A stretch of DNA of 64,000 bases. It comes from Acidobacteriota bacterium (lineage in GTDB: Bacteria; Actinomycetota; Actinomycetes; Actinomycetales; Microbacteriaceae). This document shows, in pieces, positions 1-64,000 of this stretch; the stretch's first letter is position 1, and every line of letters starts with the position of its first letter. The stretch is from positions 42,120-106,119 of the forward strand of contig JABBOD010000001.1 in NCBI GenBank assembly GCA_019351995.1. Direction: 5' to 3'. Both the position numbers and the translations under genes were made by a program. The notes under the pieces are model-generated. The model did no database searches. It was not told the origin of the DNA and saw only the letters and a program-made list of their open reading frames with translations.

Positions 1-243
1 TCCCTCGTCGGCGGCATCGTCATCGGGCTGGTGCAGTCCGGCGCCATCGGGGCGGATGCCCGGCTCGTCGTCCTGGGCGGCTTCGCCGGGGGGCTCACCA
101 CCTTCAGCACCTTCAGCGTGGAGGCCGTGCAGCTCGCCATGGACGGACGCTGGCGCACCGCGGTGAGCAGCGTGCTCGCCAACCTGACTCTCGGCCTCGC
201 GGCCTGTGTCGCAGGGTTCGCGCTCGCGGGCGGCTTCCGCTAG
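1..243 (+). CDS. crcB: Fluoride channel FluC/CrcB, C-terminal part (cut by window edge)
   Basis: This is the C-terminal 80 residues of a small membrane protein; the reading frame is open to the left edge, so the start is outside the window. The segment GGFAGGLTTFSTFSVEA is the conserved Fluc/CrcB signature, with the TTFSTF track that lines the fluoride pore. A second hydrophobic helix follows (residues near VLANLTLGLAACVAGFALA), which fits the last two of four helices. Fluc proteins work as dual-topology dimers that export fluoride passively. The next gene lies on the other strand and ends 4 bases away. The family call rests on the motif and is fairly safe. Confidence 0.85.
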   Translation, partial: SLVGGIVIGLVQSGAIGADARLVVLGGFAGGLTTFSTFSVEAVQLAMDGRWRTAVSSVLANLTLGLAACVAGFALAGGFR

Positions 244-247
244 GTGG

Positions 248-1129
248 TCACTCCTTGATGGCGCCGTCGCTGGCGTTGAGGATGCGGCGCTGGAAGATGA
301 AGAAGACGATCGCCACCGGGATGGTCATGATGGCACCGGCCGCGAGCTTGAGCGGGTACTGCGTGCCCTGACTCAGCTGGCCACTCGCCAGCTGCGCGAC
401 CCCCTTCGTGAGAGTCGTGAGGCTGGGGCTCTGCGTCGAGATGATGAATTGCGCGAGCTCGTTCCAGGAGCCCTGAAAGCTCAGGATGATGATGGTGATC
501 AGCGCCGGTCGTGCCATCGGCAGCACCACCGACCAGAAGATCCGGAAGCTGCCCGCCCCGTCGATACGGGCTTGCTCTTCGATGGACGCCGGGATCGACT
601 CGAAGAAGTTCTTCATGATGAAGACCCCCGCGGCATCCGCCAACAGGGGGATGATCATGCCCGCGTAGCTGTCATAGATCCCCAGCTGGTTGATGACCAG
701 GAACTTGGGAATGAGCAACACCACCCCGGGAACGGCCATCACGGCGATCAGGCCGGCGAAGATCACGTTTCGGCCGCGGAACTGCAGGCGAGCGAGCGCG
801 TAGCCGGCCAGCGAGTCGAAGAAGACCCGACCGAGAGTGACGGTGACCGTCACGATGGCCGTGTTCTTGAACCAGATCGGGAAGTCCGAGTTGAAGAACA
901 GGCGCTGGTATGCCGCCGTTGTCCAGGTCTGCGGGATCAGCGAGAGCGGGTTGGCCGCGGCATCCGGTTCCGTCTTGAATGACGTCGCGACGTCGATCAG
1001 GAACGGGAAGATGTACAGCACCGCCACGGCGATCAGCAACAGGTATGTCAGGATCTGCGCGGTCAGCGCACTCGGCTTCCAGCGGTGGTGCTGCCGCACG
1101 CTCACGGTCCTGCCGGTCAATGCGGTCAT
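248..1129 (-). CDS. Carbohydrate ABC transporter permease, MalG type
   Basis: The 293-residue protein is an inner-membrane permease of the CUT1 sugar ABC importer family. It has a first membrane helix near residues 25-45, several further helices, and the EAA loop near residues 184-205 (EEQARIDGAGSFRIFW) that docks the ATPase. Its start codon overlaps the stop of the partner permease by 4 bases, so the two are translationally coupled. It is the last gene of the operon lacI-type regulator, binding protein, permease, permease. No ATPase gene follows, so the importer probably uses a shared MsiK-like ATPase encoded elsewhere, as is common in actinobacteria. The sugar cannot be read from the sequence; the divergent debranching-type glucosidase suggests a glucose oligomer. 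Confidence 0.9.
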   Translation of the reverse strand: MTALTGRTVSVRQHHRWKPSALTAQILTYLLLIAVAVLYIFPFLIDVATSFKTEPDAAANPLSLIPQTWTTAAYQRLFFNSDFPIWFKNTAIVTVTVTLGRVFFDSLAGYALARLQFRGRNVIFAGLIAVMAVPGVVLLIPKFLVINQLGIYDSYAGMIIPLLADAAGVFIMKNFFESIPASIEEQARIDGAGSFRIFWSVVLPMARPALITIIILSFQGSWNELAQFIISTQSPSLTTLTKGVAQLASGQLSQGTQYPLKLAAGAIMTIPVAIVFFIFQRRILNASDGAIKE

Positions 1130-2265
1130 CGCGAACCTCGATTCGTATTCGGCACGGCATCGACGGCGACCGCCTCGCTGACGCGACCGTCACGCTTTTC
1201 GGCGTCCGTGATCCACCCCATCCGCCGTTTCGACACCTTCTTCTCGGCGAGGACCCAGCGCTGGATGATCGTGAACACGATGATGATCGCGAAGAGAATG
1301 AAGGCGATCGCCGCTCCCTGCCCCCACTGTTGATCGTCGAAGGCGGCGGTGTATGACAGGTAGGCGGGGGTCAGGGTCGTCTTCGACGGGCCGCCCTTGG
1401 TGCCCGTATAGATCTGGTCGAAGACCTGCCAGCATCCGATCAGGCCGAGCGTGATGACCGTGAACAGCGTGGGCCGCAACTGGGGAAGCGTGACCCGGAA
1501 GAAGCGCTGCCGCGCGTTCGCTCCATCCATCATCGCCGCCTCCTCGACATCACCGCCGAGGTTCTGCAGGGCGGCGAGGAACAGCAGCATGAAGGTTCCG
1601 CCGGTGGTGAAGACGGCCAGGATGACGAAGGCCGACATCGCAACGGACGGCCCGCCGAGCCAGTCCCACCAGCTCACGCCCAGGGTGGTGTTGCCGGTCA
1701 GGAAGGCCGGACCGCTCGCGGCACCGAAGTGGAAGATCCCCCGGGGCTCGTTGAACCAGTTCGGACCGTGAGCCCCGAGAGCGGAGATGACGGCGTTCAC
1801 CGCACCGGTGGTGGAGAAGAGGAAGAGCCAGAGCACGGTGATCGCCACCGAGCTGGTGACCGACGGGAAGTAGAACGCGGTCCGGAAGAATCCGCGGCCC
1901 CGCAGCATCCGCCGATTGACCGCGAGCGCGAGCGCCATGGCGACAATCGTCTGGGTGGGAACGACCAGCAGCACGTACCAGAGGTTGTTCTTCAGGGCGG
2001 TACCAAAGTCGGTCTCGGATAATCCGCCAGCCCACAGCACCTGGCCGTAGTTCGTGGCGCCGATGAAGTTGACGCCCGACGCGAATGGCGACCCACGACC
2101 GCTCCAGTCGGAGACGCTCACCCACGCCGCCATGAGGACCGGGACGAGCAGGAACAACCCGAGAATGATGAGGATGGGAGCGGTGAACAACCAGCCGGAC
2201 GCCGCCTGCCCGCGATGGAGGCTCCTGCCCCGCCGCCGCGGAAGCCGTGTCGTTGATGTCGTCAT
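1126..2265 (-). CDS. Carbohydrate ABC transporter permease, MalF/UgpA type
   Basis: A 379-residue permease, the first of the two CUT1 membrane subunits. Helix 1 is at about residues 25-48 and the EAA loop at about 241-262 (EEAAMMDGANARQRFFRVTL). It is some 60-80 residues longer than a typical UgpA-like permease because of a basic N-terminal tail and an insertion at about residues 155-205 between two helices, in the periplasm-equivalent loop. It sits 41 bases downstream of the substrate-binding protein gene and overlaps the next permease by 4 bases. Function as a sugar permease is well supported by family; the role of the insertion is unknown. Confidence 0.9.
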   Translation of the reverse strand: MTTSTTRLPRRRGRSLHRGQAASGWLFTAPILIILGLFLLVPVLMAAWVSVSDWSGRGSPFASGVNFIGATNYGQVLWAGGLSETDFGTALKNNLWYVLLVVPTQTIVAMALALAVNRRMLRGRGFFRTAFYFPSVTSSVAITVLWLFLFSTTGAVNAVISALGAHGPNWFNEPRGIFHFGAASGPAFLTGNTTLGVSWWDWLGGPSVAMSAFVILAVFTTGGTFMLLFLAALQNLGGDVEEAAMMDGANARQRFFRVTLPQLRPTLFTVITLGLIGCWQVFDQIYTGTKGGPSKTTLTPAYLSYTAAFDDQQWGQGAAIAFILFAIIIVFTIIQRWVLAEKKVSKRRMGWITDAEKRDGRVSEAVAVDAVPNTNRGSR

Positions 2266-2306
2266 CGTCTCTCTCCCATCCCCATCTATTCCGGATCAGC
2301 GCGGCA

Positions 2307-3533
2307 CTACTTGAGGAGCGCTGCGAGGTTGGCCTGCGTCGACGAGAGGATCGTCTTCGGATCACCGGTGGCGAGCTTCGCCACCTGCGAGTTGAAGTCG
2401 CTCACCACGGCGGCGGCACCCTTGGCTGCCGGGACACCCTGCGCGTAGCTCGCCGCGTCCAGGAACGGGGTCAGCTTCGGGAACTCCTTCTTCCATTCGC
2501 CGGCCGCCGACTGGATCGACGGCATGACGCCGAAGGCCTTGGCGAATCCGAGCTGGTCGCTCTTCGTCGTCAACTGCTGGACGAGCGAAAGCGCGCCGGA
2601 CTTGTTGGCGCTGTCCGCCGCGATTCCCCAGCAGTTGGTGAACTGCAGAGTGCCGGCTCCGGCGGGGCCCTTGGGCAGCGGAACAACCTTGTAGTTGACC
2701 GCCGGGTAGTCGGCCGACTGCGATCCGGTGATCCAGTTGCCCTCGATGGTCATGGCGCCCAGCTGCTTGCCGAATGCCTCGCCACCCCACCCAGCCCCGA
2801 CATCCGCCGCGTACTTGAAGTCGCCCGCGGCCAGGTTCTGCTTGACGTAGTTCAGCGCGTCGAGGTTCGCCTGCGTGTCGGCGGTCGCCTTCGTGCTGTC
2901 GGCGTTCATCAGGTTGCCGCCGGCCTCGGTCATGAATGCTCCGATGCGCGCGTACTCCCCGCCGATGACCAGACCCGTCTGGGTGCCGGTGGTCAGCTTC
3001 TTGGCGACGGCGGACAGCTGGTCCCACGTGGTCGGGATGTCAGCATCCGTCAGCCCCGCCTTGGCCCAGAGGTCGGTGTTGATGATGAGCTGCAGCGTCG
3101 AGAAGTCCTTCGGAGCGCACACCAGCTTGTTGTTGTACGTGAAGGACTTCACCAAGCTCGGGTAGAAGTCGCTCTTGTTGGTGAGCTTGTCGCCGTATTC
3201 GTAGAGCGAGCCGTTGCTGGCGTACCCGGCAAGCGAGTCGGTCGACAGGTAGAACACATCGGCAGGCTTACCCGAGCTGAAGCCCTGGGCGAGTTGCTGA
3301 TTGAGATCGCTGGCGACCGTGACGGTGGCTTTCACGCCTGAGGTCTTCGACCAGGCTGCGACGGCGCTCTTCACGGCGGCGGTCTCGGCCGCGCCGCTCG
3401 AGCCGATGAGAACGGTGATGGGCTTCGTGCTGCTCTGCGTCGCAGTGCCGGAGCTGAACCCCGACCCGCATGCGGTCAGAGCGGCGGCGAGTCCCGCTGC
3501 AACGATTACCGCCCCCAATTTCCTGTGTTTCAT
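2307..3533 (-). CDS. Sugar-binding lipoprotein of the ABC importer
   Basis: The 408-residue protein begins with a lipoprotein signal peptide: basic start MKHRK, a hydrophobic stretch and the lipobox LTAC with the acylated cysteine at residue 22. The remainder has the composition and length of family 1 extracellular solute-binding proteins. It would be anchored to the outer face of the membrane and hand the sugar to the two permeases encoded downstream. The start is supported by GAAAGGAA about 5 bases upstream. It follows the stop codon of the LacI-type regulator gene after only 2 bases, so regulator and importer are one transcription unit. Confidence 0.92.
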   Translation of the reverse strand: MKHRKLGAVIVAAGLAAALTACGSGFSSGTATQSSTKPITVLIGSSGAAETAAVKSAVAAWSKTSGVKATVTVASDLNQQLAQGFSSGKPADVFYLSTDSLAGYASNGSLYEYGDKLTNKSDFYPSLVKSFTYNNKLVCAPKDFSTLQLIINTDLWAKAGLTDADIPTTWDQLSAVAKKLTTGTQTGLVIGGEYARIGAFMTEAGGNLMNADSTKATADTQANLDALNYVKQNLAAGDFKYAADVGAGWGGEAFGKQLGAMTIEGNWITGSQSADYPAVNYKVVPLPKGPAGAGTLQFTNCWGIAADSANKSGALSLVQQLTTKSDQLGFAKAFGVMPSIQSAAGEWKKEFPKLTPFLDAASYAQGVPAAKGAAAVVSDFNSQVAKLATGDPKTILSSTQANLAALLK

Positions 3534-3535
3534 GA

Positions 3536-4651
3536 CTATTCCTTTCGATCGTGATTGCCGGGCACGGTGCCGCCGGCTTCCTCGACGAGCTCCAGGTGAC
3601 TCGACCTGCGCACGACAAGTTGGGGGGTGATGAGGCGATGCCGCGGGTCGTCGTCCGACCCGGACCCGTGCGGCAGCACGCGACGGCCGGTCGCGCCCAT
3701 CAGCAGTTCGAAGGTGCCGGCGGCGACCTCGCCGAGGCGCTGATCCACGCTCGACAGGCCGACCGCCTGGGCGGTGGGGGTGTTGTCGAAGCCGAAGATC
3801 GGGAAGTGCGGAAGGCCCGCCTCGCGGACGGCCATCATGGCTCCGAGGGCGAGCGAATCGCTGGCGCAGACGAGCGCATCCAGCGGATGAGCCGCCGCGT
3901 CGCAGCGCGCGATGAGTTCCTCGATCACGACCCGGCCGGGGCGAACACCCTCGTCGGTCTCCATCGACAGCTCGGCAAGCTCGGCCTCGCCCGAGCCGAA
4001 AGCGGCCACCATGGCGTCCTGCCAGCCAGCGCGCCGATCGTCACCGGTACCGGATCCGAGGGGCCAGCCGAGGAATCCGATGCGACGGAGTCCGCGCTTC
4101 ACGAGGTGTTCTGTCGCCTTCCGCGTGCCGGCGCGTCCGTCGACGTCGACCCAGAGGCGGTCAGGATCGTCGAGGTCGGCCCGTCCCCACGGTCGCCCGA
4201 ACGCGACGAACGGCATCCGGTGCGCGGCAAGCCATTCGATCCGCGGGTCGTCGTAGAAGGTGGCGGTCACGACAATGGCGTCGACGTCAGCACCATCGCG
4301 AAGCTCCTGGTAGTGCCGGATCTCGTCGTCGATGTCATGCGCGGTGAAGAGCATGATGCGCATGCCGCGCTCGTCGGCTCGCTCGCCGAGCGCGTGCAGG
4401 TAGAGGTCGAGGATCGATCCCGAGATGCCGTTCAGCACCGGATTCAGACGAACACCGATCGTGGAACTCTGCTGCGTGCGCAATCGACGTGCGGAGGCGT
4501 GCGGCCGATAGCCCAGTTCGGCGATCGCGGCCTGCACCCGGAGGCGGGTCGCCTCGCGCACGATCTCGGGGGAGTTGAGCACATTGGAGACGGTCTGGCG
4601 GGAGACTCCTGCCCGCTGGGCGACGTCGTCGACGGTGGGGAGCTGTGCCAT
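3536..4651 (-). CDS. LacI-family transcriptional regulator of the sugar importer
   Basis: A LacI/GalR repressor of 371 residues. The N-terminal helix-turn-helix reads TVDDVAQRAGVSRQTVSNVL at residues 6-25, followed by the hinge helix motif (PHASARRLRT) and a periplasmic-binding-protein-like sugar sensor domain. An upstream in-frame ATG at 4687 exists, but AAGGAGG lies 7 bases before the ATG at 4651, so 4651 is taken as the start. It is the first gene of the operon with binding protein and permeases. It probably binds the near-palindrome at 4712-4737 and so controls both itself and the divergent glucosidase gene. Confidence 0.92.
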   Translation of the reverse strand: MAQLPTVDDVAQRAGVSRQTVSNVLNSPEIVREATRLRVQAAIAELGYRPHASARRLRTQQSSTIGVRLNPVLNGISGSILDLYLHALGERADERGMRIMLFTAHDIDDEIRHYQELRDGADVDAIVVTATFYDDPRIEWLAAHRMPFVAFGRPWGRADLDDPDRLWVDVDGRAGTRKATEHLVKRGLRRIGFLGWPLGSGTGDDRRAGWQDAMVAAFGSGEAELAELSMETDEGVRPGRVVIEELIARCDAAAHPLDALVCASDSLALGAMMAVREAGLPHFPIFGFDNTPTAQAVGLSSVDQRLGEVAAGTFELLMGATGRRVLPHGSGSDDDPRHRLITPQLVVRRSSHLELVEEAGGTVPGNHDRKE

Positions 4652-4711
4652 CCGCCGACCTCCTTTGGCCATGTCGTCGGCCGGCATCCGCGGTGTCCGC
4701 GCCCAGCCGGC

Positions 4712-4737
4712 CGAAAGTTTGAACGATCAAATCTTCG
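4712..4737. promoter_or_regulatory. Probable LacI-type operator
   Basis: The arms CGAAAGTTTGA and TCAAATCTTCG flank a 4-base centre ACGA and match as inverted repeats at 9 of 11 positions; the inner TTTGA/TCAAA pair is perfect. The site is in the gap between the divergent regulator and glucosidase genes and covers the -35 box of the rightward promoter. Confidence 0.7.
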
Positions 4738-4747
4738 GTGCTACATT
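4719..4747 (+). promoter_or_regulatory. Promoter of the amylo-alpha-1,6-glucosidase gene
   Basis: TTGAAC at 4719-4724 and TACATT at 4742-4747 are separated by exactly 17 bases, a good primary-sigma-factor promoter. The -35 box is inside the LacI-type operator, so repressor binding should block RNA polymerase. Transcription would start near 4754, leaving a leader of about 60 bases. Confidence 0.6.
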
Positions 4748-4813
4748 ACCCCTCACGCAAGGGCTGTCAACCGGACCCCCTCGAAGAGCGGAATTGACGA
4801 GGTCGTTGTTCAC

Positions 4814-6727
4814 ATGGAAGAGACCCGGATCGAACAGCGCCAGCCGCTTCTTCACGAGGCGGTGATCACCTTCCGCGCCCCCTCCCAGTTCTGGTCAGCC
4901 GACGATGGATCCGCCTCGCAAGCCACCTCCGGATCGACGATCGATGGCGCCTATCTCGGCGACACCCGCATCCTCAGCGGCTTCACCGTCGCGGTCGGTG
5001 GCGAGCGCGGCGAGCACCTCGTCACCGCACAGCTGAATGCCTCGACCGTGCGCTTCGACGCCCTGCACCGCCAGCTCGACGGGGCGAGCACGCCCGACCC
5101 GGAAGTCCGCTCACGTCTCACCCGCTCGGTGCGAGCCGACGGAGTCACCCATCGGCTCGAGCTCAGCTCCCGCCGCCACGTCGGCGTGAAGACCGAGTTG
5201 CAGATCGGCCTCGTCGCCGACCTCACAGCAATGCAACTGATCAAGTCAGGCGCTCACTCGCACCTCGCGCCTGCGGTCCGCGCCACCGTCGATGGCGCCG
5301 CCTGGGGAGACGGTCCGGTCAGCGTCGAACTCTCGGCACCCGGCGCGACCGTGACCGTCGATGGCTGCCGCGTCTGGCTGAGCTGGCCCGTCGAACTGGC
5401 CCCCCACGGATCCGTCTCCGTGGCATTCACGGTGACCGCGGTGGATGCTGCAGCAGCCGTCAGCGCCGCTCCTGGCCCCACGCCGTGGAGCCCGCCGGCG
5501 CTCAGCGGCGTCGACGATCTGCTCGCGCGCTGGGTCACCCGCGCTCTCGATGACCTCGACGCCCTCCGACTGGTCAGCAGACGCGCACCCGATGATGAGT
5601 TCGTCGCGGCCGGTGCGCCCTGGTTCTTCACCCTGTTCGGGCGTGACTCGCTCTGGGCCGCGCGCCTGCTGCTCCCCCTCGGAAGCAAGCTCGCAGGCTC
5701 GACACTGCGCGCGCTCGCGAATATGCAGGGAGCGGCATCTGTCGTCGACACGGCGGAGCAGCCGGGCAAGATCATGCACGAACTCCGCAGCACGGCGATG
5801 ACATTCACCGAGGGATCGCACGCCGTCGAGCTGCCGCCGCTCTACTACGGAACCGTGGACGCGACCCCGCTGTGGATCTGCCTGCTCGCTGATGCCGCAG
5901 ACGCCGGCCTGCCCGACGGCGAGGTGCGAGCACTGCTCCCCAGCCTGGTCGCGTCGTTGGAGTGGATGCGCGATTTCGGCGACAGCGACGGGGATGGCCT
6001 GCTGGAGTACGTCGACGCGAGCGGTCGCGGCCTGTCGAACCAGGGCTGGAAGGACAGCGGCGACTCGGTGCAGTGGCGCGACGGCACTCTTGCGGAAGGC
6101 CCGATCGCGCTCTGCGAAGTGCAGGCCTATGCGTTTCAGGCGGCAACCAGAGGGGCCGAGCTTCTCGACCGATTCGGCGCGGCCGGCGACGGCGACCCTT
6201 GGCGCGTCTGGGCCGCTCGACTGCAAACCGCCTTCCGCGACCGTTTCTGGATCGCTGACGCCGCGGGCTCTTACCCCGCGATCGCCCTCGACGCGCAGAA
6301 ACGCCCGGTCGACACGCTCACGAGCAACATCGGCCACCTGCTCGGCACCGGCCTGCTGAATCCGGATGAAGCGGCTCGTGTCGCCCGCCGTCTCGTGTCA
6401 CCCGAGCTCGCCTCCGGGTTCGGGCTGCGCACCATGTCCACCGACTCGACCGGATATTGGCCCCTCTCGTACCACGGCGGCAGCGTGTGGACCCACGACA
6501 CGGCGATCGCCATCGCCGGCCTCACCGCTGACGGCTTCACGGACGAAGCAGCCCAGCTCGCGGAAGGCCTGTTGCGCGCGGCGGTGGCCTTCGACTTCCG
6601 GATGCCGGAGCTGCACTCCGGCGACGCGCTGACCGACACCCCGAGGCCCGCCCCGTATCCCGCCGCCTGCCGCCCCCAGGCGTGGAGCGCCGCGGCCGCG
6701 ATCACGGTGCTCACCGCCCTGCGCTGA
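4814..6727 (+). CDS. Amylo-alpha-1,6-glucosidase / glycogen debranching-type enzyme
   Basis: The 637-residue protein has an N-terminal beta domain of the GDE_N_bis type (about residues 10-210) and a C-terminal (alpha/alpha)6 glucosidase domain. Recognisable blocks are FGRDSLWAARLLLPLG, YYGTVDATPLWICLLADA, DFGDSDGDGLLEYV, the NQGWKDSGDS segment with acidic catalytic candidates, and YWPLSYHGGSVWTHDTAI. Such enzymes hydrolyse alpha-1,6 branches or related glucosides in the cytoplasm. The first good start is ATG 4814 with GAGG 11 bases upstream; the frame is open much further upstream but that region belongs to the opposite-strand regulator. It is transcribed away from the sugar importer and shares its operator, so imported branched oligosaccharide is a likely substrate. 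Confidence 0.85.
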   Translation: MEETRIEQRQPLLHEAVITFRAPSQFWSADDGSASQATSGSTIDGAYLGDTRILSGFTVAVGGERGEHLVTAQLNASTVRFDALHRQLDGASTPDPEVRSRLTRSVRADGVTHRLELSSRRHVGVKTELQIGLVADLTAMQLIKSGAHSHLAPAVRATVDGAAWGDGPVSVELSAPGATVTVDGCRVWLSWPVELAPHGSVSVAFTVTAVDAAAAVSAAPGPTPWSPPALSGVDDLLARWVTRALDDLDALRLVSRRAPDDEFVAAGAPWFFTLFGRDSLWAARLLLPLGSKLAGSTLRALANMQGAASVVDTAEQPGKIMHELRSTAMTFTEGSHAVELPPLYYGTVDATPLWICLLADAADAGLPDGEVRALLPSLVASLEWMRDFGDSDGDGLLEYVDASGRGLSNQGWKDSGDSVQWRDGTLAEGPIALCEVQAYAFQAATRGAELLDRFGAAGDGDPWRVWAARLQTAFRDRFWIADAAGSYPAIALDAQKRPVDTLTSNIGHLLGTGLLNPDEAARVARRLVSPELASGFGLRTMSTDSTGYWPLSYHGGSVWTHDTAIAIAGLTADGFTDEAAQLAEGLLRAAVAFDFRMPELHSGDALTDTPRPAPYPAACRPQAWSAAAAITVLTALR

Positions 6728-6731
6728 AAGC

Positions 6732-6757
6732 GCCCGCCCGCCCGCCCGCCCGCCCGC
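6732..6757. repeat. GCCC microsatellite, six units
   Basis: Six tandem copies of GCCC lie just after the glucosidase stop codon and run into the first hairpin of the adjacent palindromic element. They are likely slippage-derived and noncoding. Confidence 0.8.
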
Positions 6758-6819
6758 TGAGAGTACGTATATCTGCGTACTCTCAGCGCCGAGAGCGGGT
6801 CGAAACCCGTACTCTCGGC
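6755..6819. repeat. Two-hairpin palindromic element, copy 1
   Basis: Hairpin 1 has a perfect 13-bp stem (6755-6767 with 6776-6788) and an 8-base loop TATATCTG. Hairpin 2 (6788-6819) pairs CGAGAG with CTCTCG and CGGGT with ACCCG around a CGAA loop, with a 2-base TA bulge. A second copy with the same architecture and mostly the same bases is at 30367-30428. It lies between converging genes and could stop transcription in both directions, but there is no T-tract. It may be a dispersed REP-like element. Confidence 0.75.
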
Positions 6820-6840
6820 GCGAGGTGCGAGGTGCGAGGT
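6820..6840. repeat. GCGAGGT tandem repeat, three units
   Basis: Three exact 7-bp units directly follow the palindromic element, between the converging glucosidase and monooxygenase-like genes. No function is apparent. Confidence 0.8.
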
Positions 6841-6896
6841 GCCGGAACGAGCGGTACCCCTCGACGGCGAGAGTTCGCAGCATCCGGATGCCGCCC

Positions 6897-8000
6897 CTAT
6901 CGCTGATCGAGGGAGGAGAGCGTGGCGACCACCTGGCGCGCGATCGTGCGCCCCGCTCGGTTCGCTCCGATCGTGGACGCGGTGGGCCCGTAACCCGCGA
7001 AGAACACCCGTGCGTTGCGCCAGGCCGCGCCACCGCCGACCCCGATGCCGCCCGCCTTTTCGCGAAGTTTGAGGGGGGCCAGGTGGCGCAGTTCGGGACG
7101 GAAGCCGGTCGCCCAGATGATCGCGTCGGCGTGCTGGAAGCGGCCATCCGGCCAGCGGACGCCATCCGCTTCGATCGAGGCGAACATCGGCTGCGCGGTC
7201 AGCAGGCCGCGATCGATGGCAGCCTGGATCCGACGCGACCGCGGCACGCCGGTCGTGGAGACGATGCTCGGCAGCGCGCGGCCTTCGCGGGCCGCCGCAT
7301 CCTGCAGCGCAACGGCGCTGACCCCGGACTCGATGTTGAGCTCCTGGTCTTCGAGAAACTCGATCGGGCGGCGCGCGACCCAGGTCAGTGAGCCTGCCAC
7401 GTTCTCCAGCTCCATGAGGAAGCCGATCGCGCTCGTCCCGCCTCCGACGACGACGACATCCTGCCCGGCGAAATCGACGGCGCTCCCGTACTCGGTGGTG
7501 TGAAGCTGGCGTCCACCGAAGTCGTTCATCCCCGGATACCAGGGAACAAAGGGCGAGCCCCAGGTTCCGGTCGCGTTCACCAGCACGCGCGTCGAGACCG
7601 CTCGCTCGCCGTGGTCGCCGCTGAAGCGGACGCGGAATCCGTCGAGCGTCGGCTCGACTTTCGTCACGTTGGCCGGACGAACCACCTGCAGGCCGTAATG
7701 CTCCTCGTAGCGGGTGTAGAAGTCGGCGACGACATTCTTGGCGGGTGCGGCGCGGTCAGCGGTGTCGAAGCTGACGCCGAGCTCTTCCATGCCGGGGAGG
7801 TCGTTGACGCGGTGGGCGTAGCCGAGTCGGAGAGCCTCCCACCGGAACTGCCATGCGCCCCCCGCGCCGGGTCCGCGATCGAGCATCACGAAGTCGTTGC
7901 CGGGCTCGAGTCCGAGCCGACGCAGGTAATAGGCGACCGACAGACCCGCCTGACCCGCGCCGACCACGAGTACCGCGGTGTCGGTGGTGCGCTCGGTCAC
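6897..8000 (-). CDS. FAD-dependent oxidoreductase, flavin monooxygenase-like
   Basis: A 367-residue flavoprotein. GAGQAG at residues 14-19 is the FAD-binding Rossmann motif and VVGGGTSA near residues 184-191 is the NAD(P)H-binding motif; between them FGGRQLHTTEY resembles the linker fingerprint of flavin monooxygenases. The late motif WATGFRPEL is typical of the group. Substrate is unknown; related proteins oxidise small organic molecules or ions. It is a lone gene, convergent with the glucosidase and divergent from the DUF3073 gene. The GTG start lies 6 bases after TAACGT (8012-8007) with no ribosome binding site, pointing to a leaderless message. Confidence 0.85.
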   Translation of the reverse strand: MTERTTDTAVLVVGAGQAGLSVAYYLRRLGLEPGNDFVMLDRGPGAGGAWQFRWEALRLGYAHRVNDLPGMEELGVSFDTADRAAPAKNVVADFYTRYEEHYGLQVVRPANVTKVEPTLDGFRVRFSGDHGERAVSTRVLVNATGTWGSPFVPWYPGMNDFGGRQLHTTEYGSAVDFAGQDVVVVGGGTSAIGFLMELENVAGSLTWVARRPIEFLEDQELNIESGVSAVALQDAAAREGRALPSIVSTTGVPRSRRIQAAIDRGLLTAQPMFASIEADGVRWPDGRFQHADAIIWATGFRPELRHLAPLKLREKAGGIGVGGGAAWRNARVFFAGYGPTASTIGANRAGRTIARQVVATLSSLDQR

Positions 8001-8113
8001 GACACCACGTTAGCGGGCTGCACCGCGGCCCATCCTGGGTCATGGATGCTGCGTGATAGACTTCCGCGCAGTCTTTCACCTGTTCCACATCCTGATATCT
8101 GAGGGGGTCACGC

Positions 8114-8335
8114 ATGGGGCGCGGCCGTCAAAAAGCGAAGCACACCAAGGTCGCTCGCGACCTGAAGTACTTCTCCCCTGACACCAACTACGGTGCTCTG
8201 CAGCAGGAGCTCAGCCACGGCGAGCCCGGCGACCCTCGACTCGAGGAGGATCTCGAGAAGTGGCCGGAATACGCGGCGTATGACGCGGACGACGACGAGT
8301 TGGATGACGCCGAGGACCAGTCGAAGTCTGCCTAG
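8114..8335 (+). CDS. DUF3073 small acidic protein
   Basis: A 73-residue protein with a basic N-terminus (MGRGRQKAKHTKVARDLKY) and a strongly acidic tail (DADDDELDDAEDQ). The N-terminal segment is the DUF3073 signature found widely in actinobacteria, commonly next to purM as here (purM ends 63 bases away on the other strand). The charge pattern could suit nucleic acid or ribosome contact, but no function is known. GAGGGGG is 7 bases before the ATG. Confidence 0.88.
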   Translation: MGRGRQKAKHTKVARDLKYFSPDTNYGALQQELSHGEPGDPRLEEDLEKWPEYAAYDADDDELDDAEDQSKSA

Positions 8336-8337
8336 AC

Positions 8338-8389
8338 TCGCGACTGTCTCAGTCCGCGGTTGTCTGAGTCCGCGACTGTCGCTCAGTCG
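8338..8389. repeat. Three imperfect 16-20 bp repeats between converging genes
   Basis: Three units of the form GCGACTGTC..CAGTC follow each other (about 8338-8353, 8355-8370, 8371-8389). Each contains GACTG/CAGTC or a close variant, so each can form a short stem. They lie between the converging DUF3073 and purM genes and could act as a weak bidirectional terminator. Confidence 0.5.
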
Positions 8390-8397
8390 GCGCCGGT

Positions 8398-9507
8398 TCA
8401 GCCGGCGTAACTGCCGACCAGTCTCACCGCGCCGCCGTTGACTCCCTTGGCGCCCTGCTCGAAGCCGGCGAGGTCCCGCGGGCCGACGGTCACTTGTCCC
8501 GCAACCCATGCGGGAATGCCATCGGTCGCCAGCTTCGTGATGAGCGCGTCGACCGACCGTGGCGTCGCAACCACGAACATCCCGATGCCGAGGTTCCAGG
8601 TGCCCTCGGCGCTCTCCAGCGTGGAGCCGGCGAGATCGCTCAGCACCCGGAAGACGGGCGGCGGCGACCAGCTGGTGCGTTCGAGTTCGGCCCACGAGCC
8701 GAGCGGCAGCACCCGCGCGAGGTTGGCCGCGATCCCCCCGCCGGTGACGTGGCTGATCGCGTGGATGCCCGTCCCGGTCGCGGGGTCGGCCAGCGCCCGC
8801 AGCAACGGAGCCGTGTAGAGGCGGGTCGGCTCCAGCAGCACCTCGCCGACGACGCCGCCGAACTCGTTCGAGCGGTCGGCATAGCCGATGCCCCGCTGGC
8901 CGAGGATGTGGCGCACCAGCGAGTAGCCGTTGCTGTGCAGTCCGCTGGAACCGAGCGCGATGATCACGTCACCGTCGGCCACGCGCTCCGCGCCGAGCAC
9001 GGCATCCGCCTCGACCGCGCCGACGGCTGCACCGGCGACGTCGTAGTCGTCGGGACCGAGGAGGCCCGGATGCTCGGCCGTCTCACCGCCGACGAGCGCC
9101 GTGCGCGTTTCGGCGCAGGCCCGCGCGATCCCAGCGACGATGTCGGCGATGCGCTCCGGCACCACCTTGCCGCAGGCGATGTAGTCGGTCATGAACAGCG
9201 GCTTCGCGCCGACCACCACGATGTCATCGACCACCATGCCCACCAGGTCCTGACCGATGGTGTCGTGCTTGTCGAGCGCTTGCGCGATCGCGACCTTGGT
9301 GCCGACGCCATCCGTACTGGTGGCCAGCAGAGGACGGTGGAAGTTCTTCAGAAACGAGACGTCGTACAGCCCGGCGAACCCGCCGACGCCGCCGAGCACC
9401 TCGGGGCCGTGGGTTTTGGCGACCGCCGACTTCATCAGCTCGACGGCCAGATCGCCCGCCGCGGTGTCGACGCCGGCTTCGGCATAACGGTTGGGCTCGG
9501 TGCTCAC
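8398..9507 (-). CDS. purM: Phosphoribosylformylglycinamidine cyclo-ligase (AIR synthetase)
   Basis: PurM converts FGAM to AIR with ATP in step five of purine synthesis. The 369-residue sequence shows the family blocks YAEAGVDTAAGDLAVE at the start, TSTDGVGTKVAIAQ, DDIVVVGAKPLFMTDY, GGETAEHPG, GLHSNGYSLVR and HVTGGGIAANL. Homologues begin at the VSTEPNRYAEAGVD segment, so GTG 9507 is chosen over an upstream ATG in frame. TACCCT ends exactly 6 bases before this GTG and there is no good ribosome binding site, which suggests a leaderless message. The stretch from the -10 box into the start codon is almost identical to that of purD at 16138. The TetR gene upstream ends 20 bases away. Confidence 0.96.
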   Translation of the reverse strand: MSTEPNRYAEAGVDTAAGDLAVELMKSAVAKTHGPEVLGGVGGFAGLYDVSFLKNFHRPLLATSTDGVGTKVAIAQALDKHDTIGQDLVGMVVDDIVVVGAKPLFMTDYIACGKVVPERIADIVAGIARACAETRTALVGGETAEHPGLLGPDDYDVAGAAVGAVEADAVLGAERVADGDVIIALGSSGLHSNGYSLVRHILGQRGIGYADRSNEFGGVVGEVLLEPTRLYTAPLLRALADPATGTGIHAISHVTGGGIAANLARVLPLGSWAELERTSWSPPPVFRVLSDLAGSTLESAEGTWNLGIGMFVVATPRSVDALITKLATDGIPAWVAGQVTVGPRDLAGFEQGAKGVNGGAVRLVGSYAG

Positions 9508-9527
9508 CCGCCCAGGGTACCGGCGCG

Positions 9528-10220
9528 CTAGCCTCGCCGCGTGTACCCCGGACCCGACGGGCGCTCCGTGGTCGTGGCTTTGGTCGGAGGGGCCGTGGCG
9601 GCGCCGCGGAGCCCGCACGCCGGCAGGATCACCCCGTCGATGATCGAGAGCACGAACTCCCGATCGACGGGCAGGCCCAGCATCAGCGTCCGGTGGGTCG
9701 CCATGGCGCCGCCGACGTGGGACAGCAGCTCGACGTCGACATCGGCGGGGATCTCGCCGCGCTCGATCGCACGCCGCAAGAAGATGCTGTTGACCTTGAC
9801 CCGAGGGCCGACGATCGCGGCACGTGCTGCGTCGGCGAGCTCCGGCTGGCGCGTCATCAGCGACACCAAGCCGGCCATGACCTTCAGCTTCTTCGCGCCG
9901 TCCTCGATCGAGTGCGGCTTGATCATCGCCACCAGGTCGCCGCGCAGGGTGCCCGTGTCGGGGAGCTTGTTGAAGTCGATGTCAGCCGACTTCATGCACG
10001 CGACGGCGTCGATGACGAGTTCGCCCTTCGACGCCCAGCGCCGGTAGACGGTCGCTTTGCCGGCCTTCGCCCGAGCCGCGACCATGTCGATGGTCATGCC
10101 GTCATAGCCGGTCTCGGCGAGAACCTCGAGCGTGGCGTCGAGAATCTCAGGATCGCGCGTGAGATCACGTTTACGTCCGAGCTTCGGAGTGGTGGCGTCA
10201 ACCAGCGTCATCGCGGCCAT
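9528..10220 (-). CDS. TetR-family regulator of the adjacent exporter
   Basis: A 230-residue TetR protein. The helix-turn-helix (MTIDMVAARAKAGKATVYRRW) is at about residues 42-62, followed by a C-terminal domain of the TetR_C type with IIDGVILPACGLR near the end. ATG 10220 and ATG 10211 are both possible; GAGAGGG lies 3 bases before the first and 12 before the second, and longer starts to 10325 would run into the divergent promoter. It is transcribed away from the MFS exporter gene at 10310 and most likely represses it from the sites at 10262-10290. Confidence 0.88.
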   Translation of the reverse strand: MAAMTLVDATTPKLGRKRDLTRDPEILDATLEVLAETGYDGMTIDMVAARAKAGKATVYRRWASKGELVIDAVACMKSADIDFNKLPDTGTLRGDLVAMIKPHSIEDGAKKLKVMAGLVSLMTRQPELADAARAAIVGPRVKVNSIFLRRAIERGEIPADVDVELLSHVGGAMATHRTLMLGLPVDREFVLSIIDGVILPACGLRGAATAPPTKATTTERPSGPGYTRRG

Positions 10221-10261
10221 CGTCCCTCTCTGTGTCACATGCGATGATACTCGCCGGTTCA

Positions 10262-10290
10262 GGAACTGTTCATTTCCGAAACTGATCAGT
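10262..10290. promoter_or_regulatory. Tandem candidate TetR operators
   Basis: GAACTGTTC (10263-10271) and ACTGATCAGT (10281-10290) are both perfect small palindromes. The wider 17-base stretches starting at 10262 and 10278 match each other at 13 positions. They sit immediately upstream of the exporter -10 box and between the divergent regulator and exporter genes. Confidence 0.6.
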
Positions 10291-10296
10291 ACCGCA

Positions 10297-10302
10297 TATA
10301 GT
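10297..10302 (+). promoter_or_regulatory. -10 box of the MFS exporter gene (leaderless start)
   Basis: TATAGT lies 7 bases before the ATG of the exporter. The bases between are pyrimidine-rich and contain no ribosome binding site, so transcription probably begins at or next to the start codon. Confidence 0.5.
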
Positions 10303-10309
10303 CTCCTCC

Positions 10310-11827
10310 ATGTCTTCGAATGCACCCGTCGCCGCCCCGGTCTCCTCGCGCCGCTGGTGGACCCTCGCCGTCGTCGCGCTCGCCCAGCTCATGGTGGTGC
10401 TCGATTCGACCGTCGTGAACATCGCCCTCCCCTCCGCCCAGGCCGACCTCGGCTTCAGCAACGGCGACCGGCAGTGGATCATCACCGCGTACTCGCTCGC
10501 CTTCGGCAGCCTCCTGCTGCTGGGTGGGCGCATCTCCGACCTGATCGGTCGCAAGCGCGCGTTCATCATCGGTCTGATCGGATTCGCGGCCGCCTCCGCA
10601 CTCGGCGGCCTGGCGGGCAGCTTCGGTCTCCTTGTGGGCGCTCGCGCACTGCAGGGCGCATTCGGCGCGCTGCTCGCCCCGACCGCGCTCGCCGTGCTCA
10701 CCACGACCTTCACCATCCCGAAGGAGCGCGCTCGCGCGTTCGGCATCTTCGGCGCTCTCGCCGGCGGGGGCGGCGCGATCGGACTGCTGCTCGGCGGCTA
10801 TCTCACCCAGGACGTCGGCTGGCGCTGGAACCTCTACATCAACGACGTGATCGCGATCATCGCGGTGATCGGCGCCGTATTCCTGGTGCCGACGATCGCC
10901 CGCAGTGGACCGCGGCCGAAACTCGACATCCCCGGCACGATCCTGGTCTCCGGTGCACTGTTCGCGCTGGTCTACGGCTTCTCGAACGCCGAGACCGACA
11001 GCTGGGGCTCGCCGCTTACCTGGGGGATGCTGACCGCATCCGGCGTCCTGCTGATCGCGTTCGTGCTCTGGCAGCGCCGCGCGGCGCACCCGCTGCTGCC
11101 GCTGTCCGTCGTTCTCGACCGAAACCGCGGAGCGGCGTACGCGTCGATCCTGATCGCGGGCGCCGGCATGTTCGGCATCTTCCTGTTCGTGACCTACTAC
11201 CTGCAGGTCTCCCTGAAGTTCACGCCGATCAACACCGGACTCGCCTTCCTTCCGATGATCGGGATGCTGGTGCTCGCCGCCCAGCTCGGGACCAACCTCT
11301 TCGTTCCGCGCTTCGGGCCGAAGATCCTGGTGCCCATCGGCATGAGTCTCGGGGTCATCGGGATGCTGATGCTCACCCGCCTCGACCTGAGCAGCAGCTA
11401 CGCAGCCAACGTGCTGCCCGCGCTGATGGTGCTCGGATTCGCGATGGGCACGATCATGCCCGCCTCGATGCAGACCGCCACCCTCGGGGTCGACCGCCAC
11501 TTCGCCGGCGTCGCCTCCGCGATGGTCAACACCAGCCAGCAGGTCGGCGGTTCCGTGGGAACGGCTCTGCTCAACACGCTGGCGGCGACAGCGGCGACGG
11601 ACTACGTTGCCGCACACCTGCCACCGACTGCCACGGTCGCGGCCGAAGCCGCCGTTCACGGCTATGCCGCCGCGTACGGCTGGGGTGCCGGGTTCTTCGC
11701 GCTCGGCGCGGTCGTCTCCGTCCTGCTGTTCCGCCGCCGAGGCCACGGCCTCTCGCTCTCACACACGGCGGCTCCGGCCGTTGCGACAGCCGCAGTCGCA
11801 GAGAGCGAGCCCGTCGTCGCACACTGA
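10310..11827 (+). CDS. DHA2-family MFS drug exporter (EmrB/QacA type)
   Basis: A 505-residue membrane protein with 14 predicted helices. Helix 1 holds ALAQLMVVLDSTVVNIALP, the DHA2 motif with the conserved Asp; GGRISDLIGRKRAFIIG is MFS motif A; and GALAGGGGAIGLLLGGYLTQ is the antiporter motif C. Members export drugs and toxic compounds in exchange for protons. It is divergent from a TetR repressor with operators in the gap, the usual arrangement for an inducible efflux pump. A C-terminal tail of about 30 residues is rich in Ala and Val. Confidence 0.92.
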   Translation: MSSNAPVAAPVSSRRWWTLAVVALAQLMVVLDSTVVNIALPSAQADLGFSNGDRQWIITAYSLAFGSLLLLGGRISDLIGRKRAFIIGLIGFAAASALGGLAGSFGLLVGARALQGAFGALLAPTALAVLTTTFTIPKERARAFGIFGALAGGGGAIGLLLGGYLTQDVGWRWNLYINDVIAIIAVIGAVFLVPTIARSGPRPKLDIPGTILVSGALFALVYGFSNAETDSWGSPLTWGMLTASGVLLIAFVLWQRRAAHPLLPLSVVLDRNRGAAYASILIAGAGMFGIFLFVTYYLQVSLKFTPINTGLAFLPMIGMLVLAAQLGTNLFVPRFGPKILVPIGMSLGVIGMLMLTRLDLSSSYAANVLPALMVLGFAMGTIMPASMQTATLGVDRHFAGVASAMVNTSQQVGGSVGTALLNTLAATAATDYVAAHLPPTATVAAEAAVHGYAAAYGWGAGFFALGAVVSVLLFRRRGHGLSLSHTAAPAVATAAVAESEPVVAH

Positions 11828-11873
11828 GTCGGCCGCCCGCAGCGGCGACGGCCAACGCGTGAGAGACTGGGGC

Positions 11874-11890
11874 GTACCCGCTCCGGGTAC
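11874..11890. promoter_or_regulatory. Inverted repeat in the purF leader
   Basis: GTACCCG and CGGGTAC face each other around CTC, a perfect 7-bp inverted repeat 33 bases before the purF start. It could be an operator or a small leader hairpin. Confidence 0.4.
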
Positions 11891-11922
11891 ACGACTTCGA
11901 GCATCCGGGAGCCATCCGCCTC

Positions 11923-13380
11923 ATGTGCGGCATCGTCGGCATCGTCTCATCGAGTCCCGTCAACCAGCAGGTCTATGACGCACTCGCACTTCTTCAGCAC
12001 CGTGGCCAGGACTCGACGGGGATCGCGACCTCCGACGGCAGCATCATCCACATGCAGAAAGCCAAGGGTCAGGTGCGCGAGGCGTACCGCACTCGCGACA
12101 TGCGCAGCCTGCTCGGCACCATGGGCCTCGGCCACGTGCGCTACGCCACGCGCGGAGACGCGAACAAGGAGCAGGAGGCCCAGCCCTTCTACGTGAACGC
12201 GCCGTACGGCATCGTGCTCGTGCACAACGGCAACCTGACGAACACGCGTGAGCTCACCGAAGAGCTGTTCCACATCGACCGCCGACACCTGAACACGAAC
12301 TCGGACACCGAGCTGCTCGTCAACGTGCTCGCCCACGAGTTGCAGGCCCAGGTGCGCGGCACCGACCTCGACCCCGACCAGGTGTTCGACGCGATCTCGA
12401 CGCTCCACGAACGGGTCGAGGGCTCGTACGCGGCGATCGCCCTGATCGCGGGGGAGGGGCTGCTGGCGTTCCGCGACCCGTTCGGCATCCGTCCCCTGAT
12501 CTTGGGAAAGCGGACGAGTGGGCTGGTAGGCACCGAGTGGGTGGTCGCGAGCGAATCGCTCGTGCTCGAAAGCGGCGGCTACGAGGTGGTACGGGATGTC
12601 GCCCCGGGTGAGGCCATCTTCATCACCAGGGGCGGTGAGATGTTCTCGCGGCAGTGCGCGAAGAACCCGGTGCTCGTGCCGTGTTCGTTCGAATACGTCT
12701 ACCTGGCCAGGCCGGACTCGATCATGAACGGGATCTCGGTCTACGACGCGCGCCTGCGCCTCGGCGACCGACTGGCCGACACGATCGCCAAATACACCCC
12801 GTCCGGCGCGATCGACGTGGTCATGCCGATCCCGGACTCCTCGCGCCCCGCGGCGATGCAGGTCGCGCAGAAGCTCGGCATCGAGTACCGCGAGGGCTTC
12901 TACAAGAACCGCTACGTCGGACGAACCTTCATCATGCCCGGTCAGGAGCAGCGCACCCGCAGCGTGAAGCAGAAGCTGAACGCGATGGGCTCCGAGTTCC
13001 GCGGCAAGAACGTGCTCATCGTCGATGACTCGATCGTGCGCGGCACCACCTCCCGGGAGATCGTCGATATGGCCCGTCAGGCGGGCGCGAACTCGGTCAC
13101 CTTCACCTCGGCGGCTCCGCCGGTGCGCTTCCCCCACGTCTACGGCATCAACATGCCGAGCCGGGCGGAGTTGGTTGCGTCCGGCCGCAAGATCCCCGAC
13201 ATCGCGACCGAGCTCGGCGCCGACTACCTGATCTACCAGGAGGTCGCCGACATGGAGGCCGCCATCCTCGAGGGCTCCCCCATCGAGCGGCTCGAGATGA
13301 GCTGCTTCACCGGCGACTACGTGACCGGGACGGTCACGCCCGAGTACCTGGCCTGGGTCGAGGCGAACCAGCTCAGCTAG
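11923..13380 (+). CDS. purF: Amidophosphoribosyltransferase
   Basis: PurF makes phosphoribosylamine from PRPP and glutamine, the first committed purine step. The 485-residue protein starts MCGIVGIV: Cys2 is the glutaminase nucleophile and is exposed by removal of Met, without the propeptide seen in some homologues. HRGQDSTGIAT, RYATRGD and HNGNLTN are glutaminase blocks; VLIVDDSIVRGTTSREIV is the PRPP-binding loop. GGGAG upstream supports the start. It follows the exporter gene by 95 bases and precedes the isochorismatase-like gene by 17, so the latter may be cotranscribed. Confidence 0.97.
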   Translation: MCGIVGIVSSSPVNQQVYDALALLQHRGQDSTGIATSDGSIIHMQKAKGQVREAYRTRDMRSLLGTMGLGHVRYATRGDANKEQEAQPFYVNAPYGIVLVHNGNLTNTRELTEELFHIDRRHLNTNSDTELLVNVLAHELQAQVRGTDLDPDQVFDAISTLHERVEGSYAAIALIAGEGLLAFRDPFGIRPLILGKRTSGLVGTEWVVASESLVLESGGYEVVRDVAPGEAIFITRGGEMFSRQCAKNPVLVPCSFEYVYLARPDSIMNGISVYDARLRLGDRLADTIAKYTPSGAIDVVMPIPDSSRPAAMQVAQKLGIEYREGFYKNRYVGRTFIMPGQEQRTRSVKQKLNAMGSEFRGKNVLIVDDSIVRGTTSREIVDMARQAGANSVTFTSAAPPVRFPHVYGINMPSRAELVASGRKIPDIATELGADYLIYQEVADMEAAILEGSPIERLEMSCFTGDYVTGTVTPEYLAWVEANQLS

Positions 13381-13397
13381 CTGTCAAGGAATCCGCC

Positions 13398-13961
13398 ATG
13401 CCGATCACCACGCTCGACCAGACCACCGCACTCATCGTCATCGACCTGCAGGCGGGCGTCGTCACTCTGCCCGTTGAGCCATCGCCCGCGAGCGTGATCG
13501 CTCGGACGGTCGAATTGCTGGAATCCTTCCGCCGGCACGGGCTTCCCGTCGTGCTCGTCAACGTGGATGCCGGAGCCCCCGGTCGCACAGAAGCGGGCGG
13601 CATCGGCGCTCTGGCGCGGCCCGACGGCTGGACCGAACTCGTGCCCGAGTTGGACGCGCGGCCGTCGGATCACCTCATCACGAAAAGGACCTGGGGCGCC
13701 TTCCAGGGCACAGGTCTGGCCGAGCTGCTTCGCGACAACGGGGTGACCCAGGTGGTCATCACGGGAATCGCGACCAGTGCGGGCGTCGAGTCGACGGCAC
13801 GACAGGCCCACGAGCACGGCTTCAACGTCACCCTGGCCACCGATGCGATGAGCGACCGCAACCCCGAGGCGCACGCGAACAGCATCCGGAACATCTTCCC
13901 CCGCCTCGGTGAGACCGGCACGACCGCCGAGATCCTCGCCGTGCTGGAGGCGACGCGCTGA
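13398..13961 (+). CDS. Isochorismatase-like hydrolase lacking the nucleophile cysteine
   Basis: A 187-residue protein of the isochorismatase-like alpha/beta/alpha fold. TALIVIDLQAGV carries the catalytic Asp and ITKRTWGAFQGT the Lys. The third active site segment reads GIATSAGVESTA, where cysteine hydrolases of this superfamily (nicotinamidases, carbamoylases) have Cys; here it is Gly, as in true isochorismatases. A subfamily with TSxGVESTA is common in bacteria but has no assigned substrate. AAGGAA precedes the ATG. It lies between purF and an MFS gene whose start is 2 bases after its stop. Confidence 0.85.
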   Translation: MPITTLDQTTALIVIDLQAGVVTLPVEPSPASVIARTVELLESFRRHGLPVVLVNVDAGAPGRTEAGGIGALARPDGWTELVPELDARPSDHLITKRTWGAFQGTGLAELLRDNGVTQVVITGIATSAGVESTARQAHEHGFNVTLATDAMSDRNPEAHANSIRNIFPRLGETGTTAEILAVLEATR

Positions 13962-13962
13962 G

Positions 13963-15351
13963 TTGACGGAGGCATCGACTTCCGATCCGCCGACGAAACC
14001 GTTCAGCGGGCGGTTCACGGCACCGCTGCTGCTCGGCAGCACGCTCAACCCGATCAACAGCTCGATGATCGCGACCGGACTCGTCGGCATCGGGGTCGAT
14101 CTGCATGCCGGGCCCGGTGCGACGGCGACCCTGATCTCGGTGCTGTACCTCTGCTCGGCGGTCGCGCAGCCGACAATGGGCAAGCTGTCGACCATCTTCG
14201 GGCCGCGTCGAGTCTTTCTGACGGGTGTCGGCATCCTGCTCGCCGCGGGGGCGATCGGCACGCTGGCACCCAGCTTCGGCTGGCTGCTGCTCTCACGGGC
14301 ACTGATCGGGATCGGCACGTCCGCGGCGTACCCGACCGCGATGGCGCTCGTGCGTCGCCGCGCCGACGAGGTCGGGGTCGGAGTTCCCAGCCGTGTGCTC
14401 GGCAACTTCTCGATCGCGGCGCAGATCAGCGCCGTCATCGGCCTCCCTCTCGGTGGTGTGCTCACCGGCGTCTTCGGCTGGCGCGCTCTCTTCTTCGTCA
14501 ACATCCCGGTCGCCATGCTGAGCATCGTGCTCACCTCGCTCGGCGTCGCGGCTGACGGCCCAATCGCCTTCTCGGGAGTGGGTGAGCTGCTCCGGCGCGT
14601 CGACATCCCGGGGATCGCGCTCTTCGCCGGGACCGTCGTCAGCCTGTTGCTGCTGCTGTCGAATCTGACGCACCCGACGTGGTGGCTCGTGCCGGTCGTG
14701 CTCGTGCTGGGCGTCGCCCTCGTGGTGTGGGAGCGCAGAAGTTCGAGTCCGCTGATCGACGTCAGGATGCTGGGTCGCAACCGTCCACTCCAACGCACGT
14801 ACATCCGACAGATCCTGGTGTCGCTCGCCACCTATTCGGTGCTGTACGGCATCAGTCAGTGGATGGAGCAGGGCAGGGGTCTTGACGCCTCGCAGGTCGG
14901 CCTGGTCCTGATCCCGACCTCGCTGGTCAGCATCGTCGTCGCGCGCATCGTGTCCGCGCGCGGCTGGGTGCGATGGCCGCTGCTGGTGTCCAGCCTGGCG
15001 CTGATGGCGGCGGCGCTGGTCACGGTGTCCGTGACGCACGAGTCGGGCATCCAGGTGCTCGTCGGTCTGACGATGCTGTTCGGTTTCACCGGCGGGCTCG
15101 CGGGGTTCGCCAACCAGGCGACCCTCTACGCGAATGCGGCCGCGGCCGAGATCGCGGTGGCCTCCGGCCTGTTCCGCACCGCTCTGTACCTCGGCGCGAT
15201 CTTCTCGGCCGGTCTCATCGGGATCGTGTTCGGTGCGAAGGCGACCGACCCGGGGCTCCACGCCCTCGGGTGGGTTCAGTTTGCCCTCGGCGTGGCTCTC
15301 GTGATGTTCGTGGCTTTCGACCGACAGATCCCGAACCGCGCGGCGAAGTAG
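13963..15351 (+). CDS. MFS transporter, EmrB/QacA-like
   Basis: A 462-residue membrane protein with about 14 hydrophobic segments. LNPINSSMIATGLVGIGVDL corresponds to the first helix, where DHA2 exporters normally have a conserved Asp; here it is Asn/Ser. GKLSTIFGPRRVFLTG is motif A and QISAVIGLPLGGVLTGVFGWR corresponds to motif C. Substrate unknown. The only in-frame start near the N-terminus is TTG 13963, preceded by GGAGG at 13946-13950 inside the previous gene. Coupling to the isochorismatase-like gene suggests the two act on one pathway. Confidence 0.82.
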   Translation: MTEASTSDPPTKPFSGRFTAPLLLGSTLNPINSSMIATGLVGIGVDLHAGPGATATLISVLYLCSAVAQPTMGKLSTIFGPRRVFLTGVGILLAAGAIGTLAPSFGWLLLSRALIGIGTSAAYPTAMALVRRRADEVGVGVPSRVLGNFSIAAQISAVIGLPLGGVLTGVFGWRALFFVNIPVAMLSIVLTSLGVAADGPIAFSGVGELLRRVDIPGIALFAGTVVSLLLLLSNLTHPTWWLVPVVLVLGVALVVWERRSSSPLIDVRMLGRNRPLQRTYIRQILVSLATYSVLYGISQWMEQGRGLDASQVGLVLIPTSLVSIVVARIVSARGWVRWPLLVSSLALMAAALVTVSVTHESGIQVLVGLTMLFGFTGGLAGFANQATLYANAAAAEIAVASGLFRTALYLGAIFSAGLIGIVFGAKATDPGLHALGWVQFALGVALVMFVAFDRQIPNRAAK

Positions 15352-15371
15352 TCGCGCCGCTCGCACGCTCT

Positions 15372-15398
15372 GGTTGTCAAGGACTGTCCTTGACAACC
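15372..15398. terminator. Perfect 12-bp hairpin between converging genes
   Basis: GGTTGTCAAGGA and its exact complement TCCTTGACAACC enclose the loop CTG. It lies 20 bases after the MFS stop and 18 bases before the end of the leftward membrane-protein gene. There is no T-tract, as is frequent for actinobacterial terminators; it can act on both strands. Confidence 0.7.
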
Positions 15399-15415
15399 GG
15401 AACACGGCGAACGGA

Positions 15416-15715
15416 TCAGGCTTCGGGGACGTCGACCCGCTCGAGCTTGGCGCTGACGGTGCGCGCGAGCCGGGTTGACCGGCGGTCGAGCAGCAGCCCG
15501 ACGAGGGCACCCAGCGCAAAACCTGCCGGCACCCCGAAGAGGCAGAAATAACCGTAGGTGGCGCCGAAACCGATCTTCGGATCAGCGGGCGCGAGCGAGG
15601 TGACGACCAGCGTGGCGATCGCACCCACGATCGCGCCCAGCAGCAGAAACACCCACAGTCGCGGTGCGCGCCGAAACCGCACCTCACTGGCGACGGGGGA
15701 TCCGGTCTCGCTCAC
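15416..15715 (-). CDS. Small two-helix membrane protein, function unknown
   Basis: A 99-residue protein with two hydrophobic segments (about residues 18-38, [21 protein letters not shown], and 50-72, [21 protein letters not shown]) and a basic C-terminal end. The chosen GTG start overlaps the stop of the sterol-carrier-like gene upstream by 4 bases. An ATG further upstream is in frame but lies inside that gene. The pair is probably one operon. No function can be assigned. Confidence 0.7.
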
Positions 15716-16092
15716 GAGTCCATTGTGCGCCACGCGAGGGGCAGAACCTCGCGCAGGTCCGCCCGCTGGCCGGATGCCGAGGCCCGCGCCGCTGAAACCG
15801 CATCCGGCCACGACAGCGAGCCGGTCGCGAGCGCGATCCATGTGGCGGCATCCATCTCGATCACGTTGGGTGGAGTTCCGCGGGTGTGGCGCGGTCCCTC
15901 GATCGCCTGAACCGCGCCCCACGGCGGGACGCGCACCTCGACGGTGTGGCCTTCGAAATCGGACGCGAGAACTTCGAGCAGGTAGCGCACCGCGAGTGCC
16001 ATCGTGTCGCGGTCATCCGCTCCGGCACCGGTGAGCACCGCGTCCACCGCGTCGGAGCCCGCGGCTGGCGCGATCTTGCGACGGACACTCAT
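15712..16092 (-). CDS. Sterol carrier family (SCP2-like) protein
   Basis: A 126-residue cytoplasmic protein resembling small actinobacterial proteins annotated as sterol carrier family. Recognisable parts are [18 protein letters not shown] near the start, [16 protein letters not shown], and the SCP2-like end [20 protein letters not shown]. It may bind a lipid or other hydrophobic ligand. It is divergent from purD, with 57 bases between the start codons, and coupled to the small membrane-protein gene. Family assignment is moderately sure; the ligand is unknown. Confidence 0.75.
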
Positions 16093-16137
16093 ACGGCCAA
16101 CCGGCTTCGCGCGAACATGCGGTCACGCTACCGCCGG

Positions 16138-16143
16138 TAGCCT
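16138..16143 (+). promoter_or_regulatory. -10 box of purD (leaderless start)
   Basis: TAGCCT lies 6 bases before the GTG of purD. The 17 bases from the box into the start codon differ at one position from the equivalent stretch at purM (9523-9507, minus strand). Confidence 0.55.
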
Positions 16144-16149
16144 GGGCGG

Positions 16150-17439
16150 GTGAGAATCCTCGTGCTCGGTTCCGGCGCCCGTGAGCACGCGATCGTGGTG
16201 GCCCTGCTGCGCGAGAACGTCGGCCATGAGCTCATCGTCGCCCCTGGGAACGCGGGCATCGCGTCCGAGCGCCGCGTTGGCGGCACGGTGGAGACCGTCA
16301 CGCTCGACGCCTCGAACGGCAAGCTCGTCGCGCAGTACGCCGTCGAGAACGGGATCGACCTGGTTGTTGTCGGACCGGAGGCACCGCTCGTCGCCGGTGT
16401 CGCCGACGTCGTGCGGGCGAAAGGCATCCCGGTGTTCGGTCCCGGGAAAGCAGCCGCAGCGCTGGAGGGTTCGAAGGCATTCGCGAAACGCATCATGGAC
16501 GCCGCGAAGGTGCCGACCGGTCGCGCGCAGCGGGGAAAGACGGTGGAAGAGGTGGAGGCGGCGCTCGACGCACTCGGCGCCCCCTACGTGGTCAAGGCCG
16601 ACGGGCTCGCGGCCGGCAAGGGCGTTCTCGTGACGGACGACCGCGCCGCCGCCCTCGCGCACGCCGAGTTCTATCTGCAGCAGGGCGAGGTGCTCGTTGA
16701 GGAGTTCCTCGACGGCCAGGAGGTCTCGCTGTTCTTCATCGCCGACGGCCACGATGTCGTGCCGTTCAGCCCGGCACAGGACTACAAGCGGGCTGGCGAC
16801 GGCGACACCGGAGCGAACACGGGGGGCATGGGGGCATATTCCCCGCTTCCGTGGCTGAGCGACCGATGGGGTTCCGAGGCGAGTTTCGTCGATGAGATTC
16901 TCGACACCGTCGCCCTGCCGACCGTTCGAGCCCTTGAGGCCGAAGGCACTCCGTTCATCGGCTTGCTCTATTGCGGACTCATCGTCACCGCACACGGCGT
17001 GCGCGTGATCGAGTTCAACGCGCGCTTCGGCGACCCGGAGACCCAGGTCGTGCTGCCGCGGCTCGTGACACCGCTGTCTGAACTGCTGCTCGCGGCATCC
17101 ACTGCCACCCTGGGGCGGCTGCCGTACCCGCGCTTCTCCTCCGACGTTGCGGTCGTGATCGTGCTGGCCAGCGAGGGCTATCCCGACGCGCCGGTGACGG
17201 GCCGCGCGATCACCGGACTGAACGCGGCATCCGCGGTCACCGGGGTGACGGTGCTCCACGCCGCCACCACTCGAACCGCCGACGGCGGATACGTCTCCAC
17301 GGGCGGGCGCGTGCTCAGTGTCGTCGCGCAGGCCGCGAACTTCCGCGCGGCGCGCGCCGCCGCCTACGAGGCGATGGGGCTCATCCACTTGGACGGCTCT
17401 CACTACCGCACCGATATCGCAGAACGGGTCGCACGATGA
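16150..17439 (+). CDS. purD: Phosphoribosylamine-glycine ligase (GAR synthetase)
   Basis: PurD joins glycine to phosphoribosylamine with ATP, the second purine step. The 429-residue ATP-grasp enzyme starts [16 protein letters not shown], has [13 protein letters not shown], the ATP-grasp segment [13 protein letters not shown], the [23 protein letters not shown] block and the metal site [14 protein letters not shown] start follows TAGCCT by 6 bases with no ribosome binding site. Its stop overlaps the purC start by 4 bases. Confidence 0.97.
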
Positions 17440-18338
17440 TCTCTCAACCAGGCGGGGTTCCCCGCGGTGACACCCGGCTCGAGGCGCTCGGCTGGGTGCA
17501 CGTCTACTCGGGAAAGGTCCGCGACCTCTACACCTCGGCCGCTGCGCCCGACCGGGTGCTGGTGGTGGCGTCAGATCGCGTGAGCGCGTTCGACCACATC
17601 CTCGAACCGGGCATTCCGGGAAAGGGTGCTCAACTCACCCAGCTCAGTCTGTGGTGGTTCGGTCGCCTCGGGATGCGCAACCATCTCGCCGCCGCCCACC
17701 CCTCGCTCGCCGCGCACCTGCCCCCGGGCATCGCCGAGCGCGCGATGCTCGTGCACGAGTTGCAGATGCATCCGATCGAAGCCGTCGTGCGGGGGTACCT
17801 GGTGGGCTCTGGCTGGCTCGAATACCAGCAGACGCAGCGCGTGTGCGGCATTGCATTACCGGCCGGCCTGCGTAACGGCGACAAGCTGGCCGAACCGATC
17901 TACACGCCGGCGTTCAAGGCACCGCTCGGCGAACACGACGAGAACATCAGTTTCGAGCGCACAGTCGAGCTGGTCGGCGCGACCAAGGCGGCCGAGATTC
18001 GGGAGGCCTCCCTGGCCACCTTCGCGACCGCCGCGGGGGTCGCCGAGGAGCGCGGTCTGATCCTGGCAGACACCAAGTTCGAGTTCGGGGACGACCCGCA
18101 GACGGGCGAGCTGACGCTGGCCGACGAGGTGCTGACCAGCGACTCCAGCCGATACTGGGATGCCGAGACGTATGCCGCAGGAGGCATCCACAAGCTCGAC
18201 AGCTTCGACAAGCAGATCGTGCGCGACTGGCTCTCCGCAAACTGGGACAAGACGGGAACCCCGCCCGAACTGCCGAGCGACGTCGTCGAGCTCACCGCCG
18301 AGCGGTACCGGGAGCTGATCGAGCGGCTCACCGCGTGA
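17436..18338 (+). CDS. purC: SAICAR synthetase
   Basis: PurC couples aspartate to CAIR using ATP. The 300-residue length and the blocks [63 protein letters not shown] and [12 protein letters not shown] match the long bacterial form of the family. It overlaps purD by 4 bases at its start and the acetyltransferase gene by 4 bases at its end. Confidence 0.97.
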
Positions 18339-18817
18339 CGCTGGTGATTCGTCCCGTGCCGTGGCACGACCCGGTCGGCGCGGCGCTGCGCGATGACCAG
18401 CAGGCCGAGATCTCGGCGCGATACGGGGTGCCGGACTCCGAACCGGGGCCGAAGCCGACCGCGGATAGCATCACGGTGTTTCTGGTGGCATACGAGGTGC
18501 TGGCGGATGGCGTCGAGGTCGCCGTGGGCTGCGGCGGGCTCCGCACCCTCGACGCCACGCACGGCGAGATCAAGAGGATGTACGTGATCCCGGAGCGCCG
18601 CGGCACCGGCATCTCCGTGGCGATGCTGACCGCGCTCGAAGGCGAGGCCCGCGACCGCGGCTGGCTGCGTGTGGTGCTCGAGACCGGCGACCGGCAGCCC
18701 GACGCGATCCGTCTCTACGAGCGTGAGGGCTATAGGCCCATCCCGAACTTCGGCTACTACGCCGACTCCGAGCTGTCGCTCTGCTACGAGAAGGTGCTCG
18801 CGCCGCCCTCCCCCTAG
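18335..18817 (+). CDS. GNAT-family N-acetyltransferase
   Basis: A 160-residue acetyltransferase. GEIKRMYVIPERRGTGIS is GNAT motif A that binds acetyl-CoA, with LVLETGDRQPDAIRLYEREGY-like segment following as motif B (here VVLETGDRQ, AIRLYEREGY). The acceptor is unknown. The GTG start overlaps purC by 4 bases, so it is the last gene of a purD-purC operon. It converges with the MarR gene, 8 bases away. Confidence 0.88.
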   Translation: MTLVIRPVPWHDPVGAALRDDQQAEISARYGVPDSEPGPKPTADSITVFLVAYEVLADGVEVAVGCGGLRTLDATHGEIKRMYVIPERRGTGISVAMLTALEGEARDRGWLRVVLETGDRQPDAIRLYEREGYRPIPNFGYYADSELSLCYEKVLAPPSP

Positions 18818-18825
18818 CGATCAGC

Positions 18826-19281
18826 TCAGTCGCGCTGCTCGAGCTTCGCCAGGAGCGGCTCGAGCAGCGCGGCGAGCGCGCGGGCGTCAGAATCCGGGAG
18901 ATCGCCGAGCAGGGGAACGCGCACGGCCGCCTGCTGGCGGGGAGCGAGCCGCCGAACGACGTCCAGTCCCTCGGCGGTCAGCACGACGTCCTGGCCTCGG
19001 CCGTCTCCGACCGCGGCCTCCCGTGACACCCAACCCGAACCTTGCATGCTTCGAACGGCATGACTCAGCCGGCTCGGACTGATCCGTCCAGCATCGGCGA
19101 GGGCGCCGGCCCGAAGTCGACGATCGGGGGCCTCGTAGAGGGCGACGAGCAGCACGTAGTACACGTGCGGCATGCCGGCGTCGCGTTGGGTCTGACGCTC
19201 CAACTCGGCCGAGAGCAGGTGACTGGTGAGGGCGAGGGCGCGCCACGCTCGGTTGCCGGCCTCCGTCAGGGACTGGGCCAT
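18826..19281 (-). CDS. MarR-family regulator
   Basis: A 151-residue winged-helix regulator. RLRAGALADAGRISPSRLSH is the recognition region (about residues 53-74), GWVSREAAVGDGRGQDVVLT the wing, with alpha-helical dimerisation ends. GGAGGAAAGG precedes the start. It is divergent from the ring-cleavage dioxygenase-like gene and the palindrome at 19307-19324 lies between them, so it is probably an aromatic- or quinone-responsive repressor of that gene. Confidence 0.9.
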   Translation of the reverse strand: MAQSLTEAGNRAWRALALTSHLLSAELERQTQRDAGMPHVYYVLLVALYEAPDRRLRAGALADAGRISPSRLSHAVRSMQGSGWVSREAAVGDGRGQDVVLTAEGLDVVRRLAPRQQAAVRVPLLGDLPDSDARALAALLEPLLAKLEQRD

Positions 19282-19306
19282 GACATCCTTTCCTCCGCCG
19301 TCGGAA

Positions 19307-19324
19307 TATTTGAACTCTCAAGTA
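19307..19324. promoter_or_regulatory. Probable MarR operator
   Basis: TATTTGA and TCAAGTA face each other around ACTC, matching at 6 of 7 positions. The size and the TTGA/TCAA core are typical of MarR sites. TACATT at 19323-19328 is a likely -10 box for the rightward gene and touches the operator. Confidence 0.65.
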
Positions 19325-19337
19325 CATTAGACGGGAT

Positions 19338-20198
19338 ATGACCGATCGCCTCGCCGCCGACACCGCCATGGGTGCCGTGACCCTCCATGTCGCCGACCTC
19401 GACGCCATGACCGCGTACTACCGCGACGGCGTCGGACTCGACGTGCTGCTCGCCGACGGCAACCGGGCGGTGCTCGGCAGGCCCGGCGTCGAGGTCATGA
19501 TCCTCATCCAGACGCCCGCCCTGCGCCACGCCGCCCCGCACGAGGCCGGGCTCTTCCACACCGCGATCCTGTTCGACACGGAAGCCGCGCTAGCCGCGGC
19601 CGTGTACTCCGTCGCCCAGTTGCGCCCCGGCTCCTTCACCGGCTCGAGCGACCACCTGGTCAGCAAGGCCTTCTACTTCGACGACCCGGAGGGCAACGGC
19701 GTCGAGCTCTACTGGGACCGCGACCGCAGCGCCTGGAGCTGGACACACGGCCAGATCGAGATGTCGACCCTCTTCCTCGACCCGAATGCCTTCCTGCAGG
19801 AGCACCTCACCGAGCAGGGACTCGCCGGATCGGGATGGGGCGACGCGCAGGTCGGTCACGTTCACCTCTCGGTGGGTGACGTCACGACCGCGCGCGAGTT
19901 CTACGTCGACCGGCTCGGCTGGGACGCGACGATCGAGATCCCCCGCCAGGCCCTGTTTGTGAGCGCCGGCGGATATCACCACCACATGGCCATGAACGTC
20001 TGGAACAGCCGCGGGGCCGGTCGGCGCCGACGCACCCTGGGCCTCGGCCAGCTCGCTATCGTCGTCCCGACCACCGACGACCTCGGCGCCCTCGGCGAGC
20101 GGATGGCGCACTACGGCGTCGAAACCCGCGACGATGGCAAGACGGTCAGCATCGACGACCCGTGGGGCAACCTCATCCGGGTGGAGGCCGCGGGCTGA
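19338..20198 (+). CDS. VOC-family ring-cleavage dioxygenase, CatE-like
   Basis: The 286-residue protein has two vicinal-oxygen-chelate modules. Module 1 begins GAVTLHVADLDAMTAYYRDGVGL and module 2 VGHVHLSVGDVTTAREFYVDRLGW; HVHLSV supplies a metal-binding His, YHHHMAMNVW further His residues, and WGNLIRVEA near the end the metal-binding Glu equivalent. Length and layout are those of Bacillus CatE (catechol 2,3-dioxygenase). In that system a MarR repressor controls the gene, as seems the case here. Activity on catechols or quinone-derived compounds is an inference. The ATG is 9 bases after a -10-like TACATT, with no ribosome binding site. Confidence 0.85.
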   Translation: MTDRLAADTAMGAVTLHVADLDAMTAYYRDGVGLDVLLADGNRAVLGRPGVEVMILIQTPALRHAAPHEAGLFHTAILFDTEAALAAAVYSVAQLRPGSFTGSSDHLVSKAFYFDDPEGNGVELYWDRDRSAWSWTHGQIEMSTLFLDPNAFLQEHLTEQGLAGSGWGDAQVGHVHLSVGDVTTAREFYVDRLGWDATIEIPRQALFVSAGGYHHHMAMNVWNSRGAGRRRRTLGLGQLAIVVPTTDDLGALGERMAHYGVETRDDGKTVSIDDPWGNLIRVEAAG

Positions 20199-20239
20199 TC
20201 CCGCTGCCGCGCGACGGGTCGCTGGCGCATGATGGACGG

Positions 20240-21277
20240 GTGCGCATCCACCGTTTGCTGAGCGCGACCCTGGCGGTCGCCCTCGCCGTGGCGCTCGTCG
20301 GCTGCGTCGCGCAGCCGGTCGTGCCGCGCGGGGTGGCACCGAAGCCGCACACCGCGCCGCCGAGTCACCCGGCCGTCACCGGCTTCCTGCAGTCGTGGGC
20401 CAACCACGCCGATCAGGATGCCAGCAAAGCCGCGATCGACACCGTCGCGATCTCCGGCATCGACATCGCCGCCGGCGGCGCGGGGGTGACGTCCCCCACC
20501 CCCGCCGTGCTCGGGCAGCTCACCCACGCGCACCAGCTCGGCAAGAAGGCCGAGGTCCTCCTGCTCAATGAGGGTCCGAACGGCTTCAGCGACGTGGTGG
20601 CGAAGTCGATGCTGTCCACCGCGGCTCACCGGGACGCGGCGGCGGCCTCACTCGCCGACGTGGTCCGCCAGTACGGCTTCGACGGCGTGATGTTCGATTT
20701 CGAGGAGTTGAGCTCCGGCGACGCCGTGGGTCTGACCGCCTTCGCGGCGGCCCTTCGCGCCGATGTCGGGCCCGGCATCCATCTGGATGCGGCGATCCAA
20801 GCCTCGACGAGCGCCGCCGGCTACGCGGGGCTCGGCTACGACATCGCCGGGCTGCTGAGGTCGCTCAACACCGTCACGGTGATGGGCTACGACCAGCACG
20901 GCACCTACAATCCGTCCGACCCGGGCCCGATCGGAGAGCTGAGCTGGCAGAAGAAGGTGCTCGACGCCCTGCTGCTCACCGCGCAGCCGGGACAGGTGGA
21001 CCTCGGTGTTGCGGGCTACGGCTACGACTGGGCGTCGGATGGCGTTCACACCGTCGGCGACATCCGGGCGCGACAGCTGGTCGCGGCCGCCGGCGTGACA
21101 CCGACGTTCGACAGCGTGCGCGGCGAGTGGACGGCGACGCTGCCGGACGGGGAGATCCTCTGGTGGTCCGATGCCCGGTCGATCAGCCTGCGCGAACAGC
21201 TTGCCGCGGCCATGGGCTTGCACGGGATCGCCGTCTGGTCGCTGGTGGTCTCCGATCCGATTCCGGTTGCGCAGTGA
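20240..21277 (+). CDS. GH18-family glycosidase-like lipoprotein
   Basis: A 345-residue exported lipoprotein. Residues 1-22 are a signal peptide ending ALVGC with the acylated Cys22. The catalytic barrel has YGFDGVMFDFEEL (residues 145-157), the GH18 DxxxxDxE motif with Glu155 as the acid, then NTVTVMGYDQHGTY and a late WSDARSI...GIAVWSL block as in YaaH/SleL-type enzymes that act on peptidoglycan or chitin-like glycans. The GTG start is 6 bases after CATGAT and lacks a ribosome binding site. The gene follows the VOC gene by 41 bases and is separate in function. Confidence 0.82.
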   Translation: MRIHRLLSATLAVALAVALVGCVAQPVVPRGVAPKPHTAPPSHPAVTGFLQSWANHADQDASKAAIDTVAISGIDIAAGGAGVTSPTPAVLGQLTHAHQLGKKAEVLLLNEGPNGFSDVVAKSMLSTAAHRDAAAASLADVVRQYGFDGVMFDFEELSSGDAVGLTAFAAALRADVGPGIHLDAAIQASTSAAGYAGLGYDIAGLLRSLNTVTVMGYDQHGTYNPSDPGPIGELSWQKKVLDALLLTAQPGQVDLGVAGYGYDWASDGVHTVGDIRARQLVAAAGVTPTFDSVRGEWTATLPDGEILWWSDARSISLREQLAAAMGLHGIAVWSLVVSDPIPVAQ

Positions 21278-21344
21278 GCTTGACGCCCGGCGCCTGCGGT
21301 GGCACACCTCGCGCCCTCGATCGCACGCGGCCTAGACTCACCGC

Positions 21345-22073
21345 GTGAGCCGCCTCCCCGCCCTGCTGCTCGCCCCTGTCGTGCTCCGGCAGGCGCGACA
21401 GCTCCGCGAGGAGGTGCCACGGTTACCCGAGTCGCACGGCGCAAAGGACGGGCTGGTGCCCAGTGCCCGTCAGGATGCCGGGGGCGACGCGGACCGACGT
21501 CCGCATCCGCTGCGGCTCCTCGTCGTCGGCGATTCCACCGCGATGGGGACGGGAGTCGCGGTGCTGGATGACGCGCTCCCCGGCCGGCTGGCGCGCCTTC
21601 TCGGCGCCACCCGTGCCGGTGCGAGCGGTGTGGCCTGGCGCGCGGTGGGGCGGAGCGGGGCGACATCCACCCAGGTGCTCGACGACTTCGCGGATGCCGC
21701 GGTCGCCGCCCACTTCGACATCGCGGTGGTGCTGGTCGGCTGGAATGACGCGCTGCGCCTGCGGTCGGGCCGCGAGTTCTCGCGGAGCCTCGGTGCGCTC
21801 CTCGAGCGATTGCACGCCGCGTCTCCCGACGCCCGGCTCTGCGTCGTCGCGCCCCCCGCGTTCGCGCGGTTCGCCCTCCTGCCGAACCCCCTGCGCTTCG
21901 CCCTGGGACGGCACGCGCTCGGGTTGACGCGCGCGGCCGCCCGGGTCGCGCGCGCCCACGACGCCGTCGAGGCCCCCGGATTCAGCGGGATCGAGCTCGC
22001 CTCCGACGGCTTCCACCCGAACGCGGCCGGCTACCAGCGTCTCGCCGAGGGGATTGCGGCGGCACTGGCATGA
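21345..22073 (+). CDS. SGNH/GDSL-family hydrolase
   Basis: A 242-residue esterase-like protein. LLVVGDSTAMG carries the nucleophile Ser64, GRSGATS and GWNDA are blocks II and III, and SDGFHPN has the catalytic Asp221 and His224. The N-terminus (PALLLAPVVLRQARQLREEV) may be an uncleaved membrane or amphipathic helix. Substrate unknown. TAGACT is 6 bases before the GTG start. It overlaps the kinase-like gene by 4 bases. Confidence 0.87.
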   Translation: MSRLPALLLAPVVLRQARQLREEVPRLPESHGAKDGLVPSARQDAGGDADRRPHPLRLLVVGDSTAMGTGVAVLDDALPGRLARLLGATRAGASGVAWRAVGRSGATSTQVLDDFADAAVAAHFDIAVVLVGWNDALRLRSGREFSRSLGALLERLHAASPDARLCVVAPPAFARFALLPNPLRFALGRHALGLTRAAARVARAHDAVEAPGFSGIELASDGFHPNAAGYQRLAEGIAAALA

Positions 22074-22651
22074 CCCGCCCGCCTCGCTCGCCTCGCTCTC
22101 CTCGGCGACTGGTCGGCATTGTGGGCCCGCCCGGTGTCGGCAAGTCGACGCTGGCGGCCAGGCTGGCCGCCGGCGCTCCCGATGGCACCGCGGCCGTGCT
22201 GCCGATGGACGGCTTCCACCTCCCGCCCGCCCGCCTCGTCGAACTCGGCCGCCGCGACAGGATGGGCGCGCCGGACACCTTCGACGTCGACGGCTTCGTC
22301 GCCGTGCTGCGAGCACTCCGGTCGGATGACGCCGACGTCTCGGCGCCGGCCTTCGACCGCGCGACCGAGGAGCCCGTTCCGGGCGCGATCGTGATCGGCC
22401 GCGACATCCGCACCGTCTACGTGGAGGGCAACTACCTGCTGCTCTGGCCCGAGGTGCCCCCGCTTCTCGACGAGACCCACTACCTCCAGCTCGACGAGAC
22501 GGTTCGCCGGGCCAGACTCGTGGCCCGCCACATCCTGTCGGGAAAATCCCCCGATGCCGCCGCCGACTGGGTGCGAGACGTCGACGAACCGAATGCGCGA
22601 ACCATCGCCGCGAGCGCCGAACGCGCCACGCGGACCCTCTCGGTAGACTGA
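22070..22651 (+). CDS. P-loop nucleoside/nucleotide kinase-family protein
   Basis: A 193-residue P-loop protein: GPPGVGKST at residues 19-27 is Walker A and LPMDGFHLPP resembles the substrate-binding segment of pantothenate/uridine kinases. YVEGNYLLL and the lid-like RRARLVARHI follow. The family includes uridine kinase-like and sugar kinases; the substrate here cannot be told. It overlaps the SGNH hydrolase gene by 4 bases and ends 46 bases before purS. Confidence 0.8.
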   Translation: MTRPPRSPRSPRRLVGIVGPPGVGKSTLAARLAAGAPDGTAAVLPMDGFHLPPARLVELGRRDRMGAPDTFDVDGFVAVLRALRSDDADVSAPAFDRATEEPVPGAIVIGRDIRTVYVEGNYLLLWPEVPPLLDETHYLQLDETVRRARLVARHILSGKSPDAAADWVRDVDEPNARTIAASAERATRTLSVD

Positions 22652-22697
22652 AACCGTTCCGCCACGCCACCCCCACCGACGAAACCGGAGTCGAATC

Positions 22698-22970
22698 GTG
22701 CCCACCATCGTCGTCGAGGTCATGCCGAAAGCCGAGCTGCTCGACCCGGCAGGCAAGGCCGTCGCCGGAGCCCTCGGCCGGCTCGGCATTCCGACGTTCA
22801 GCGCCGTACGCATCGGCAAGCGTTTCGAACTCACCGTCGACGGGGAGGTGACCGAGGCGGTCATGGCCGAGGCGCAGCAGCTGGCCGATGACATGCTCAG
22901 CAACAGCGTGATCGAGGATGTCGTGCGGGTCTACGTGCTCGAGGGCGCGACGAGCGGCGCCGGCGCGTGA
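22698..22970 (+). CDS. purS: FGAM synthase subunit PurS
   Basis: A 90-residue protein that links PurQ to PurL in the three-part FGAM synthase. Blocks [26 protein letters not shown] and the C-terminal [14 protein letters not shown] are typical. GGAG is 8 bases before the GTG. It overlaps purQ by 4 bases. A CGGTAGACT box is 49 bases upstream (TAGACT at 22644-22649) and recurs before purL. Confidence 0.95.
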
Positions 22971-23665
22971 AGGTCGGCGTCGTCACCTTCCCCGGCTCGC
23001 TCGACGACCGTGACGCTCAGCGCGCCGTGCGCCACGCCGGCGCCGACGCCGTCGCGCTCTGGCACGGCGACCACGATCTGCACGGCGTCGACGCCATCGT
23101 GCTGCCGGGCGGGTTCAGCTACGGGGACTACCTGCGCTGCGGCGCCATCGCGGCTCGCTCGCCGATCATGACCGAGGTCATCGCGGCGGCGAACGCCGGG
23201 ATGCCGGTGCTGGGCATCTGCAACGGCTTCCAGATCCTCGTCGAGGCGCACCTGCTGCCGGGCGGACTCATCCGCAACGACCACGGCGACTTCGTCTGCC
23301 GCGACCAGAAACTGCGCGTCGAGAACGCGTCGACAGCCTGGACCAACGGATTCACCGTCGGCCAGGAGATCACGATCCCGTTGAAGAATGCCGAGGGCGG
23401 CTTCATCGTGGATGCCGAGACGCTGACCCGCATCGAGGGCGAGGGGCAGGTCGCGTTCCGCTACCTGGACGTGAACCCCAACGGCTCCCTCGACGACATC
23501 GCCGGGCTCACGAATGCCGCGGGCAACGTCGTCGGGCTGATGCCGCATCCCGAGCACGCCATCGAGCCGGGATTCGGTCCGGACACCCCGGATGCCATGC
23601 GCAGCGGCACCGACGGCATCACCTTCTTCACGAGCGTGATGCAGAGCGCGCTCGCTCGCGCCTGA
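22967..23665 (+). CDS. purQ: FGAM synthase glutaminase subunit PurQ
   Basis: A 232-residue class I glutamine amidotransferase that feeds ammonia to Pur[18 protein letters not shown], the nucleophile Cys85 in GICNGFQ and the His-Glu pair in LMPHPEHA are all present. GTG start overlapping purS by 4 bases. In this genome purL is not adjacent: a citrulline hydrolase-like gene and an MscS gene lie between purQ and purL. Confidence 0.96.
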
Positions 23666-23676
23666 CGGGGCACCCG

Positions 23677-24678
23677 GTGGGGATCTCGATTCAGGCTCCC
23701 GGCGCCGTCGTGCTGGTTCGGCCACAGCACTTCACGCCGAACCCGCAGACCTCGGCAGACAATGCGTTCCAGCGCAGCGACCCGAGTCGCGAGGCCCGAC
23801 AGATCGCCGCCGCCGCGGCCGCCGATGCCACTCGCCTCGCGGAGGCGCTCGAGGCGGCCGGCGTGACGGTGCATCTCTTCGATGATGAGGAGAACGAGCG
23901 GCCGGACAGCGTCTTTCCCAACAACTGGTTCTCGACCCACGCGGGCGGGCGCATCGCCGTGTACCCGATGTATTCGCCGAACCGCCGGCGCGAGCGTCGA
24001 CCCGATGTCATCGAACTGCTCAAACACCGCTACCGGGTTCAGGAGGTCATCGACTATTCCGGCCTGGAGGCCGACGGCCTGTTCCTGGAGGGCACCGGCG
24101 CGATGGTGCTCGACCACCTGAATCGCGTGGCGTACGCCGCTCGCTCGCATCGCGCCGACCCGATCGTGCTCGAACGCTTCTGCACCACGTTCGGCTACGA
24201 GCCGATGGTCTTCGACGCCGTTGCCGACGGGGTGCCGATTTATCACACCAACGTCATGATGTGCATCGCGACCGAGTTCGCGCTGGTCGGGTTGGACCTC
24301 ATCACCTCCCCCACACGGCGCCAGGAGGTCGCCGACCGCCTCGCGGAACCGGGTCGCGAGGTGATCGCGCTGAGCGCCGAGCAGATCGCGGATTTCGCGG
24401 GCAACGCGATCGAGCTGCGCGCCGCATCCGGGCGCATCCTCGCCCTCTCCACCCGGGCCGAGCGCAGCCTCACACCCGCGCAGCGCCGGATCATCGAGGG
24501 CAGCTGCACGATCCTGCCGGTCGACGTCTCGACCATCGAACTGGCGGGGGGTTCCGTGCGGTGCATGATTGCCGGCATCCATCTGGACCGTCGAGGTGCG
24601 GGCCAGGAGGGCCCGATGTCGGCCCTCAACACCGTTGGCGCTCAGCCTTCCGCGAGCTCGGCGTCGCTCGGGCGCTGA
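23677..24678 (+). CDS. CtlX-type citrulline/arginine-modifying hydrolase
   Basis: A 333-residue amidinotransferase-fold protein. PDSVFPNNWFSTH is the acidic substrate-recognition segment, YHTNVMMCIATEFAL carries the catalytic His, and GGSVRCMIAGIHL near the C-terminus the nucleophile Cys. CtlX homologues are named for citrulline utilisation; related enzymes are arginine deiminases and dimethylargininases. It follows purQ by 11 bases with a GTG start, so it may be cotranscribed with purSQ. Its last 37 bases overlap the end of the convergent MscS gene. Confidence 0.8.
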   Translation: MGISIQAPGAVVLVRPQHFTPNPQTSADNAFQRSDPSREARQIAAAAAADATRLAEALEAAGVTVHLFDDEENERPDSVFPNNWFSTHAGGRIAVYPMYSPNRRRERRPDVIELLKHRYRVQEVIDYSGLEADGLFLEGTGAMVLDHLNRVAYAARSHRADPIVLERFCTTFGYEPMVFDAVADGVPIYHTNVMMCIATEFALVGLDLITSPTRRQEVADRLAEPGREVIALSAEQIADFAGNAIELRAASGRILALSTRAERSLTPAQRRIIEGSCTILPVDVSTIELAGGSVRCMIAGIHLDRRGAGQEGPMSALNTVGAQPSASSASLGR

Positions 24679-25826
24679 ATCGGCGTCGTCCCCGTGAAAT
24701 GGTGGGCCCGCTCCTCGGCCTCTGGGCTGCCGCTGAACAGCCCCTCCGGCGTGGACCCGGATCGTGGCGTGGGCTTTCGGCTCTCGGGCGCCGGCCGATC
24801 GGCGACCTCCACACGGCTCAGCGGCAGCGCCTGCGGCTGCTCGTGCTGCAGCCACTCGACCATCTGCTCGCGCACCCGACACCGCAGATCGAACAGGGTG
24901 GGGGCGTCCCGCGCCGTGACCAGGATGCGGATGTGCACGTGCCCGGCGATGGCATCCGTCACCTGCAGCACCTTGGTCCGTCCATCCCACAGCTCGTTCC
25001 CCTCGAGGATCACATCGAGCTGCTCGCGCATCTTCCCCGGCGAGACTCGCCAGTCCAGGTCGAACTCGACCGCACCGAGCAACTCGCTCGTCCGCCGAGT
25101 CCAGTTCTCGAACGGAGTCGAGGCGAAATGCGTCGACGGCACCACCAGGCGGCGGTCGTCCCAGATGTGGACGACGACGTACGTGAGGGTGATGTCCTCG
25201 ATGCGGCCCCACTGACCGTCAACGACCACGACATCCTCGACGCGGAGGGCATCCGAGAAGGCCAACTGGATGCCGGCAAACACGTTCGCCAGCGTGGATT
25301 GCGCGGCGAGACCGGCGATCACCGACACGACTCCCGCCGAGGCGAGCACCGAGGTCCCGACGGCCTGGACTCCGGGGAAGGTCAGCAGAACGGCGCCGAT
25401 CCCCAGAATGATGATCACCACGATCACCACGCGCCGCAGCACGCCGATCTGCGTGTGCACCCGGCGCGCGACGCGGTTGTCATCGACGTCGGTCGGGTAC
25501 CGCGCGAGGGTGCGCGCAAAGAGGAAGTCGATAAGCCCCGCCACCAGCCACGCGGATGCCGCGATCGTGGCGATCCACAGACCGTGGACGAGATGTTGCC
25601 GCCAGGCGGGGTCCGGATAGGAGGCACCGATCACCGCCCAGAGGCCCACGGCGAGCAGCAGCACGCGGAACGGTCGACGGATCTTGCCGATCAGCTTCGG
25701 ATCCCAGCCGGCGCGGCGCGCGACGAGTCGGACCGGGAGCGCGACGAGCGCGGCAATCACGACCGCCGCGACCACCACCACCGCCACGGCGATCGCGAAG
25801 ACGATCCAGGGATGCCAGTCGAACAT
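24642..25826 (-). CDS. MscS-family mechanosensitive ion channel
   Basis: A 394-residue membrane protein with four or five helices and the MscS core. The pore helix [27 protein letters not shown] has the Gly/Ala pattern of TM3, followed by the beta domain [24 protein letters not shown]. It opens under membrane tension to release solutes. The C-terminal tail of about 60 residues is polar and likely disordered. GGAGGAAC is 3 bases before the ATG. It converges on the CtlX gene with a 37-base overlap. Confidence 0.9.
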
Positions 25827-26002
25827 GGTTCCTCCGTGCAGCTCGGTCCCTCAACGCTAGCGCCGTCGTCTCGGGGAACTCCCGACGAACGCCCAGAGAA
25901 GGTCAGACGCGCCCGTGCTCCTCGCAGCGGGCATCATCGCCGAGGTTCTCACCGCGCACGCTCGGTAGACTCGAAGTCCCCGACGAAAGGGAGACCGGCC
26001 GC

Positions 26003-28399
26003 GTGTCCGACCTCGCCAAGACCGTAACCGCCGCGAGTCGGCTCGACTCGGTCGCCAACGCGATCGCCACCCCCGAGAAGGAGCAGCCGTACGCGGCGCT
26101 CGGCCTCAAGAGCGACGAGTACCAGCGCATCCGCGACATCCTGGGCCGCCGCCCCACCAGTGGTGAGCTCGCCATGTACTCGGTGATGTGGAGCGAACAC
26201 TGCTCATACAAGAGCTCCAAGGTGTGGTTGCGTCAGTTCGGTCAGAAGGTCAGCCCCGAGATGACCAAGAACCTCATGGTCGGCATGGGCGAGAACGCCG
26301 GCGTGGTCGACATCGGCGAGGGCTGGGCGGTCACCTTCAAGATCGAGAGCCACAACCACCCGAGCTACATCGAGCCGTTCCAGGGCGCCGCAACCGGTGT
26401 CGGCGGCATCGTGCGCGACATCATCTCGATGGGGGCGCGACCGGTGGCCGTCATGGATGCGCTGCGCTTCGGTGCCATCGACCATCCAGACACGGCCCGC
26501 GTGGTGCCGGGGGTCGTCAGCGGCATCAGCTTCTACGCGAACTGCCTTGGACTGCCGAACATCGGCGGCGAAACCTGGTTCGACCCGATCTACCAGGCCA
26601 ATCCGCTGGTCAACGCGCTCGCCGTCGGCGTGCTGCGGCACGAAGACCTGCACCTGGCCAACGCCAAAGGTGCGGGCAACAAGGTCGTGCTCTTCGGGGC
26701 GCGCACCGGCGGTGATGGAATCGGTGGGGCATCCATTCTGGCCTCCGACACCTTCTCCGCCGGCGGGCCGACCAAGCGCCCGGCCGTGCAGGTGGGTGAC
26801 CCGTTCGCCGAGAAGGTCCTCATCGAGTGCTGCCTTGAGCTGTTCGCCGGCGATCTGGTGAAGGGCATCCAGGATCTGGGTGCGGCCGGCATTTCGTGCG
26901 CCACCTCCGAGCTCGCGAGCAACGGCGACGGCGGCATGGAGGTCTCGCTCGACGAGGTGCTGCTGCGCGATCCCACGCTCACGGCGGAGGAGATCCTCAT
27001 GTCGGAGAGCCAGGAGCGCATGATGGCGATCGTAGAGCCCGACAAGCTCGAGGGCTTCCTCGCCGTCACCAAGAAGTGGGATGTCGAGACGAGTGTGCTC
27101 GGCGAGGTCACCGAGACCGGGCGGCTCATCATCACCTGGCACGGCGAGACCATCGTCGATGTCGACCCACGCACGGTTGCCGTCGACGGGCCGGTCTATG
27201 ACCGCCCGATCAGCTACCCGACATGGATGGATGCGCTGAATGCCGACGGCGCCGAGAAGTTCCTCCGACCGAGTGACGGCCCGACGCTGAAGGAGCAGCT
27301 CCTCACCCTCATCGGCAGCGCCAACCTCTCGGACAAGAGCTGGATCACCAGCCAGTACGACCGCTACGTCATGGGCAACACCGCCCTCAGCTACCCGGAC
27401 GACGCGGGCATGATCCGGGTTGACGAGGAGAGCGGCCTCGGTGTCGCCCTCGCCACCGACGCCAACGGCCGTTACGCCTATCTCGACCCGTATGCGGGCG
27501 CGCAGCTCGCGCTCGCCGAGGCGTACCGCAACGTGGCGGTCACGGGCGCGACTCCGGTGGCGGTGAGCGACTGTCTGAACTTCGGCTCGCCCGAGAACCC
27601 CGAGGTGATGTGGCAGTTCTCTCGCGCCGTCGAAGGTCTCGCGGATGCCTGCCTGGAGCTCGGGATCCCGGTGACCGGTGGCAACGTGAGCTTCTACAAC
27701 CAGACCGGCGACGTGCCGATCCACCCGACTCCGGTCGTGGCGGTCATGGGCGTGATCGACGACGTCGGGCGCCGCGTCCCCTCGGGCTGGCAGGATTCCG
27801 GCGACAACCTGTACCTCCTCGGGAGCACCCACCTCGAGCTCGACGGCTCGGCATGGGCCGGGGTCATCCACGGTCACCTGGGCGGCACGCCTCCGAAGCC
27901 GCACCTCGCACGCGAGCAGGAGCTCGGCGCGCTGCTCGCCGCCGCCGCCCGCGAGGGCCTTCTGAACGCCGCACACGACCTCTCGGATGGCGGCCTCGCC
28001 ACCGCGCTCGTCGACGCCTCGCTGCGCTTCGGGATCGGTGCACGAGTCTGGCTCGACGAACTGCTCGAGCGCGACCAGATCGATCCGCTCACGGCGCTCT
28101 TCAGCGAGTCGGGAGCGCGCGTGATCGTCGCGGTCCCGCGCGAGGAGGACGTGAAGTTCCTGCGGCTCTGCGAGGGCCGCAACTATCCCGTCGCGCGGAT
28201 CGGCGTGACCGACGCCGGCGCCGCGGGGGTCGGTGCCGCTCTGGAACTTCAGGGGCTGTTCACCGCGTCCCTCGAGGAGCTGCGCACCGCATCCCGCGCC
28301 ACGATGGTGGAGCACTTCGGCGCGGTTGTCGGCTATGCGGCCGACCTCAGCGGCAGCGGCATCCATCGCGCCCCCACCGGCGCGCGCATCGTCGAGTAG
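26003..28399 (+). CDS. purL: FGAM synthase large subunit PurL
   Basis: A 798-residue small-type PurL, the ATP-dependent synthase that works with PurS and PurQ. Blocks include [55 protein letters not shown]-like ([13 protein letters not shown]), SESQERMM and [12 protein letters not shown]. The GTG start has GAAAGGGAG 10 bases upstream; the open frame further left is not coding. CGGTAGACT at 25963-25971 is a likely -10 region. The stop codon falls in the first unit of a 13-bp tandem repeat. Confidence 0.97.
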
Positions 28400-28437
28400 C
28401 GTCGTCGAGTAGCCTCGTCGAGTAGCCTCGCGGCTAC
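28389..28437. repeat. 13-bp tandem repeat over the purL stop codon plus hairpin
   Basis: Three units of TCGTCGAGTAGC plus G or C run from 28389 to 28427; the purL stop TAG is in unit 1. The last unit forms a stem with the following bases (GTAGCC 28422-28427, loop TCGC, GGCTAC 28432-28437). It sits between converging genes and reaches into the stop codon of the SDR gene. Confidence 0.65.
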
Positions 28438-29354
28438 GCGACCACCGCGAACGTCACTCCGGTCGCCTCCTCGGCGATGGCCCAGAACCGCGCCCCGAAC
28501 TCCGGGCTGGCGCTCGACAGCACCGGGGCCATCACGATCGGTTCGCCGGTGAGCGTGCGATTCGGCCCGAAGAACTGGCCGCTCTGCGCGTCCGGGTCCA
28601 GCGCCGCCCGCACCGACGGCCACGCGCCCTGCTGCTTGCCCTGCGCGACGACTGACAACAGCGTGTCGCGAGCTCGACCCATCATGGACACGTCGTTGAT
28701 CCCGGTGCGACGCTCGGAGAGACCATCGACCGCGAATCCCGGATGCGCGAGCAACGACTCGCGCGATGACCCCGCCGCGCGGATCCGGCGATCGAGCTCG
28801 AAGGCGAAGGCGTGCACCGCGTGCTTGGACAGCCCGTAGGCGCGGAACGGCCGGTAGCGGCGTTCGCTGAACAGATCGTCGGGTGCGAGCCGCACCATCC
28901 GAGTGGACATGCTTCCCAAGCCAACGATCCGTGCGGTGGGTGTCAGGGCAGGCCAGAGCTGAGCGGTGAGTGCGAAATGGCCGAGGGCATTGGCCCCGAC
29001 GAGAAGCTCCAGGCCGTCATGGGTGAGCTGGCGTCTGGCACTCGGGTTCACGATCCCCGCGTTGTTGATCAGCACGTCGATCGGGTCGCGAGCTCCGAGT
29101 TCTGCCGCGGCATCCGCCACGGAGGCGAGCGAGGCCAGGTCCAGCTGCACGAACTCGAGCTCGGCCGCCGGAAGGCGTTCGCGGATCGACGCCATCGCAC
29201 GCTGAGCCTTGTCGGCGGAGCGCGAGGCCAGGATCACGCGGGCGCCGGCGGCGGCCAGCTGCTCGCTGGTGAAGTAGCCGATGCCGGCGTTGCCCCCGGT
29301 GACCACGACCGTGCGCCCTGCCGCGAACGGCGGGGCCAGGGGATCCCAGCTCAC
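28434..29354 (-). CDS. Short-chain dehydrogenase/reductase
   Basis: A 306-residue SDR similar to retinol-dehydrogenase-like family members. TGGNAGIG at residues 19-26 binds the dinucleotide, NNAG at 97-100 is the structural motif, and the catalytic set is Ser148, Tyr173 and Lys177 (YGLSK). Substrate unknown. The GTG start at 29354 overlaps the chorismate mutase stop by 4 bases and is preferred over an in-frame ATG upstream inside that gene. Confidence 0.88.
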   Translation of the reverse strand: MSWDPLAPPFAAGRTVVVTGGNAGIGYFTSEQLAAAGARVILASRSADKAQRAMASIRERLPAAELEFVQLDLASLASVADAAAELGARDPIDVLINNAGIVNPSARRQLTHDGLELLVGANALGHFALTAQLWPALTPTARIVGLGSMSTRMVRLAPDDLFSERRYRPFRAYGLSKHAVHAFAFELDRRIRAAGSSRESLLAHPGFAVDGLSERRTGINDVSMMGRARDTLLSVVAQGKQQGAWPSVRAALDPDAQSGQFFGPNRTLTGEPIVMAPVLSSASPEFGARFWAIAEEATGVTFAVVA

Positions 29355-29698
29355 GCGTGATCGATCGAGTGCGTCGCGGGCTGCGTGCTCACCGCGCCCG
29401 TCGCCAACTGCTCGTGGTGGTGGATGACCTCCGCCACGACGAAGTTGAACCACTTCTCGGCGAAGGCGGGGTCGAGCTGCGCCTCCATCGCCATCGCCCG
29501 GAGGCGGGCGATCTGGACGCGCTCGCGCTCCGGGTCGGAGGCCGGCATCCCGTTGGCCGCCTTCAGGCGACCCACCTTCTGGGTGAACTTGAAACGCTCG
29601 GCCAGCATGTGGATCAGGGCCGCATCGATGTTGTCGATGCTGAGGCGGATCGCCGCGAGCTCGGCCGCGGCATCCTCGAGTGTCGGGTCAGCGCTCAT
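29351..29698 (-). CDS. Chorismate mutase, AroQ class
   Basis: A 115-residue all-helical mutase converting chorismate to prephenate for Phe/Tyr synthesis. IRLSIDNIDAALIHMLAERFKFTQKVGRLKA-type helix 1 holds the active site Arg and Lys; ASDPERERVQIARLR is the second block. No signal peptide is seen, so it is cytoplasmic. TAGAGT is 6 bases before the ATG without a ribosome binding site, suggesting a leaderless message shared with the SDR gene. Confidence 0.9.
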   Translation of the reverse strand: MSADPTLEDAAAELAAIRLSIDNIDAALIHMLAERFKFTQKVGRLKAANGMPASDPERERVQIARLRAMAMEAQLDPAFAEKWFNFVVAEVIHHHEQLATGAVSTQPATHSIDHA

Positions 29699-29707
29699 GC
29701 ACCGACT

Positions 29708-30346
29708 CTAAACGCTCCGGAACAGCACCGGACGTTCCCCCCAGTGCGACAGCCGGGCCTCGAGGCCCGCCTTCACGGTCGGCCACTCCTCCACCAGCAC
29801 GGAGAAAATGGCGGTATCCCGCCAACTGCCGTCCGCGCGCCGAACGGCGCGACGCTCGACGCCTTCGAAGCGCGCCCCCAATTTCGCGATCGCCGCCTTC
29901 GAGCGTGTGTTGATGTCATCCGCCTGGATCTTCACGCGACCGTAGCCGTGCTCGAAGGCGAGGCCGAGCATCAGCAGCTTCGCCTCGGGGTTGACCTGGG
30001 TTGCCCAGACGCGCGGGTCGAAGGCGGTCCACCCGATGTGGGCGTGCTCCTTCTGCTCGTCGAAGTCGGCCAGGCTGGATGCCCCCACCACTTCGCGGTC
30101 ATGAGGCCCTCCCCGCACGACCACGACGTAGCTGTTGCCCGCGGCGTGCGGAAAGTACTTCGGTGCCCACTCGTGGAAGGCCGCCTCGTCTGCCGGCAAC
30201 CCCGCCGCCCCGCCACCGTAGCCTCCCGCGAACACCTCGGGGCGGCCGATCGCGGTCCACAGGCCGGGCAGGTGCTCGGCGCGATACGGCTCCAGCTGGA
30301 TGAAGCGTCCCGTGACGACCTCGCGGGGCGGTCGTGTCGCGGTCAC
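29708..30346 (-). CDS. GNAT acetyltransferase, RimJ/RimL type
   Basis: A 212-residue acetyltransferase of the kind that modifies N-termini or small molecules. GRFIQLEPYRAEHLPGLW is the N-terminal block, ASSLADFDEQKEHAHIGWTAFDP the central strand region, and RVKIQADDINTRSKAAIAKLGARFEGVERR the CoA-binding C-terminal block. The GTG start has GGGGAGGGG about 4 bases upstream. It follows the repeat region after purA on the same strand. Confidence 0.88.
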   Translation of the reverse strand: MTATRPPREVVTGRFIQLEPYRAEHLPGLWTAIGRPEVFAGGYGGGAAGLPADEAAFHEWAPKYFPHAAGNSYVVVVRGGPHDREVVGASSLADFDEQKEHAHIGWTAFDPRVWATQVNPEAKLLMLGLAFEHGYGRVKIQADDINTRSKAAIAKLGARFEGVERRAVRRADGSWRDTAIFSVLVEEWPTVKAGLEARLSHWGERPVLFRSV

Positions 30347-30366
30347 CGGCCCCTCCCCTCTCTCCC

Positions 30367-30428
30367 CGAAAGTACGGATATATACGTACTTTCACGCGTG
30401 AAAGCGGCACGAAACGCGTACTGTCGCG
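30367..30428. repeat. Two-hairpin palindromic element, copy 2
   Basis: Hairpin 1 has GAAAGTACG and CGTACTTTC around an 8-base ATAT-rich loop. After a 5-base spacer comes a second, less perfect stem built on GAAAGCGG..CGAAAC..CGTACT. Order, spacing and most bases match the element at 6755-6819. It lies downstream of purA and upstream of a GNAT gene, both leftward, and could serve as the purA terminator. Confidence 0.72.
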
Positions 30429-30497
30429 GGGTCATCGAGCCCAGCACATCCTGTCGCGGGGTCATCGAGCCCAGCACATCCTGTCGCGGGGTCATCG
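30421..30497. repeat. 30-bp direct tandem repeat, 2.6 copies
   Basis: Two exact 30-bp units (30421-30450 and 30451-30480) are followed by the first 17 bases of a third (30481-30497). The unit starts inside the second stem of the palindromic element, and its end resembles the last codons of purA. There are no spacers, so this is not a CRISPR. Confidence 0.9.
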
Positions 30498-30508
30498 GAA
30501 CGAGTCCC

Positions 30509-31795
30509 TCAGCCCAGCAGGTCGTGCCGCACGACGATCGCGTCGCGACCGGGGCCGACCCCGATCGCCGAGATACGCGATCCACTCATCGCCTCGACGG
30601 CGAGCACGTAGTCGCGCGCGTTGCGCGGCAGCTCATCGAAGGAGGTGACGCCGGTGATGTCCTCTGACCAGCCCGGGAACTCCTGGTAGATCGGCACGGC
30701 GTGGTGGAAGTCGGTCTGGTTGACCGGAACCTCGTCGAAGCGCTGACCATCGACGTCGTATGCCACGCAGACCTGGATCTTCTCCAAGCCGGTGAGCACG
30801 TCGAGCTTCGTGAGCACGAAGTCGGTGATCCCGTTGATCCGCGCCGCGTATCGGGCGATCGGCGCGTCATACCACCCGCAACGCCGCGGGCGGCCGGTGG
30901 TCGTACCGAACTCGAAGCCGTTGGCGCGCAGGAACTCGCCCCACTGGTCGAACAACTCGGTCGGGAAGGGGCCAGCGCCGACACGCGTCGTGTACGCCTT
31001 CACGATGCCGATCACCCGGTCGAAACGGTTCGGAGCGACGCCCGAGCCGGTGGCGGCCCCACCACTGGTGGCGTTCGAGGACGTGACGAACGGGTACGTA
31101 CCGTGGTCGACATCCAGCATCGTCGCCTGCCCGCCCTCGAAGAGCACGGTTTTGCCGGCGTCGAGGGCCTGGTTCAGGATCAGTCCGGTGTCGGCGACCA
31201 TCGGCCGCAGCCGGTCGGCGTAGCTCAGCAGGTCGTCAACCACCTCGTTCACCGCGATCGCTCGCCGGTTGTAGATCTTGACCAGCAGATGGTTCTTCTG
31301 GTCGAGGGCTCCCTCCACCTTCTGCCGCAGGATGTTCTCGTCGAAGATGTCTTGGATTCGGATGCCGACCCGGTTGATCTTGTCGGCATACGCCGGTCCG
31401 ATCCCGCGTCCGGTCGTGCCGATCTGCCTGCTGCCGAGGAAGCGCTCGGTCACCTTGTCGATCGTGCGGTGGTACTGGGTGATGACGTGCGCATTGGCGC
31501 TGATCAGCAGCTTGGACACGTCGAGACCGCGCGCCAGTAGCGCCTCGAGTTCGTGGAAGAGCACCTCGATGTCGACGACGACACCGTTCGCGATCACCGG
31601 GGTGACGCCCGGGGTCAGGATGCCGGAGGGCAGCAGGTGCAGTGCGTACTTCTCGTCGCCGATCACCACGGTGTGGCCGGCGTTGTTGCCGCCGTTGAAC
31701 TTGACGACATAGTCGACGCGACTGCCGAGAAGGTCGGTCGCCTTGCCCTTGCCTTCATCGCCCCACTGGGCGCCGATCAGAACGATTGCGGGCAT
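30509..31795 (-). CDS. purA: Adenylosuccinate synthetase
   Basis: PurA joins IMP and aspartate with GTP on the way to AMP. The 428-residue protein starts [23 protein letters not shown], the GTP-binding and catalytic loop, with [10 protein letters not shown], the block [14 protein letters not shown] and [12 protein letters not shown] also present. CAGGGAG precedes the ATG and TAGACT lies about 37 bases upstream. It is separate from the other pur genes. Confidence 0.97.
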
Positions 31796-31880
31796 CGATG
31801 ACTCCCTGGTCGAGTGCGGAGGGATTGCACCCCAGTCTAGCGAATGGGCCGGAACCAGACCCCGACGGCACCCGTCATCG

Positions 31881-31906
31881 TAACTTGCACGTCGCTGTGC
31901 AAGTTA
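31881..31906. promoter_or_regulatory. Perfect palindromic operator of the TetR-YhgE operon
   Basis: TAACTTGCAC and GTGCAAGTTA are perfect 10-base inverted repeats with a 6-base centre GTCGCT. The site ends 5 bases before a TACAGT -10 box (31911-31916) and 18 bases before the regulator start, a position for autorepression. Confidence 0.75.
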
Positions 31907-31923
31907 GTGGTACAGTCGACAGC

Positions 31924-32562
31924 ATGACGTCGACTCCTCCGCGCCCTCAACGCCCTGCGCGCGCTCCGCGGCGCGATGCGACCGAGAACCGCGCTGCCCT
32001 GGTGGAGGCCGCCCGTGTCGTGTTGAACCGCGACCCCGACGCGGGGCTCGACGCGATCGCCGTCGAGGCCGGGCTCACCCGTCGTGCCGTCTACGGCCAC
32101 TTCGCCAATCGCGACGCGCTCGTCCAGGAGATGGTCGTGCGTGGCACCGCGCGAGTAGCGGAGGCGCTCGTCGCGATCGACCACCCGCAGCCACTGGTGC
32201 GGCTCGCACTCATCGCCTCCCGGATGTGGCGAGAAGTCGACACCATGCGGCTCACCTCCTTGCTCGCCGTGCGCGGCCCCTTCCAGGAGCAGGTCGCCGA
32301 GCAGCTGCGGCCGGTGCGGCGCCACCTGCTCGACACCGTGCGAGACGGAGCGCGTCACGGCGTGCGCACCGACATCCCTGCCGACACCCTGGCGCGCCTG
32401 ATCGAGGGTGCCGCGATCATGGTGCTCGATGAGGCGACCCGCACCCGGATGTCCGCCGCCAGCGGGCGGCGCCTCGCGATGCTCGCGGTGCTCGCGGTGG
32501 CAGGACTCGACGCCGCCGCCGCGAATCGGCTCGTGGACGAGACGCCGGAGTTGCGGGCATGA
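31924..32562 (+). CDS. TetR-family regulator, first gene of the YhgE-type operon
   Basis: A 212-residue TetR protein. DAIAVEAGLTRRAVYGHFANRDALV is the helix-turn-helix at about residues 43-67 after a basic Pro/Arg-rich tail. The ATG is 7 bases after TACAGT with no ribosome binding site, so the message is probably leaderless and begins at the start codon. It overlaps the following gene by 4 bases. The palindrome upstream is the obvious binding site. Confidence 0.9.
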   Translation: MTSTPPRPQRPARAPRRDATENRAALVEAARVVLNRDPDAGLDAIAVEAGLTRRAVYGHFANRDALVQEMVVRGTARVAEALVAIDHPQPLVRLALIASRMWREVDTMRLTSLLAVRGPFQEQVAEQLRPVRRHLLDTVRDGARHGVRTDIPADTLARLIEGAAIMVLDEATRTRMSAASGRRLAMLAVLAVAGLDAAAANRLVDETPELRA

Positions 32563-33245
32563 TCCGCGTGACCCTGAGTGGTGCCGCGGTCGGCACCGGG
32601 GCGGCCGCCGCGCTTCCCCGGGTGTCCGCGGGCTTCGCCACCGGCACCGTCACCCTGCTCGCGACCGAGGGCGGCACCCGTCAGACGGTGCTGTCGCTGG
32701 TGGCATCCGGACGCATGAAGCTCGATGCCGGCTCCGTCAGCGCGGTCGATGAACACGGCCGCACGATGAGCCCCGCGCGGCTGCGGCGGGCGGTCGCGCT
32801 CGTCGACACCCCATTGGTCGCCGAGCACTCGGACGAGGTGAGCATCGCCAGCGTCGTGAAAGAGGAACTGGCCATGGCGAGGGGTCGTTCCCGGGGCACT
32901 CGCCCCGCCGAGATCACCAACAGGCGACCCTTCGGCAGCCTCAGCGGGGAGGCGCGCCTGGCTCTGCTCACCGAGCTGGTGCTGCTGCGTCCGGATGTCG
33001 AAGCGCTCGTGATCACCGCGCCCGAGCGACACGGCGGAGAGCCGGCCGCGTGGTGGCGGTTGCTGCGCGACGTTGCCACGGGGAGGCGGGGCGGCCCCGC
33101 CGACGGAGTCGCCGTGCTGGTCGTCACCGACCACGCGACCGTCACGCACATCGAGCGGCTGCCGGAGTGGGAGCCGCTCGGCGTCGACGCGCTCCCCCTG
33201 TTCGAGTTCGACGTGATGACATCCCTCGAAAGCACCGGGTCATGA
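32559..33245 (+). CDS. ABC-ATPase-like protein with lost Walker A (probable pseudo-ATPase)
   Basis: A 228-residue protein without clear family. Its layout follows an ABC ATPase: FATGTVTLLATEGGTRQTVLSLVASG (residues 26-51) sits where Walker A should be but lacks the GK[ST]; KLDAGSVSAVDEHGR follows like the post-Walker strand; FGSLSGEARLALLTEL (125-140) resembles the LSGG signature and the helix after it; RPDVEALVITAPE (144-156) resembles Walker B; VLVVTDHA (187-194) resembles the H-loop. The key Lys of Walker A is absent, so ATP hydrolysis is doubtful. It overlaps the TetR and YhgE/Pip genes by 4 bases each, so it may be a structural partner of the membrane protein. The fold call is an inference from pattern only. 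Confidence 0.6.
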   Translation: MIRVTLSGAAVGTGAAAALPRVSAGFATGTVTLLATEGGTRQTVLSLVASGRMKLDAGSVSAVDEHGRTMSPARLRRAVALVDTPLVAEHSDEVSIASVVKEELAMARGRSRGTRPAEITNRRPFGSLSGEARLALLTELVLLRPDVEALVITAPERHGGEPAAWWRLLRDVATGRRGGPADGVAVLVVTDHATVTHIERLPEWEPLGVDALPLFEFDVMTSLESTGS

Positions 33246-35014
33246 CCGTTCCCGCTCTCATCCGCGCCGAGCTCGCGCGTCTGGTGGCGACGCCACTCGC
33301 CCGGCTCGCATTTGTCGCGCTCATGCTCGTTCCCGTGCTCTACAGCGGCCTGTACCTCTGGGCGAACCGCGACCCATACGCGAGCCTCGACCGGGTACCG
33401 GCCGCGATCGTGGTGCTCGATGCGGGGGCCACCATGACCGACAGCACGACGTCGACCACGACGACCGTGAACTACGGCGACCGCGTCGCGAAACAGGTCC
33501 TCCGCGACGGTGCCTTCGACTGGAAGCGCGTCTCCGCAGCGGACGCCGCCGCCGGTGTGACGAGCGGAAAGTACGACTTCAGTGTGACCTTCCCGGCGAG
33601 CTTCTCGGCTGATCTCGCCTCCAGCACCGTGACTGTCGGCCCCGACGGGTCCGCCGTCGCGAGTCCCCGCACAGCCGACATCCACCTGGTCACCAACGAC
33701 ACCAACAGCTACCTGGCGTCGACGATCGCCACGCAGGCAGCGACCGCGATTCGCAGCTCGATCGCTCAGCAGCTCGGCACGGATGCGGCAGGCCGCTTCC
33801 TCCTCGCGCTCTCCCGGGTGCACGACTCGCTCTCGACGGCAGCGGACGGTGCGTCGCGGCTCGTCACCGGCGCGAACTCGGCGCAGTCCGGCGCGCAGAC
33901 CCTCGCCAACGGCACGGCCAGCCTGGCCTCGGGTGCGTCACAGCTCGCAGCGGGCACCGCACAGCTGGCGACGGCGGGCAACAACGCGGCCGCCGCCGGG
34001 ACGGTATTCGCCACTCAGCTTCCGGCGATCCAAGGTCGGCTGCAGCAACAGTTGGTCGCCGACGGGCTCACACCCGAGCAGATCACGGCGATTCTCGGCC
34101 AGCTGGCGCCGCTGGCGTCCCAGGCGGGGACGGCGCAATCGCGGTTGAGCGCGTTCGCCGCGCAGCTCGACGCGCTGAACGTCGGAGCCCAGCGGGTGTC
34201 GAGCGGGGCGACGCAGGCGCACGCCGGCGCAGACTCGCTCGCCTCCGGCCTGAGCTCGCTGAGCGCCGGGGCATCGACGCTGCAGAGCGGCCTCGCGACC
34301 GGTGCCGGTCAGATTCCGAACACGGATGCCGCCCAACGCGATGCGGTCGCCGGCACCATCGGTGACCCCGTCACCGTGGACCGTCGGGCGGTGACGAAGG
34401 CGAGCGACTACGGAGCAGGACTCGCCCCGTTCTTCATCTCTCTGGCCGCCTGGATCGGGATCTATGCGCTGTTCCTGATCGTGAAGCCGCTCTCGCGACG
34501 AGCGCTCACCGCGGTGCAGCGGCCGTTGCGGGTGACGCTCGCCGGGTGGCTGACCCCGGGCATTCTCGGGCTTCTCCAGATGGTCGCGGTCTTCCTCATC
34601 GTGACGGTGGCGCTCGGGTTCTCCGTGGCGAACCCGGTGGGAGCCCTGGCGTTCATGGCCCTGATCTCGGTGACCTTCGCGGCGATCATTCTCGCGCTGA
34701 ACGTCTGGCTGGGCAGCGTTGGGCAGTTCCTCGGCCTCGTGCTGATGGTCGTGCAACTCGTGACGGCCGGCGGCACCTTCCCGTGGCAGACGTTGCCGGG
34801 CCCGCTCGCCGCGCTGCACCACGTGCTGCCGATGAGCTACGGGGTCGACGGGCTGCGCCAGCTCATGTACGGCGGCAGCGGCGCGATGGCGCTCCAGGAT
34901 GCCGGTGTGCTGCTGCTCTGGCTGGCCGTCGCCTTCGTCGCCGCCGCGATCGGTGCCACGCGGATGACGCGCTTCCGCACGCTGCGCGACCTGCGACCGT
35001 CGTTGATCGGCTAA
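33242..35014 (+). CDS. YhgE/Pip-family membrane protein
   Basis: A 590-residue protein with one N-terminal helix (about residues 19-40), a long external region and five or six C-terminal helices in an ABC-2 type arrangement. The external part has Ala/Ser/Gly-rich heptad-like stretches (GASRLVTGANSAQSGAQTL and SLASGASQLAAGTAQLA) predicted to form long helices, the hallmark of YhgE/Pip proteins, including phage infection protein and type VII secretion-associated EsaA. It overlaps the ABC-like gene by 4 bases and its end overlaps the convergent dehydrogenase gene by 4. Export of an unknown substrate is the likely role. Confidence 0.82.
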   Translation: MTVPALIRAELARLVATPLARLAFVALMLVPVLYSGLYLWANRDPYASLDRVPAAIVVLDAGATMTDSTTSTTTTVNYGDRVAKQVLRDGAFDWKRVSAADAAAGVTSGKYDFSVTFPASFSADLASSTVTVGPDGSAVASPRTADIHLVTNDTNSYLASTIATQAATAIRSSIAQQLGTDAAGRFLLALSRVHDSLSTAADGASRLVTGANSAQSGAQTLANGTASLASGASQLAAGTAQLATAGNNAAAAGTVFATQLPAIQGRLQQQLVADGLTPEQITAILGQLAPLASQAGTAQSRLSAFAAQLDALNVGAQRVSSGATQAHAGADSLASGLSSLSAGASTLQSGLATGAGQIPNTDAAQRDAVAGTIGDPVTVDRRAVTKASDYGAGLAPFFISLAAWIGIYALFLIVKPLSRRALTAVQRPLRVTLAGWLTPGILGLLQMVAVFLIVTVALGFSVANPVGALAFMALISVTFAAIILALNVWLGSVGQFLGLVLMVVQLVTAGGTFPWQTLPGPLAALHHVLPMSYGVDGLRQLMYGGSGAMALQDAGVLLLWLAVAFVAAAIGATRMTRFRTLRDLRPSLIG

Positions 35015-36147
35015 GCGAGCGGGCCGAGCAACGCCCCGGCGACGGTCGAGTGAATCGACTCCGTATCGGAGGGGTGGTAGATCCCGGCAAGCACGTCGCG
35101 CTGCAGCCGGGCAAGTTCGCCGGACGCGCTGTAGCCGCTGCCCCCCGCGGTCCGCATCGCCTGGTCGACGACGTACCGAGCGGCTTCGGTTGAGCGATGC
35201 TTGGCACCCGTCAGGTAGCGGAACCAGTTGCCGCCGTAGTCGACGAGGGTGTCGACATCGGATGCCAGCCCCTCGAGTTCTGGACGCAGTCCGTCGAGCG
35301 CGAGGGCGGCATCCGCGACCCGCCAGCGGATGTCGGGGTCCTGCGCGTAGCTGGCCCCGGCGTTCTTGAGACTGGTGCGACCGTGCGCCGCCGCGACCGC
35401 CAGTTCGAGCCCGCGGTCGGCGATGCCGGCGTACACCGATCCCATCAGCAGCAGGAAGTTGGAGAAGATCCCGAAGACGAAGGGGTTGCCGTTCGGGCCG
35501 ACGGGAAGAAAGCGCGACACGTCAGCGTCGGGTACGACGGCATGGTCGAGCCGTGTCGTGTTGCTCTGGGTCGCCCGCATCCCCAGGGTGTTCCAGTCGC
35601 TCAGAGTCGTGACACCTGCAATGGGGGTTACCGGGGTCTCGCGACGCAGGAAGCCGTGCACCAGGCGAGGGCCGCCCTCCGTGCCCTCACCGGTCGTCTG
35701 CTTGCCGAAGATCCCGAGGCGTGTCCACGCCGGGGAGAGCGAGGTGAAGACCTTGGTGCCCGTGAAGGCGAAGCCGCCGTCGACGCGCTCGACCTCGACC
35801 AGCGAGTCCCAGAGCACGAGGTCATTGCCGCCCTCGCTGATGGCGAAGGCGAAGAGCTCGCCGTTCGCGGCATCCTCGAGCATCCAGTCGAGGCTGGTGT
35901 CGCCCCGGTCGTGCAAGACCCGCGCCACGCCGATCCAGATGAGGTGCATGTTGACGCCGAGCGCGGTCGCCGGAGCGTAGGCGGCAAGCAGACGCTGATC
36001 CCGCGCGGTCTCGAGCAGGCTGCGCGGCGCGAGGTAGCCGGCGGCGCGCAACTCCTCCAGATCTTCGGTGAAGAAGGCGTTGTCGCGGTCGTAGCCGGCG
36101 GCGCGGGAGCGGATGCGGTCCAGGAGTTCGGGGGTCAGAACAGACAC
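35011..36147 (-). CDS. Acyl-CoA dehydrogenase-family protein
   Basis: A 378-residue flavoprotein of the acyl-CoA dehydrogenase superfamily. FAFAISEGGNDLVLWDSLVEVERVDGGF and GFAFTGTKVFTSLSPAWTRLGIFG are the FAD-contacting middle domain; DWNTLGMRATQSNTTRLDHAVVPD is the conserved loop; the C-terminal helical domain ends with GGSGYSASGELARLQRDVLAGIYHPS. The ending is close to the DszC/flavin-monooxygenase branch, so an oxygenase role is possible. The GTG start is 6 bases after TAGCCT with no ribosome binding site. Confidence 0.85.
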   Translation of the reverse strand: MSVLTPELLDRIRSRAAGYDRDNAFFTEDLEELRAAGYLAPRSLLETARDQRLLAAYAPATALGVNMHLIWIGVARVLHDRGDTSLDWMLEDAANGELFAFAISEGGNDLVLWDSLVEVERVDGGFAFTGTKVFTSLSPAWTRLGIFGKQTTGEGTEGGPRLVHGFLRRETPVTPIAGVTTLSDWNTLGMRATQSNTTRLDHAVVPDADVSRFLPVGPNGNPFVFGIFSNFLLLMGSVYAGIADRGLELAVAAAHGRTSLKNAGASYAQDPDIRWRVADAALALDGLRPELEGLASDVDTLVDYGGNWFRYLTGAKHRSTEAARYVVDQAMRTAGGSGYSASGELARLQRDVLAGIYHPSDTESIHSTVAGALLGPLA

Positions 36148-36156
36148 GTCTTCAGG

Positions 36157-37365
36157 CTAGCCGCGCGCCGGGATGGCCGCTGGGGTCGCCCGCTGACGCG
36201 CGCGGCCGACCACGATCGTGCCGACGACCACCAGCGCTCCGTCCACAGCCACCAGCGCGACCGTTCCCGGCACGCCGACGACCGGGGCGGCCACAGGAAT
36301 GATCAGCGCCAGCGCCGCGGCGGGAAGCACCACGCGCCCCGGAACCTCCGAGTCGTCGACCAGCGGCCGGTGCAGCACATAAAGCAGCACAAACAACAGG
36401 GCAACCGGGACCGCCAGGGCGTACCCCGTGGCCACCGAACCGATCAGGAGCGGATGCGCGGCACCCTCGACCGCCACCTCGATCCCGGCCCCGACTGCGG
36501 CAATCGCCGCAAACAGGAACCAGTGGCCGTAGCCCCAGAAATACGCGTAGCTGGGGCGTGCGGTGAGGCCGCGCTCGGTTGGCGCGAGAAAGTAGATCCA
36601 CCAGATCGCGAATAGCAGCGCGAGCCCCGCCACACCCACCATCACGAGTGACGGAGTCACGCCGCCCGCCGCGAGCGCGCGTTGCATGGCGGCCGTCGCC
36701 GCGGCAACGCTCTCGCCCAGCAGGATGATCACGAACAGCCCGTACCGTTCTGCGATGTGGCCGGGATGCCACGAGGTCCGCGCGCCGCGCTCCGCCAGGA
36801 GCGGCACCGACATGTCCAGCACGGCGAGCACGACGAACGAGACGATTCCGAACTCTGCCGGCAGGAGCAGACGAAGCACCCAGCCGAGCTGCACGAGCGC
36901 GATCCCACCGGCGTAGCGCCAGGCGGGCCGGCGAGATTCGGGGTGCTCGAGTCCCGCTCGCACCCACTGGGCGATCAGGCCGACCCGCATGATCGCGTAG
37001 CCGAGGGTGATCGCCAGATAGTGCGAACCCGTGAAGGCGGCGGGAACACCGGCGGCGAGCACGAGCACGCCCGCCATCTGCACGAGGGTGAAGATCCGGT
37101 ACAGCACGTCGTCGGTGTCGAACGCCGACGCAAACCACGTGAAGTTCATCCACGCCCACCAGATGGCGAAGAACACCATGAGGTAGGGGACGATCGCGGT
37201 GAGCGGGTGGCCGTCCACAATGGACGTCGCCAGCTCCGCCGCAAGCGACGAAATCGCCACCACGAAGGTCAGATCGAAGAGCAGCTCGAGCGGGCTCGAC
37301 GCACGGTGTGCTTCCGTGCTGCTGCGGGCGCGCATCCGCACATGAAGCTGGGGCCCGGAGCTCAT
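36157..37365 (-). CDS. Low-temperature-requirement protein A (LtrA) family
   Basis: A 402-residue integral membrane protein with about 12 helices. ASSPLELLFDLTFVVAISSLA at residues 23-43 is the LtrA signature and AERYGLFVIILLGESVAAA is the second conserved block. Function is unknown; Listeria ltrA mutants fail to grow in the cold. TAGGCT is 6 bases before the ATG, indicating a leaderless start. It is unlinked in function to its neighbours. Confidence 0.9.
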   Translation of the reverse strand: MSSGPQLHVRMRARSSTEAHRASSPLELLFDLTFVVAISSLAAELATSIVDGHPLTAIVPYLMVFFAIWWAWMNFTWFASAFDTDDVLYRIFTLVQMAGVLVLAAGVPAAFTGSHYLAITLGYAIMRVGLIAQWVRAGLEHPESRRPAWRYAGGIALVQLGWVLRLLLPAEFGIVSFVVLAVLDMSVPLLAERGARTSWHPGHIAERYGLFVIILLGESVAAATAAMQRALAAGGVTPSLVMVGVAGLALLFAIWWIYFLAPTERGLTARPSYAYFWGYGHWFLFAAIAAVGAGIEVAVEGAAHPLLIGSVATGYALAVPVALLFVLLYVLHRPLVDDSEVPGRVVLPAAALALIIPVAAPVVGVPGTVALVAVDGALVVVGTIVVGRARQRATPAAIPARG

Positions 37366-37374
37366 GCCGAGAGC

Positions 37375-38571
37375 CTAGCGATGGGCGGCTAGCTCCTCGG
37401 CGATCGCGTGAATCCCGAGTTCGACCTCGGCGAACGAGGTCGACAGCGGCGACAGGCCGAGCCGGATGCCGGTGGGCCGCCGGAAGTCCGGGATCACGCC
37501 GCGCTCCCAGAGGCGCGGCATGATCGCGGCGAAGGCCGGGTGGTCGAGGGTGATGTGGGATCCGCGGCGGTCGGGATCTCGGGGGGTGGCGAGCACGGCA
37601 TCCGGGAGGAGCTCGTCGGCGAGGGCGATCGCGAACTCCGTCAGCGCGATCGACTTGGCCCGGATGCCCGCCAGCCCGGCTTCGTCGAGGAGCGCGAGCG
37701 TGTCCTGCAGGCCGACCATGCCGAGAACCGGCGGGGTGCCGCTGAGGACCCGCCGCATCCCGGGACCCGGCTCGTAGCCCTGCCCCATCTCGAACGGCCG
37801 AGCCGAGCCGAGCCACCCGGCGATCGGCTGCCGGAACTCGTTCTGCAGATCCGCGCGCACGTAGGCGAAGGCGGGCGCGCCCGGGCCGCCATTGAGGTAC
37901 TTGTAGCTGCAGCCGACCGCGAAGTCGACGCCCCACGCGTCGAGCTCGTGGGGGAGGACTCCAGCCGAATGGCAGAGATCCCAGAGGATGAGAGCCCCCG
38001 CGTCGTGCACCAGCCGGGTGATCGCGGGAATGTCGGCGAGGAATCCGGAGCGGTACGCGATGCTCGACACGATGACGACCGCCGTCCGCTCGCTCACCAC
38101 CTCGGCAACGCGCTCGGGGGTGACATCGCCCTCGTCGATCCAGCGCACGGTCATTCCCCGGTCGGCGGCGATCGTCTCGACCAGGTAGCGGTCGGTCGGG
38201 AAGTCGTCTCGGTCGATGACGAGTTCGTCCCGGCCGGGGCGCAGCCCGATCCCGGCCCGGATCACCTTGTAGAGCAGCACGGTCGTCGAGTCGCCGATCA
38301 CCGTCTGGCCGGATGCCGCCCCCAGCGCCACACGGCCGAGCTCATCGCCGATCCGCACCGGCAGGTCCATCCAGCCCTCATCCCAGCCGCGGATCAGCCG
38401 CTCGGCCCACTGGGTACGCATCACCGATTCGACACGCTCGACGGATGCCGAGAGCGGCCGCCCGAGCGAGTTGCCATCCAGATACGCGGCCACCCCCGGT
38501 GCGGGCAGGAAGCGGGCGAGGTAGCCCGAGAGCGGATCGGCGGCGTCTCGTTCAGCGGCGGAGAGGTCCAT
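37375..38571 (-). CDS. kynU: Kynureninase
   Basis: A 398-residue PLP enzyme that cleaves kynurenine to anthranilate and alanine. YLDGNSLGRPL is the N-terminal block, DLCHSAG (residues 198-204) positions PLP, and Lys224 in CSYKYLNGGPGAPAF is the PLP lysine. TAGGAT is 6 bases before the ATG, so leaderless initiation is likely. No kynA or kynB gene is in the window. The acetyltransferase gene upstream ends 9 bases away on the same strand. Confidence 0.93.
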   Translation of the reverse strand: MDLSAAERDAADPLSGYLARFLPAPGVAAYLDGNSLGRPLSASVERVESVMRTQWAERLIRGWDEGWMDLPVRIGDELGRVALGAASGQTVIGDSTTVLLYKVIRAGIGLRPGRDELVIDRDDFPTDRYLVETIAADRGMTVRWIDEGDVTPERVAEVVSERTAVVIVSSIAYRSGFLADIPAITRLVHDAGALILWDLCHSAGVLPHELDAWGVDFAVGCSYKYLNGGPGAPAFAYVRADLQNEFRQPIAGWLGSARPFEMGQGYEPGPGMRRVLSGTPPVLGMVGLQDTLALLDEAGLAGIRAKSIALTEFAIALADELLPDAVLATPRDPDRRGSHITLDHPAFAAIMPRLWERGVIPDFRRPTGIRLGLSPLSTSFAEVELGIHAIAEELAAHR

Positions 38572-38580
38572 GTCGCGATC

Positions 38581-39183
38581 CTACGACCGGTCCCTCGCGC
38601 GGCGGTCGCGCGCGCCCGCCCTCCACTCCTGGACGAGCAGCGCGTACACGCCCGTGTCCGCCCACTCGCCCTTCAGCCACATGTCCTGCCGGAAGGATGC
38701 CTCGTGCCGCATCCCGAGCCGCACACAGAGCGCAATCGACGCGTCGTTGCGCGGGTCGAGTTCGGCTCGAACCCGGCGCAAGCCGATGTCGTCGAACGCG
38801 AGCCGGAGGGTCGCGCGCGCGGCCTCGCTCGCGTAGCCATTGCCGAAGAAGTCCGGATGCAGGGTCCAGCCGATCTCGCCTTGCAGGCTCTCCGCGCTCG
38901 CGATCCGCAGGAACATGTGCCCGATGACGCGATCAGCGAGTTGGATCGCCAGCTGCAGGTAATCGTGGTCCCGTGTCATCCGGGTCGCTGCGCCCCACTC
39001 CGCGATCTTGGGGACGAGTTCCTCCCGGCTGCGCGGGCCGTGCAGCAGGTAGCGGCAGACGTCCTCGCGGCCCTGGTACGCGGCCACGTCATTCACGTCG
39101 TCCGCGGTCATCAAGCGCAACGTCAGCCGCTCCGTGGCAACCGGCGAGGCGAAGACGTAGCTCAGCGGGGCAGGGGCTTCCAC
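38581..39183 (-). CDS. GNAT acetyltransferase, RimJ/RimL type
   Basis: A 200-residue acetyltransferase. PVATERLTLRLMTADDVNDVAAY is the N-terminal block, LQGEIGWTLHPDFFGNGYASEAARATLRLAF is motif A for acetyl-CoA and RRVRAELDPRNDASIALCVRLGM is motif B. GTG 39183 is chosen because TAGCGT ends 6 bases upstream, as at other leaderless genes; the frame stays open to 39369 and contains another GNAT-like N-terminus (RRPMAPGDLDDVFASR) that may be a vestige. A related 71-bp fragment is at 40034-40104. Confidence 0.85.
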   Translation of the reverse strand: MEAPAPLSYVFASPVATERLTLRLMTADDVNDVAAYQGREDVCRYLLHGPRSREELVPKIAEWGAATRMTRDHDYLQLAIQLADRVIGHMFLRIASAESLQGEIGWTLHPDFFGNGYASEAARATLRLAFDDIGLRRVRAELDPRNDASIALCVRLGMRHEASFRQDMWLKGEWADTGVYALLVQEWRAGARDRRARDRS

Positions 39184-39293
39184 CTCGCCGACGCTAGCAG
39201 CGCGGTCACCGTGTCGGCCAGGACCCAGACGCCGCGAGGCGAAGACGTCATCCAGATCACCCGGTGCCATCGGTCGACGTGTCAGCGCGGCGG

Positions 39294-39710
39294 TCAGACG
39301 AGCCCCGGCGACAGGGTGCGGAAGCCGTACTCCTCGGCCGCGACCAGCAGCCGCTGGTCGTAGCCGCAAATCAGGTCAACGCCGAGGAGATTGGCAGAGG
39401 CGAGATGGATGGCGTCAAGACTTCGCAGCGTGACCGGCCCGAGGCGTTGGGCGATGTCAATGACTTGGTCGGTGATGGCGAACTGGTAGATGCCCGTCAT
39501 CGCAGTCTCGATCACGTCGATGACTCGTCTCGGCGACTCTTCTTCGAGACGCTTCCGTATGGTCCGTGATACTTCGATCCATGCCAAGTTGGAAGATACG
39601 AGTTCGTCGCCATCACGGGCAAAGCCCTCAAGAGCCTCGCGACAAGCTTGCGACTCCAGCTCGGTCACGACTCGCTTCAGGATTGCACTGCTATCGAGAT
39701 AGACGCGCAC
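39294..39710 (-). CDS. vapC: VapC-type PIN-domain toxin
   Basis: A 138-residue PIN nuclease. The acidic metal-binding residues are Asp6 (VYLDSSAI), Glu46 (WIEVSRT), Asp99 (LDAIHLASA) and Asp118 (GYDQRLL), so the active site is complete. VapC toxins cut RNA, often tRNA. The GTG start directly follows the stop of the antitoxin gene. The targeted RNA cannot be told from sequence. Confidence 0.92.
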   Translation of the reverse strand: MRVYLDSSAILKRVVTELESQACREALEGFARDGDELVSSNLAWIEVSRTIRKRLEEESPRRVIDVIETAMTGIYQFAITDQVIDIAQRLGPVTLRSLDAIHLASANLLGVDLICGYDQRLLVAAEEYGFRTLSPGLV

Positions 39711-39989
39711 TTAGAAGCGATCATCGCGGTCAAGGAGCTCCATCATGGTGTGCCCTCCAAGATCGAGTGGCTGTTCGACATGCCGCATGGGTTCGCGCGG
39801 GGGGACGAGGAGCCCCGCAGTGTAGAGCTCCTCACGTGAGCGCTGCCGCGCGACGGGCGGCACGTCGACGAGGCCGAGGTACTGGTCGAGCGCGTCGCGG
39901 ATGAGTTCCTGCTGCGAGCGTCCGGTGCTGGCCGCACGCTCGCGCAGTGCCGCTTCGGCCCGGGGCTTGAGCCGCAGATTGGTTGCCAT
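39711..39989 (-). CDS. vapB: VapB-type ribbon-helix-helix antitoxin
   Basis: A 92-residue antitoxin. NLRLKPRAEAALRERAASTGRSQQELIRDALDQYL-type N-terminus is a ribbon-helix-helix DNA-binding domain (residues 3-38); the acidic tail (MMELLDRDDRF) would wrap the toxin. TACCAT ends 6 bases before the ATG, so the message is probably leaderless. It lies directly before vapC with no gap. Confidence 0.9.
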   Translation of the reverse strand: MATNLRLKPRAEAALRERAASTGRSQQELIRDALDQYLGLVDVPPVARQRSREELYTAGLLVPPREPMRHVEQPLDLGGHTMMELLDRDDRF

Positions 39990-39997
39990 AGCGGGAT

Positions 39998-40026
39998 GGT
40001 ACCAATATCGGTACTAGCCCGGTACC
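39998..40026. promoter_or_regulatory. Triple GGTAC operator of vapBC
   Basis: GGTAC begins at 39998, 40010 and 40021, that is, about one helical turn apart, as expected for ribbon-helix-helix dimers binding side by side. The first copy overlaps the -10 box of vapB. Neighbouring copies also form inverted pairs, since GGTACC is self-complementary. Confidence 0.55.
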
Positions 40027-40033
40027 GCACGTC

Positions 40034-40104
40034 GCGTCACCATTCCCGACGAAGTCCGGGTGCACGGTCCAGCCGATCTGACGGTGCAGGCTCTCCGCGC
40101 TCGC
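40034..40104 (-). pseudogene. GNAT acetyltransferase fragment
   Basis: These 71 bases match 38831-38901 inside the GNAT gene at about 61 positions. In the leftward frame they encode a relic of motif A (IGWTVHPDFVGNG), the equivalent of IGWTLHPDFFGNG in the intact gene. Nothing of the rest of a gene remains on either side: the vapBC promoter begins to the left and the ornithine cyclodeaminase stop is 3 bases to the right. Confidence 0.75.
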
Positions 40105-40107
40105 CGC

Positions 40108-41136
40108 TCAGACGATCGGAGCCAGAACGCCGACCATGCCGAAGAGATCCTTCGGGTCGTCCGGCTCGGCGACCAGGTCGATCTGGACCTCGTACTCGGT
40201 GCCGAGCACCTGGTCAGAGAGATACCGCAGTGCCGTGAAGTCTTCGATCGCGAACCCGACGGAGTCGAACACGGTGATCTGATCCGCCGCAACGCGGCCC
40301 GGCGCGTCCCCGGTCAGGACCTGCCAGAACTCGGTGACCGGGAAGCTCTCGGGCTTCTGCTGGATCTCACCCTCGATGCGGGTCTGCGCGGTGTGTTCGA
40401 CGAACACCGTCGAACGGTCGAGGATCGCGGGGTCGAGTTCCGTCTTCCCGGGGCAGTCCCCCCCGATGGCGTTGATGTGCATGCCGGGTTGCACCATGTC
40501 GTCCCGCAACACCGTCGCGAGTGCCTTATCGGCGGTGCAGGTGGTGACGACGTCAGCGCCTGCCGTCGCGTCGGCGGCGCTGCTCGCGATCCGAATGTCG
40601 AAGCCGAGTGGTTCGAGGTTGCGAACGAACTTCTGCATCGCCAGCGGGTCGGTGTCCCAGACCCGCAAGGTGTTGATCCCCAGGGCTGCGCGCATGCCGA
40701 GAGCCTGGAACTCCGCTTGGCTGCCCGAGCCGATCATGCCCATGACCGTGGAATCGGGTCGCGCGAGTTGACGAGCGACCAGCGCCGAGGTGGCCGCCGT
40801 CCGGAGCGCAGTGAGAAGAGTCATCTCCGCGAGAAGGATCGGGTAGCCGTTGCGCACGTCCGAGAGGAGACCGAAAGCCGTCACCGTCTGGAATCCGAGC
40901 GTCGGATTGGATGGGTGTCCGTTGACGTACTTGAACGCGTACTTCTCGAAATCACTCGTCGGCATCAACTCGATGACCCCGTATGGCGTGTGGCTGGCCA
41001 CTCGCGGAGCCCGTTCGAACTGCTCCCAGCGCCGGAAGTCCTCGTCGAGGTAGTCGACCATGCCAGCGATGACCGCCTGCGGGGCCCGCGAGGAAACCCA
41101 GCGCACCATGTCGCGGACACCGACGAATCTCGTCAT
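40108..41136 (-). CDS. Ornithine cyclodeaminase-family protein
   Basis: A 342-residue protein of the ornithine cyclodeaminase/mu-crystallin family. ALRTAATSALVARQLARPDS contains the substrate-binding Arg region, GMIGSGSQAEFQALGM the NAD-binding motif, and HINAIGGDCPGKTELDP the catalytic Asp block. Ornithine cyclodeaminase makes proline and ammonia. ATG 41136 overlaps the dimethylargininase stop by 4 bases and is preferred to an ATG 24 bases upstream. With dimethylargininase it could form a route from methylated arginine or related compounds, but citrulline to ornithine would need another enzyme. Confidence 0.88.
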   Translation of the reverse strand: MTRFVGVRDMVRWVSSRAPQAVIAGMVDYLDEDFRRWEQFERAPRVASHTPYGVIELMPTSDFEKYAFKYVNGHPSNPTLGFQTVTAFGLLSDVRNGYPILLAEMTLLTALRTAATSALVARQLARPDSTVMGMIGSGSQAEFQALGMRAALGINTLRVWDTDPLAMQKFVRNLEPLGFDIRIASSAADATAGADVVTTCTADKALATVLRDDMVQPGMHINAIGGDCPGKTELDPAILDRSTVFVEHTAQTRIEGEIQQKPESFPVTEFWQVLTGDAPGRVAADQITVFDSVGFAIEDFTALRYLSDQVLGTEYEVQIDLVAEPDDPKDLFGMVGVLAPIV

Positions 41137-41981
41137 CGGCGCAGCTCCAGCGTGCAGCACTTCACGCCGCCGCCGCCGAGCAGCAGCTCGCTGAGGTCGA
41201 CACCGTGCGGGGTGAAGCCGCGCTCGCGCAGTTGGCGCTCGAAGTCGGTGGCACGCGACGCGATGACCACGTTCTTGCCGTCGGAGAAGGAGTTGAGGCC
41301 GAGCACGGCGGCATCCTCGTCGTTGACCAAGATGGCATCGGGAAAACGGTCCTCGAGGATCGCGCGCGACGCGTCGTCGAAAGCCTTCGGCAGGTAGGCG
41401 ACCGAGCCGGGGCCGCCATTCGAGTCCAGCACGGCAAAGGCCGTGTCGAGGTGGTAGAAGCTCGGATCGACCAGCGTCAAGGTCACGACCTCGCGACCGT
41501 AGAGCTTGCGGAGCTCATCGTGGCTCGCGGCATCACTGCGGAATCCGGTCCCCGCGTAGATGGTGTCGCCGACGAGCAGGAAGTCGCCTTCTCCCTCGTT
41601 GGTCGAGACGGGCTCGGCCACCGTGAAGCCGTTCGCGGCGAACCACTCCATGTAGGCGGGACCCTCCGGCTGACGCTCCGGGTACTGGAACTTGGCCCCG
41701 TAGGCGATGCCGTCGAGCACGTAACCGCCGTTCGCCGCGTAGACCATGTCGGGCAGACCTGCCACACCGTCGATCAGGTGCACCTCGAACCCGAGCTCGA
41801 GGTACTTCGCGTAGAGCGTCTCCCACTGACGCACGGCCAGACCGGTGTCTGTCGGGTCCTGGGGATTCATCCACGGGTTGATGCGGTAGCTGACGGTGAA
41901 GAAGTCCGGCCGGCACATCAGAACGGTGCGGGTGGTGGCGACGCGCTCGGGCGCGGAAGCAGAGGGGTGGGTCAAGGTCAT
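41133..41981 (-). CDS. ddaH: Dimethylarginine dimethylaminohydrolase (dimethylargininase)
   Basis: A 282-residue amidinotransferase-fold hydrolase that converts methylated arginines to citrulline and methylamines. NEGEGDFLLVG has the acidic guanidinium-binding residues, His177 is in SFYHLDTAFAV and the nucleophile is Cys275 in GGGGVKCCTLELRR. It is divergent from an Lrp-family gene and coupled to the ornithine cyclodeaminase gene. ATG 41981 has GAAGGC close upstream. Ornithine or arginine as substrate cannot be excluded. Confidence 0.87.
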   Translation of the reverse strand: MTLTHPSASAPERVATTRTVLMCRPDFFTVSYRINPWMNPQDPTDTGLAVRQWETLYAKYLELGFEVHLIDGVAGLPDMVYAANGGYVLDGIAYGAKFQYPERQPEGPAYMEWFAANGFTVAEPVSTNEGEGDFLLVGDTIYAGTGFRSDAASHDELRKLYGREVVTLTLVDPSFYHLDTAFAVLDSNGGPGSVAYLPKAFDDASRAILEDRFPDAILVNDEDAAVLGLNSFSDGKNVVIASRATDFERQLRERGFTPHGVDLSELLLGGGGVKCCTLELRR

Positions 41982-42086
41982 GCCTTCAGTGTGTCACGCA
42001 CACATCCGGACGTTCAGAGCTTCAGGCGCACTGAATCAGCGTGATTGGCTTCCCTCATGCAAGAAATCGCCGTACCCTGTTATCTC

Positions 42087-42524
42087 GTGGACAATCTCGA
42101 CTACGGCATCCTCGACCTGCTTCGCCTGAACGCGCGCGCCGGCTACGGCGACATCGGCGAGCGTGTGGGTCTCTCGGCCTCGGCGGTGAAGCGCCGAGTC
42201 GATCGGCTGGTCGCCGATAACGTCATCCGTTCTTTCACGATCCAGGTCGATCCGGCCGTCGACGGACTCGGAACCGAAGCGTACGTCGAGCTGTTCTGCC
42301 GGGGAACCGTCGCCCCCGATGAGCTCAAGCGAATCCTCTCGGGTATCCCCGAGGTGGTGGATGCATCGACCGTCACGGGCTCCGCCGACGCGATGGTCCA
42401 CATCCGCTCGCGTGATATCCCCTCACTCGAGGATGCGCTGGAACGGGTGCGGATCGCGCCCAGCGTGGATCACACGCGCAGCGCCGTGGTACTCACGCAT
42501 CTGATCCACCGCAGCTACGACTGA
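42087..42524 (+). CDS. Lrp/AsnC-family regulator
   Basis: A 145-residue feast/famine regulator. VDNLDYGILDLLRLNARAGYGDIGERVGLSASAVKRRVDRL is split between the usual first helix and a helix-turn-helix at about residues 19-41; the RAM ligand domain follows (AYVELFCRGTVAPDELKRIL). Homologues start at the MDNLD position, which corresponds to GTG 42087; ATG 42057 and TTG 42045 are in frame and cannot be excluded. TACCCT is 8 bases before the GTG. It probably senses an amino acid and controls the divergent ddaH-cyclodeaminase operon. Confidence 0.88.
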   Translation: MDNLDYGILDLLRLNARAGYGDIGERVGLSASAVKRRVDRLVADNVIRSFTIQVDPAVDGLGTEAYVELFCRGTVAPDELKRILSGIPEVVDASTVTGSADAMVHIRSRDIPSLEDALERVRIAPSVDHTRSAVVLTHLIHRSYD

Positions 42525-42545
42525 ACGCGTCTGAGGCGCCTCCCG

Positions 42546-42923
42546 CTACGCGGCACCCGGCTGAGCGAGGGCGGCCGCCAGCGGCCACTCCTCGCTCAGG
42601 ATGACCTGCCGCGCTGCTCCCGTTGTGCGGTTCACCAGCACCGGGGCCATCAGATTCACGATCGGCGACCCGTCGGAGATCCGCGTGACCACCAACACAT
42701 CCACGTCGTCACTGCTCGACCCGATGGAGTCGTAACTCTCCTCGTCGAAGGCCGGCAGGTACCACGGCAGGAAAACCGGGGCGTCGAGCACGAAGAGGCG
42801 GATATCCGGCGCGTCTGCCGAACGCAGGGTGTGCAAACCGTGCGCGCCCTCCACCTCATCCAGCGTGAAATCGAGCAGCGGGGCGAGTCCGGGAGGCGAC
42901 TCCACGAAGGTCAGCGCGGTCAT
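42546..42923 (-). CDS. fliW: Flagellar assembly factor FliW
   Basis: A 125-residue cytoplasmic protein. FliW binds flagellin and CsrA in turn, so that free flagellin releases FliW and lets CsrA repress hag/fliC translation. Family features are FVESPPGLAPLLDFTLDEVEGAHGLHTL at the start, the FLPWYLP loop and the strand DVDVLVVTRISDGSPIVNLMAPVLVNRTTGAARQVIL region. Its ATG overlaps the flgL stop by 4 bases. It is the last gene of the flgN-flgK-flgL-fliW operon. No csrA gene is next to it, which is where it often occurs. Confidence 0.9.
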   Translation of the reverse strand: MTALTFVESPPGLAPLLDFTLDEVEGAHGLHTLRSADAPDIRLFVLDAPVFLPWYLPAFDEESYDSIGSSSDDVDVLVVTRISDGSPIVNLMAPVLVNRTTGAARQVILSEEWPLAAALAQPGAA

Positions 42924-43804
42924 CGGAGGAACGACATCAGGGTCGGCTGCAGCGCCTTGCTCGTGATACCGAGCGCGGCCTGATAGGCGTTCTGCTGGGC
43001 CGAGAGCTCCACGAGCGCTTTGGTCAGGTCCACCCCGTCGACGTTGGAACGCTGGGTGGTGAGGGATGTCGCCTGTGCGGTCAAAGTTGCCTGCCCCTGT
43101 TGAACCTGGTTGTAGTTCGCCGCGACCGCCGACTGCTGGGCCGACACCGCGGAGATGCGGGAGTCGATCGCGCTGAGTTGCGACGTCACGGCGGTACCGG
43201 ACTGGATGCCGCTGACGATGGTGTCGATCAGGGCGAACACCGAGTTGCTGCCGGTGCCGTAGGTCGCGGCACCGTCTCCGCTGACCGAGACCGTCGAGGT
43301 GGCGCTGATCGAGCGGCTCACCGTGGCCCCCGGGGTGCCCGTGTAGCTGTAGCTCGTCCCGTTGAACGCCGCCCCCGCGTCGGAGTTGCCCGCGAAGACC
43401 GGGCGCCCCAGGTAGCTGGTGTTCGCTTGGCTGAGCAGTTGGGCCTTCAACCCCTGCAACTGCGAGACGATCGCTCCCTTGGCCGTCGCCGACAGCGTCG
43501 CATCGCCCGTTCCCACGACAAGCGATCGCACGCTCTGCAGGGCGGTGACCGAGGAGCTGAGCGCACCGCTGACCGCGGTCAGCCAGTTGCTCGCATCCTG
43601 GGCATTGCCGGCGTACTGGGCGTTGGCGGCCTGCTCGCGCTTGAGCGCCAGCGACATCGCGATCCCGGTCGGATTGTCCGACGGCTTGCTGATGGCGTTG
43701 CCACTGGATGCCTGGTTCTGCAAGGTGGACAACTGTTGAAGTTGGGCCTGAAGGTTCGCCTGCGAGTTGGCGTAGATCATCTGATCCGTCACGCGCGTGA
43801 TCAT
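42920..43804 (-). CDS. flgL: Hook-filament junction protein FlgL
   Basis: A 294-residue flagellin-like protein that joins hook and filament. The N-terminal D0/D1 region (MITRVTDQMIYANSQANLQAQLQQLSTLQNQ at residues 1-31, with GNAISKPSDNPTG) and the C-terminal helix (VDLTKALVELSAQQNAYQAALGI) are conserved; the middle is a Ser/Thr-rich variable domain. It follows flgK by 11 bases and overlaps fliW. Confidence 0.93.
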   Translation of the reverse strand: MITRVTDQMIYANSQANLQAQLQQLSTLQNQASSGNAISKPSDNPTGIAMSLALKREQAANAQYAGNAQDASNWLTAVSGALSSSVTALQSVRSLVVGTGDATLSATAKGAIVSQLQGLKAQLLSQANTSYLGRPVFAGNSDAGAAFNGTSYSYTGTPGATVSRSISATSTVSVSGDGAATYGTGSNSVFALIDTIVSGIQSGTAVTSQLSAIDSRISAVSAQQSAVAANYNQVQQGQATLTAQATSLTTQRSNVDGVDLTKALVELSAQQNAYQAALGITSKALQPTLMSFLR

Positions 43805-43815
43805 GGGATTCGTCC

Positions 43816-45228
43816 CTATCCGGTCTTGTTGATGAGCGTGTTGAGCATGTCATTGAGGGTGGTCATCACCCGAGCGGCCGCGCTGAAGGCGTTCTGGTAC
43901 ATCAGCATGTTCGTCGTCTCCTGGTCGGTGTTGACGGAGGAGTACGACGACTGCGCGGATGCGGCGGTGGCGAGCCCCGTCGCGGTGAGCGACGCGTTGC
44001 TGCTTGCGGCGTTCGACGCGACACCGATCTGCACCACGAAGCTCTCCCACTGACTGTCGACGCCCGTCGTCGAGTTGGTGAGGGCGGCGATCGAGTTCGC
44101 GATGTCGCCGTTGGCGGCACCCGCCCCGGGCGTGGCGGCGGCGATCCCGGTCGCATCGGTCGGAATCACGCTGAGGCCGAGAGCTGCCGGCTTCGCGGGG
44201 TCGAGCGCGAAGAACGAGAGCCCCGTCGTTCCCGCGGCGTTGGAGCCGGTCTGCATGATCGAGTTCACCGAGCTCGCCACCGAGGTGGCGAGACTGTTGT
44301 ACTTCGCCGCCGCTTCGGCGATCGCGCCCCCCGTCCCCCCGGGATTCGCGGGCGCCAGCATGGCGAGGTCGGCGCCCAGCTTTCCTCCCGAGACCGCGGC
44401 GGTGGCCGCTGGGTTGTCGACGAATCCGACGGTCACGGGGGAGCTCGACGCCCCCGCGAGCGTTCCCGATCCCGTTGCCGCGATCGAGTGCACCGTCGTG
44501 CCCTCCACGAGCGGGTTCCCGCCGAGCAGCACGTCGACGCTGCCGTCCCGGTTGCCACGGACCGTGGCACCGCTCAGGTTGGCGAGAGTCTGCGCGAGCG
44601 TTCCGACGCTGTCCATCAGGCCGTTCGCGTTGCCGCCCGACGCCGTGATGGAGCGGATCTGGCCGTTCAGGGTGGCCAGCTGTTCGGCGGCCGTGTTGAT
44701 GCTCGAGATGGTGGTGTCGACGCTGGAACGCACCGCGCCCCACTGCTGGGATGCCGCGGTGTACCCGGCAGCCAACTGCCCGGCGACCTGCGTCCCCGCA
44801 GCGATGACGGTCGTGGCCGCCGAGGGGGAGGTGGAGGTGTTGGAGACGTTCTGCCACGCCGACCAGAAGTTCTGCAGCGAGGAGGAGAGGCCGTTGGCGC
44901 CCGGCTCGTTCAACGCGCTCTCGATCGAGCTCAGCTGGGTCGCGGTCTCCTGCGCATAGCCGTCGGCCGCGGAGGTGACGCGCAGCTGGGCATCGACCAG
45001 GGCGCTGTCGACGCGCGCGACACCGTCGACCGACACCCCGTCGCCCACGGCGAGGGGGTTGACGAATCCGGAGGTCGATGCCGGCGTCATCGACGAGGTC
45101 GTCACGGTCTGCCGCGAGTAGCCGACGGTGGTGGAGTTGCTGATGTTGTCGCCGACCACGGTGAGACCCTGCCGAGCCGCCACGAGGCCGGTATACGCGG
45201 TGTTGAGAGCTCCGAACGAGCTGACCAT
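43816..45228 (-). CDS. flgK: Hook-associated protein FlgK
   Basis: A 470-residue hook-associated protein 1. The N-terminus SFGALNTAYTGLVAARQGLTVVGDNISNSTTVGYSRQ is the rod/hook signature, and the C-terminus SYSSVNTDQETTNMLMYQNAFSAAARVMTTLNDML is the D0 helix. It is exported through the flagellar channel and caps the hook. It starts 2 bases after the FlgN gene stop, which fits chaperone-substrate coupling. Confidence 0.94.
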   Translation of the reverse strand: MVSSFGALNTAYTGLVAARQGLTVVGDNISNSTTVGYSRQTVTTSSMTPASTSGFVNPLAVGDGVSVDGVARVDSALVDAQLRVTSAADGYAQETATQLSSIESALNEPGANGLSSSLQNFWSAWQNVSNTSTSPSAATTVIAAGTQVAGQLAAGYTAASQQWGAVRSSVDTTISSINTAAEQLATLNGQIRSITASGGNANGLMDSVGTLAQTLANLSGATVRGNRDGSVDVLLGGNPLVEGTTVHSIAATGSGTLAGASSSPVTVGFVDNPAATAAVSGGKLGADLAMLAPANPGGTGGAIAEAAAKYNSLATSVASSVNSIMQTGSNAAGTTGLSFFALDPAKPAALGLSVIPTDATGIAAATPGAGAANGDIANSIAALTNSTTGVDSQWESFVVQIGVASNAASSNASLTATGLATAASAQSSYSSVNTDQETTNMLMYQNAFSAAARVMTTLNDMLNTLINKTG

Positions 45229-45230
45229 TC

Positions 45231-45716
45231 CTACATCTTCCCGTCGAAGAGGTGCGCGGTCGACGGGCCGTCTCCTGCGTGGCCGCGGGCGTCATAGGTG
45301 CCGGGCTCTGACGACATGGTGGCGAGGGTCTCTTGAGTGACTCGAGCAGCCGCGCGAAGGTACTTCACGTTGGCGTCCCGCAGTTCGGCGATCGACGAGG
45401 CGAGCTCCGAGAGGGCGATCAGGTGGCCGGTGAAGTTATCGCGCCACGCCTCGGTGGGGGCCGCTTCGATCACGGACCGAAGAGACGGATCATCGCCGGT
45501 GCCCCATTCCTCTCCGACGACCGCGACCTCCATCGCCCGCTCGATGCCGTTCTCGCGGAGGCGCTCGATGACCTGCTCGACCTCGCGGGTCGCGAAGGGA
45601 AGCCAGCGGCTCGCCCCGGCGGTCAGAAGGAGTTTCTCCTCCTCGAGCTTGAACACCAGCATCTCGAGGAGCTCACGCTCACGCCAGAGGAGCGCAGAGA
45701 GTTCCTGTGCGCCCAT
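45231..45716 (-). CDS. flgN: FlgN-like flagellar chaperone
   Basis: A 161-residue helical protein. MGAQELSALLWRERELLEMLVFKLEEEKLLL at residues 1-31 is the FlgN-family N-terminal helix, and the following residues are predicted coiled coil. FlgN binds FlgK and FlgL and guides them to the export apparatus. ATG 45716 has GGAG 5 bases upstream; a longer frame reaches 45782. It is the first gene of the operon and its likely FliA-type promoter is at 45802-45830. Confidence 0.85.
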   Translation of the reverse strand: MGAQELSALLWRERELLEMLVFKLEEEKLLLTAGASRWLPFATREVEQVIERLRENGIERAMEVAVVGEEWGTGDDPSLRSVIEAAPTEAWRDNFTGHLIALSELASSIAELRDANVKYLRAAARVTQETLATMSSEPGTYDARGHAGDGPSTAHLFDGKM

Positions 45717-45790
45717 CGGCTCCACTTCCTGTGATTCGGTCAGCAACAATCTCCGGCCCTCGCTCCAGTGTGACGCACCCACGCGGCGTC

Positions 45791-45802
45791 GTCACTAGTG
45801 AC
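45791..45802. promoter_or_regulatory. Perfect 12-bp palindrome at the flgN operon start
   Basis: GTCACTAGTGAC is a perfect palindrome that lies at the expected transcription start of the leftward flagellar operon, touching its -10 box. It could be an operator for a flagellar regulator. Confidence 0.45.
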
Positions 45803-45830
45803 CATCGGTCGCGCCCCCGTGAGCGGTTAG
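45802..45830 (-). promoter_or_regulatory. FliA-type promoter of flgN-flgK-flgL-fliW
   Basis: Read leftward, CTAAC (45830-45826) is followed after 16 bases by ACCGATGG (45809-45802). It resembles the four other sites of the window, which have 15 bases between boxes, and the classical sigma-28 pattern TAAA, 15 bases, GCCGATAA. Confidence 0.55.
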
Positions 45831-46255
45831 CGCTCGCCGTCGATCGGATCCGCTCAAGGCCCGGCGCGGAGAGCCGCGCACGCCAAATGAGTAAGGATCC
45901 CGCACGCGGCGCGGGCGACGAGCGCGCGAACTTAGCACAGCTCCGGCGCCCCCTGCGCCAGAGCGCGCAACCATTCCGGGGGGCTCCACTTCTGGGGTCT
46001 ACAGGGCGTGCGCGGCGGTACGCCAAGATCATGACATTCCCACCGCTTCGGCGGCGGGCCGCTTACCCAAGCACCAGCAGTAGCCGCACCCGCATGATCG
46101 CGACTCGAGCACCCGCCCGATCCGCACCGCACCATTCGTCGTGGCGCAGACCGATCGCTTACCCGCTCGATCCGCGCCTCGCACCACCACGACATCCATC
46201 CCGAATGTTGAACGCAAGTTGCTTTTGTGTCCAGATATTGTTCAGGAGTTTCGTG

Positions 46256-47074
46256 ATGGATCGCACCGCGCGCAACGCGCTTGTCGTGGAGAACCTGCCG
46301 CTCGTCGGTTACCTCGTCTCCGAGGTCTGGGGCCGGGCCACGCACCTGTCACGTGACGATCTCGCTTCCGCCGGCGCCCTGGCCCTGATCACGGCCGCCG
46401 AGGCTTTCGACCCGACCCTCGGCGTCCCCTTCGGTGCCTACGCTCGTCGCCGCGTCCTCGGCGCATTCGCCGACGAGATGCGTTCCTCCGACTGGGCGAC
46501 GCGAACGGTACGCCACCGCATCCGCGAGGTGCTCGAGGTCAAGGAGACACTGACCGCCGCCCTCGGACGCGACGCCACCATCGACGAGGTCGCGTCGGCA
46601 CTCGGCGTCGATCGCGCATCCGCCGCCGAAGCCTTGGCGGACGCCTCGCGTTCAGTGAGCTCTCTCGACGAAAGCGTCGGCGATCAGCTCGCCGCCGAGA
46701 TGTCGTCTCCCGAAGAATCTCTCGTCACCTCGGAGCGCGCCGGCATCGTTCGTGCCGCCGTTGACGCCCTCCCCGAGAAGATGCGCTACATCGTCACCGA
46801 GATCTACTTCAACGATCGGACCGTCAAAGAGCTCGCCGAGGAACTGGGCGCAACGCACTCCGCCATCTCCCAGCAGCGTTCCGAAGGAATCCGTCTGCTC
46901 CGCGACGGCCTCGAAACGCACTATGCCGACGACGAGGAGGTCAGCGCGGCTCGTCATTCTCGCATCGCGGAGTCGCGCCGCAGCGCCTACCTGTCCCGCC
47001 TGGCACAGACCGCGGGCCTCGGCCTCGCGGGCCTCGTGCGCCCGACTCCCGTCTGGGAAGCGGCCGCGTCCTAG
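46256..47074 (+). CDS. fliA: Flagellar sigma factor FliA (sigma-28 family)
   Basis: A 272-residue sigma factor. Region 2 reads ALALITAAEAFDPTLGVPFGAYARRRVLGAFADEMRSSDWATRTVR, the typical FliA form; region 3 contains DATIDEVASALGVDRASAAEAL; region 4 contains MRYIVTEIYFNDRTVKELAEELGATHSAISQQRSEGIRLLR with the helix-turn-helix for the -35 box. ATG 46256 has AGGAG 7 bases upstream; the open frame reaches far to the left without coding value. The protein should read the CTWAC-RCCGAWAG promoters found at five sites here. It is followed by fliC after 124 bases. Confidence 0.92.
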   Translation: MDRTARNALVVENLPLVGYLVSEVWGRATHLSRDDLASAGALALITAAEAFDPTLGVPFGAYARRRVLGAFADEMRSSDWATRTVRHRIREVLEVKETLTAALGRDATIDEVASALGVDRASAAEALADASRSVSSLDESVGDQLAAEMSSPEESLVTSERAGIVRAAVDALPEKMRYIVTEIYFNDRTVKELAEELGATHSAISQQRSEGIRLLRDGLETHYADDEEVSAARHSRIAESRRSAYLSRLAQTAGLGLAGLVRPTPVWEAAAS

Positions 47075-47112
47075 CCGCGTCGGGATTCCGGAAAAATAGT
47101 TTTCGCGAACTG

Positions 47113-47140
47113 CTAACGCGAATCCGGACCCGACCGAAAG
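47113..47140 (+). promoter_or_regulatory. FliA-type promoter of fliC
   Basis: CTAAC (47113-47117), 15 bases, ACCGAAAG (47133-47140). Transcription would begin near 47147, just before the first leader hairpin, giving a leader of about 52 bases. Confidence 0.7.
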
Positions 47141-47150
47141 TCTTTCATGT

Positions 47151-47168
47151 CAGCCCACGGATGGGCTG
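47151..47168 (+). promoter_or_regulatory. Putative CsrA site 1: hairpin with GGA loop in the fliC leader
   Basis: CAGCCCA and TGGGCTG form a perfect 7-bp stem around the loop CGGA. The sequence CACGGATG (47156-47163) matches the CsrA core CANGGANG, with GGA in the loop, the arrangement preferred by CsrA. Confidence 0.6.
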
Positions 47169-47184
47169 GCGTACAACGCCACAT

Positions 47185-47192
47185 CACGGAGG
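47185..47192 (+). promoter_or_regulatory. Putative CsrA site 2 over the fliC ribosome binding site
   Basis: CACGGAGG matches CANGGANG and its GGAGG is the ribosome binding site of fliC, 6 bases before the ATG. A CsrA dimer bridging this site and the hairpin site 29 bases upstream would block translation, as known for Bacillus hag. Confidence 0.55.
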
Positions 47193-47198
47193 AACAAA

Positions 47199-48038
47199 AT
47201 GGCACTCAGCATCACCAACAACATCGCAGCACTCAACGCATACCAGAACCTGACCAACGCACAGGACAAGCTCACCTCGTCCATCGCGAAGCTCTCGAGC
47301 GGTAACGCGATCACGTCGGCGGGCGACAACGCAGCCGGCCTGGCCATCTCGACCGGCCTGACCTCGCAGGTGAACGGCTTGAACGTCGCCGCCACCAACG
47401 CGCAGTCCGGCCTCGATGTGGTTCAGACCGCGAGCGGTGCTCTCACCCAGGTGACGAGCATGCTGCAGCGTCTGCGCGACCTGGCGGTCCAGGCGGCCAA
47501 CGACTCGAACAGCACGTCCTCTCGCGCTGACATCGGAACGGAAGCCACCCAGATCACGTCGGAACTCACGCGAATCAGCACGGCAACGACCTTCAACGGC
47601 ATCCACCTGCTCGATGGCACCGGCGGAACCGCTGGCGTGCTGAACTTCCAGGTCGGTGCCAACGGCACGGCGGACAACACCATCGCAGTCGACTTGTCCA
47701 CCGCGAACGTCGGCGCTGTCGTGACCGGTCTCGGAACGCTCGACTTCTCCACGAACACCGGAGCAACCGCGGCGATCTCGACCATCGACACCCAGCTGGG
47801 CACCGTCTCCACCGCGCAGGCAAACCTGGGTGCGACCGAGAACCGATTCACGAGCGCCATCGCGTCGGTGAACGTGGCATCGCAGAACCTGAACTCCGCC
47901 AGCTCGCAGATCACGTCGACCGACATGGCCAAGCAGATGGTGATCTTCACGGGTCAGCAGGTTCAGTCGCAGGCCGCGACGGCGATCCTCGCTCAGGCGA
48001 ACCAGCTGCCGCAGGGCATCCTGAAGCTCCTCGGCTAA
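47199..48038 (+). CDS. fliC: Flagellin
   Basis: A 279-residue flagellin consisting of D0/D1 domains with only a short middle. N-terminal block ITNNIAALNAYQNLTNAQDKLTSSIAKLSSG, DNAAGLAISTGLTSQVNGL, and the C-terminal block SQITSTDMAKQMVIFTGQQVQSQAATAILAQANQLPQGILKLLG-type end (split across residues 235-279) are all present. It polymerises into the filament. The gene has its own FliA-type promoter, a leader with two putative CsrA sites, and a strong hairpin after the stop. Confidence 0.96.
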   Translation: MALSITNNIAALNAYQNLTNAQDKLTSSIAKLSSGNAITSAGDNAAGLAISTGLTSQVNGLNVAATNAQSGLDVVQTASGALTQVTSMLQRLRDLAVQAANDSNSTSSRADIGTEATQITSELTRISTATTFNGIHLLDGTGGTAGVLNFQVGANGTADNTIAVDLSTANVGAVVTGLGTLDFSTNTGATAAISTIDTQLGTVSTAQANLGATENRFTSAIASVNVASQNLNSASSQITSTDMAKQMVIFTGQQVQSQAATAILAQANQLPQGILKLLG

Positions 48039-48053
48039 ATCGCCACCCTCGTC

Positions 48054-48096
48054 CGGCGGCGGAGAAGACCTGAACCGTCTCCTCTCCGCCGCCGGG
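48054..48096 (+). terminator. Strong hairpin after fliC
   Basis: CCGGCGGCGGAGA (48054-48066) pairs perfectly with 48084-48096 around a 17-base loop. It begins 15 bases after the fliC stop, has no T-tract, and would limit read-through into fliD. Confidence 0.7.
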
Positions 48097-48136
48097 CACT
48101 TCCCTGGAGCCCAGCCGACACGAAGGAGCGGACGCG

Positions 48137-49561
48137 GTGACCACCACAAATGTGACAACGTCGACAAACACCGCCGGCGCATCCGTGCTTTCGGGGCTTG
48201 TCAGCGGGTTGAACACCTCCGCGCTTGTCGCCGCACAGATCGCGGCCGAGTCGGCTCCCAAGGACGCCCTGCAGCAGCAGGTCGCCACCGACACCACGCT
48301 TCGCACGGCACTCCAGTCACTGAACGCCGGTTACGCCAACCTCGCGACCCTGGCAACGGCCGATGCCGCGAGCAACGCATGGAATGTCTTCACCACTGCC
48401 AGCTCGGACCCGAGCGTCAGCGCCACCACCACCACGAACGCGAGCGCCGGAACCGTCTCCTTTTCGGTCGATTCGGTGGCGGCCGCCCAAGTGGATGTCA
48501 CCGCCCCGATGTCGGATTCGAGCACCGTCCCCGTTTTCACGATCGTCGGGAGCACCGGCACCCAGGTCCAGGTCCAGCCGGCGTCCGGCTCCGTCGCCGA
48601 CATCGCCACCGCCATCAACCAATCTTCCGCGGGAGTCTCCGCGATCGCCGTCGCATCGGGGACCGATGCGACAACGGGTGCGGCACTCTACCGGCTTCAA
48701 CTCACGTCCTCCCACACCGGCGCCTCGGGTGCGTTCGGTTTCTATGGAGGGTCTCCGAGCAGCGTCACCGCCGGTACAGCGCCGAACCTGCTCACGCAGC
48801 CCGGGGCGGCCACCATCCAGACCGCATCGGATGCCGCCGTCACCCTCTGGGCAGGAACCTCGGCCGCGCAGACAGTCAGCTCGACGAGCAACACCTTCGC
48901 CGACCTTCTTCCCGGAGTGACCGTGACGGTCTCGAAGGCATCCGCAACACCCGTCACGCTCACCATCGCGCAGGACAACGCGACCATCACGAACGCGGCG
49001 GCCACTCTGGTCTCGTCGGTCAACTCACTGCTGCAGTCGATCGCCTCGAGCAGCGCGGTCACGTCAAGTACCGACGCATCAGGGAACGTCACCACGTCCG
49101 GCGGCCCCTTCACCGGAGACAGCCTGATCCGAAACGCGTCATACGCACTTTTCAACACGATCGCGCAGCCGGCGAGCGGCGCGTCACCGGCGAGCATCGG
49201 CATCATCACGCACCAGGACGGCTCGATCACCCTCGACGCGACCAAATTCCAAGCGGCGCTTGCCGCGGATCCCAGCGGAACCCACGCCATGATGCAGAGC
49301 ATCTCCACCGCCGTCGCCGCGCAGGCGACGGCGCAGTCCGATCCGGTGGTCGGTGCGCTGACCAGCAGAGTCTCGAGCCTCGCCAGCGACATCGGCGGCC
49401 TGAACAGCCAAGTGAGCGCCTGGACCGTCGAACTGGCGAGTCGCCAGGCCACACTTGAGTCAACCTTCGCGGCGATGGAGAGCCAGCTGTCTGCGCTCAA
49501 AACCCAGTCCACCTGGCTCAGCCAGCAGTTCCCGACCACCATCTCGAGCACGGGACACTGA
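48137..49561 (+). CDS. fliD: Filament cap protein FliD
   Basis: A 474-residue cap protein (hook-associated protein 2). The N-terminus has VLSGLVSGLNTSALVAAQI; the C-terminus has long helices with SRVSSLASDIGGLNSQVSAWTVELASRQATLESTFAAME-like coiled coil and ends LSTQFPT-like (LSQQFPTTIS). The middle is a Thr/Ser/Ala-rich beta domain. It starts with GTG after GAAGGAG. It overlaps fliS by one base (TGATG). Confidence 0.93.
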   Translation: MTTTNVTTSTNTAGASVLSGLVSGLNTSALVAAQIAAESAPKDALQQQVATDTTLRTALQSLNAGYANLATLATADAASNAWNVFTTASSDPSVSATTTTNASAGTVSFSVDSVAAAQVDVTAPMSDSSTVPVFTIVGSTGTQVQVQPASGSVADIATAINQSSAGVSAIAVASGTDATTGAALYRLQLTSSHTGASGAFGFYGGSPSSVTAGTAPNLLTQPGAATIQTASDAAVTLWAGTSAAQTVSSTSNTFADLLPGVTVTVSKASATPVTLTIAQDNATITNAAATLVSSVNSLLQSIASSSAVTSSTDASGNVTTSGGPFTGDSLIRNASYALFNTIAQPASGASPASIGIITHQDGSITLDATKFQAALAADPSGTHAMMQSISTAVAAQATAQSDPVVGALTSRVSSLASDIGGLNSQVSAWTVELASRQATLESTFAAMESQLSALKTQSTWLSQQFPTTISSTGH

Positions 49562-49980
49562 TGTCGATCGCAACAGGAGCAAACGCGCGCGCGGCATATG
49601 TGCGCGATTCCATCACCTCCGCCTCACCGGCTCAGGCGCTCACGATGCTCTACGACCGGCTGCTGCTCGACCTGCAGTGGGCCGAGAAGTGCCAGAGTCG
49701 CGGAGAATGGATCGAGGCGAGTAGACACCTCGTCCACGCGCAGGACATCCTCACCGAGCTGGCGGCCACCCTGAAGCCGGAGCTCTGGAGCGGGGGGCCC
49801 GCGCTCCTGTCGCTCTACGTCTATGTGCTCGGTATCTTGCGCACAGGCAATGCCTGGCGCGACATCGAGCCGACCCTCGAGGCGATTGAACTCCTCGAGC
49901 CGCTCCGCATGGCCTGGCACACCGCCCGCGATGCCGCGGCCACCGAGCCGACGCCCGCCCGACTGTCCGCCGTTGGCTGA
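49561..49980 (+). CDS. fliS: Flagellin chaperone FliS
   Basis: A 139-residue four-helix chaperone that keeps flagellin unpolymerised in the cytosol. AYVRDSITSASPAQALTMLYDRLLLDLQWAEK is the family N-terminal helix pair. Start overlaps the fliD stop by one base; the end overlaps the next small gene by 8 bases. Confidence 0.92.
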   Translation: MSIATGANARAAYVRDSITSASPAQALTMLYDRLLLDLQWAEKCQSRGEWIEASRHLVHAQDILTELAATLKPELWSGGPALLSLYVYVLGILRTGNAWRDIEPTLEAIELLEPLRMAWHTARDAAATEPTPARLSAVG

Positions 49981-50290
49981 GCCGCTGAGCCGCTGGGTGG
50001 CGCTGCTGGACGAGCTCGATCGCCAGCTGGTACGGTCACGGGCCGGATTCGGGCTCGGCAACAGCACATCGGGCATCTGGACGATCGAGGAGATCTGTGC
50101 CGGGATCGGGCCGGTCGGCCCCATCCCGGAGAGTCTTGTTCCGCGCGCCCGGGCGATCCTCGAGGACTACACGGTCGAGCTCCCCCGCATCCAGGCAACC
50201 AAACGGCTGGTGGCAGAGCATCTGGAGATTCTGCACTCCATCCGCGGCACGGGTGACGCTCATCCCGTCTACCTCGACCAGGTCGGCTGA
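49973..50290 (+). CDS. Small flagellar protein, FliT-like by position
   Basis: A 105-residue mainly helical protein after fliS, where FliT-type chaperones are usually encoded. It starts LAEPLSRWVALLDELDRQLVRSRA and ends TKRLVAEHLEILHSIRGTGDAHPVYLDQVG; a similar RLVAxHLxxLxxI..PVYxDxxG ending is seen in the equivalent gene of other actinobacterial clusters as far as I recall. No ribosome binding site is visible, so translation likely depends on coupling from fliS; TTG 49973 and GTG 49997 are possible starts. Homology to FliT is not shown. Confidence 0.7.
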   Translation: MAEPLSRWVALLDELDRQLVRSRAGFGLGNSTSGIWTIEEICAGIGPVGPIPESLVPRARAILEDYTVELPRIQATKRLVAEHLEILHSIRGTGDAHPVYLDQVG

Positions 50291-50323
50291 CGCCCTCCCT
50301 GACAAAGAATTCCGCGCGCATGC

Positions 50324-50351
50324 CTTACGGGGTCGCGTGGCTGACCGATAG
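50324..50351 (+). promoter_or_regulatory. FliA-type promoter of the flgB operon
   Basis: CTTAC (50324-50328), 15 bases, ACCGATAG (50344-50351). It lies 86 bases before flgB, in the only sizable gap of this part of the cluster. Confidence 0.65.
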
Positions 50352-50436
50352 CTCTCTGTAGAGCAGGATCGCTCGATGCAGTAGGCCAGGGATCGGCCGC
50401 CCGTCCTTGTTCGACTTGCGCGAAAGTCAGGTCCCG

Positions 50437-50778
50437 ATGCTCGATTCGGTCTCCATCAACGCACTCTCGAGTGCTCTCGCCGGCCTGTCGGCCCGGCAAT
50501 CGGCGACGGCGAACAACATCGCCAACATCAACACGCCCAACTACCGGGCACAGACGGTCTCCTTCGAATCCGCGCTCGCGGCATCCGTCCAGGCGGGAAG
50601 CGGCATCGTCACGCCCACCAAGGGCCTCTCGCTGGAACCGACCCAGCTCGACGGCAACAACGTGAACCTCGACACCGAGGTCATCACCAACGCCAACACG
50701 GTGCTCCAGTACCAGTTCGCCAGTCAGGCGATCGGCAAAGAGCTCACCGCGGTCGTCCCCGCACTGAGCGTCAACTGA
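50437..50778 (+). CDS. flgB: Flagellar proximal rod protein FlgB
   Basis: A 113-residue rod protein. ALAGLSARQSATANNIANINTPNYRAQTVSFESAL is the rod signature and LQYQFASQAIGKELTAV the C-terminal helix. ATG 50437 is used; AGGT 5 bases upstream is a modest ribosome binding site. First gene of the long rod/basal-body operon; overlaps flgC by one base. Confidence 0.93.
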   Translation: MLDSVSINALSSALAGLSARQSATANNIANINTPNYRAQTVSFESALAASVQAGSGIVTPTKGLSLEPTQLDGNNVNLDTEVITNANTVLQYQFASQAIGKELTAVVPALSVN

Positions 50779-51173
50779 TGAGCATGAATGCGATCGGCAT
50801 CGCCGGCTCCGGACTCGACGTCAACCGGCAGTGGCTGAACGCCATCTCGGACAACATCGCCAACATGAACGACGTCACCCCGACGAGCGGTCCCGCCTTC
50901 CAAGCCCGTTACGTCGTGGCACAAGCGGGGATCGGCACCTCGGGCGTCTTCGTCAAGGGCACGGCGCTCGGCGATGCCGCCGGCCTCATCAAAAACGACC
51001 CGACCAACCCCCTCGCCGATGCGAATGGCAACGTCAGAGTGCCCAACATCGACCTGGGCTCTCAGATGGGCCAGCTCATCATGGCCCAACGTGCATACGA
51101 AGCCAATGCCAAGGTCGTGTCGGACGCGCAAACCACCTATCAGGCTGCCATTGCCATCGGAAAGGGCAACTGA
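50778..51173 (+). CDS. flgC: Flagellar proximal rod protein FlgC
   Basis: A 131-residue rod protein with the N-terminal GIAGSGLDVNRQWLNAISDNIANMNDV helix and the middle block VRVPNIDLGSQMGQLIMAQRAYEANAKVV. It assembles next to FlgB on the MS ring. One-base overlaps with flgB and fliE. Confidence 0.94.
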   Translation: MSMNAIGIAGSGLDVNRQWLNAISDNIANMNDVTPTSGPAFQARYVVAQAGIGTSGVFVKGTALGDAAGLIKNDPTNPLADANGNVRVPNIDLGSQMGQLIMAQRAYEANAKVVSDAQTTYQAAIAIGKGN

Positions 51174-51490
51174 TGTCGATCCCGTCCATCTCCTCGATCT
51201 CCTCGATCGCGGGCCCCACGAGCATGCAGTCGGTCACCCAAGCTGCCGCCACGGCACCCACCAGCGGGTCCGGTTCCTTCGGCTCGGCCCTGGTCGACGC
51301 TCTCAACTCGGTGCAGGCCACCCAGGCCACGTCGAACCAGCTCAACATTCAAGCGGCCACCGGGAATCTGCCGGACATCGCGCAGGCCACCATCGCCGCG
51401 ACGCGCGCCCAGGTCGAGGTGCAACTGGTCTCCTCGGTGCGTAACCGCGCGATCGACGCCTTCAACGGCATCATGAATATGAGTGCCTGA
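51173..51490 (+). CDS. fliE: Flagellar hook-basal body protein FliE
   Basis: A 105-residue protein joining the MS ring to the rod. After a Ser/Ile-rich start, GSFGSALVDALNSVQATQ and the C-terminal VEVQLVSSVRNRAIDAFNGIMNM are the conserved parts. Start overlaps the flgC stop by one base (TGATG), and its stop overlaps fliF likewise. Confidence 0.9.
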   Translation: MSIPSISSISSIAGPTSMQSVTQAAATAPTSGSGSFGSALVDALNSVQATQATSNQLNIQAATGNLPDIAQATIAATRAQVEVQLVSSVRNRAIDAFNGIMNMSA

Positions 51491-53124
51491 TGCCTCCCGC
51501 TCTCACAGCGACCCTCCGCCGCCTCACGCACACGCTCCGCGAGTTCACCGTCGGGCAGCGCACCATCGCGATCATCGGACTCGCCGTGCTCCTGGTCGGC
51601 GGCGGCGGGCTCACCGCGTGGCTCAGCCAGCCGAGCTACTCGCCGCTCTTCACCAGCCTGTCCGCCACCGATGCCGGATCGATCACCACCATGCTCCATA
51701 CCGACGGCGTTCCGTACCAGCTGGCCGACGGAGGCAACACGATCCTTGTGCCCCAGCAGAACGTCGACTCCGAGCGACTCAAGGCGGCTGCGGCAGGCCT
51801 TCCGAGCCTGAGCAACAGCGGATACGGGCTCCTGAACACCCTCGGCGTCACGGCCTCGGCGTTCCAACAGACCACGACCTATCAGCGAGCCCTCCAGGGA
51901 GAGCTCGCCAACACCATCGAGGCGATGAACGGCGTGCAGACCGCATCCGTGAAACTGGCCATCCCCGACCAGACCGTCTTCACCTCGCAGCAGGTGCCGA
52001 CAACGGCATCGGTGTTCGTGAAGACCCAGGGCAACGCCACGCTCAGCACCTCGCAGGTGGCGGCGATCACCCATCTGGTCGCGGCATCCGTCGACAACCT
52101 CAAACCCACTGATGTGTCGGTGGTGTCGGCGGACGGCACCCTCCTGTCGGGCTCCGGCGCCACCAGCACCTCGGACACCACCACGGCGACGAGCTACGAG
52201 GCGCGCACCCAGGCCAGCGTTCAGGCGATGCTCGACCGGGTGCTCGGCGCCGGGAACTCGACGGTGGTCGTGTCGGCCGATCTGTCGAACCAATCCGCCC
52301 AGCGGGTCACCCAGACGTACGCGGTCCCGACCAATGCCCCCTCACTGAACGAGCAGAACACGACGACCGTCGACAACGGGGCCGGCGGCTCATCGACGGG
52401 CGCCACCGGTGTTCTCGGACCCGACAACATCGCCGTGCCGACCGGGGCCGCCACCCCGGGCGCCAACAGCAGCTGGACGACATCCACCACCAAGAACAAC
52501 GCCATCGATCAGACCACCGAAACCACGACCATCCCCGCCGGATCCATCAACCGGCAGACGATCTCCGTCGCCGTGAACAAGGCGGCGGCGTCGGGCATCA
52601 CGGCGTCGAGCATCCAGACGCTGGTCGAGAGCGCGGCGGGCGTCGACACCACCCGCGGCGACCAGGTGCAGGTGCAGGTCGTTCCCTTCAGCACGGCGGC
52701 AGCGGCGCAGGCCAACGCGGCGATCGCGGCGCAGAGCGGCCAGGACACCCAGCAGAACATCGTGAAGATCGCGACGACCGGGCTCACGGTGCTCGGGGTG
52801 CTCCTCGCACTCTTCCTGCTGTTCCGATTCGTGTCGTCGGCGTCGAAGCGTCGCGAGGGTTCGCCGATCGACATCGGCCCCCTGAACGCTCACACGCTGC
52901 CGGACTCCAACCCGGAGATCGACTTCTCCGAGTACCCCGGCATCACCGGCAGCCCCCTCTCCGCCCAGGCGCCCGGGCCCGTCGACCCGCTACCGCTCGA
53001 GTCGCTCGCCGAACAGCCTGAGCCTGCCAGGATGCGCGCCACCATCGACCGGCTCTCGGCCACGGATCCGCAACGCACCGCCAAGTACCTGCAGTCGCTC
53101 ATGGACGATAAGCAGCCGGTATGA
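51490..53124 (+). CDS. fliF: Flagellar MS-ring protein FliF
   Basis: A 544-residue membrane ring protein. TM1 is at about residues 26-44 (IAIIGLAVLLVGGGGLTAWL), the ring-building domains follow (YQRALQGELANTIEAMNGVQTASVKLAIP), and TM2 is at about 424-443 (TGLTVLGVLLALFLLFRFV). A Thr/Ser-rich loop of about 100 residues lies before TM2. The cytoplasmic tail that binds FliG ends with ATDPQRTAKYLQSLM. Overlaps fliG by 4 bases. Confidence 0.94.
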   Translation: MPPALTATLRRLTHTLREFTVGQRTIAIIGLAVLLVGGGGLTAWLSQPSYSPLFTSLSATDAGSITTMLHTDGVPYQLADGGNTILVPQQNVDSERLKAAAAGLPSLSNSGYGLLNTLGVTASAFQQTTTYQRALQGELANTIEAMNGVQTASVKLAIPDQTVFTSQQVPTTASVFVKTQGNATLSTSQVAAITHLVAASVDNLKPTDVSVVSADGTLLSGSGATSTSDTTTATSYEARTQASVQAMLDRVLGAGNSTVVVSADLSNQSAQRVTQTYAVPTNAPSLNEQNTTTVDNGAGGSSTGATGVLGPDNIAVPTGAATPGANSSWTTSTTKNNAIDQTTETTTIPAGSINRQTISVAVNKAAASGITASSIQTLVESAAGVDTTRGDQVQVQVVPFSTAAAAQANAAIAAQSGQDTQQNIVKIATTGLTVLGVLLALFLLFRFVSSASKRREGSPIDIGPLNAHTLPDSNPEIDFSEYPGITGSPLSAQAPGPVDPLPLESLAEQPEPARMRATIDRLSATDPQRTAKYLQSLMDDKQPV

Positions 53125-54149
53125 GCGAGCCGACGACACTGACCGGCGTGCAGACGGCAGCTCTGGTCATCATGCAGATGTCGCAGCAGAACGCGGCCGA
53201 AGTGATGCGGCTTCTGCCGGAGAGCGAAGCCGACGAAATCATTGCGGAGATCGTCAGGCTCCAGAGAGTCGACAGCTCGCTGATGAACCAGGCCGTCGCG
53301 GAGTTCTACGCCTACACCCAGAAGGGCACGAGTTCCTCCCACGGCGGGCTGGCGTTCGCGGAAGAGTTGCTGAACGCCTCCTACGGGGCCGAACGCGCCG
53401 CGGGTTTCCTCGACCGCGTCTCGTCAGCGATGGCAGGCACGTCCTTCGAGTTTCTCGACGGGGCCGATCCCCAGCAGATCTCCCAGCTGCTCGCCAACGA
53501 ACTGCCGGAGACCAAGGCGTTGGTGCTCGCCCACCTCACGCCGAGTACCGCCTCGCAGGTGCTGGCGCACTTCGACACCGCTGCCCAGCTCGATGCCGCC
53601 GAGGCGATCGCCGGGATGCGTTCGGCGACCCCGGAGGCGGTCAGCATCGTGGCCGATCATCTGCGCCGTTCGACTCGGGCCGTCGCCGCTCCGCGTCAAC
53701 GCACCGAGGTGGTCGGGGGCGTCCAGCCGCTCGTCGACATCATCAACCGCGCCGACGTCGCGACCGAGCGTGAACTGCTCGACGCGCTGGACGCGCGCGA
53801 TCCGCAACTGGCCGAAGAGGTGCGATCGAGGATGATCACCTTCGCCGACATCGTTCGCCTCGAGGTCCGAGACGTGCAGCAGGTGCTGCGAGGGATCGAC
53901 GCCGCTCTGCTGGCGACGGCCCTCAAAGGCGCGACACCGGAGCTGACCGCGACCGTGCGGGACAACATCTCGGAACGCAACCGGGAGTCCCTCGACGACG
54001 AAACGCAGAACCTCGGGCGCGTGCGCAAGAAGCAGGTCGACGAGGCGCGAGCCGAGATCGCCAGAACGATCCGAGAGCTGGAGGCCGACGGCACCATCTC
54101 GCTGCAGAGGACCGACGACGAGGAGAAGGAGGAAGAGTATGTCAGCTGA
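53121..54149 (+). CDS. fliG: Flagellar motor switch protein FliG
   Basis: A 342-residue switch-complex protein that couples the stator to rotor torque. N-domain TGVQTAALVIMQMSQQNAAEVMRLLPESE binds FliF; the middle domain has FLDGADPQQISQLLANELPETKALVLAHL, where the usual EHPQ motif reads ELPE; the C-domain has MITFADIVRLEVRDVQQVLRGID with charged residues facing MotA. The tail is unusually acidic and basic (DDEEKEEEYVS). Overlaps fliF by 4 and fliH by 11 bases. Confidence 0.93.
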   Translation: MSEPTTLTGVQTAALVIMQMSQQNAAEVMRLLPESEADEIIAEIVRLQRVDSSLMNQAVAEFYAYTQKGTSSSHGGLAFAEELLNASYGAERAAGFLDRVSSAMAGTSFEFLDGADPQQISQLLANELPETKALVLAHLTPSTASQVLAHFDTAAQLDAAEAIAGMRSATPEAVSIVADHLRRSTRAVAAPRQRTEVVGGVQPLVDIINRADVATERELLDALDARDPQLAEEVRSRMITFADIVRLEVRDVQQVLRGIDAALLATALKGATPELTATVRDNISERNRESLDDETQNLGRVRKKQVDEARAEIARTIRELEADGTISLQRTDDEEKEEEYVS

Positions 54150-54744
54150 CATCGCCTTCTCCGAACTCCGCTACCCGACGATCCCCACCGCAGGGCTGGA
54201 GGAGGAGACCGACCGCGCCCGCGCCCGCGGGTACGCGGCCGGCTACGCCGAAGGCCTTCGTGCGGCAGAAGCAGAGGCAGAGGAAGCCGTCGTGCGTGCC
54301 CGCGTGGAACGCGAAGCCATGCACGCGGGCGCCGCCACCGCGCTGACCGCGGCTCTCGACGCGCTCCGAACCGCCTCGTGCCAGTTCGAGGCCGCCGCGG
54401 CGCCGGTGTTGGAGGATGCCGACGAGGCGCTCGTCGCTGCCGCGATCGAGCTCGCCTCGGCAATCATCGATTGCGAGTTGGATGACGCCACCTCGTCAGC
54501 GCGCACCGCGATCGCGCGCGCACTCTCGACCACGGACCCCGACGCGATCACGGCCGTGCGGGTGAGCCCCGTGGACCTCGCCGTCTTCGGCGCATACGGG
54601 GTCACCGTCCCGGAACTGCGCTTCGTCTCGGACCCCACCCTGTCGCCGGGCGATGCCGTGGTGGAGATCGCCGACGGACGGATCGACGCCAGGATCAGCA
54701 CCGCTCTCGAGCGCGCTCGCGCGGAACTCGCGGTCGCCCGATGA
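54139..54744 (+). CDS. fliH: Flagellar export ATPase regulator FliH
   Basis: A 201-residue stator subunit of the FliHIJ export ATPase. The ARARGYAAGYAEGLRAAEAEAEEAVVRARVEREAM segment carries the GxxxG-like and coiled-coil helix typical of FliH; the C-terminal domain (ALVAAAIELASAIIDCELDD, then SPGDAVVEIADGRIDARISTALERARAEL) binds FliI. Start lies 11 bases inside fliG. Overlaps fliI by 4 bases. Confidence 0.85.
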   Translation: MSADIAFSELRYPTIPTAGLEEETDRARARGYAAGYAEGLRAAEAEAEEAVVRARVEREAMHAGAATALTAALDALRTASCQFEAAAAPVLEDADEALVAAAIELASAIIDCELDDATSSARTAIARALSTTDPDAITAVRVSPVDLAVFGAYGVTVPELRFVSDPTLSPGDAVVEIADGRIDARISTALERARAELAVAR

Positions 54745-56078
54745 CCGCGACGCTGCCGTACCGTCCGCGCTCGCTCGACCGGGTTCGTGCGGCGGCCCAC
54801 CCCGAGCGGATCGGAGCGGTCGACTCGGTCGTCGGGCTCGGAATCCGCGTCATCGGCATTCCCGCCGCGATCGGCGACATGCTGATCATCGGTGGCGGGA
54901 TGGCGGGCGAGACCGGCGCGCGCGCCGAAGTCGTCGCGGTGGCCCGCGACGCGGTCACCGCGATGCCGCTGGACGCGCTGACCGCGGTCACTGCCGGCAC
55001 CGACGTTCGAACGACCGGCGGACCGATGACGATCCCCGTCGGGCCCGGGCTGCTCGGCCGCGTCCTCGACGCCGCCGGGGACCCGATTGACGGCAAGGGT
55101 CCGCTGCGTGGAATCACGCGTGTTCCGGTCGACAACGAGGCGCCATCATCTTTGCTGCGCGCCCGCATCGATCAGCCGATGCCAGTGGGCGTGCGGGCGC
55201 TCGACACCTTGACGGCGATCGGCCGCGGCCAGCGCATGGGACTCTTCGCGGGATCCGGGGTTGGCAAGTCCTCCCTGCTGTCGATGATCGCGCGCGGCAC
55301 CGCCGCCGAAGTCACCGTAATCGCCCTGATCGGTGAGCGCGGGCGCGAGGTGCGGGAGTTCCTGGAGGACGACCTCGGCGCCGACGGGCTCGCCCGCTCG
55401 ATCGTGATCGTCTCCACGGCCGATGAGCCGGCACTCATGCGGGTGCGTGCCGCGTTCACCGCCACCCGGATCGCGGACGCATTTCGCGAGGACGGTGCCC
55501 ACGTCATGTTGATGATGGACTCCGTCACGCGGGTCGCGCACGCGCAGCGCGAGGTCGGCCTGTCGATCGGCGAGCCGCCGGCCACCCGCGGGTATCCGCC
55601 GTCGGTGTTCGGCCTGCTCGCCCGGTTGTTGGAGCGCGCCGGCACCGGGCCCATCGGGTCTGTGACCGGAATGTACACCGTGCTCGTCGACGGAGACGAC
55701 CACAACGAGCCGATCGCCGACGCCGTGCGCTCGATTCTCGACGGTCACGTCGTGCTCGACCGCAAACTGGCGGTGAGCGGCCATTTCCCCGCGATCGACG
55801 CGCTCGCGTCGGTCTCGCGCGTGGCGTCCCGGGTGACCACACCCGAGCAACGCGAACTGGCTCTGGTGTTGCGCCGTGTGATGGCGGCGCGCGCCAGTGT
55901 CCAGGACCTTCTCGACGTCGGCGCGTACCAGGGCGGCGCCAACCCGCTGGTGGATGCCGCGGTGGATCACCAGTCCGAGATCGACGCGTTTCTCACGCAG
56001 CGAATCGACGAGCAATCCGCAGCGGAGCATTCATGGTCCGCGCTCGCCGGCCTCGTTCAGCAGTTGGGAGTCTCGTGA
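54741..56078 (+). CDS. fliI: Flagellar protein export ATPase FliI
   Basis: A 445-residue F1-beta-like ATPase that energises export of rod, hook and filament proteins. Walker A is GSGVGKSS at residues 171-178, Walker B the MLMMDSVTR segment near 255-262, with GLSIGEPPATRGYPPSVF after it and the C-terminal helical domain. It overlaps fliH by 4 bases and fliJ by one. Confidence 0.95.
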   Translation: MTATLPYRPRSLDRVRAAAHPERIGAVDSVVGLGIRVIGIPAAIGDMLIIGGGMAGETGARAEVVAVARDAVTAMPLDALTAVTAGTDVRTTGGPMTIPVGPGLLGRVLDAAGDPIDGKGPLRGITRVPVDNEAPSSLLRARIDQPMPVGVRALDTLTAIGRGQRMGLFAGSGVGKSSLLSMIARGTAAEVTVIALIGERGREVREFLEDDLGADGLARSIVIVSTADEPALMRVRAAFTATRIADAFREDGAHVMLMMDSVTRVAHAQREVGLSIGEPPATRGYPPSVFGLLARLLERAGTGPIGSVTGMYTVLVDGDDHNEPIADAVRSILDGHVVLDRKLAVSGHFPAIDALASVSRVASRVTTPEQRELALVLRRVMAARASVQDLLDVGAYQGGANPLVDAAVDHQSEIDAFLTQRIDEQSAAEHSWSALAGLVQQLGVS

Positions 56079-56509
56079 TGGCTCCGTTCTCGCTTGCCGC
56101 GCTCCTGCGCCTGCGTCGGCTTCAGCAGGACCAGGCCGCCGCCGAGGTGTCGATCTCGCGGGCCCGTGCCGCCGCGGTCGCCACGCGTCGTCGTTTCGCC
56201 CAGAACTCGCTCGCGAGCCTGACGTCGTCGAACGGCGGCTGGGAAGTGCTGCGCTGGACTGCCGCGGCCCGGGCTGCGTCGTCCAGCACCCTTGGCGACC
56301 TCACGGTGCTCGTCGATGAGGCCGAACAACAGCTCACGGACACCTCCGCCCAGCTGGCCGAGAGCCGCGCGAAGACGGTCTCGCTCGAGAAGCTCGAGGC
56401 CCGACATGACGCGGACGCGTTCCGGGAGGAGCTGCGAGTGGAGCAGAACGATCTCGACGAGATCTCCTCGAGACTTTTCCACGCGAACGGGAAGACGGTG
56501 AAACCGTGA
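56078..56509 (+). CDS. fliJ: Flagellar export protein FliJ
   Basis: A 143-residue coiled-coil protein that sits in the FliI ring. FSLAALLRLRRLQQDQAAAEVSISRARAAAVATRRR is the N-terminal helix and LEARHDADAFREELRVEQNDLDEISSRLF the second helix, an antiparallel hairpin. The call rests on coiled-coil character, size and position after fliI. ATG 56078 overlaps the fliI stop; an upstream in-frame start lies inside fliI. Confidence 0.85.
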   Translation: MAPFSLAALLRLRRLQQDQAAAEVSISRARAAAVATRRRFAQNSLASLTSSNGGWEVLRWTAAARAASSSTLGDLTVLVDEAEQQLTDTSAQLAESRAKTVSLEKLEARHDADAFREELRVEQNDLDEISSRLFHANGKTVKP

Positions 56510-57474
56510 CCTCGCTCTCCATCCTCAGCACACTCCAGCAGGTGCAGGCGAACCTCGCCGGAATGTTCCCGGCGGGAGCGACATCCACCGCCGCGTCCGA
56601 CAGCTCGACGCTGGAGTCCTTCCAACAGATTCTCGCCACGCTCTCCCCGACGACGGCCGGCGGCGTGCTCGGCGGCTATCCCTCGACATCGGCCGTGGCA
56701 TCCACCACCGGCCTGTCAGCTTCAGTGGCGCCGGGCGGAGGGGTCACCGGCTCACAGGTGGTCGCCGACGCACGGAAATACCTCGGGGTGCCTTACGTTT
56801 TCGGTGGCACGAGCGCGAACGGCCTCGACTGCTCCGGCCTGGTGCAACGGACGTACAAGGACCTCGGCATCACCCTGCCGCGTCTCGTGCACCAGCAGGA
56901 AGCGATGGGCACGGCAGTCCCGTCTCTGGCGCAGGCGCAACCGGGCGACCTGATCGTCTTCAAGGGTGCCGGCCACATCGCCATCTACGAGGGCAACGGC
57001 CGCGTTCTCCACGCGCCGTCCCCCGGACGTTTCGTCACCGATCAGAAACTGTGGGTGAACGATTCCGGCATCGAGGCCATCCGACGGATCGTTCCGAGCG
57101 CGGGAACGCCGGATGCCGCTTCCGGGGCAACCGCGTCCGGCCCGACCGCCGCATCGGGCTCGACCGTCGTCGGCTCGAGTGCTGCGGTGCAGGCCGCCGC
57201 GCTGGCCACGGTGCAGGCGATCATGCAGGCCGATTTCGGCCTGCTGTCGAGCGCCACGAGCGACCCCGCGCTGGCGGGGCTTTCGGCGCAGTCGACCGGT
57301 TCGGCGTCATCGATGCTGCAATCCGCACTGTCGGCCATGACGGCGAGCGCGTCGGCGAGTGGTTCGACCGGCGGATCGACCGGCGCATCAGCCAGCGGCA
57401 GCAGCGCCTCCGACCTCGCGGCACAGCAGACGCTGGCCACCATGCAGTCGATGCTCGTGCAGGGGCGCGGATGA
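56506..57474 (+). CDS. NlpC/P60-type peptidoglycan hydrolase of the flagellar cluster
   Basis: A 322-residue protein with an NlpC/P60 cysteine peptidase domain at about residues 80-200: Cys109 in GLDCSGLVQRTY, His157 in GAGHIAIYEGN and the third polar residue near His169. The N-terminal 75 residues (SILSTLQQVQANLAGMF, ESFQQILATLSPTT) resemble the start of rod/hook-associated proteins and there is no signal peptide, so it may leave through the flagellar export channel. It takes the place of FlgJ and probably opens the cell wall for the rod. The C-terminal 110 residues are Ala/Ser/Thr/Gly-rich. GTG start overlaps fliJ by 4 bases. Confidence 0.85.
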   Translation: MTSLSILSTLQQVQANLAGMFPAGATSTAASDSSTLESFQQILATLSPTTAGGVLGGYPSTSAVASTTGLSASVAPGGGVTGSQVVADARKYLGVPYVFGGTSANGLDCSGLVQRTYKDLGITLPRLVHQQEAMGTAVPSLAQAQPGDLIVFKGAGHIAIYEGNGRVLHAPSPGRFVTDQKLWVNDSGIEAIRRIVPSAGTPDAASGATASGPTAASGSTVVGSSAAVQAAALATVQAIMQADFGLLSSATSDPALAGLSAQSTGSASSMLQSALSAMTASASASGSTGGSTGASASGSSASDLAAQQTLATMQSMLVQGRG

Positions 57475-58952
57475 CCGCGCTCGGCGTGGGCTCGGCCACG
57501 CTCGATGCAACGAGCGCCCCGTCCGCTCGCACCTCGACGCCCGCGAGCAACCCCGACGTGTTCGCCGCCGAACTCAGCACGGCAAGCTCCCTGCCGACGA
57601 CCGCATCGGCGACGGCGACGGCGACGGCGGATGGCACCCCGCCGGCTCCGGCCACGGGGCCTGCCTCCGCACCTGGCCAACTCTCGACTTCGGCAGCCAC
57701 CGCGACCCCCACGACGAGCGCGGCGACTGCCGGCTCGGATCGGCCGGCTGCCGCCGAGTCGACCGTCGGCAACGGAGCGGCGGCGAACCAGGCGGCAGGT
57801 CCACAGGCGGCCACGAGCACGCCCGCGGCGAGGCCCGCTGCCGTCGGTGCCGAGGTTGTCGGCTCCGCGGTCGCGGCCGGAGGCCCGCTCGTCGCGACCG
57901 CTGCCACCGGCAGTGCCGGCACCGGAAAGGCAGCGCTGCACGGGGCACACCGCGATCGTCGGCACGATGCCTCGGCTGCGGGGGCCGGCGGCTCGGCTGC
58001 CGCGATTTTCCCCGCTTCCCTGGCTCCCGTCGCGCCGTCCGGCGCGGTCCCTCCGTCAGCAGACGCGGCGAACATCGTCTCCTCCGCGACGCAACCGAGC
58101 GCACCGGCTGTTCTCGGGGTGACGGGCTCCCCCGGCCCGGTTCCGGTGGACTCGCCGCGGGTGGGTAGCACCACCTCAGCGACGGGGTCGGCGACCGCGA
58201 TCTCCGGCCCGTCGACACCGAACGCGGGGGGCGTCTCTCCCGCGGCAGCTGCGCCGACCGCCACCGCGCAGGCAGCGGCCTCGGCGCCTGTCCTCCCGGC
58301 GACGGCCACGCCGCTGGCCGCCCTCCCGCTGGCCGCGACCGGGAGCGGCGCCGCTGTCGCCGCCGATGGCGCTCAGCCGGCGGTGGTGAAGTCCCGGCCG
58401 GGGATCCCCGGCCAGTGGGTTCAGCCGGGCGCGGTCACGCTCACCCCGACCTCGACGGTCGCGGCGGCAAACCAGGCGGCAAGTCCACAGGCGGCCACGA
58501 GCACGCCCGCGCCGCTGAACGCTCAGCTGGCCCCGGCACTGTTCCAGCTTCGCGACGCCGGTGCCGGCACCCACGTGCTCACTCTCACCGTCGCCCCGGA
58601 GGCGGTCGGTCCCGTGACCGTGCGCGCGCATGTCGAGGCGAGCGGCATCCGGATCGAGCTGAGCGCACCGACCGAGCACGGAAGGAACGCGCTCGACGCG
58701 ATGCTCCCCGATCTGCGCCGCGATCTGTCTCAGGGCGGCATGAACTCCTCACTGAGCCTGGCGGCCGGAACCTCCGACGGCTCGGGAGGAGGTCGCTCCG
58801 CCTTCGACGCCGGGGGTGGTTCCTTCGCGCGCGACCCCGGCCGGGACAGCCCCGTCCCAGCGGGACACAGCACACACGACTCGCGCCCGCTCTCCGCGGG
58901 CCCATCCATCACCCTGCGCTCAGGGGCCGCGGCCCTTGATGTGCTCGCCTAG
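57471..58952 (+). CDS. fliK: Flagellar hook-length control protein FliK
   Basis: A 493-residue protein dominated by an Ala/Thr/Pro/Ser-rich low-complexity region of about 360 residues, the molecular ruler. The C-terminal substrate-specificity domain is conserved: LFQLRDAGAGTHVLTLTVAPEAVGPVTVRAHVEASGIRIELSA-type region at about residues 361-402, then LDAMLPDLRRDLSQGGM. A 46-bp stretch is duplicated within the ruler (57782 and 58466). ATG 57471 overlaps the preceding gene by 4 bases. Codon use is unusually Ala-heavy. Confidence 0.85.
   Translation: MTALGVGSATLDATSAPSARTSTPASNPDVFAAELSTASSLPTTASATATATADGTPPAPATGPASAPGQLSTSAATATPTTSAATAGSDRPAAAESTVGNGAAANQAAGPQAATSTPAARPAAVGAEVVGSAVAAGGPLVATAATGSAGTGKAALHGAHRDRRHDASAAGAGGSAAAIFPASLAPVAPSGAVPPSADAANIVSSATQPSAPAVLGVTGSPGPVPVDSPRVGSTTSATGSATAISGPSTPNAGGVSPAAAAPTATAQAAASAPVLPATATPLAALPLAATGSGAAVAADGAQPAVVKSRPGIPGQWVQPGAVTLTPTSTVAAANQAASPQAATSTPAPLNAQLAPALFQLRDAGAGTHVLTLTVAPEAVGPVTVRAHVEASGIRIELSAPTEHGRNALDAMLPDLRRDLSQGGMNSSLSLAAGTSDGSGGGRSAFDAGGGSFARDPGRDSPVPAGHSTHDSRPLSAGPSITLRSGAAALDVLA
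57782..57827 (+). repeat. Internal repeat of fliK, copy 1
   Basis: These 46 bases recur at 58466-58511 with two mismatches and encode NQAAGPQAATSTPA. The copies are 684 bases apart in the same frame, so recombination would shorten the ruler by 228 residues without a frameshift. Confidence 0.85.
58466..58511 (+). repeat. Internal repeat of fliK, copy 2
   Basis: Second copy of the 46-bp fliK repeat, encoding NQAASPQAATSTPA, immediately before the conserved C-terminal domain. Confidence 0.85.
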
Positions 58953-58968
58953 AAGGAAGCAGCTGAAC

Positions 58969-59397
58969 ATGACCATCGCCGCCACGAGCAACAACGGAGC
59001 GCCCGCATCGCTCTACACCTCTGGAACATCCACGAAACCCGTCAGCAACTCGCAGATGAACTCGCAGATGTTCCTGCAACTTCTTGTCACGCAGCTCAAG
59101 ACGCAGGACCCGAACGCCCCGATGGACAGCAACACCTTGATCACACAGACCTCCCAGCTGGCCTCCATGCAGGCGCTGGCCACCCTCTCGGATACCCAGA
59201 CCAGCAACTACAGCCTGCAGCAGCGCCAGTCCGCCTCCCAGCTGATCGGCCTGACCGCGTCGTACCTCGACTCGACCGGCGCGACCGTCTCGGGCCCGGT
59301 CACCGGCGCCTCGTTCGGCGGTACCTCGCCGACCGTCACCATCGGCGGCGTCAGCGTCGCCCTCAGTTCCCTCACCGCGGTCAACAAGACCGCCTAA
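58969..59397 (+). CDS. flgD: Hook assembly scaffold protein FlgD
   Basis: A 142-residue hook cap protein. VSNSQMNSQMFLQLLVTQLKTQDPNAPMDSNTLITQTSQLASMQAL is the FlgD N-terminal block (residues 23-68). The C-terminal Ig-like domain found in longer FlgD proteins is mostly missing; only a short beta segment remains, which is usual in actinobacteria. AAGGAAG is 9 bases before the ATG. It lies 16 bases after fliK. Confidence 0.92.
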   Translation: MTIAATSNNGAPASLYTSGTSTKPVSNSQMNSQMFLQLLVTQLKTQDPNAPMDSNTLITQTSQLASMQALATLSDTQTSNYSLQQRQSASQLIGLTASYLDSTGATVSGPVTGASFGGTSPTVTIGGVSVALSSLTAVNKTA

Positions 59398-59440
59398 GCA
59401 GCAACGTCCGCACGACCACACCACAGAAAAGGATTCCGCC

Positions 59441-60616
59441 ATGCTCCGCTCACTCGATTCCGGCATCTCGGGCCTCCGCGCTCACCAGACCATGCTCGAC
59501 GTCACCGCCAACAACATCGCCAACGTCAACACGGTCGGATTCAAGGCCGGCTCGGCCCAGTTCGAAGACACCCTCTCGCAGATGCTCCGTCCCGCCGGAG
59601 GAAGCAGCACCGTGGTCGGCAGCACCAACCCCGCCCAGGTCGGGCTCGGCGTGAACGTGGCCGGCATCGCGACCGACTTCACCCAGGGCTCGACCGACTC
59701 CACCGGCAAGGCCACCGACATGATGATCTCCGGTGACGGATTCTTCACCGTCAAGTCGGGCGGCAACACGACGTACACGCGCGCCGGCAGCTTCGCGTTC
59801 GACGCCAACGGGCAGCTCGCCGCTCCCGACGGCGCGCTCGTGCAGGGCTGGACGGCCACCAACGGAGTGGTGCCCGCCGGCAATGCGGCGCTCAGCACCA
59901 TCACGCTGCCGGCCAACTCGGTGGCTCCGGCCGTCGCCACCACCAAAGCCACCCTCTCCGGCAACCTGCCGTCGGATGCCGCCGTCGGCGCCACCTTCAC
60001 GCAGACCGAGGGGGTGTACGACGCGGCCGGCGCGTCACGCAACCTCAACCTGACCTTCACCAAGACGGCAACCGGTTGGAATGTCGCGGGCGCAGACGGA
60101 ACGGGCGCGACCGGCACGGCGACGCTCACCTTCGCCGGCGGGGCGCTTACCTCCGGCGGATCCATCACGGTCGGCGGCGTCAGCGTGGACATGTCATCGA
60201 CCACGGGTTACGCCGGGCTCCAGACCGCGGCGATCTCGGGCCAGGACGGGAGGGCATCGGGAACGCTGCAGTCGTACAGCCTCTCGAGCGACGGCAAGCT
60301 GGTGGGCTCGTACAGTAACGGATCGACGCAGACCCTCGCCCAGATCGCGCTCGCGAACTTCTCCAACCCGGGCGGGCTCGCCAAGGCCGGCTCCTCCGAA
60401 TACACGCCGACGATCGCCTCCGGAACGCCCAGCTACGGCACCGCCGGCTCGAACGGCCTGGGGTCGCTGGTGGGTGGAGCGCTCGAGATGTCGAACGTCG
60501 ACCTCACCCAGGAGTTCTCGAACCTGATTATCGCCCAGCGCGGCTTCGAGGCGAACGCCCGCATCATCACGACCTCCGACCAGATCCTGCAGGCCCTGAA
60601 CCAGATGCAGCACTGA
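59441..60616 (+). CDS. flgE: Flagellar hook protein FlgE
   Basis: A 391-residue hook protein. The N-terminus SLDSGISGLRAHQTMLDVTANNIANVNTVGFKAGSAQFED and the C-terminus LEMSNVDLTQEFSNLIIAQRGFEANARIITTSDQILQALNQM are the rod/hook signatures, with FTVKSGGNTTYTRAGSFAFDANG in the middle. AAAGGA precedes the start. It ends the flgB operon and is followed by a hairpin that overlaps the next promoter. Confidence 0.95.
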   Translation: MLRSLDSGISGLRAHQTMLDVTANNIANVNTVGFKAGSAQFEDTLSQMLRPAGGSSTVVGSTNPAQVGLGVNVAGIATDFTQGSTDSTGKATDMMISGDGFFTVKSGGNTTYTRAGSFAFDANGQLAAPDGALVQGWTATNGVVPAGNAALSTITLPANSVAPAVATTKATLSGNLPSDAAVGATFTQTEGVYDAAGASRNLNLTFTKTATGWNVAGADGTGATGTATLTFAGGALTSGGSITVGGVSVDMSSTTGYAGLQTAAISGQDGRASGTLQSYSLSSDGKLVGSYSNGSTQTLAQIALANFSNPGGLAKAGSSEYTPTIASGTPSYGTAGSNGLGSLVGGALEMSNVDLTQEFSNLIIAQRGFEANARIITTSDQILQALNQMQH

Positions 60617-60626
60617 GCAATGTCAC

Positions 60627-60662
60627 CGATCGGCGCCGCGCCCTAACGCGCGGCGCCGATCG
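60627..60662 (+). terminator. 14-bp perfect hairpin after flgE, overlapping the flbD promoter
   Basis: CGATCGGCGCCGCG (60627-60640) pairs perfectly with 60649-60662 around an 8-base loop CCCTAACG. It begins 11 bases after flgE. The loop contains the CTAAC box of the next FliA-type promoter. Confidence 0.75.
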
Positions 60663-60670
60663 ACCGACAG
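60643..60670 (+). promoter_or_regulatory. FliA-type promoter of flbD-motA-motB
   Basis: CTAAC (60643-60647), 15 bases, ACCGACAG (60663-60670), 49 bases before flbD. The -35 box is in the loop and the spacer in the right arm of the flgE hairpin. Confidence 0.65.
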
Positions 60671-60719
60671 TGTGACCTGAAGCCATTGAAGGCGAATATC
60701 CAGGGCAAGGAAAGCCACC

Positions 60720-61013
60720 ATGATCATTCTTACGCGGCTCAATGACAGCCGTTTTGCCGTGAATCCCGACCTCGTCGAACGGATGCACAGCAACCCAGAC
60801 ACCACGCTCACGCTCGTGGACGGAACCACATACATCGTCACCGAGACGATGGATGAGGTCATCGAGCTCATGGCTCGCTACCGTGCGCGGATCATCTCGC
60901 TCGCGCGCTTTCACGACCTGGATGCTCCTCGTCACGAGAGCGACGGGAGGCTCGTCCGTTTCCCCGAGCAGCCCGCACGCGCCGGCGCGTCGACGCGGGA
61001 GAGGTCCATCTAA
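60720..61013 (+). CDS. flbD: FlbD-family flagellar protein
   Basis: A 97-residue protein with the FlbD domain MIILTRLNDSRFAVNPDLVERMHSNPDTTLTLVDGTTYIVTETMDEVIELMARYRARI at residues 1-58. It is usually encoded before motA in Gram-positive clusters; its role is unclear. The C-terminal 35 residues are polar and basic. AAGGAAAG is 6 bases before the ATG. It overlaps motA by one base. Confidence 0.9.
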   Translation: MIILTRLNDSRFAVNPDLVERMHSNPDTTLTLVDGTTYIVTETMDEVIELMARYRARIISLARFHDLDAPRHESDGRLVRFPEQPARAGASTRERSI

Positions 61014-61825
61014 TGGATCCGGCAACGATCATCGGATTGATCGTCGCCTTTGGGTCGATCGTTTCGATGATCTTCATGGAGGGCTCGAGCCTGAGCTCGT
61101 TGCTTCTGCCCGCACCCATGATCCTGGTCTTCGGAGCAACGATCGCCGTCGGAATCGCGAGCGGCACGATCAGCGACATGATGCGCGCCGCGAAGGCGAT
61201 CCCCATCGCTTTTCGCGGCAAGCTCGCCCAACCGGCGGGACTCATCGATGAGGTGGTCGCGATCGCGGACAAGGCGCGAAAGGACGGCCTTCTCGCTTTG
61301 GAGGCCGAGGCGCAGAACGTGAAGGATCCGTTCCTCAAGTCGGCATTGCAGAACATCGCTGATGGCATGGATGCCGAGGAGTTGCGTGGTCTGCTCGAGG
61401 AGCAGGTGGCCACAACGGAACGCGAGCAGCGTGCGGCCGCCAAGTTCTTCAACGGGCTCGGCGGATACGCCCCGACCATCGGAATCATCGGAACGGTCAT
61501 CTCGCTCACCCACGTGCTTGAGCACCTCTCCAATCCCGCGACGCTTGGTCCGTCGATCGCCGGTGCATTCGTCGCGACCCTGTGGGGTGTTCTCTCCGCC
61601 AACATCATCTGGCTGCCGCTCGGCGCCCGCCTCACCCGTCTCACCGACTTGAACATCGAGCGGATGCACGTGCTGTTGGAGGGCGTGCTCGCTGTGCAGG
61701 AGGGCAGCCAGCCGCGCGTTGTCGGCGAGCGTCTGCGGGCGATGATCAACGTCGCCGACAAGGGCAAGGCGGCGAAAGGATCGGGCGAGGCCACCAAGGG
61801 GAAGCCTCTGAAGGAAGCAGCATGA
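61013..61825 (+). CDS. motA: Flagellar stator protein MotA
   Basis: A 270-residue stator subunit with four helices. GGYAPTIGIIGTVISLTHVLEHL holds the conserved Pro of TM3, GVLSANIIWLPLGARLTR of TM4, and the cytoplasmic loop between TM2 and TM3 (ALEAEAQNVKDPFLKSALQNIADGMDAEELRGLL) has charged residues that act on FliG. With MotB it forms the ion channel. Overlaps motB by 4 bases. It has a lysine-rich end. Confidence 0.95.
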   Translation: MDPATIIGLIVAFGSIVSMIFMEGSSLSSLLLPAPMILVFGATIAVGIASGTISDMMRAAKAIPIAFRGKLAQPAGLIDEVVAIADKARKDGLLALEAEAQNVKDPFLKSALQNIADGMDAEELRGLLEEQVATTEREQRAAAKFFNGLGGYAPTIGIIGTVISLTHVLEHLSNPATLGPSIAGAFVATLWGVLSANIIWLPLGARLTRLTDLNIERMHVLLEGVLAVQEGSQPRVVGERLRAMINVADKGKAAKGSGEATKGKPLKEAA

Positions 61826-62619
61826 GTCGGCGGCGCAAGATCTCGCACGGCGGCGAGCACGAGGAGGGAAGCAGCGAGCGTTGGACCACGTCGTACATGG
61901 ACATGGTGACCGTTCTCATGGTGCTGTTCATCGTGCTGTACGCGATGTCCACCGTGGACCAGGGCAAGTTCGACAAGCTCCGCCTCGCCCTGTCGACGGG
62001 CTTCGGCGTCACGGCGAGCCAGAAGATCGACACGGCAACGGGCGTCGTGGTCCCTCCGTCACTGGTGGGCAAGAAAGGCGTCGCGGCCACCAACTACAAC
62101 GCGGCCATTGTCCAGCTGGCGACGCTGAACTCGGTGAAGAACTCGATCGCCACCGCCCTGCAAGCAAAGGGGCTCGCATCGAACGTCTCCATGTCGATCA
62201 CCAGCGACGGTCTGACCATCAGCCTGGTCGGCGCCTCGTCGTACTTCGCCGGAAACAGTGCGGTGCTGCAGCCCGCGACGGAGAGCATCCTGAACGTGAT
62301 CGGGCCGGTGCTGACGACGATCCCCAACCAGGTCTCCATCCAGGGCCACGCCGACAACACGCCAAGCGAAGCGCCGTATCCGACGAACTGGGACCTTGCG
62401 GCGGCCCGCTCGACGGGGGTGCTCAAGTATCTGGTGTCGGCCACGGCGGTCCCCGAGGCCAGGATCTACTCCTCCTCGTACGGCTCGGCGCGTCCCCTGA
62501 CTCCCGGTATGCCCCCCGATCAGTGGCCGCTCAACCGACGGGTCGATATCGTCGTGCTCTCGTCCGCCACCAACGACGTCAAGTCGGTGATGGCCTCGAT
62601 CCTCGCCGCACAGAAATAG
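61822..62619 (+). CDS. motB: Flagellar stator protein MotB
   Basis: A 265-residue stator anchor. The single helix WTTSYMDMVTVLMVLFIVLYAMS contains the ion-carrying Asp27. The periplasmic OmpA-like domain (VSIQGHADNTPSEAPYPTNWDLAAARSTGVLKYL and NRRVDIVV) binds peptidoglycan. Aspartate in this helix does not decide between proton and sodium. ATG 61822 overlaps motA by 4 bases. Confidence 0.95.
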   Translation: MSRRRKISHGGEHEEGSSERWTTSYMDMVTVLMVLFIVLYAMSTVDQGKFDKLRLALSTGFGVTASQKIDTATGVVVPPSLVGKKGVAATNYNAAIVQLATLNSVKNSIATALQAKGLASNVSMSITSDGLTISLVGASSYFAGNSAVLQPATESILNVIGPVLTTIPNQVSIQGHADNTPSEAPYPTNWDLAAARSTGVLKYLVSATAVPEARIYSSSYGSARPLTPGMPPDQWPLNRRVDIVVLSSATNDVKSVMASILAAQK

Positions 62620-62629
62620 CGATGCGCGC

Positions 62630-62657
62630 CTAACCGCCCGGCAGGTCGAGCCGATAG
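62630..62657 (+). promoter_or_regulatory. FliA-type promoter of fliM-fliN (leaderless)
   Basis: CTAAC (62630-62634), 15 bases, GCCGATAG (62650-62657): the closest match to the classical sigma-28 promoter in the window. Transcription would begin near 62664, two bases before the fliM ATG. Confidence 0.7.
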
Positions 62658-62665
62658 TGCTGGAC

Positions 62666-63562
62666 ATGACGGTTCAGGTTTCGGGCGATACGGATGTGCG
62701 CCCCGGGGCGACGCCGACGATCGAGGTCTACGACTTCCAGCGTCCGACGACGCTCGGCCGTGAGCGCATGCAGGCTCTCACCCTGGGGCTCGACAACTTT
62801 TCTCGGCAGTGGGGGACCCAACTCACCGCAATGACCCACTCCGTCGCTCACGTGCGGATGGAGTCCATCGGTGTCGAGCGCTACGGCGAATACGTCGAGA
62901 GTCTTCCGGAACAAACCACGATGGTCATCGTGCAGGTTGCGGAGCAGAGCGGCCGCGCCGTGCTGCAGTTCGCGCAGGACACCGCCCTCGGGTGGGTCGG
63001 CCGGATGCTCGGCGGTACTGCCAAACTCGTGCCGCCGGCGCGCGCCTTCACCCCGATCGAAGGCACCGTCCTCGGGCGCATGCTCGGCTACCTCCTCGAA
63101 GACCTCTCGTACTCTCTCGACAAGCTCATCGACGGCCCGCTCAGCGTTGACAGCATCCAGTTCAGCTCGCAGACCGCGCAGGCGGCCGGAGCCGGTCAGT
63201 TCATGCTCGTGGCGCGCTTCGTGATCGCCCTGGGAGACACCGTGGCCCCGACCACGCTCGCGATCCCGCTCGACAGCCTGGCCGACTCCGAGGCAAGCAG
63301 CCGCAGGAGGTTCGCGTCGAGTCAGCGCACCACCGTGCAACTCGCGCCCGTTCCGGTGTCGGTCGCCCTGCGCCTCGCCCCCGCGGTGGTCGGCCCGTCC
63401 TACGTTCTCGGGCTCGCCGAGGGCGATCTGATCCGGCTCCCCCACCTGCAAAGCCGTCCCTTGGACGTCGTCGTCGACGACGTCATCATCGCAGGAGCGG
63501 CGGTGGGCGCGAACGCGTCCCGGTTGGCCTGCGTCATCGTCTCTCTGGAGGAGCACTCGTGA
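62666..63562 (+). CDS. fliM: Flagellar motor switch protein FliM
   Basis: A 298-residue switch protein. VEVYDFQRPTTLGRERMQALTLGLDNFSRQW begins the middle domain, GRAVLQFAQDTALGWVGRMLGGTAKLV is CheC-like, and the C-terminal SpoA domain ends with LVVD-type VDDVIIAGAAVG. The CheY-binding N-terminal peptide of classical FliM is replaced by a short acidic start. GTG 62657 is in frame but lies in the -10 box of the promoter, so ATG 62666 is chosen; the message is then nearly leaderless. Overlaps fliN by 4 bases. Confidence 0.92.
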   Translation: MTVQVSGDTDVRPGATPTIEVYDFQRPTTLGRERMQALTLGLDNFSRQWGTQLTAMTHSVAHVRMESIGVERYGEYVESLPEQTTMVIVQVAEQSGRAVLQFAQDTALGWVGRMLGGTAKLVPPARAFTPIEGTVLGRMLGYLLEDLSYSLDKLIDGPLSVDSIQFSSQTAQAAGAGQFMLVARFVIALGDTVAPTTLAIPLDSLADSEASSRRRFASSQRTTVQLAPVPVSVALRLAPAVVGPSYVLGLAEGDLIRLPHLQSRPLDVVVDDVIIAGAAVGANASRLACVIVSLEEHS

Positions 63563-64000
63563 CAACTGCAACCAAGACCCGTCGGCCGGCCGTGGTGGAC
63601 TTGCCGCAGAGCGCGGTCAAGGCGCTGATCCTGCACATGCCCGGAAGCGCCAAGCTGCGCGCGGTGGTCGTCGACGCGCCGTCGCCCCTGCCCCCGAGCG
63701 CACAGACCGCGATCATGGCGAGCTACGTCGGCGAGACCTCGGCTGACCTCGCTCTCGTGCTGTTGGACGCCGGCTTCCTGTCCAAGGCCTCGGGGTCTGA
63801 CAGCCGCGTCAAGCCCACCGACGTGATCGTGCCCGCCCTTCTCGAGAGCGCCTCCGTTCTGGGGGTCGGCGTGCTGAGCGACGCGCTCGAGGGCGATGCC
63901 TCCGCTCTCTTCGCGGACCCCGACTCCGGCATCTTCGAACTTCTCGCCGACGAGACGGTTCTGGGCTGGTACGTCATCCGCCTGCGCAGCAACGGTCTTC
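63559..64000 (+). CDS. fliN: FliN-like motor switch protein, N-terminal part (cut by window edge)
   Basis: The frame starts at GTG 63559, overlapping the fliM stop by 4 bases, and is open to the right edge. The 147 visible residues (VKALILHMPGSAKLRAVVVDAPS, VKPTDVIVPALLESASVLGVGVLSDALEGDAS, FADPDSGIFELL) form an N-terminal extension of CheC/CheX-like character; the SpoA domain that defines FliN would lie beyond the window. Position after fliM makes FliN likely. A CheC-like protein is the alternative. Confidence 0.75.
   Translation, partial: MTTATKTRRPAVVDLPQSAVKALILHMPGSAKLRAVVVDAPSPLPPSAQTAIMASYVGETSADLALVLLDAGFLSKASGSDSRVKPTDVIVPALLESASVLGVGVLSDALEGDASALFADPDSGIFELLADETVLGWYVIRLRSNGL

What the first reader, a model, noticed from the sequence alone, without database searches (positions are those of the whole stretch)
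47151..47192. Flagellin leader has two CsrA-type sites, one in a hairpin loop, one on the ribosome binding site
CACGGATG in the loop of a perfect 7-bp hairpin and CACGGAGG over the ribosome binding site both match the CsrA core CANGGANG. They are 29 bases apart in a leader that would be about 52 bases long. This repeats the layout of Bacillus subtilis hag, where CsrA blocks translation and FliW relieves it. FliW is encoded at 42546-42923 in the same cluster. CsrA control of flagellin in actinobacteria is little described, so this is a concrete prediction.
Basis: partly seen in the sequence, partly recalled or inferred. Interest (0 to 1): 0.78.

Follow-up and report, generated by a model that had tools for sequence, protein, structure and literature searches.

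The report
Two-site CsrA switch on flagellin mRNA
The start of this actinobacterium's flagellin message carries two binding sites for the regulator CsrA, one in a hairpin loop and one over the ribosome binding site; the arrangement is conserved across flagellated actinobacteria, so they very probably tune flagellin production with the switch already proven in Bacillus and Campylobacter.

Summary
CACGGATG (47156-47163) sits in the loop of a perfect hairpin and CACGGAGG (47185-47192) covers the Shine-Dalgarno (SD) of fliC (ATG 47199), 29 nt apart.

csrA is in the genome, 6.7 kb beyond the window. Of 64 flagellin leaders from 53 genomes of the same order, 63 keep both CANGGA sites. The stem covaries strongly around an invariant loop. 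A covariance model finds only this site in the genome, and across the class it marks flagellin starts almost exclusively. csrA, fliW and flagellin co-occur (51 genomes with all three; csrA-flagellin Fisher p 2e-51), and CsrA keeps N55, a FliW-related residue in B. subtilis.

It also covaries. FlgM was not found in 50 flagellated genomes.

Best explanation: CsrA represses flagellin translation; FliW, titrated by cytoplasmic flagellin, relieves it. This is a known kind of system; one actinobacterial leader site was predicted in 2008 (Kineococcus). No binding or expression was measured. Interest is moderate.

The parts
47113..47139 (+). sigma28-type (FliA) promoter of fliC: CTAAC - 15 nt - ACCGAAA
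   Evidence: CTAAC...GCCGATA recurs at the matching position in most leaders of the order; read from sequence, not mapped experimentally
47147..47172 (+). hairpin 1, tetraloop CGGA closed by A-U and C-G; high-affinity CsrA site candidate CACGGATG 47156-47163
   Evidence: fold; covariation; conservation
47178..47181 (+). 5' arm (GCCA) of a weak second stem that pairs with 47200-47203 (TGGC, includes UG of the start codon)
   Evidence: MFE; covariation with start-codon context in relatives
47185..47192 (+). second CsrA site CACGGAGG overlapping the Shine-Dalgarno sequence, in the 18-nt loop of stem 2
   Evidence: conservation
47199..48038 (+). fliC, flagellin (279 aa)
   Evidence: PF00669 127 bits, PF00700 68 bits
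42546..42923 (-). fliW, flagellar assembly factor / CsrA antagonist; starts next to the end of flgL
   Evidence: PF02623 E 1.2e-15; best PDB match FliW of the CsrA-FliW complex 5dmb, weak (E 0.009)
42920..43804 (-). flgL, hook-associated protein 3
   Evidence: PF00669/PF00700 and position after flgK
43816..45228 (-). flgK, hook-associated protein 1
   Evidence: PF22638
45231..45713 (-). flgN, chaperone
   Evidence: PF05130; exact start not determined
46241..47074 (+). fliA, sigma-28 family factor, just upstream of fliC
   Evidence: Sigma70 regions 2, 3 and 4; exact start not determined
48137..49561 (+). fliD, filament cap
   Evidence: PF07195/PF02465
49561..49980 (+). fliS, flagellin chaperone
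   Evidence: PF02561

Best explanation
The fliC leader is a two-site CsrA operator of the hag/flaA type. A CsrA dimer grips the CACGGA loop of hairpin 1 with one RNA pocket and reaches across 29 nt to the CACGGAGG site on the SD with the other, blocking 30S binding, so flagellin is not translated. Free FliW binds CsrA and takes it off; cytoplasmic flagellin sequesters FliW. Flagellin therefore represses its own translation until export removes it. The weak second stem that pairs the start codon holds the SD site in a loop and probably strengthens repression. Shown here: the sites, both stems, their conservation and covariation, and the presence of csrA, fliW and conserved CsrA RNA-contact and FliW-related residues. 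Inferred: binding, direction (repression), FliW relief and flagellin feedback.
For: 63 of 64 flagellin leaders from 53 genomes of the order have CANGGANG in a hairpin loop and CANGGA on the SD, spacing 23-41 nt, mode 29-30. Stem 1 covaries: 93 double-changed cells against 31.7 +- 5.3 shuffled, covariation score 0.408 against 0.122, 0/500 shuffles; sliding the partner destroys it. About a fifth to a quarter of the leaders have a degenerate SD (GGAAG) but keep CANGGA. Model R1 hits the own genome once (E 7e-12, next 0.25). csrA with flagellin: 51 both, 6 csrA only, 5 flagellin only, 333 neither, p 2e-51; FliW is in all 51 and in none of the flagellin-less, csrA-less genomes tested. CsrA L4, R6, R44 and N55 are 20/20 conserved, while E. 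coli has K55. B. subtilis hag and C. jejuni flaA show the same layout with proven repression (PMC7652899, PMC6529632, PMC4894983). E. coli CsrA bridges sites 10-63 nt apart.
Against: No binding or expression data exist for this organism. Stem 1 is longer and more stable than most SELEX-selected hairpins (mostly four or fewer pairs, PMC7652899), so affinity could differ. In one family (f45) the SD site relaxes to CCAGGA; some paralogous flagellins lack the hairpin site. Five flagellin-positive genomes of the class sample had no csrA match; at least two are incomplete assemblies.
Confidence: 0.87

Rival explanations
1. The hairpin is a 5'-end stabiliser of a highly expressed mRNA and the SD motif is only a strong ribosome binding site; CsrA is not involved.
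For: The hairpin lies within a few nt of the predicted 5' end, and highly expressed mRNAs often carry 5' hairpins (general knowledge).
Against: A stabiliser would not keep the loop sequence ANGGA invariant while the stem covaries, nor keep CA-N-GGA when the SD decays to GGAAG, nor track csrA presence.
Confidence: 0.05
2. The leader is controlled mainly by RNA structure: stem 2 hides the start codon and CsrA, by binding the loop, opens or protects the message (activation, as for ymdA or flhDC).
For: Stem 2 pairs the start codon and covaries; CsrA activation by unfolding is known (PMC7652899).
Against: The CsrA site lies on the SD itself, which predicts steric exclusion. Stem 2 is weak in the window (4 bp, -3.3 kcal/mol, no better than shuffles).
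Confidence: 0.05
3. Another RNA-binding protein of flagellated actinobacteria, such as FliW itself, is the main reader of the leader.
For: FliW alone binds the B. subtilis hag leader weakly (500-fold weaker than it binds CsrA; PMC6529632).
Against: The motif matches the core of the CsrA SELEX consensus and csrA co-occurs with it.
Confidence: 0.03

Closest known systems
Bacillus subtilis hag leader (BS1/BS2) with the Hag-FliW-CsrA partner switch
   Same: Two CsrA sites, the downstream one on the SD; fliW encoded beside flgL; CsrA has a C-terminal extension and N55
   Different: Shorter leader (about 53 nt); csrA is not next to fliW here (6.7 kb past the window end); FlgM not found; a start-codon stem
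Campylobacter jejuni flaA 5' UTR (SL1/SL2)
   Same: Short leader (45 nt) with two stem-loops, ANGGA in both loops, the second over the RBS, supported by compensatory changes
   Different: Here the 3' arm of stem 2 is the start codon region, and the element is conserved across a whole class rather than a genus (stem sequences were not compared)
Kineococcus radiotolerans fliC leader (Bagwell et al. 2008, prediction)
   Same: Actinobacterial flagellin gene with a BS2-like CsrA site on the SD; csrA in the flagellar island
   Different: Only the SD site was noted, by similarity to hag (9 of 12 bases); no hairpin site, conservation or FliW analysis
E. coli glgC leader
   Different: Not flagellar; CsrA there is controlled by CsrB/C sRNAs, not FliW

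Membership tests
CsrA-FliW-flagellin translational switch (hag/flaA type) | csrA gene in the genome | tested here: met
   G000:C28:112821-112976, 73.7 bits
CsrA-FliW-flagellin translational switch (hag/flaA type) | fliW gene in the genome | tested here: met
   window 42546-42923, PF02623; one copy genome-wide
CsrA-FliW-flagellin translational switch (hag/flaA type) | at least two ANGGA sites in the flagellin leader, one on the SD | tested here: met
CsrA-FliW-flagellin translational switch (hag/flaA type) | upstream site in a hairpin loop, conserved with compensatory changes | tested here: met
CsrA-FliW-flagellin translational switch (hag/flaA type) | CsrA RNA-contact residues (L4, R44) and FliW-related N55 | tested here: met
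   20 of 20 actinobacterial CsrA; the role of N55 is from B. subtilis (N55D in PMC6529632) and own knowledge
CsrA-FliW-flagellin translational switch (hag/flaA type) | CsrA binds the leader and represses translation | not testable with these tools
   needs gel shift, footprint and reporter
CsrA-FliW-flagellin translational switch (hag/flaA type) | FliW binds CsrA and flagellin and relieves repression | not testable with these tools
   needs pull-down and a fliW deletion
Known Rfam RNA family | match to any of 4227 covariance models | tested here: not met
   no match up to E 5 in 46900-47400

The most novel reading that the evidence does not exclude
Flagellated actinobacteria lack FlgM and use the CsrA-FliW-flagellin loop as their only secretion-coupled checkpoint on filament synthesis; their flagellin leader is a distinct, class-wide RNA element in which the SD CsrA site is held in a loop closed by the start codon, so that CsrA binding and start-codon sequestration act together.
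Probability: 0.35. Interest if true: 0.68.

Novelty: new member of a known kind. Interest (0 to 1): 0.52.

Why it matters
It turns a single-leader guess into a testable rule for a whole bacterial class: where an actinobacterium has flagellin it has, with few exceptions, csrA, fliW and this leader, and where it lacks flagellin it nearly always lacks csrA. That supports the view that flagellin control is the ancestral job of CsrA. The absence of recognisable FlgM makes CsrA-FliW a candidate for the main assembly checkpoint in these bacteria. The leader model could also serve as an Rfam family and as a ready-made, flagellin-responsive translational switch.

Tried and rejected
Rfam scan of the leader: nothing. 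RNAalifold on A1 recovered only stem 1; stem 2 needed a dedicated permutation test. A first, loose stem-2 test was noisy and was replaced by one that forces the stem to start in the start codon and permutes within families. Weak R1 hits in the own genome (E >= 0.25) were treated as chance; no second CsrA target is claimed. Weak R1 hits in other classes of the phylum are a mixture: about eight precede flagellin genes, the rest look like chance. One primary hag paper (Mukherjee 2011) was looked up and is not held, so hag details come from reviews and later papers. No structure prediction was run, since single-chain models would not test CsrA-FliW or CsrA-RNA binding.

Full report
What is there. 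Folding gives an 11-pair hairpin with GGA in the tetraloop and a second, weak 4-bp stem between GCCA 47178-47181 and UGGC 47200-47203. The motif alone is not rare (21 in the window + strand, 20.75 expected), but the combination occurs once and never in 40 shuffled windows.

A csrA gene exists at C28:112821-112976, 6.7 kb past the window end. Flagellin leaders were collected from all genomes with a full flagellin match among 149 relatives: 64 leaders, 53 genomes. All 64 have GGA in the loop of a hairpin and GGA on the SD; 63 have strict CANGGANG and CANGGA at the two places. Loop columns C-A-N-G-G-A and SD columns C-A-N-G-G-A are invariant or nearly so while the stem changes freely. Stem 1 shows 93 double-compensated cells against 31.7 +- 5.3 in shuffles, covariation score 0.408 against 0.122, 0/500, and collapses when the register is slid. 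Roughly a fifth to a quarter of the leaders carry GGAAG instead of GGAGG yet keep CANGGA, which argues that the site is kept for CsrA and not only for the ribosome.

How specific is the element. A covariance model hits the own genome once (E 6.9e-12; next 0.25). Over 395 genomes of the class, 46 of 50 hits with E <= 1e-4 are directly upstream of a flagellin match; of the other four, one is cut by a contig end, two precede mini-flagellins and one a degenerate flagellin. In other classes of the phylum, flagellin leaders with different stems but ARGGA or ACGGA loops and CARGGAGGA or CACGGAGGA SDs are seen (e.g. TGTAGCA-AGGA-TGCTACA). In the wider class the SD site loosens in one family (CCAGGA) while the loop site stays. 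Rfam holds nothing like it.

The protein partners. In the class sample csrA and flagellin coincide in 51 genomes, with 6 csrA-only, 5 flagellin-only and 333 neither (Fisher p 2e-51). FliW is found in all 51 and in 45 of 45 further flagellated genomes of the order; it is absent from the flagellin-less, csrA-less genomes tested. Genomes of one family are related, so the p-value overstates independent evidence, but loss and retention recur across many families. CsrA has L4, R6, A36, P37, R44 and N55 in 20 of 20 actinobacterial sequences; E. coli has K55 (the two reference sequences were written from memory). FliW rings in B. subtilis and T. maritima but not in E. coli (control). CsrA of the window genome is 79-80 aa, with a C-terminal extension like the FliW-binding CsrA of 5dmb.

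Bases just upstream of the SD site pair with the start codon and codon 2: GCCA/UGGC in the window, ACCCA/UGGGU in most relatives, GACUCA/UGAGUC where the gene starts AUGAGUC, GCCC/GGGC and UCCCAU/AUGGGA elsewhere. Re-dealing start contexts among leaders within one family lowers the pairing: 7 of 2000 permutations reach the observed value in family f45, 21 of 2000 in f1, 4 of 2000 in the rest. The loop is usually 17-25 nt and holds the SD site. This is a real but weak structure; its energy in the window alone is not remarkable. Its likely role, supporting repression, is inference.

Mechanism. By homology with B. subtilis hag (PMC7652899, PMC6529632) and C. jejuni flaA (PMC4894983), the most likely mechanism is CsrA-dimer bridging from the hairpin loop to the SD, excluding the ribosome; the 29-nt spacing is inside the 10-63 nt range that E. 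coli CsrA can bridge (PMC7652899). FliW would relieve repression and flagellin would titrate FliW. FlgM, the other classical flagellar checkpoint, was not found in 50 genomes including this one, as Bagwell et al. noted for Kineococcus and relatives (PMC2587704); a divergent FlgM cannot be excluded.

Novelty. The prediction that CsrA controls an actinobacterial flagellin was made for K. radiotolerans in 2008 from the SD site alone, and Actinobacteria were listed as possible FliW users in 2015 (PMC4682653). Paper searches found no experimental test in this phylum (open-licence papers only). What is added here is the hairpin site, class-wide conservation with covariation, co-inheritance of all three partners, the start-codon stem and the missing FlgM. 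I file it as a new member of a known kind.

Noticed in passing
L078:1639-1980 (-), and G471 C30 near 288660 (L075): A mini-flagellin gene (113-118 aa, only the N- and C-terminal helical parts) lies between fliA and fliC with its own copy of the two-site CsrA leader.
   Followed up: partly
whole genomes G000 and 49 relatives: No FlgM (PF04316) in 50 actinobacterial genomes with flagellar genes although E. coli, B. subtilis and T. maritima controls ring.
   Followed up: partly
G248, G439, G485, G499 (family f54); G380, G488 (family f35): csrA present without flagellin or FliW; the f54 CsrA matches are weaker. CsrA may have another job there.
   Followed up: no
L160 (Cryobacterium sp. Y29): An intact promoter and two-site leader are followed not by fliC but by unrelated or degenerate sequence and then fliD: apparently a deleted flagellin gene whose leader remains.
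   Followed up: partly
G120 C585 and G135 C2: Two fliW genes in tandem.
   Followed up: no
window 42920-42923: flgL and fliW overlap by a few bases, suggesting translational coupling of fliW to flgL; csrA is not in this operon, unlike in B. subtilis.
   Followed up: no
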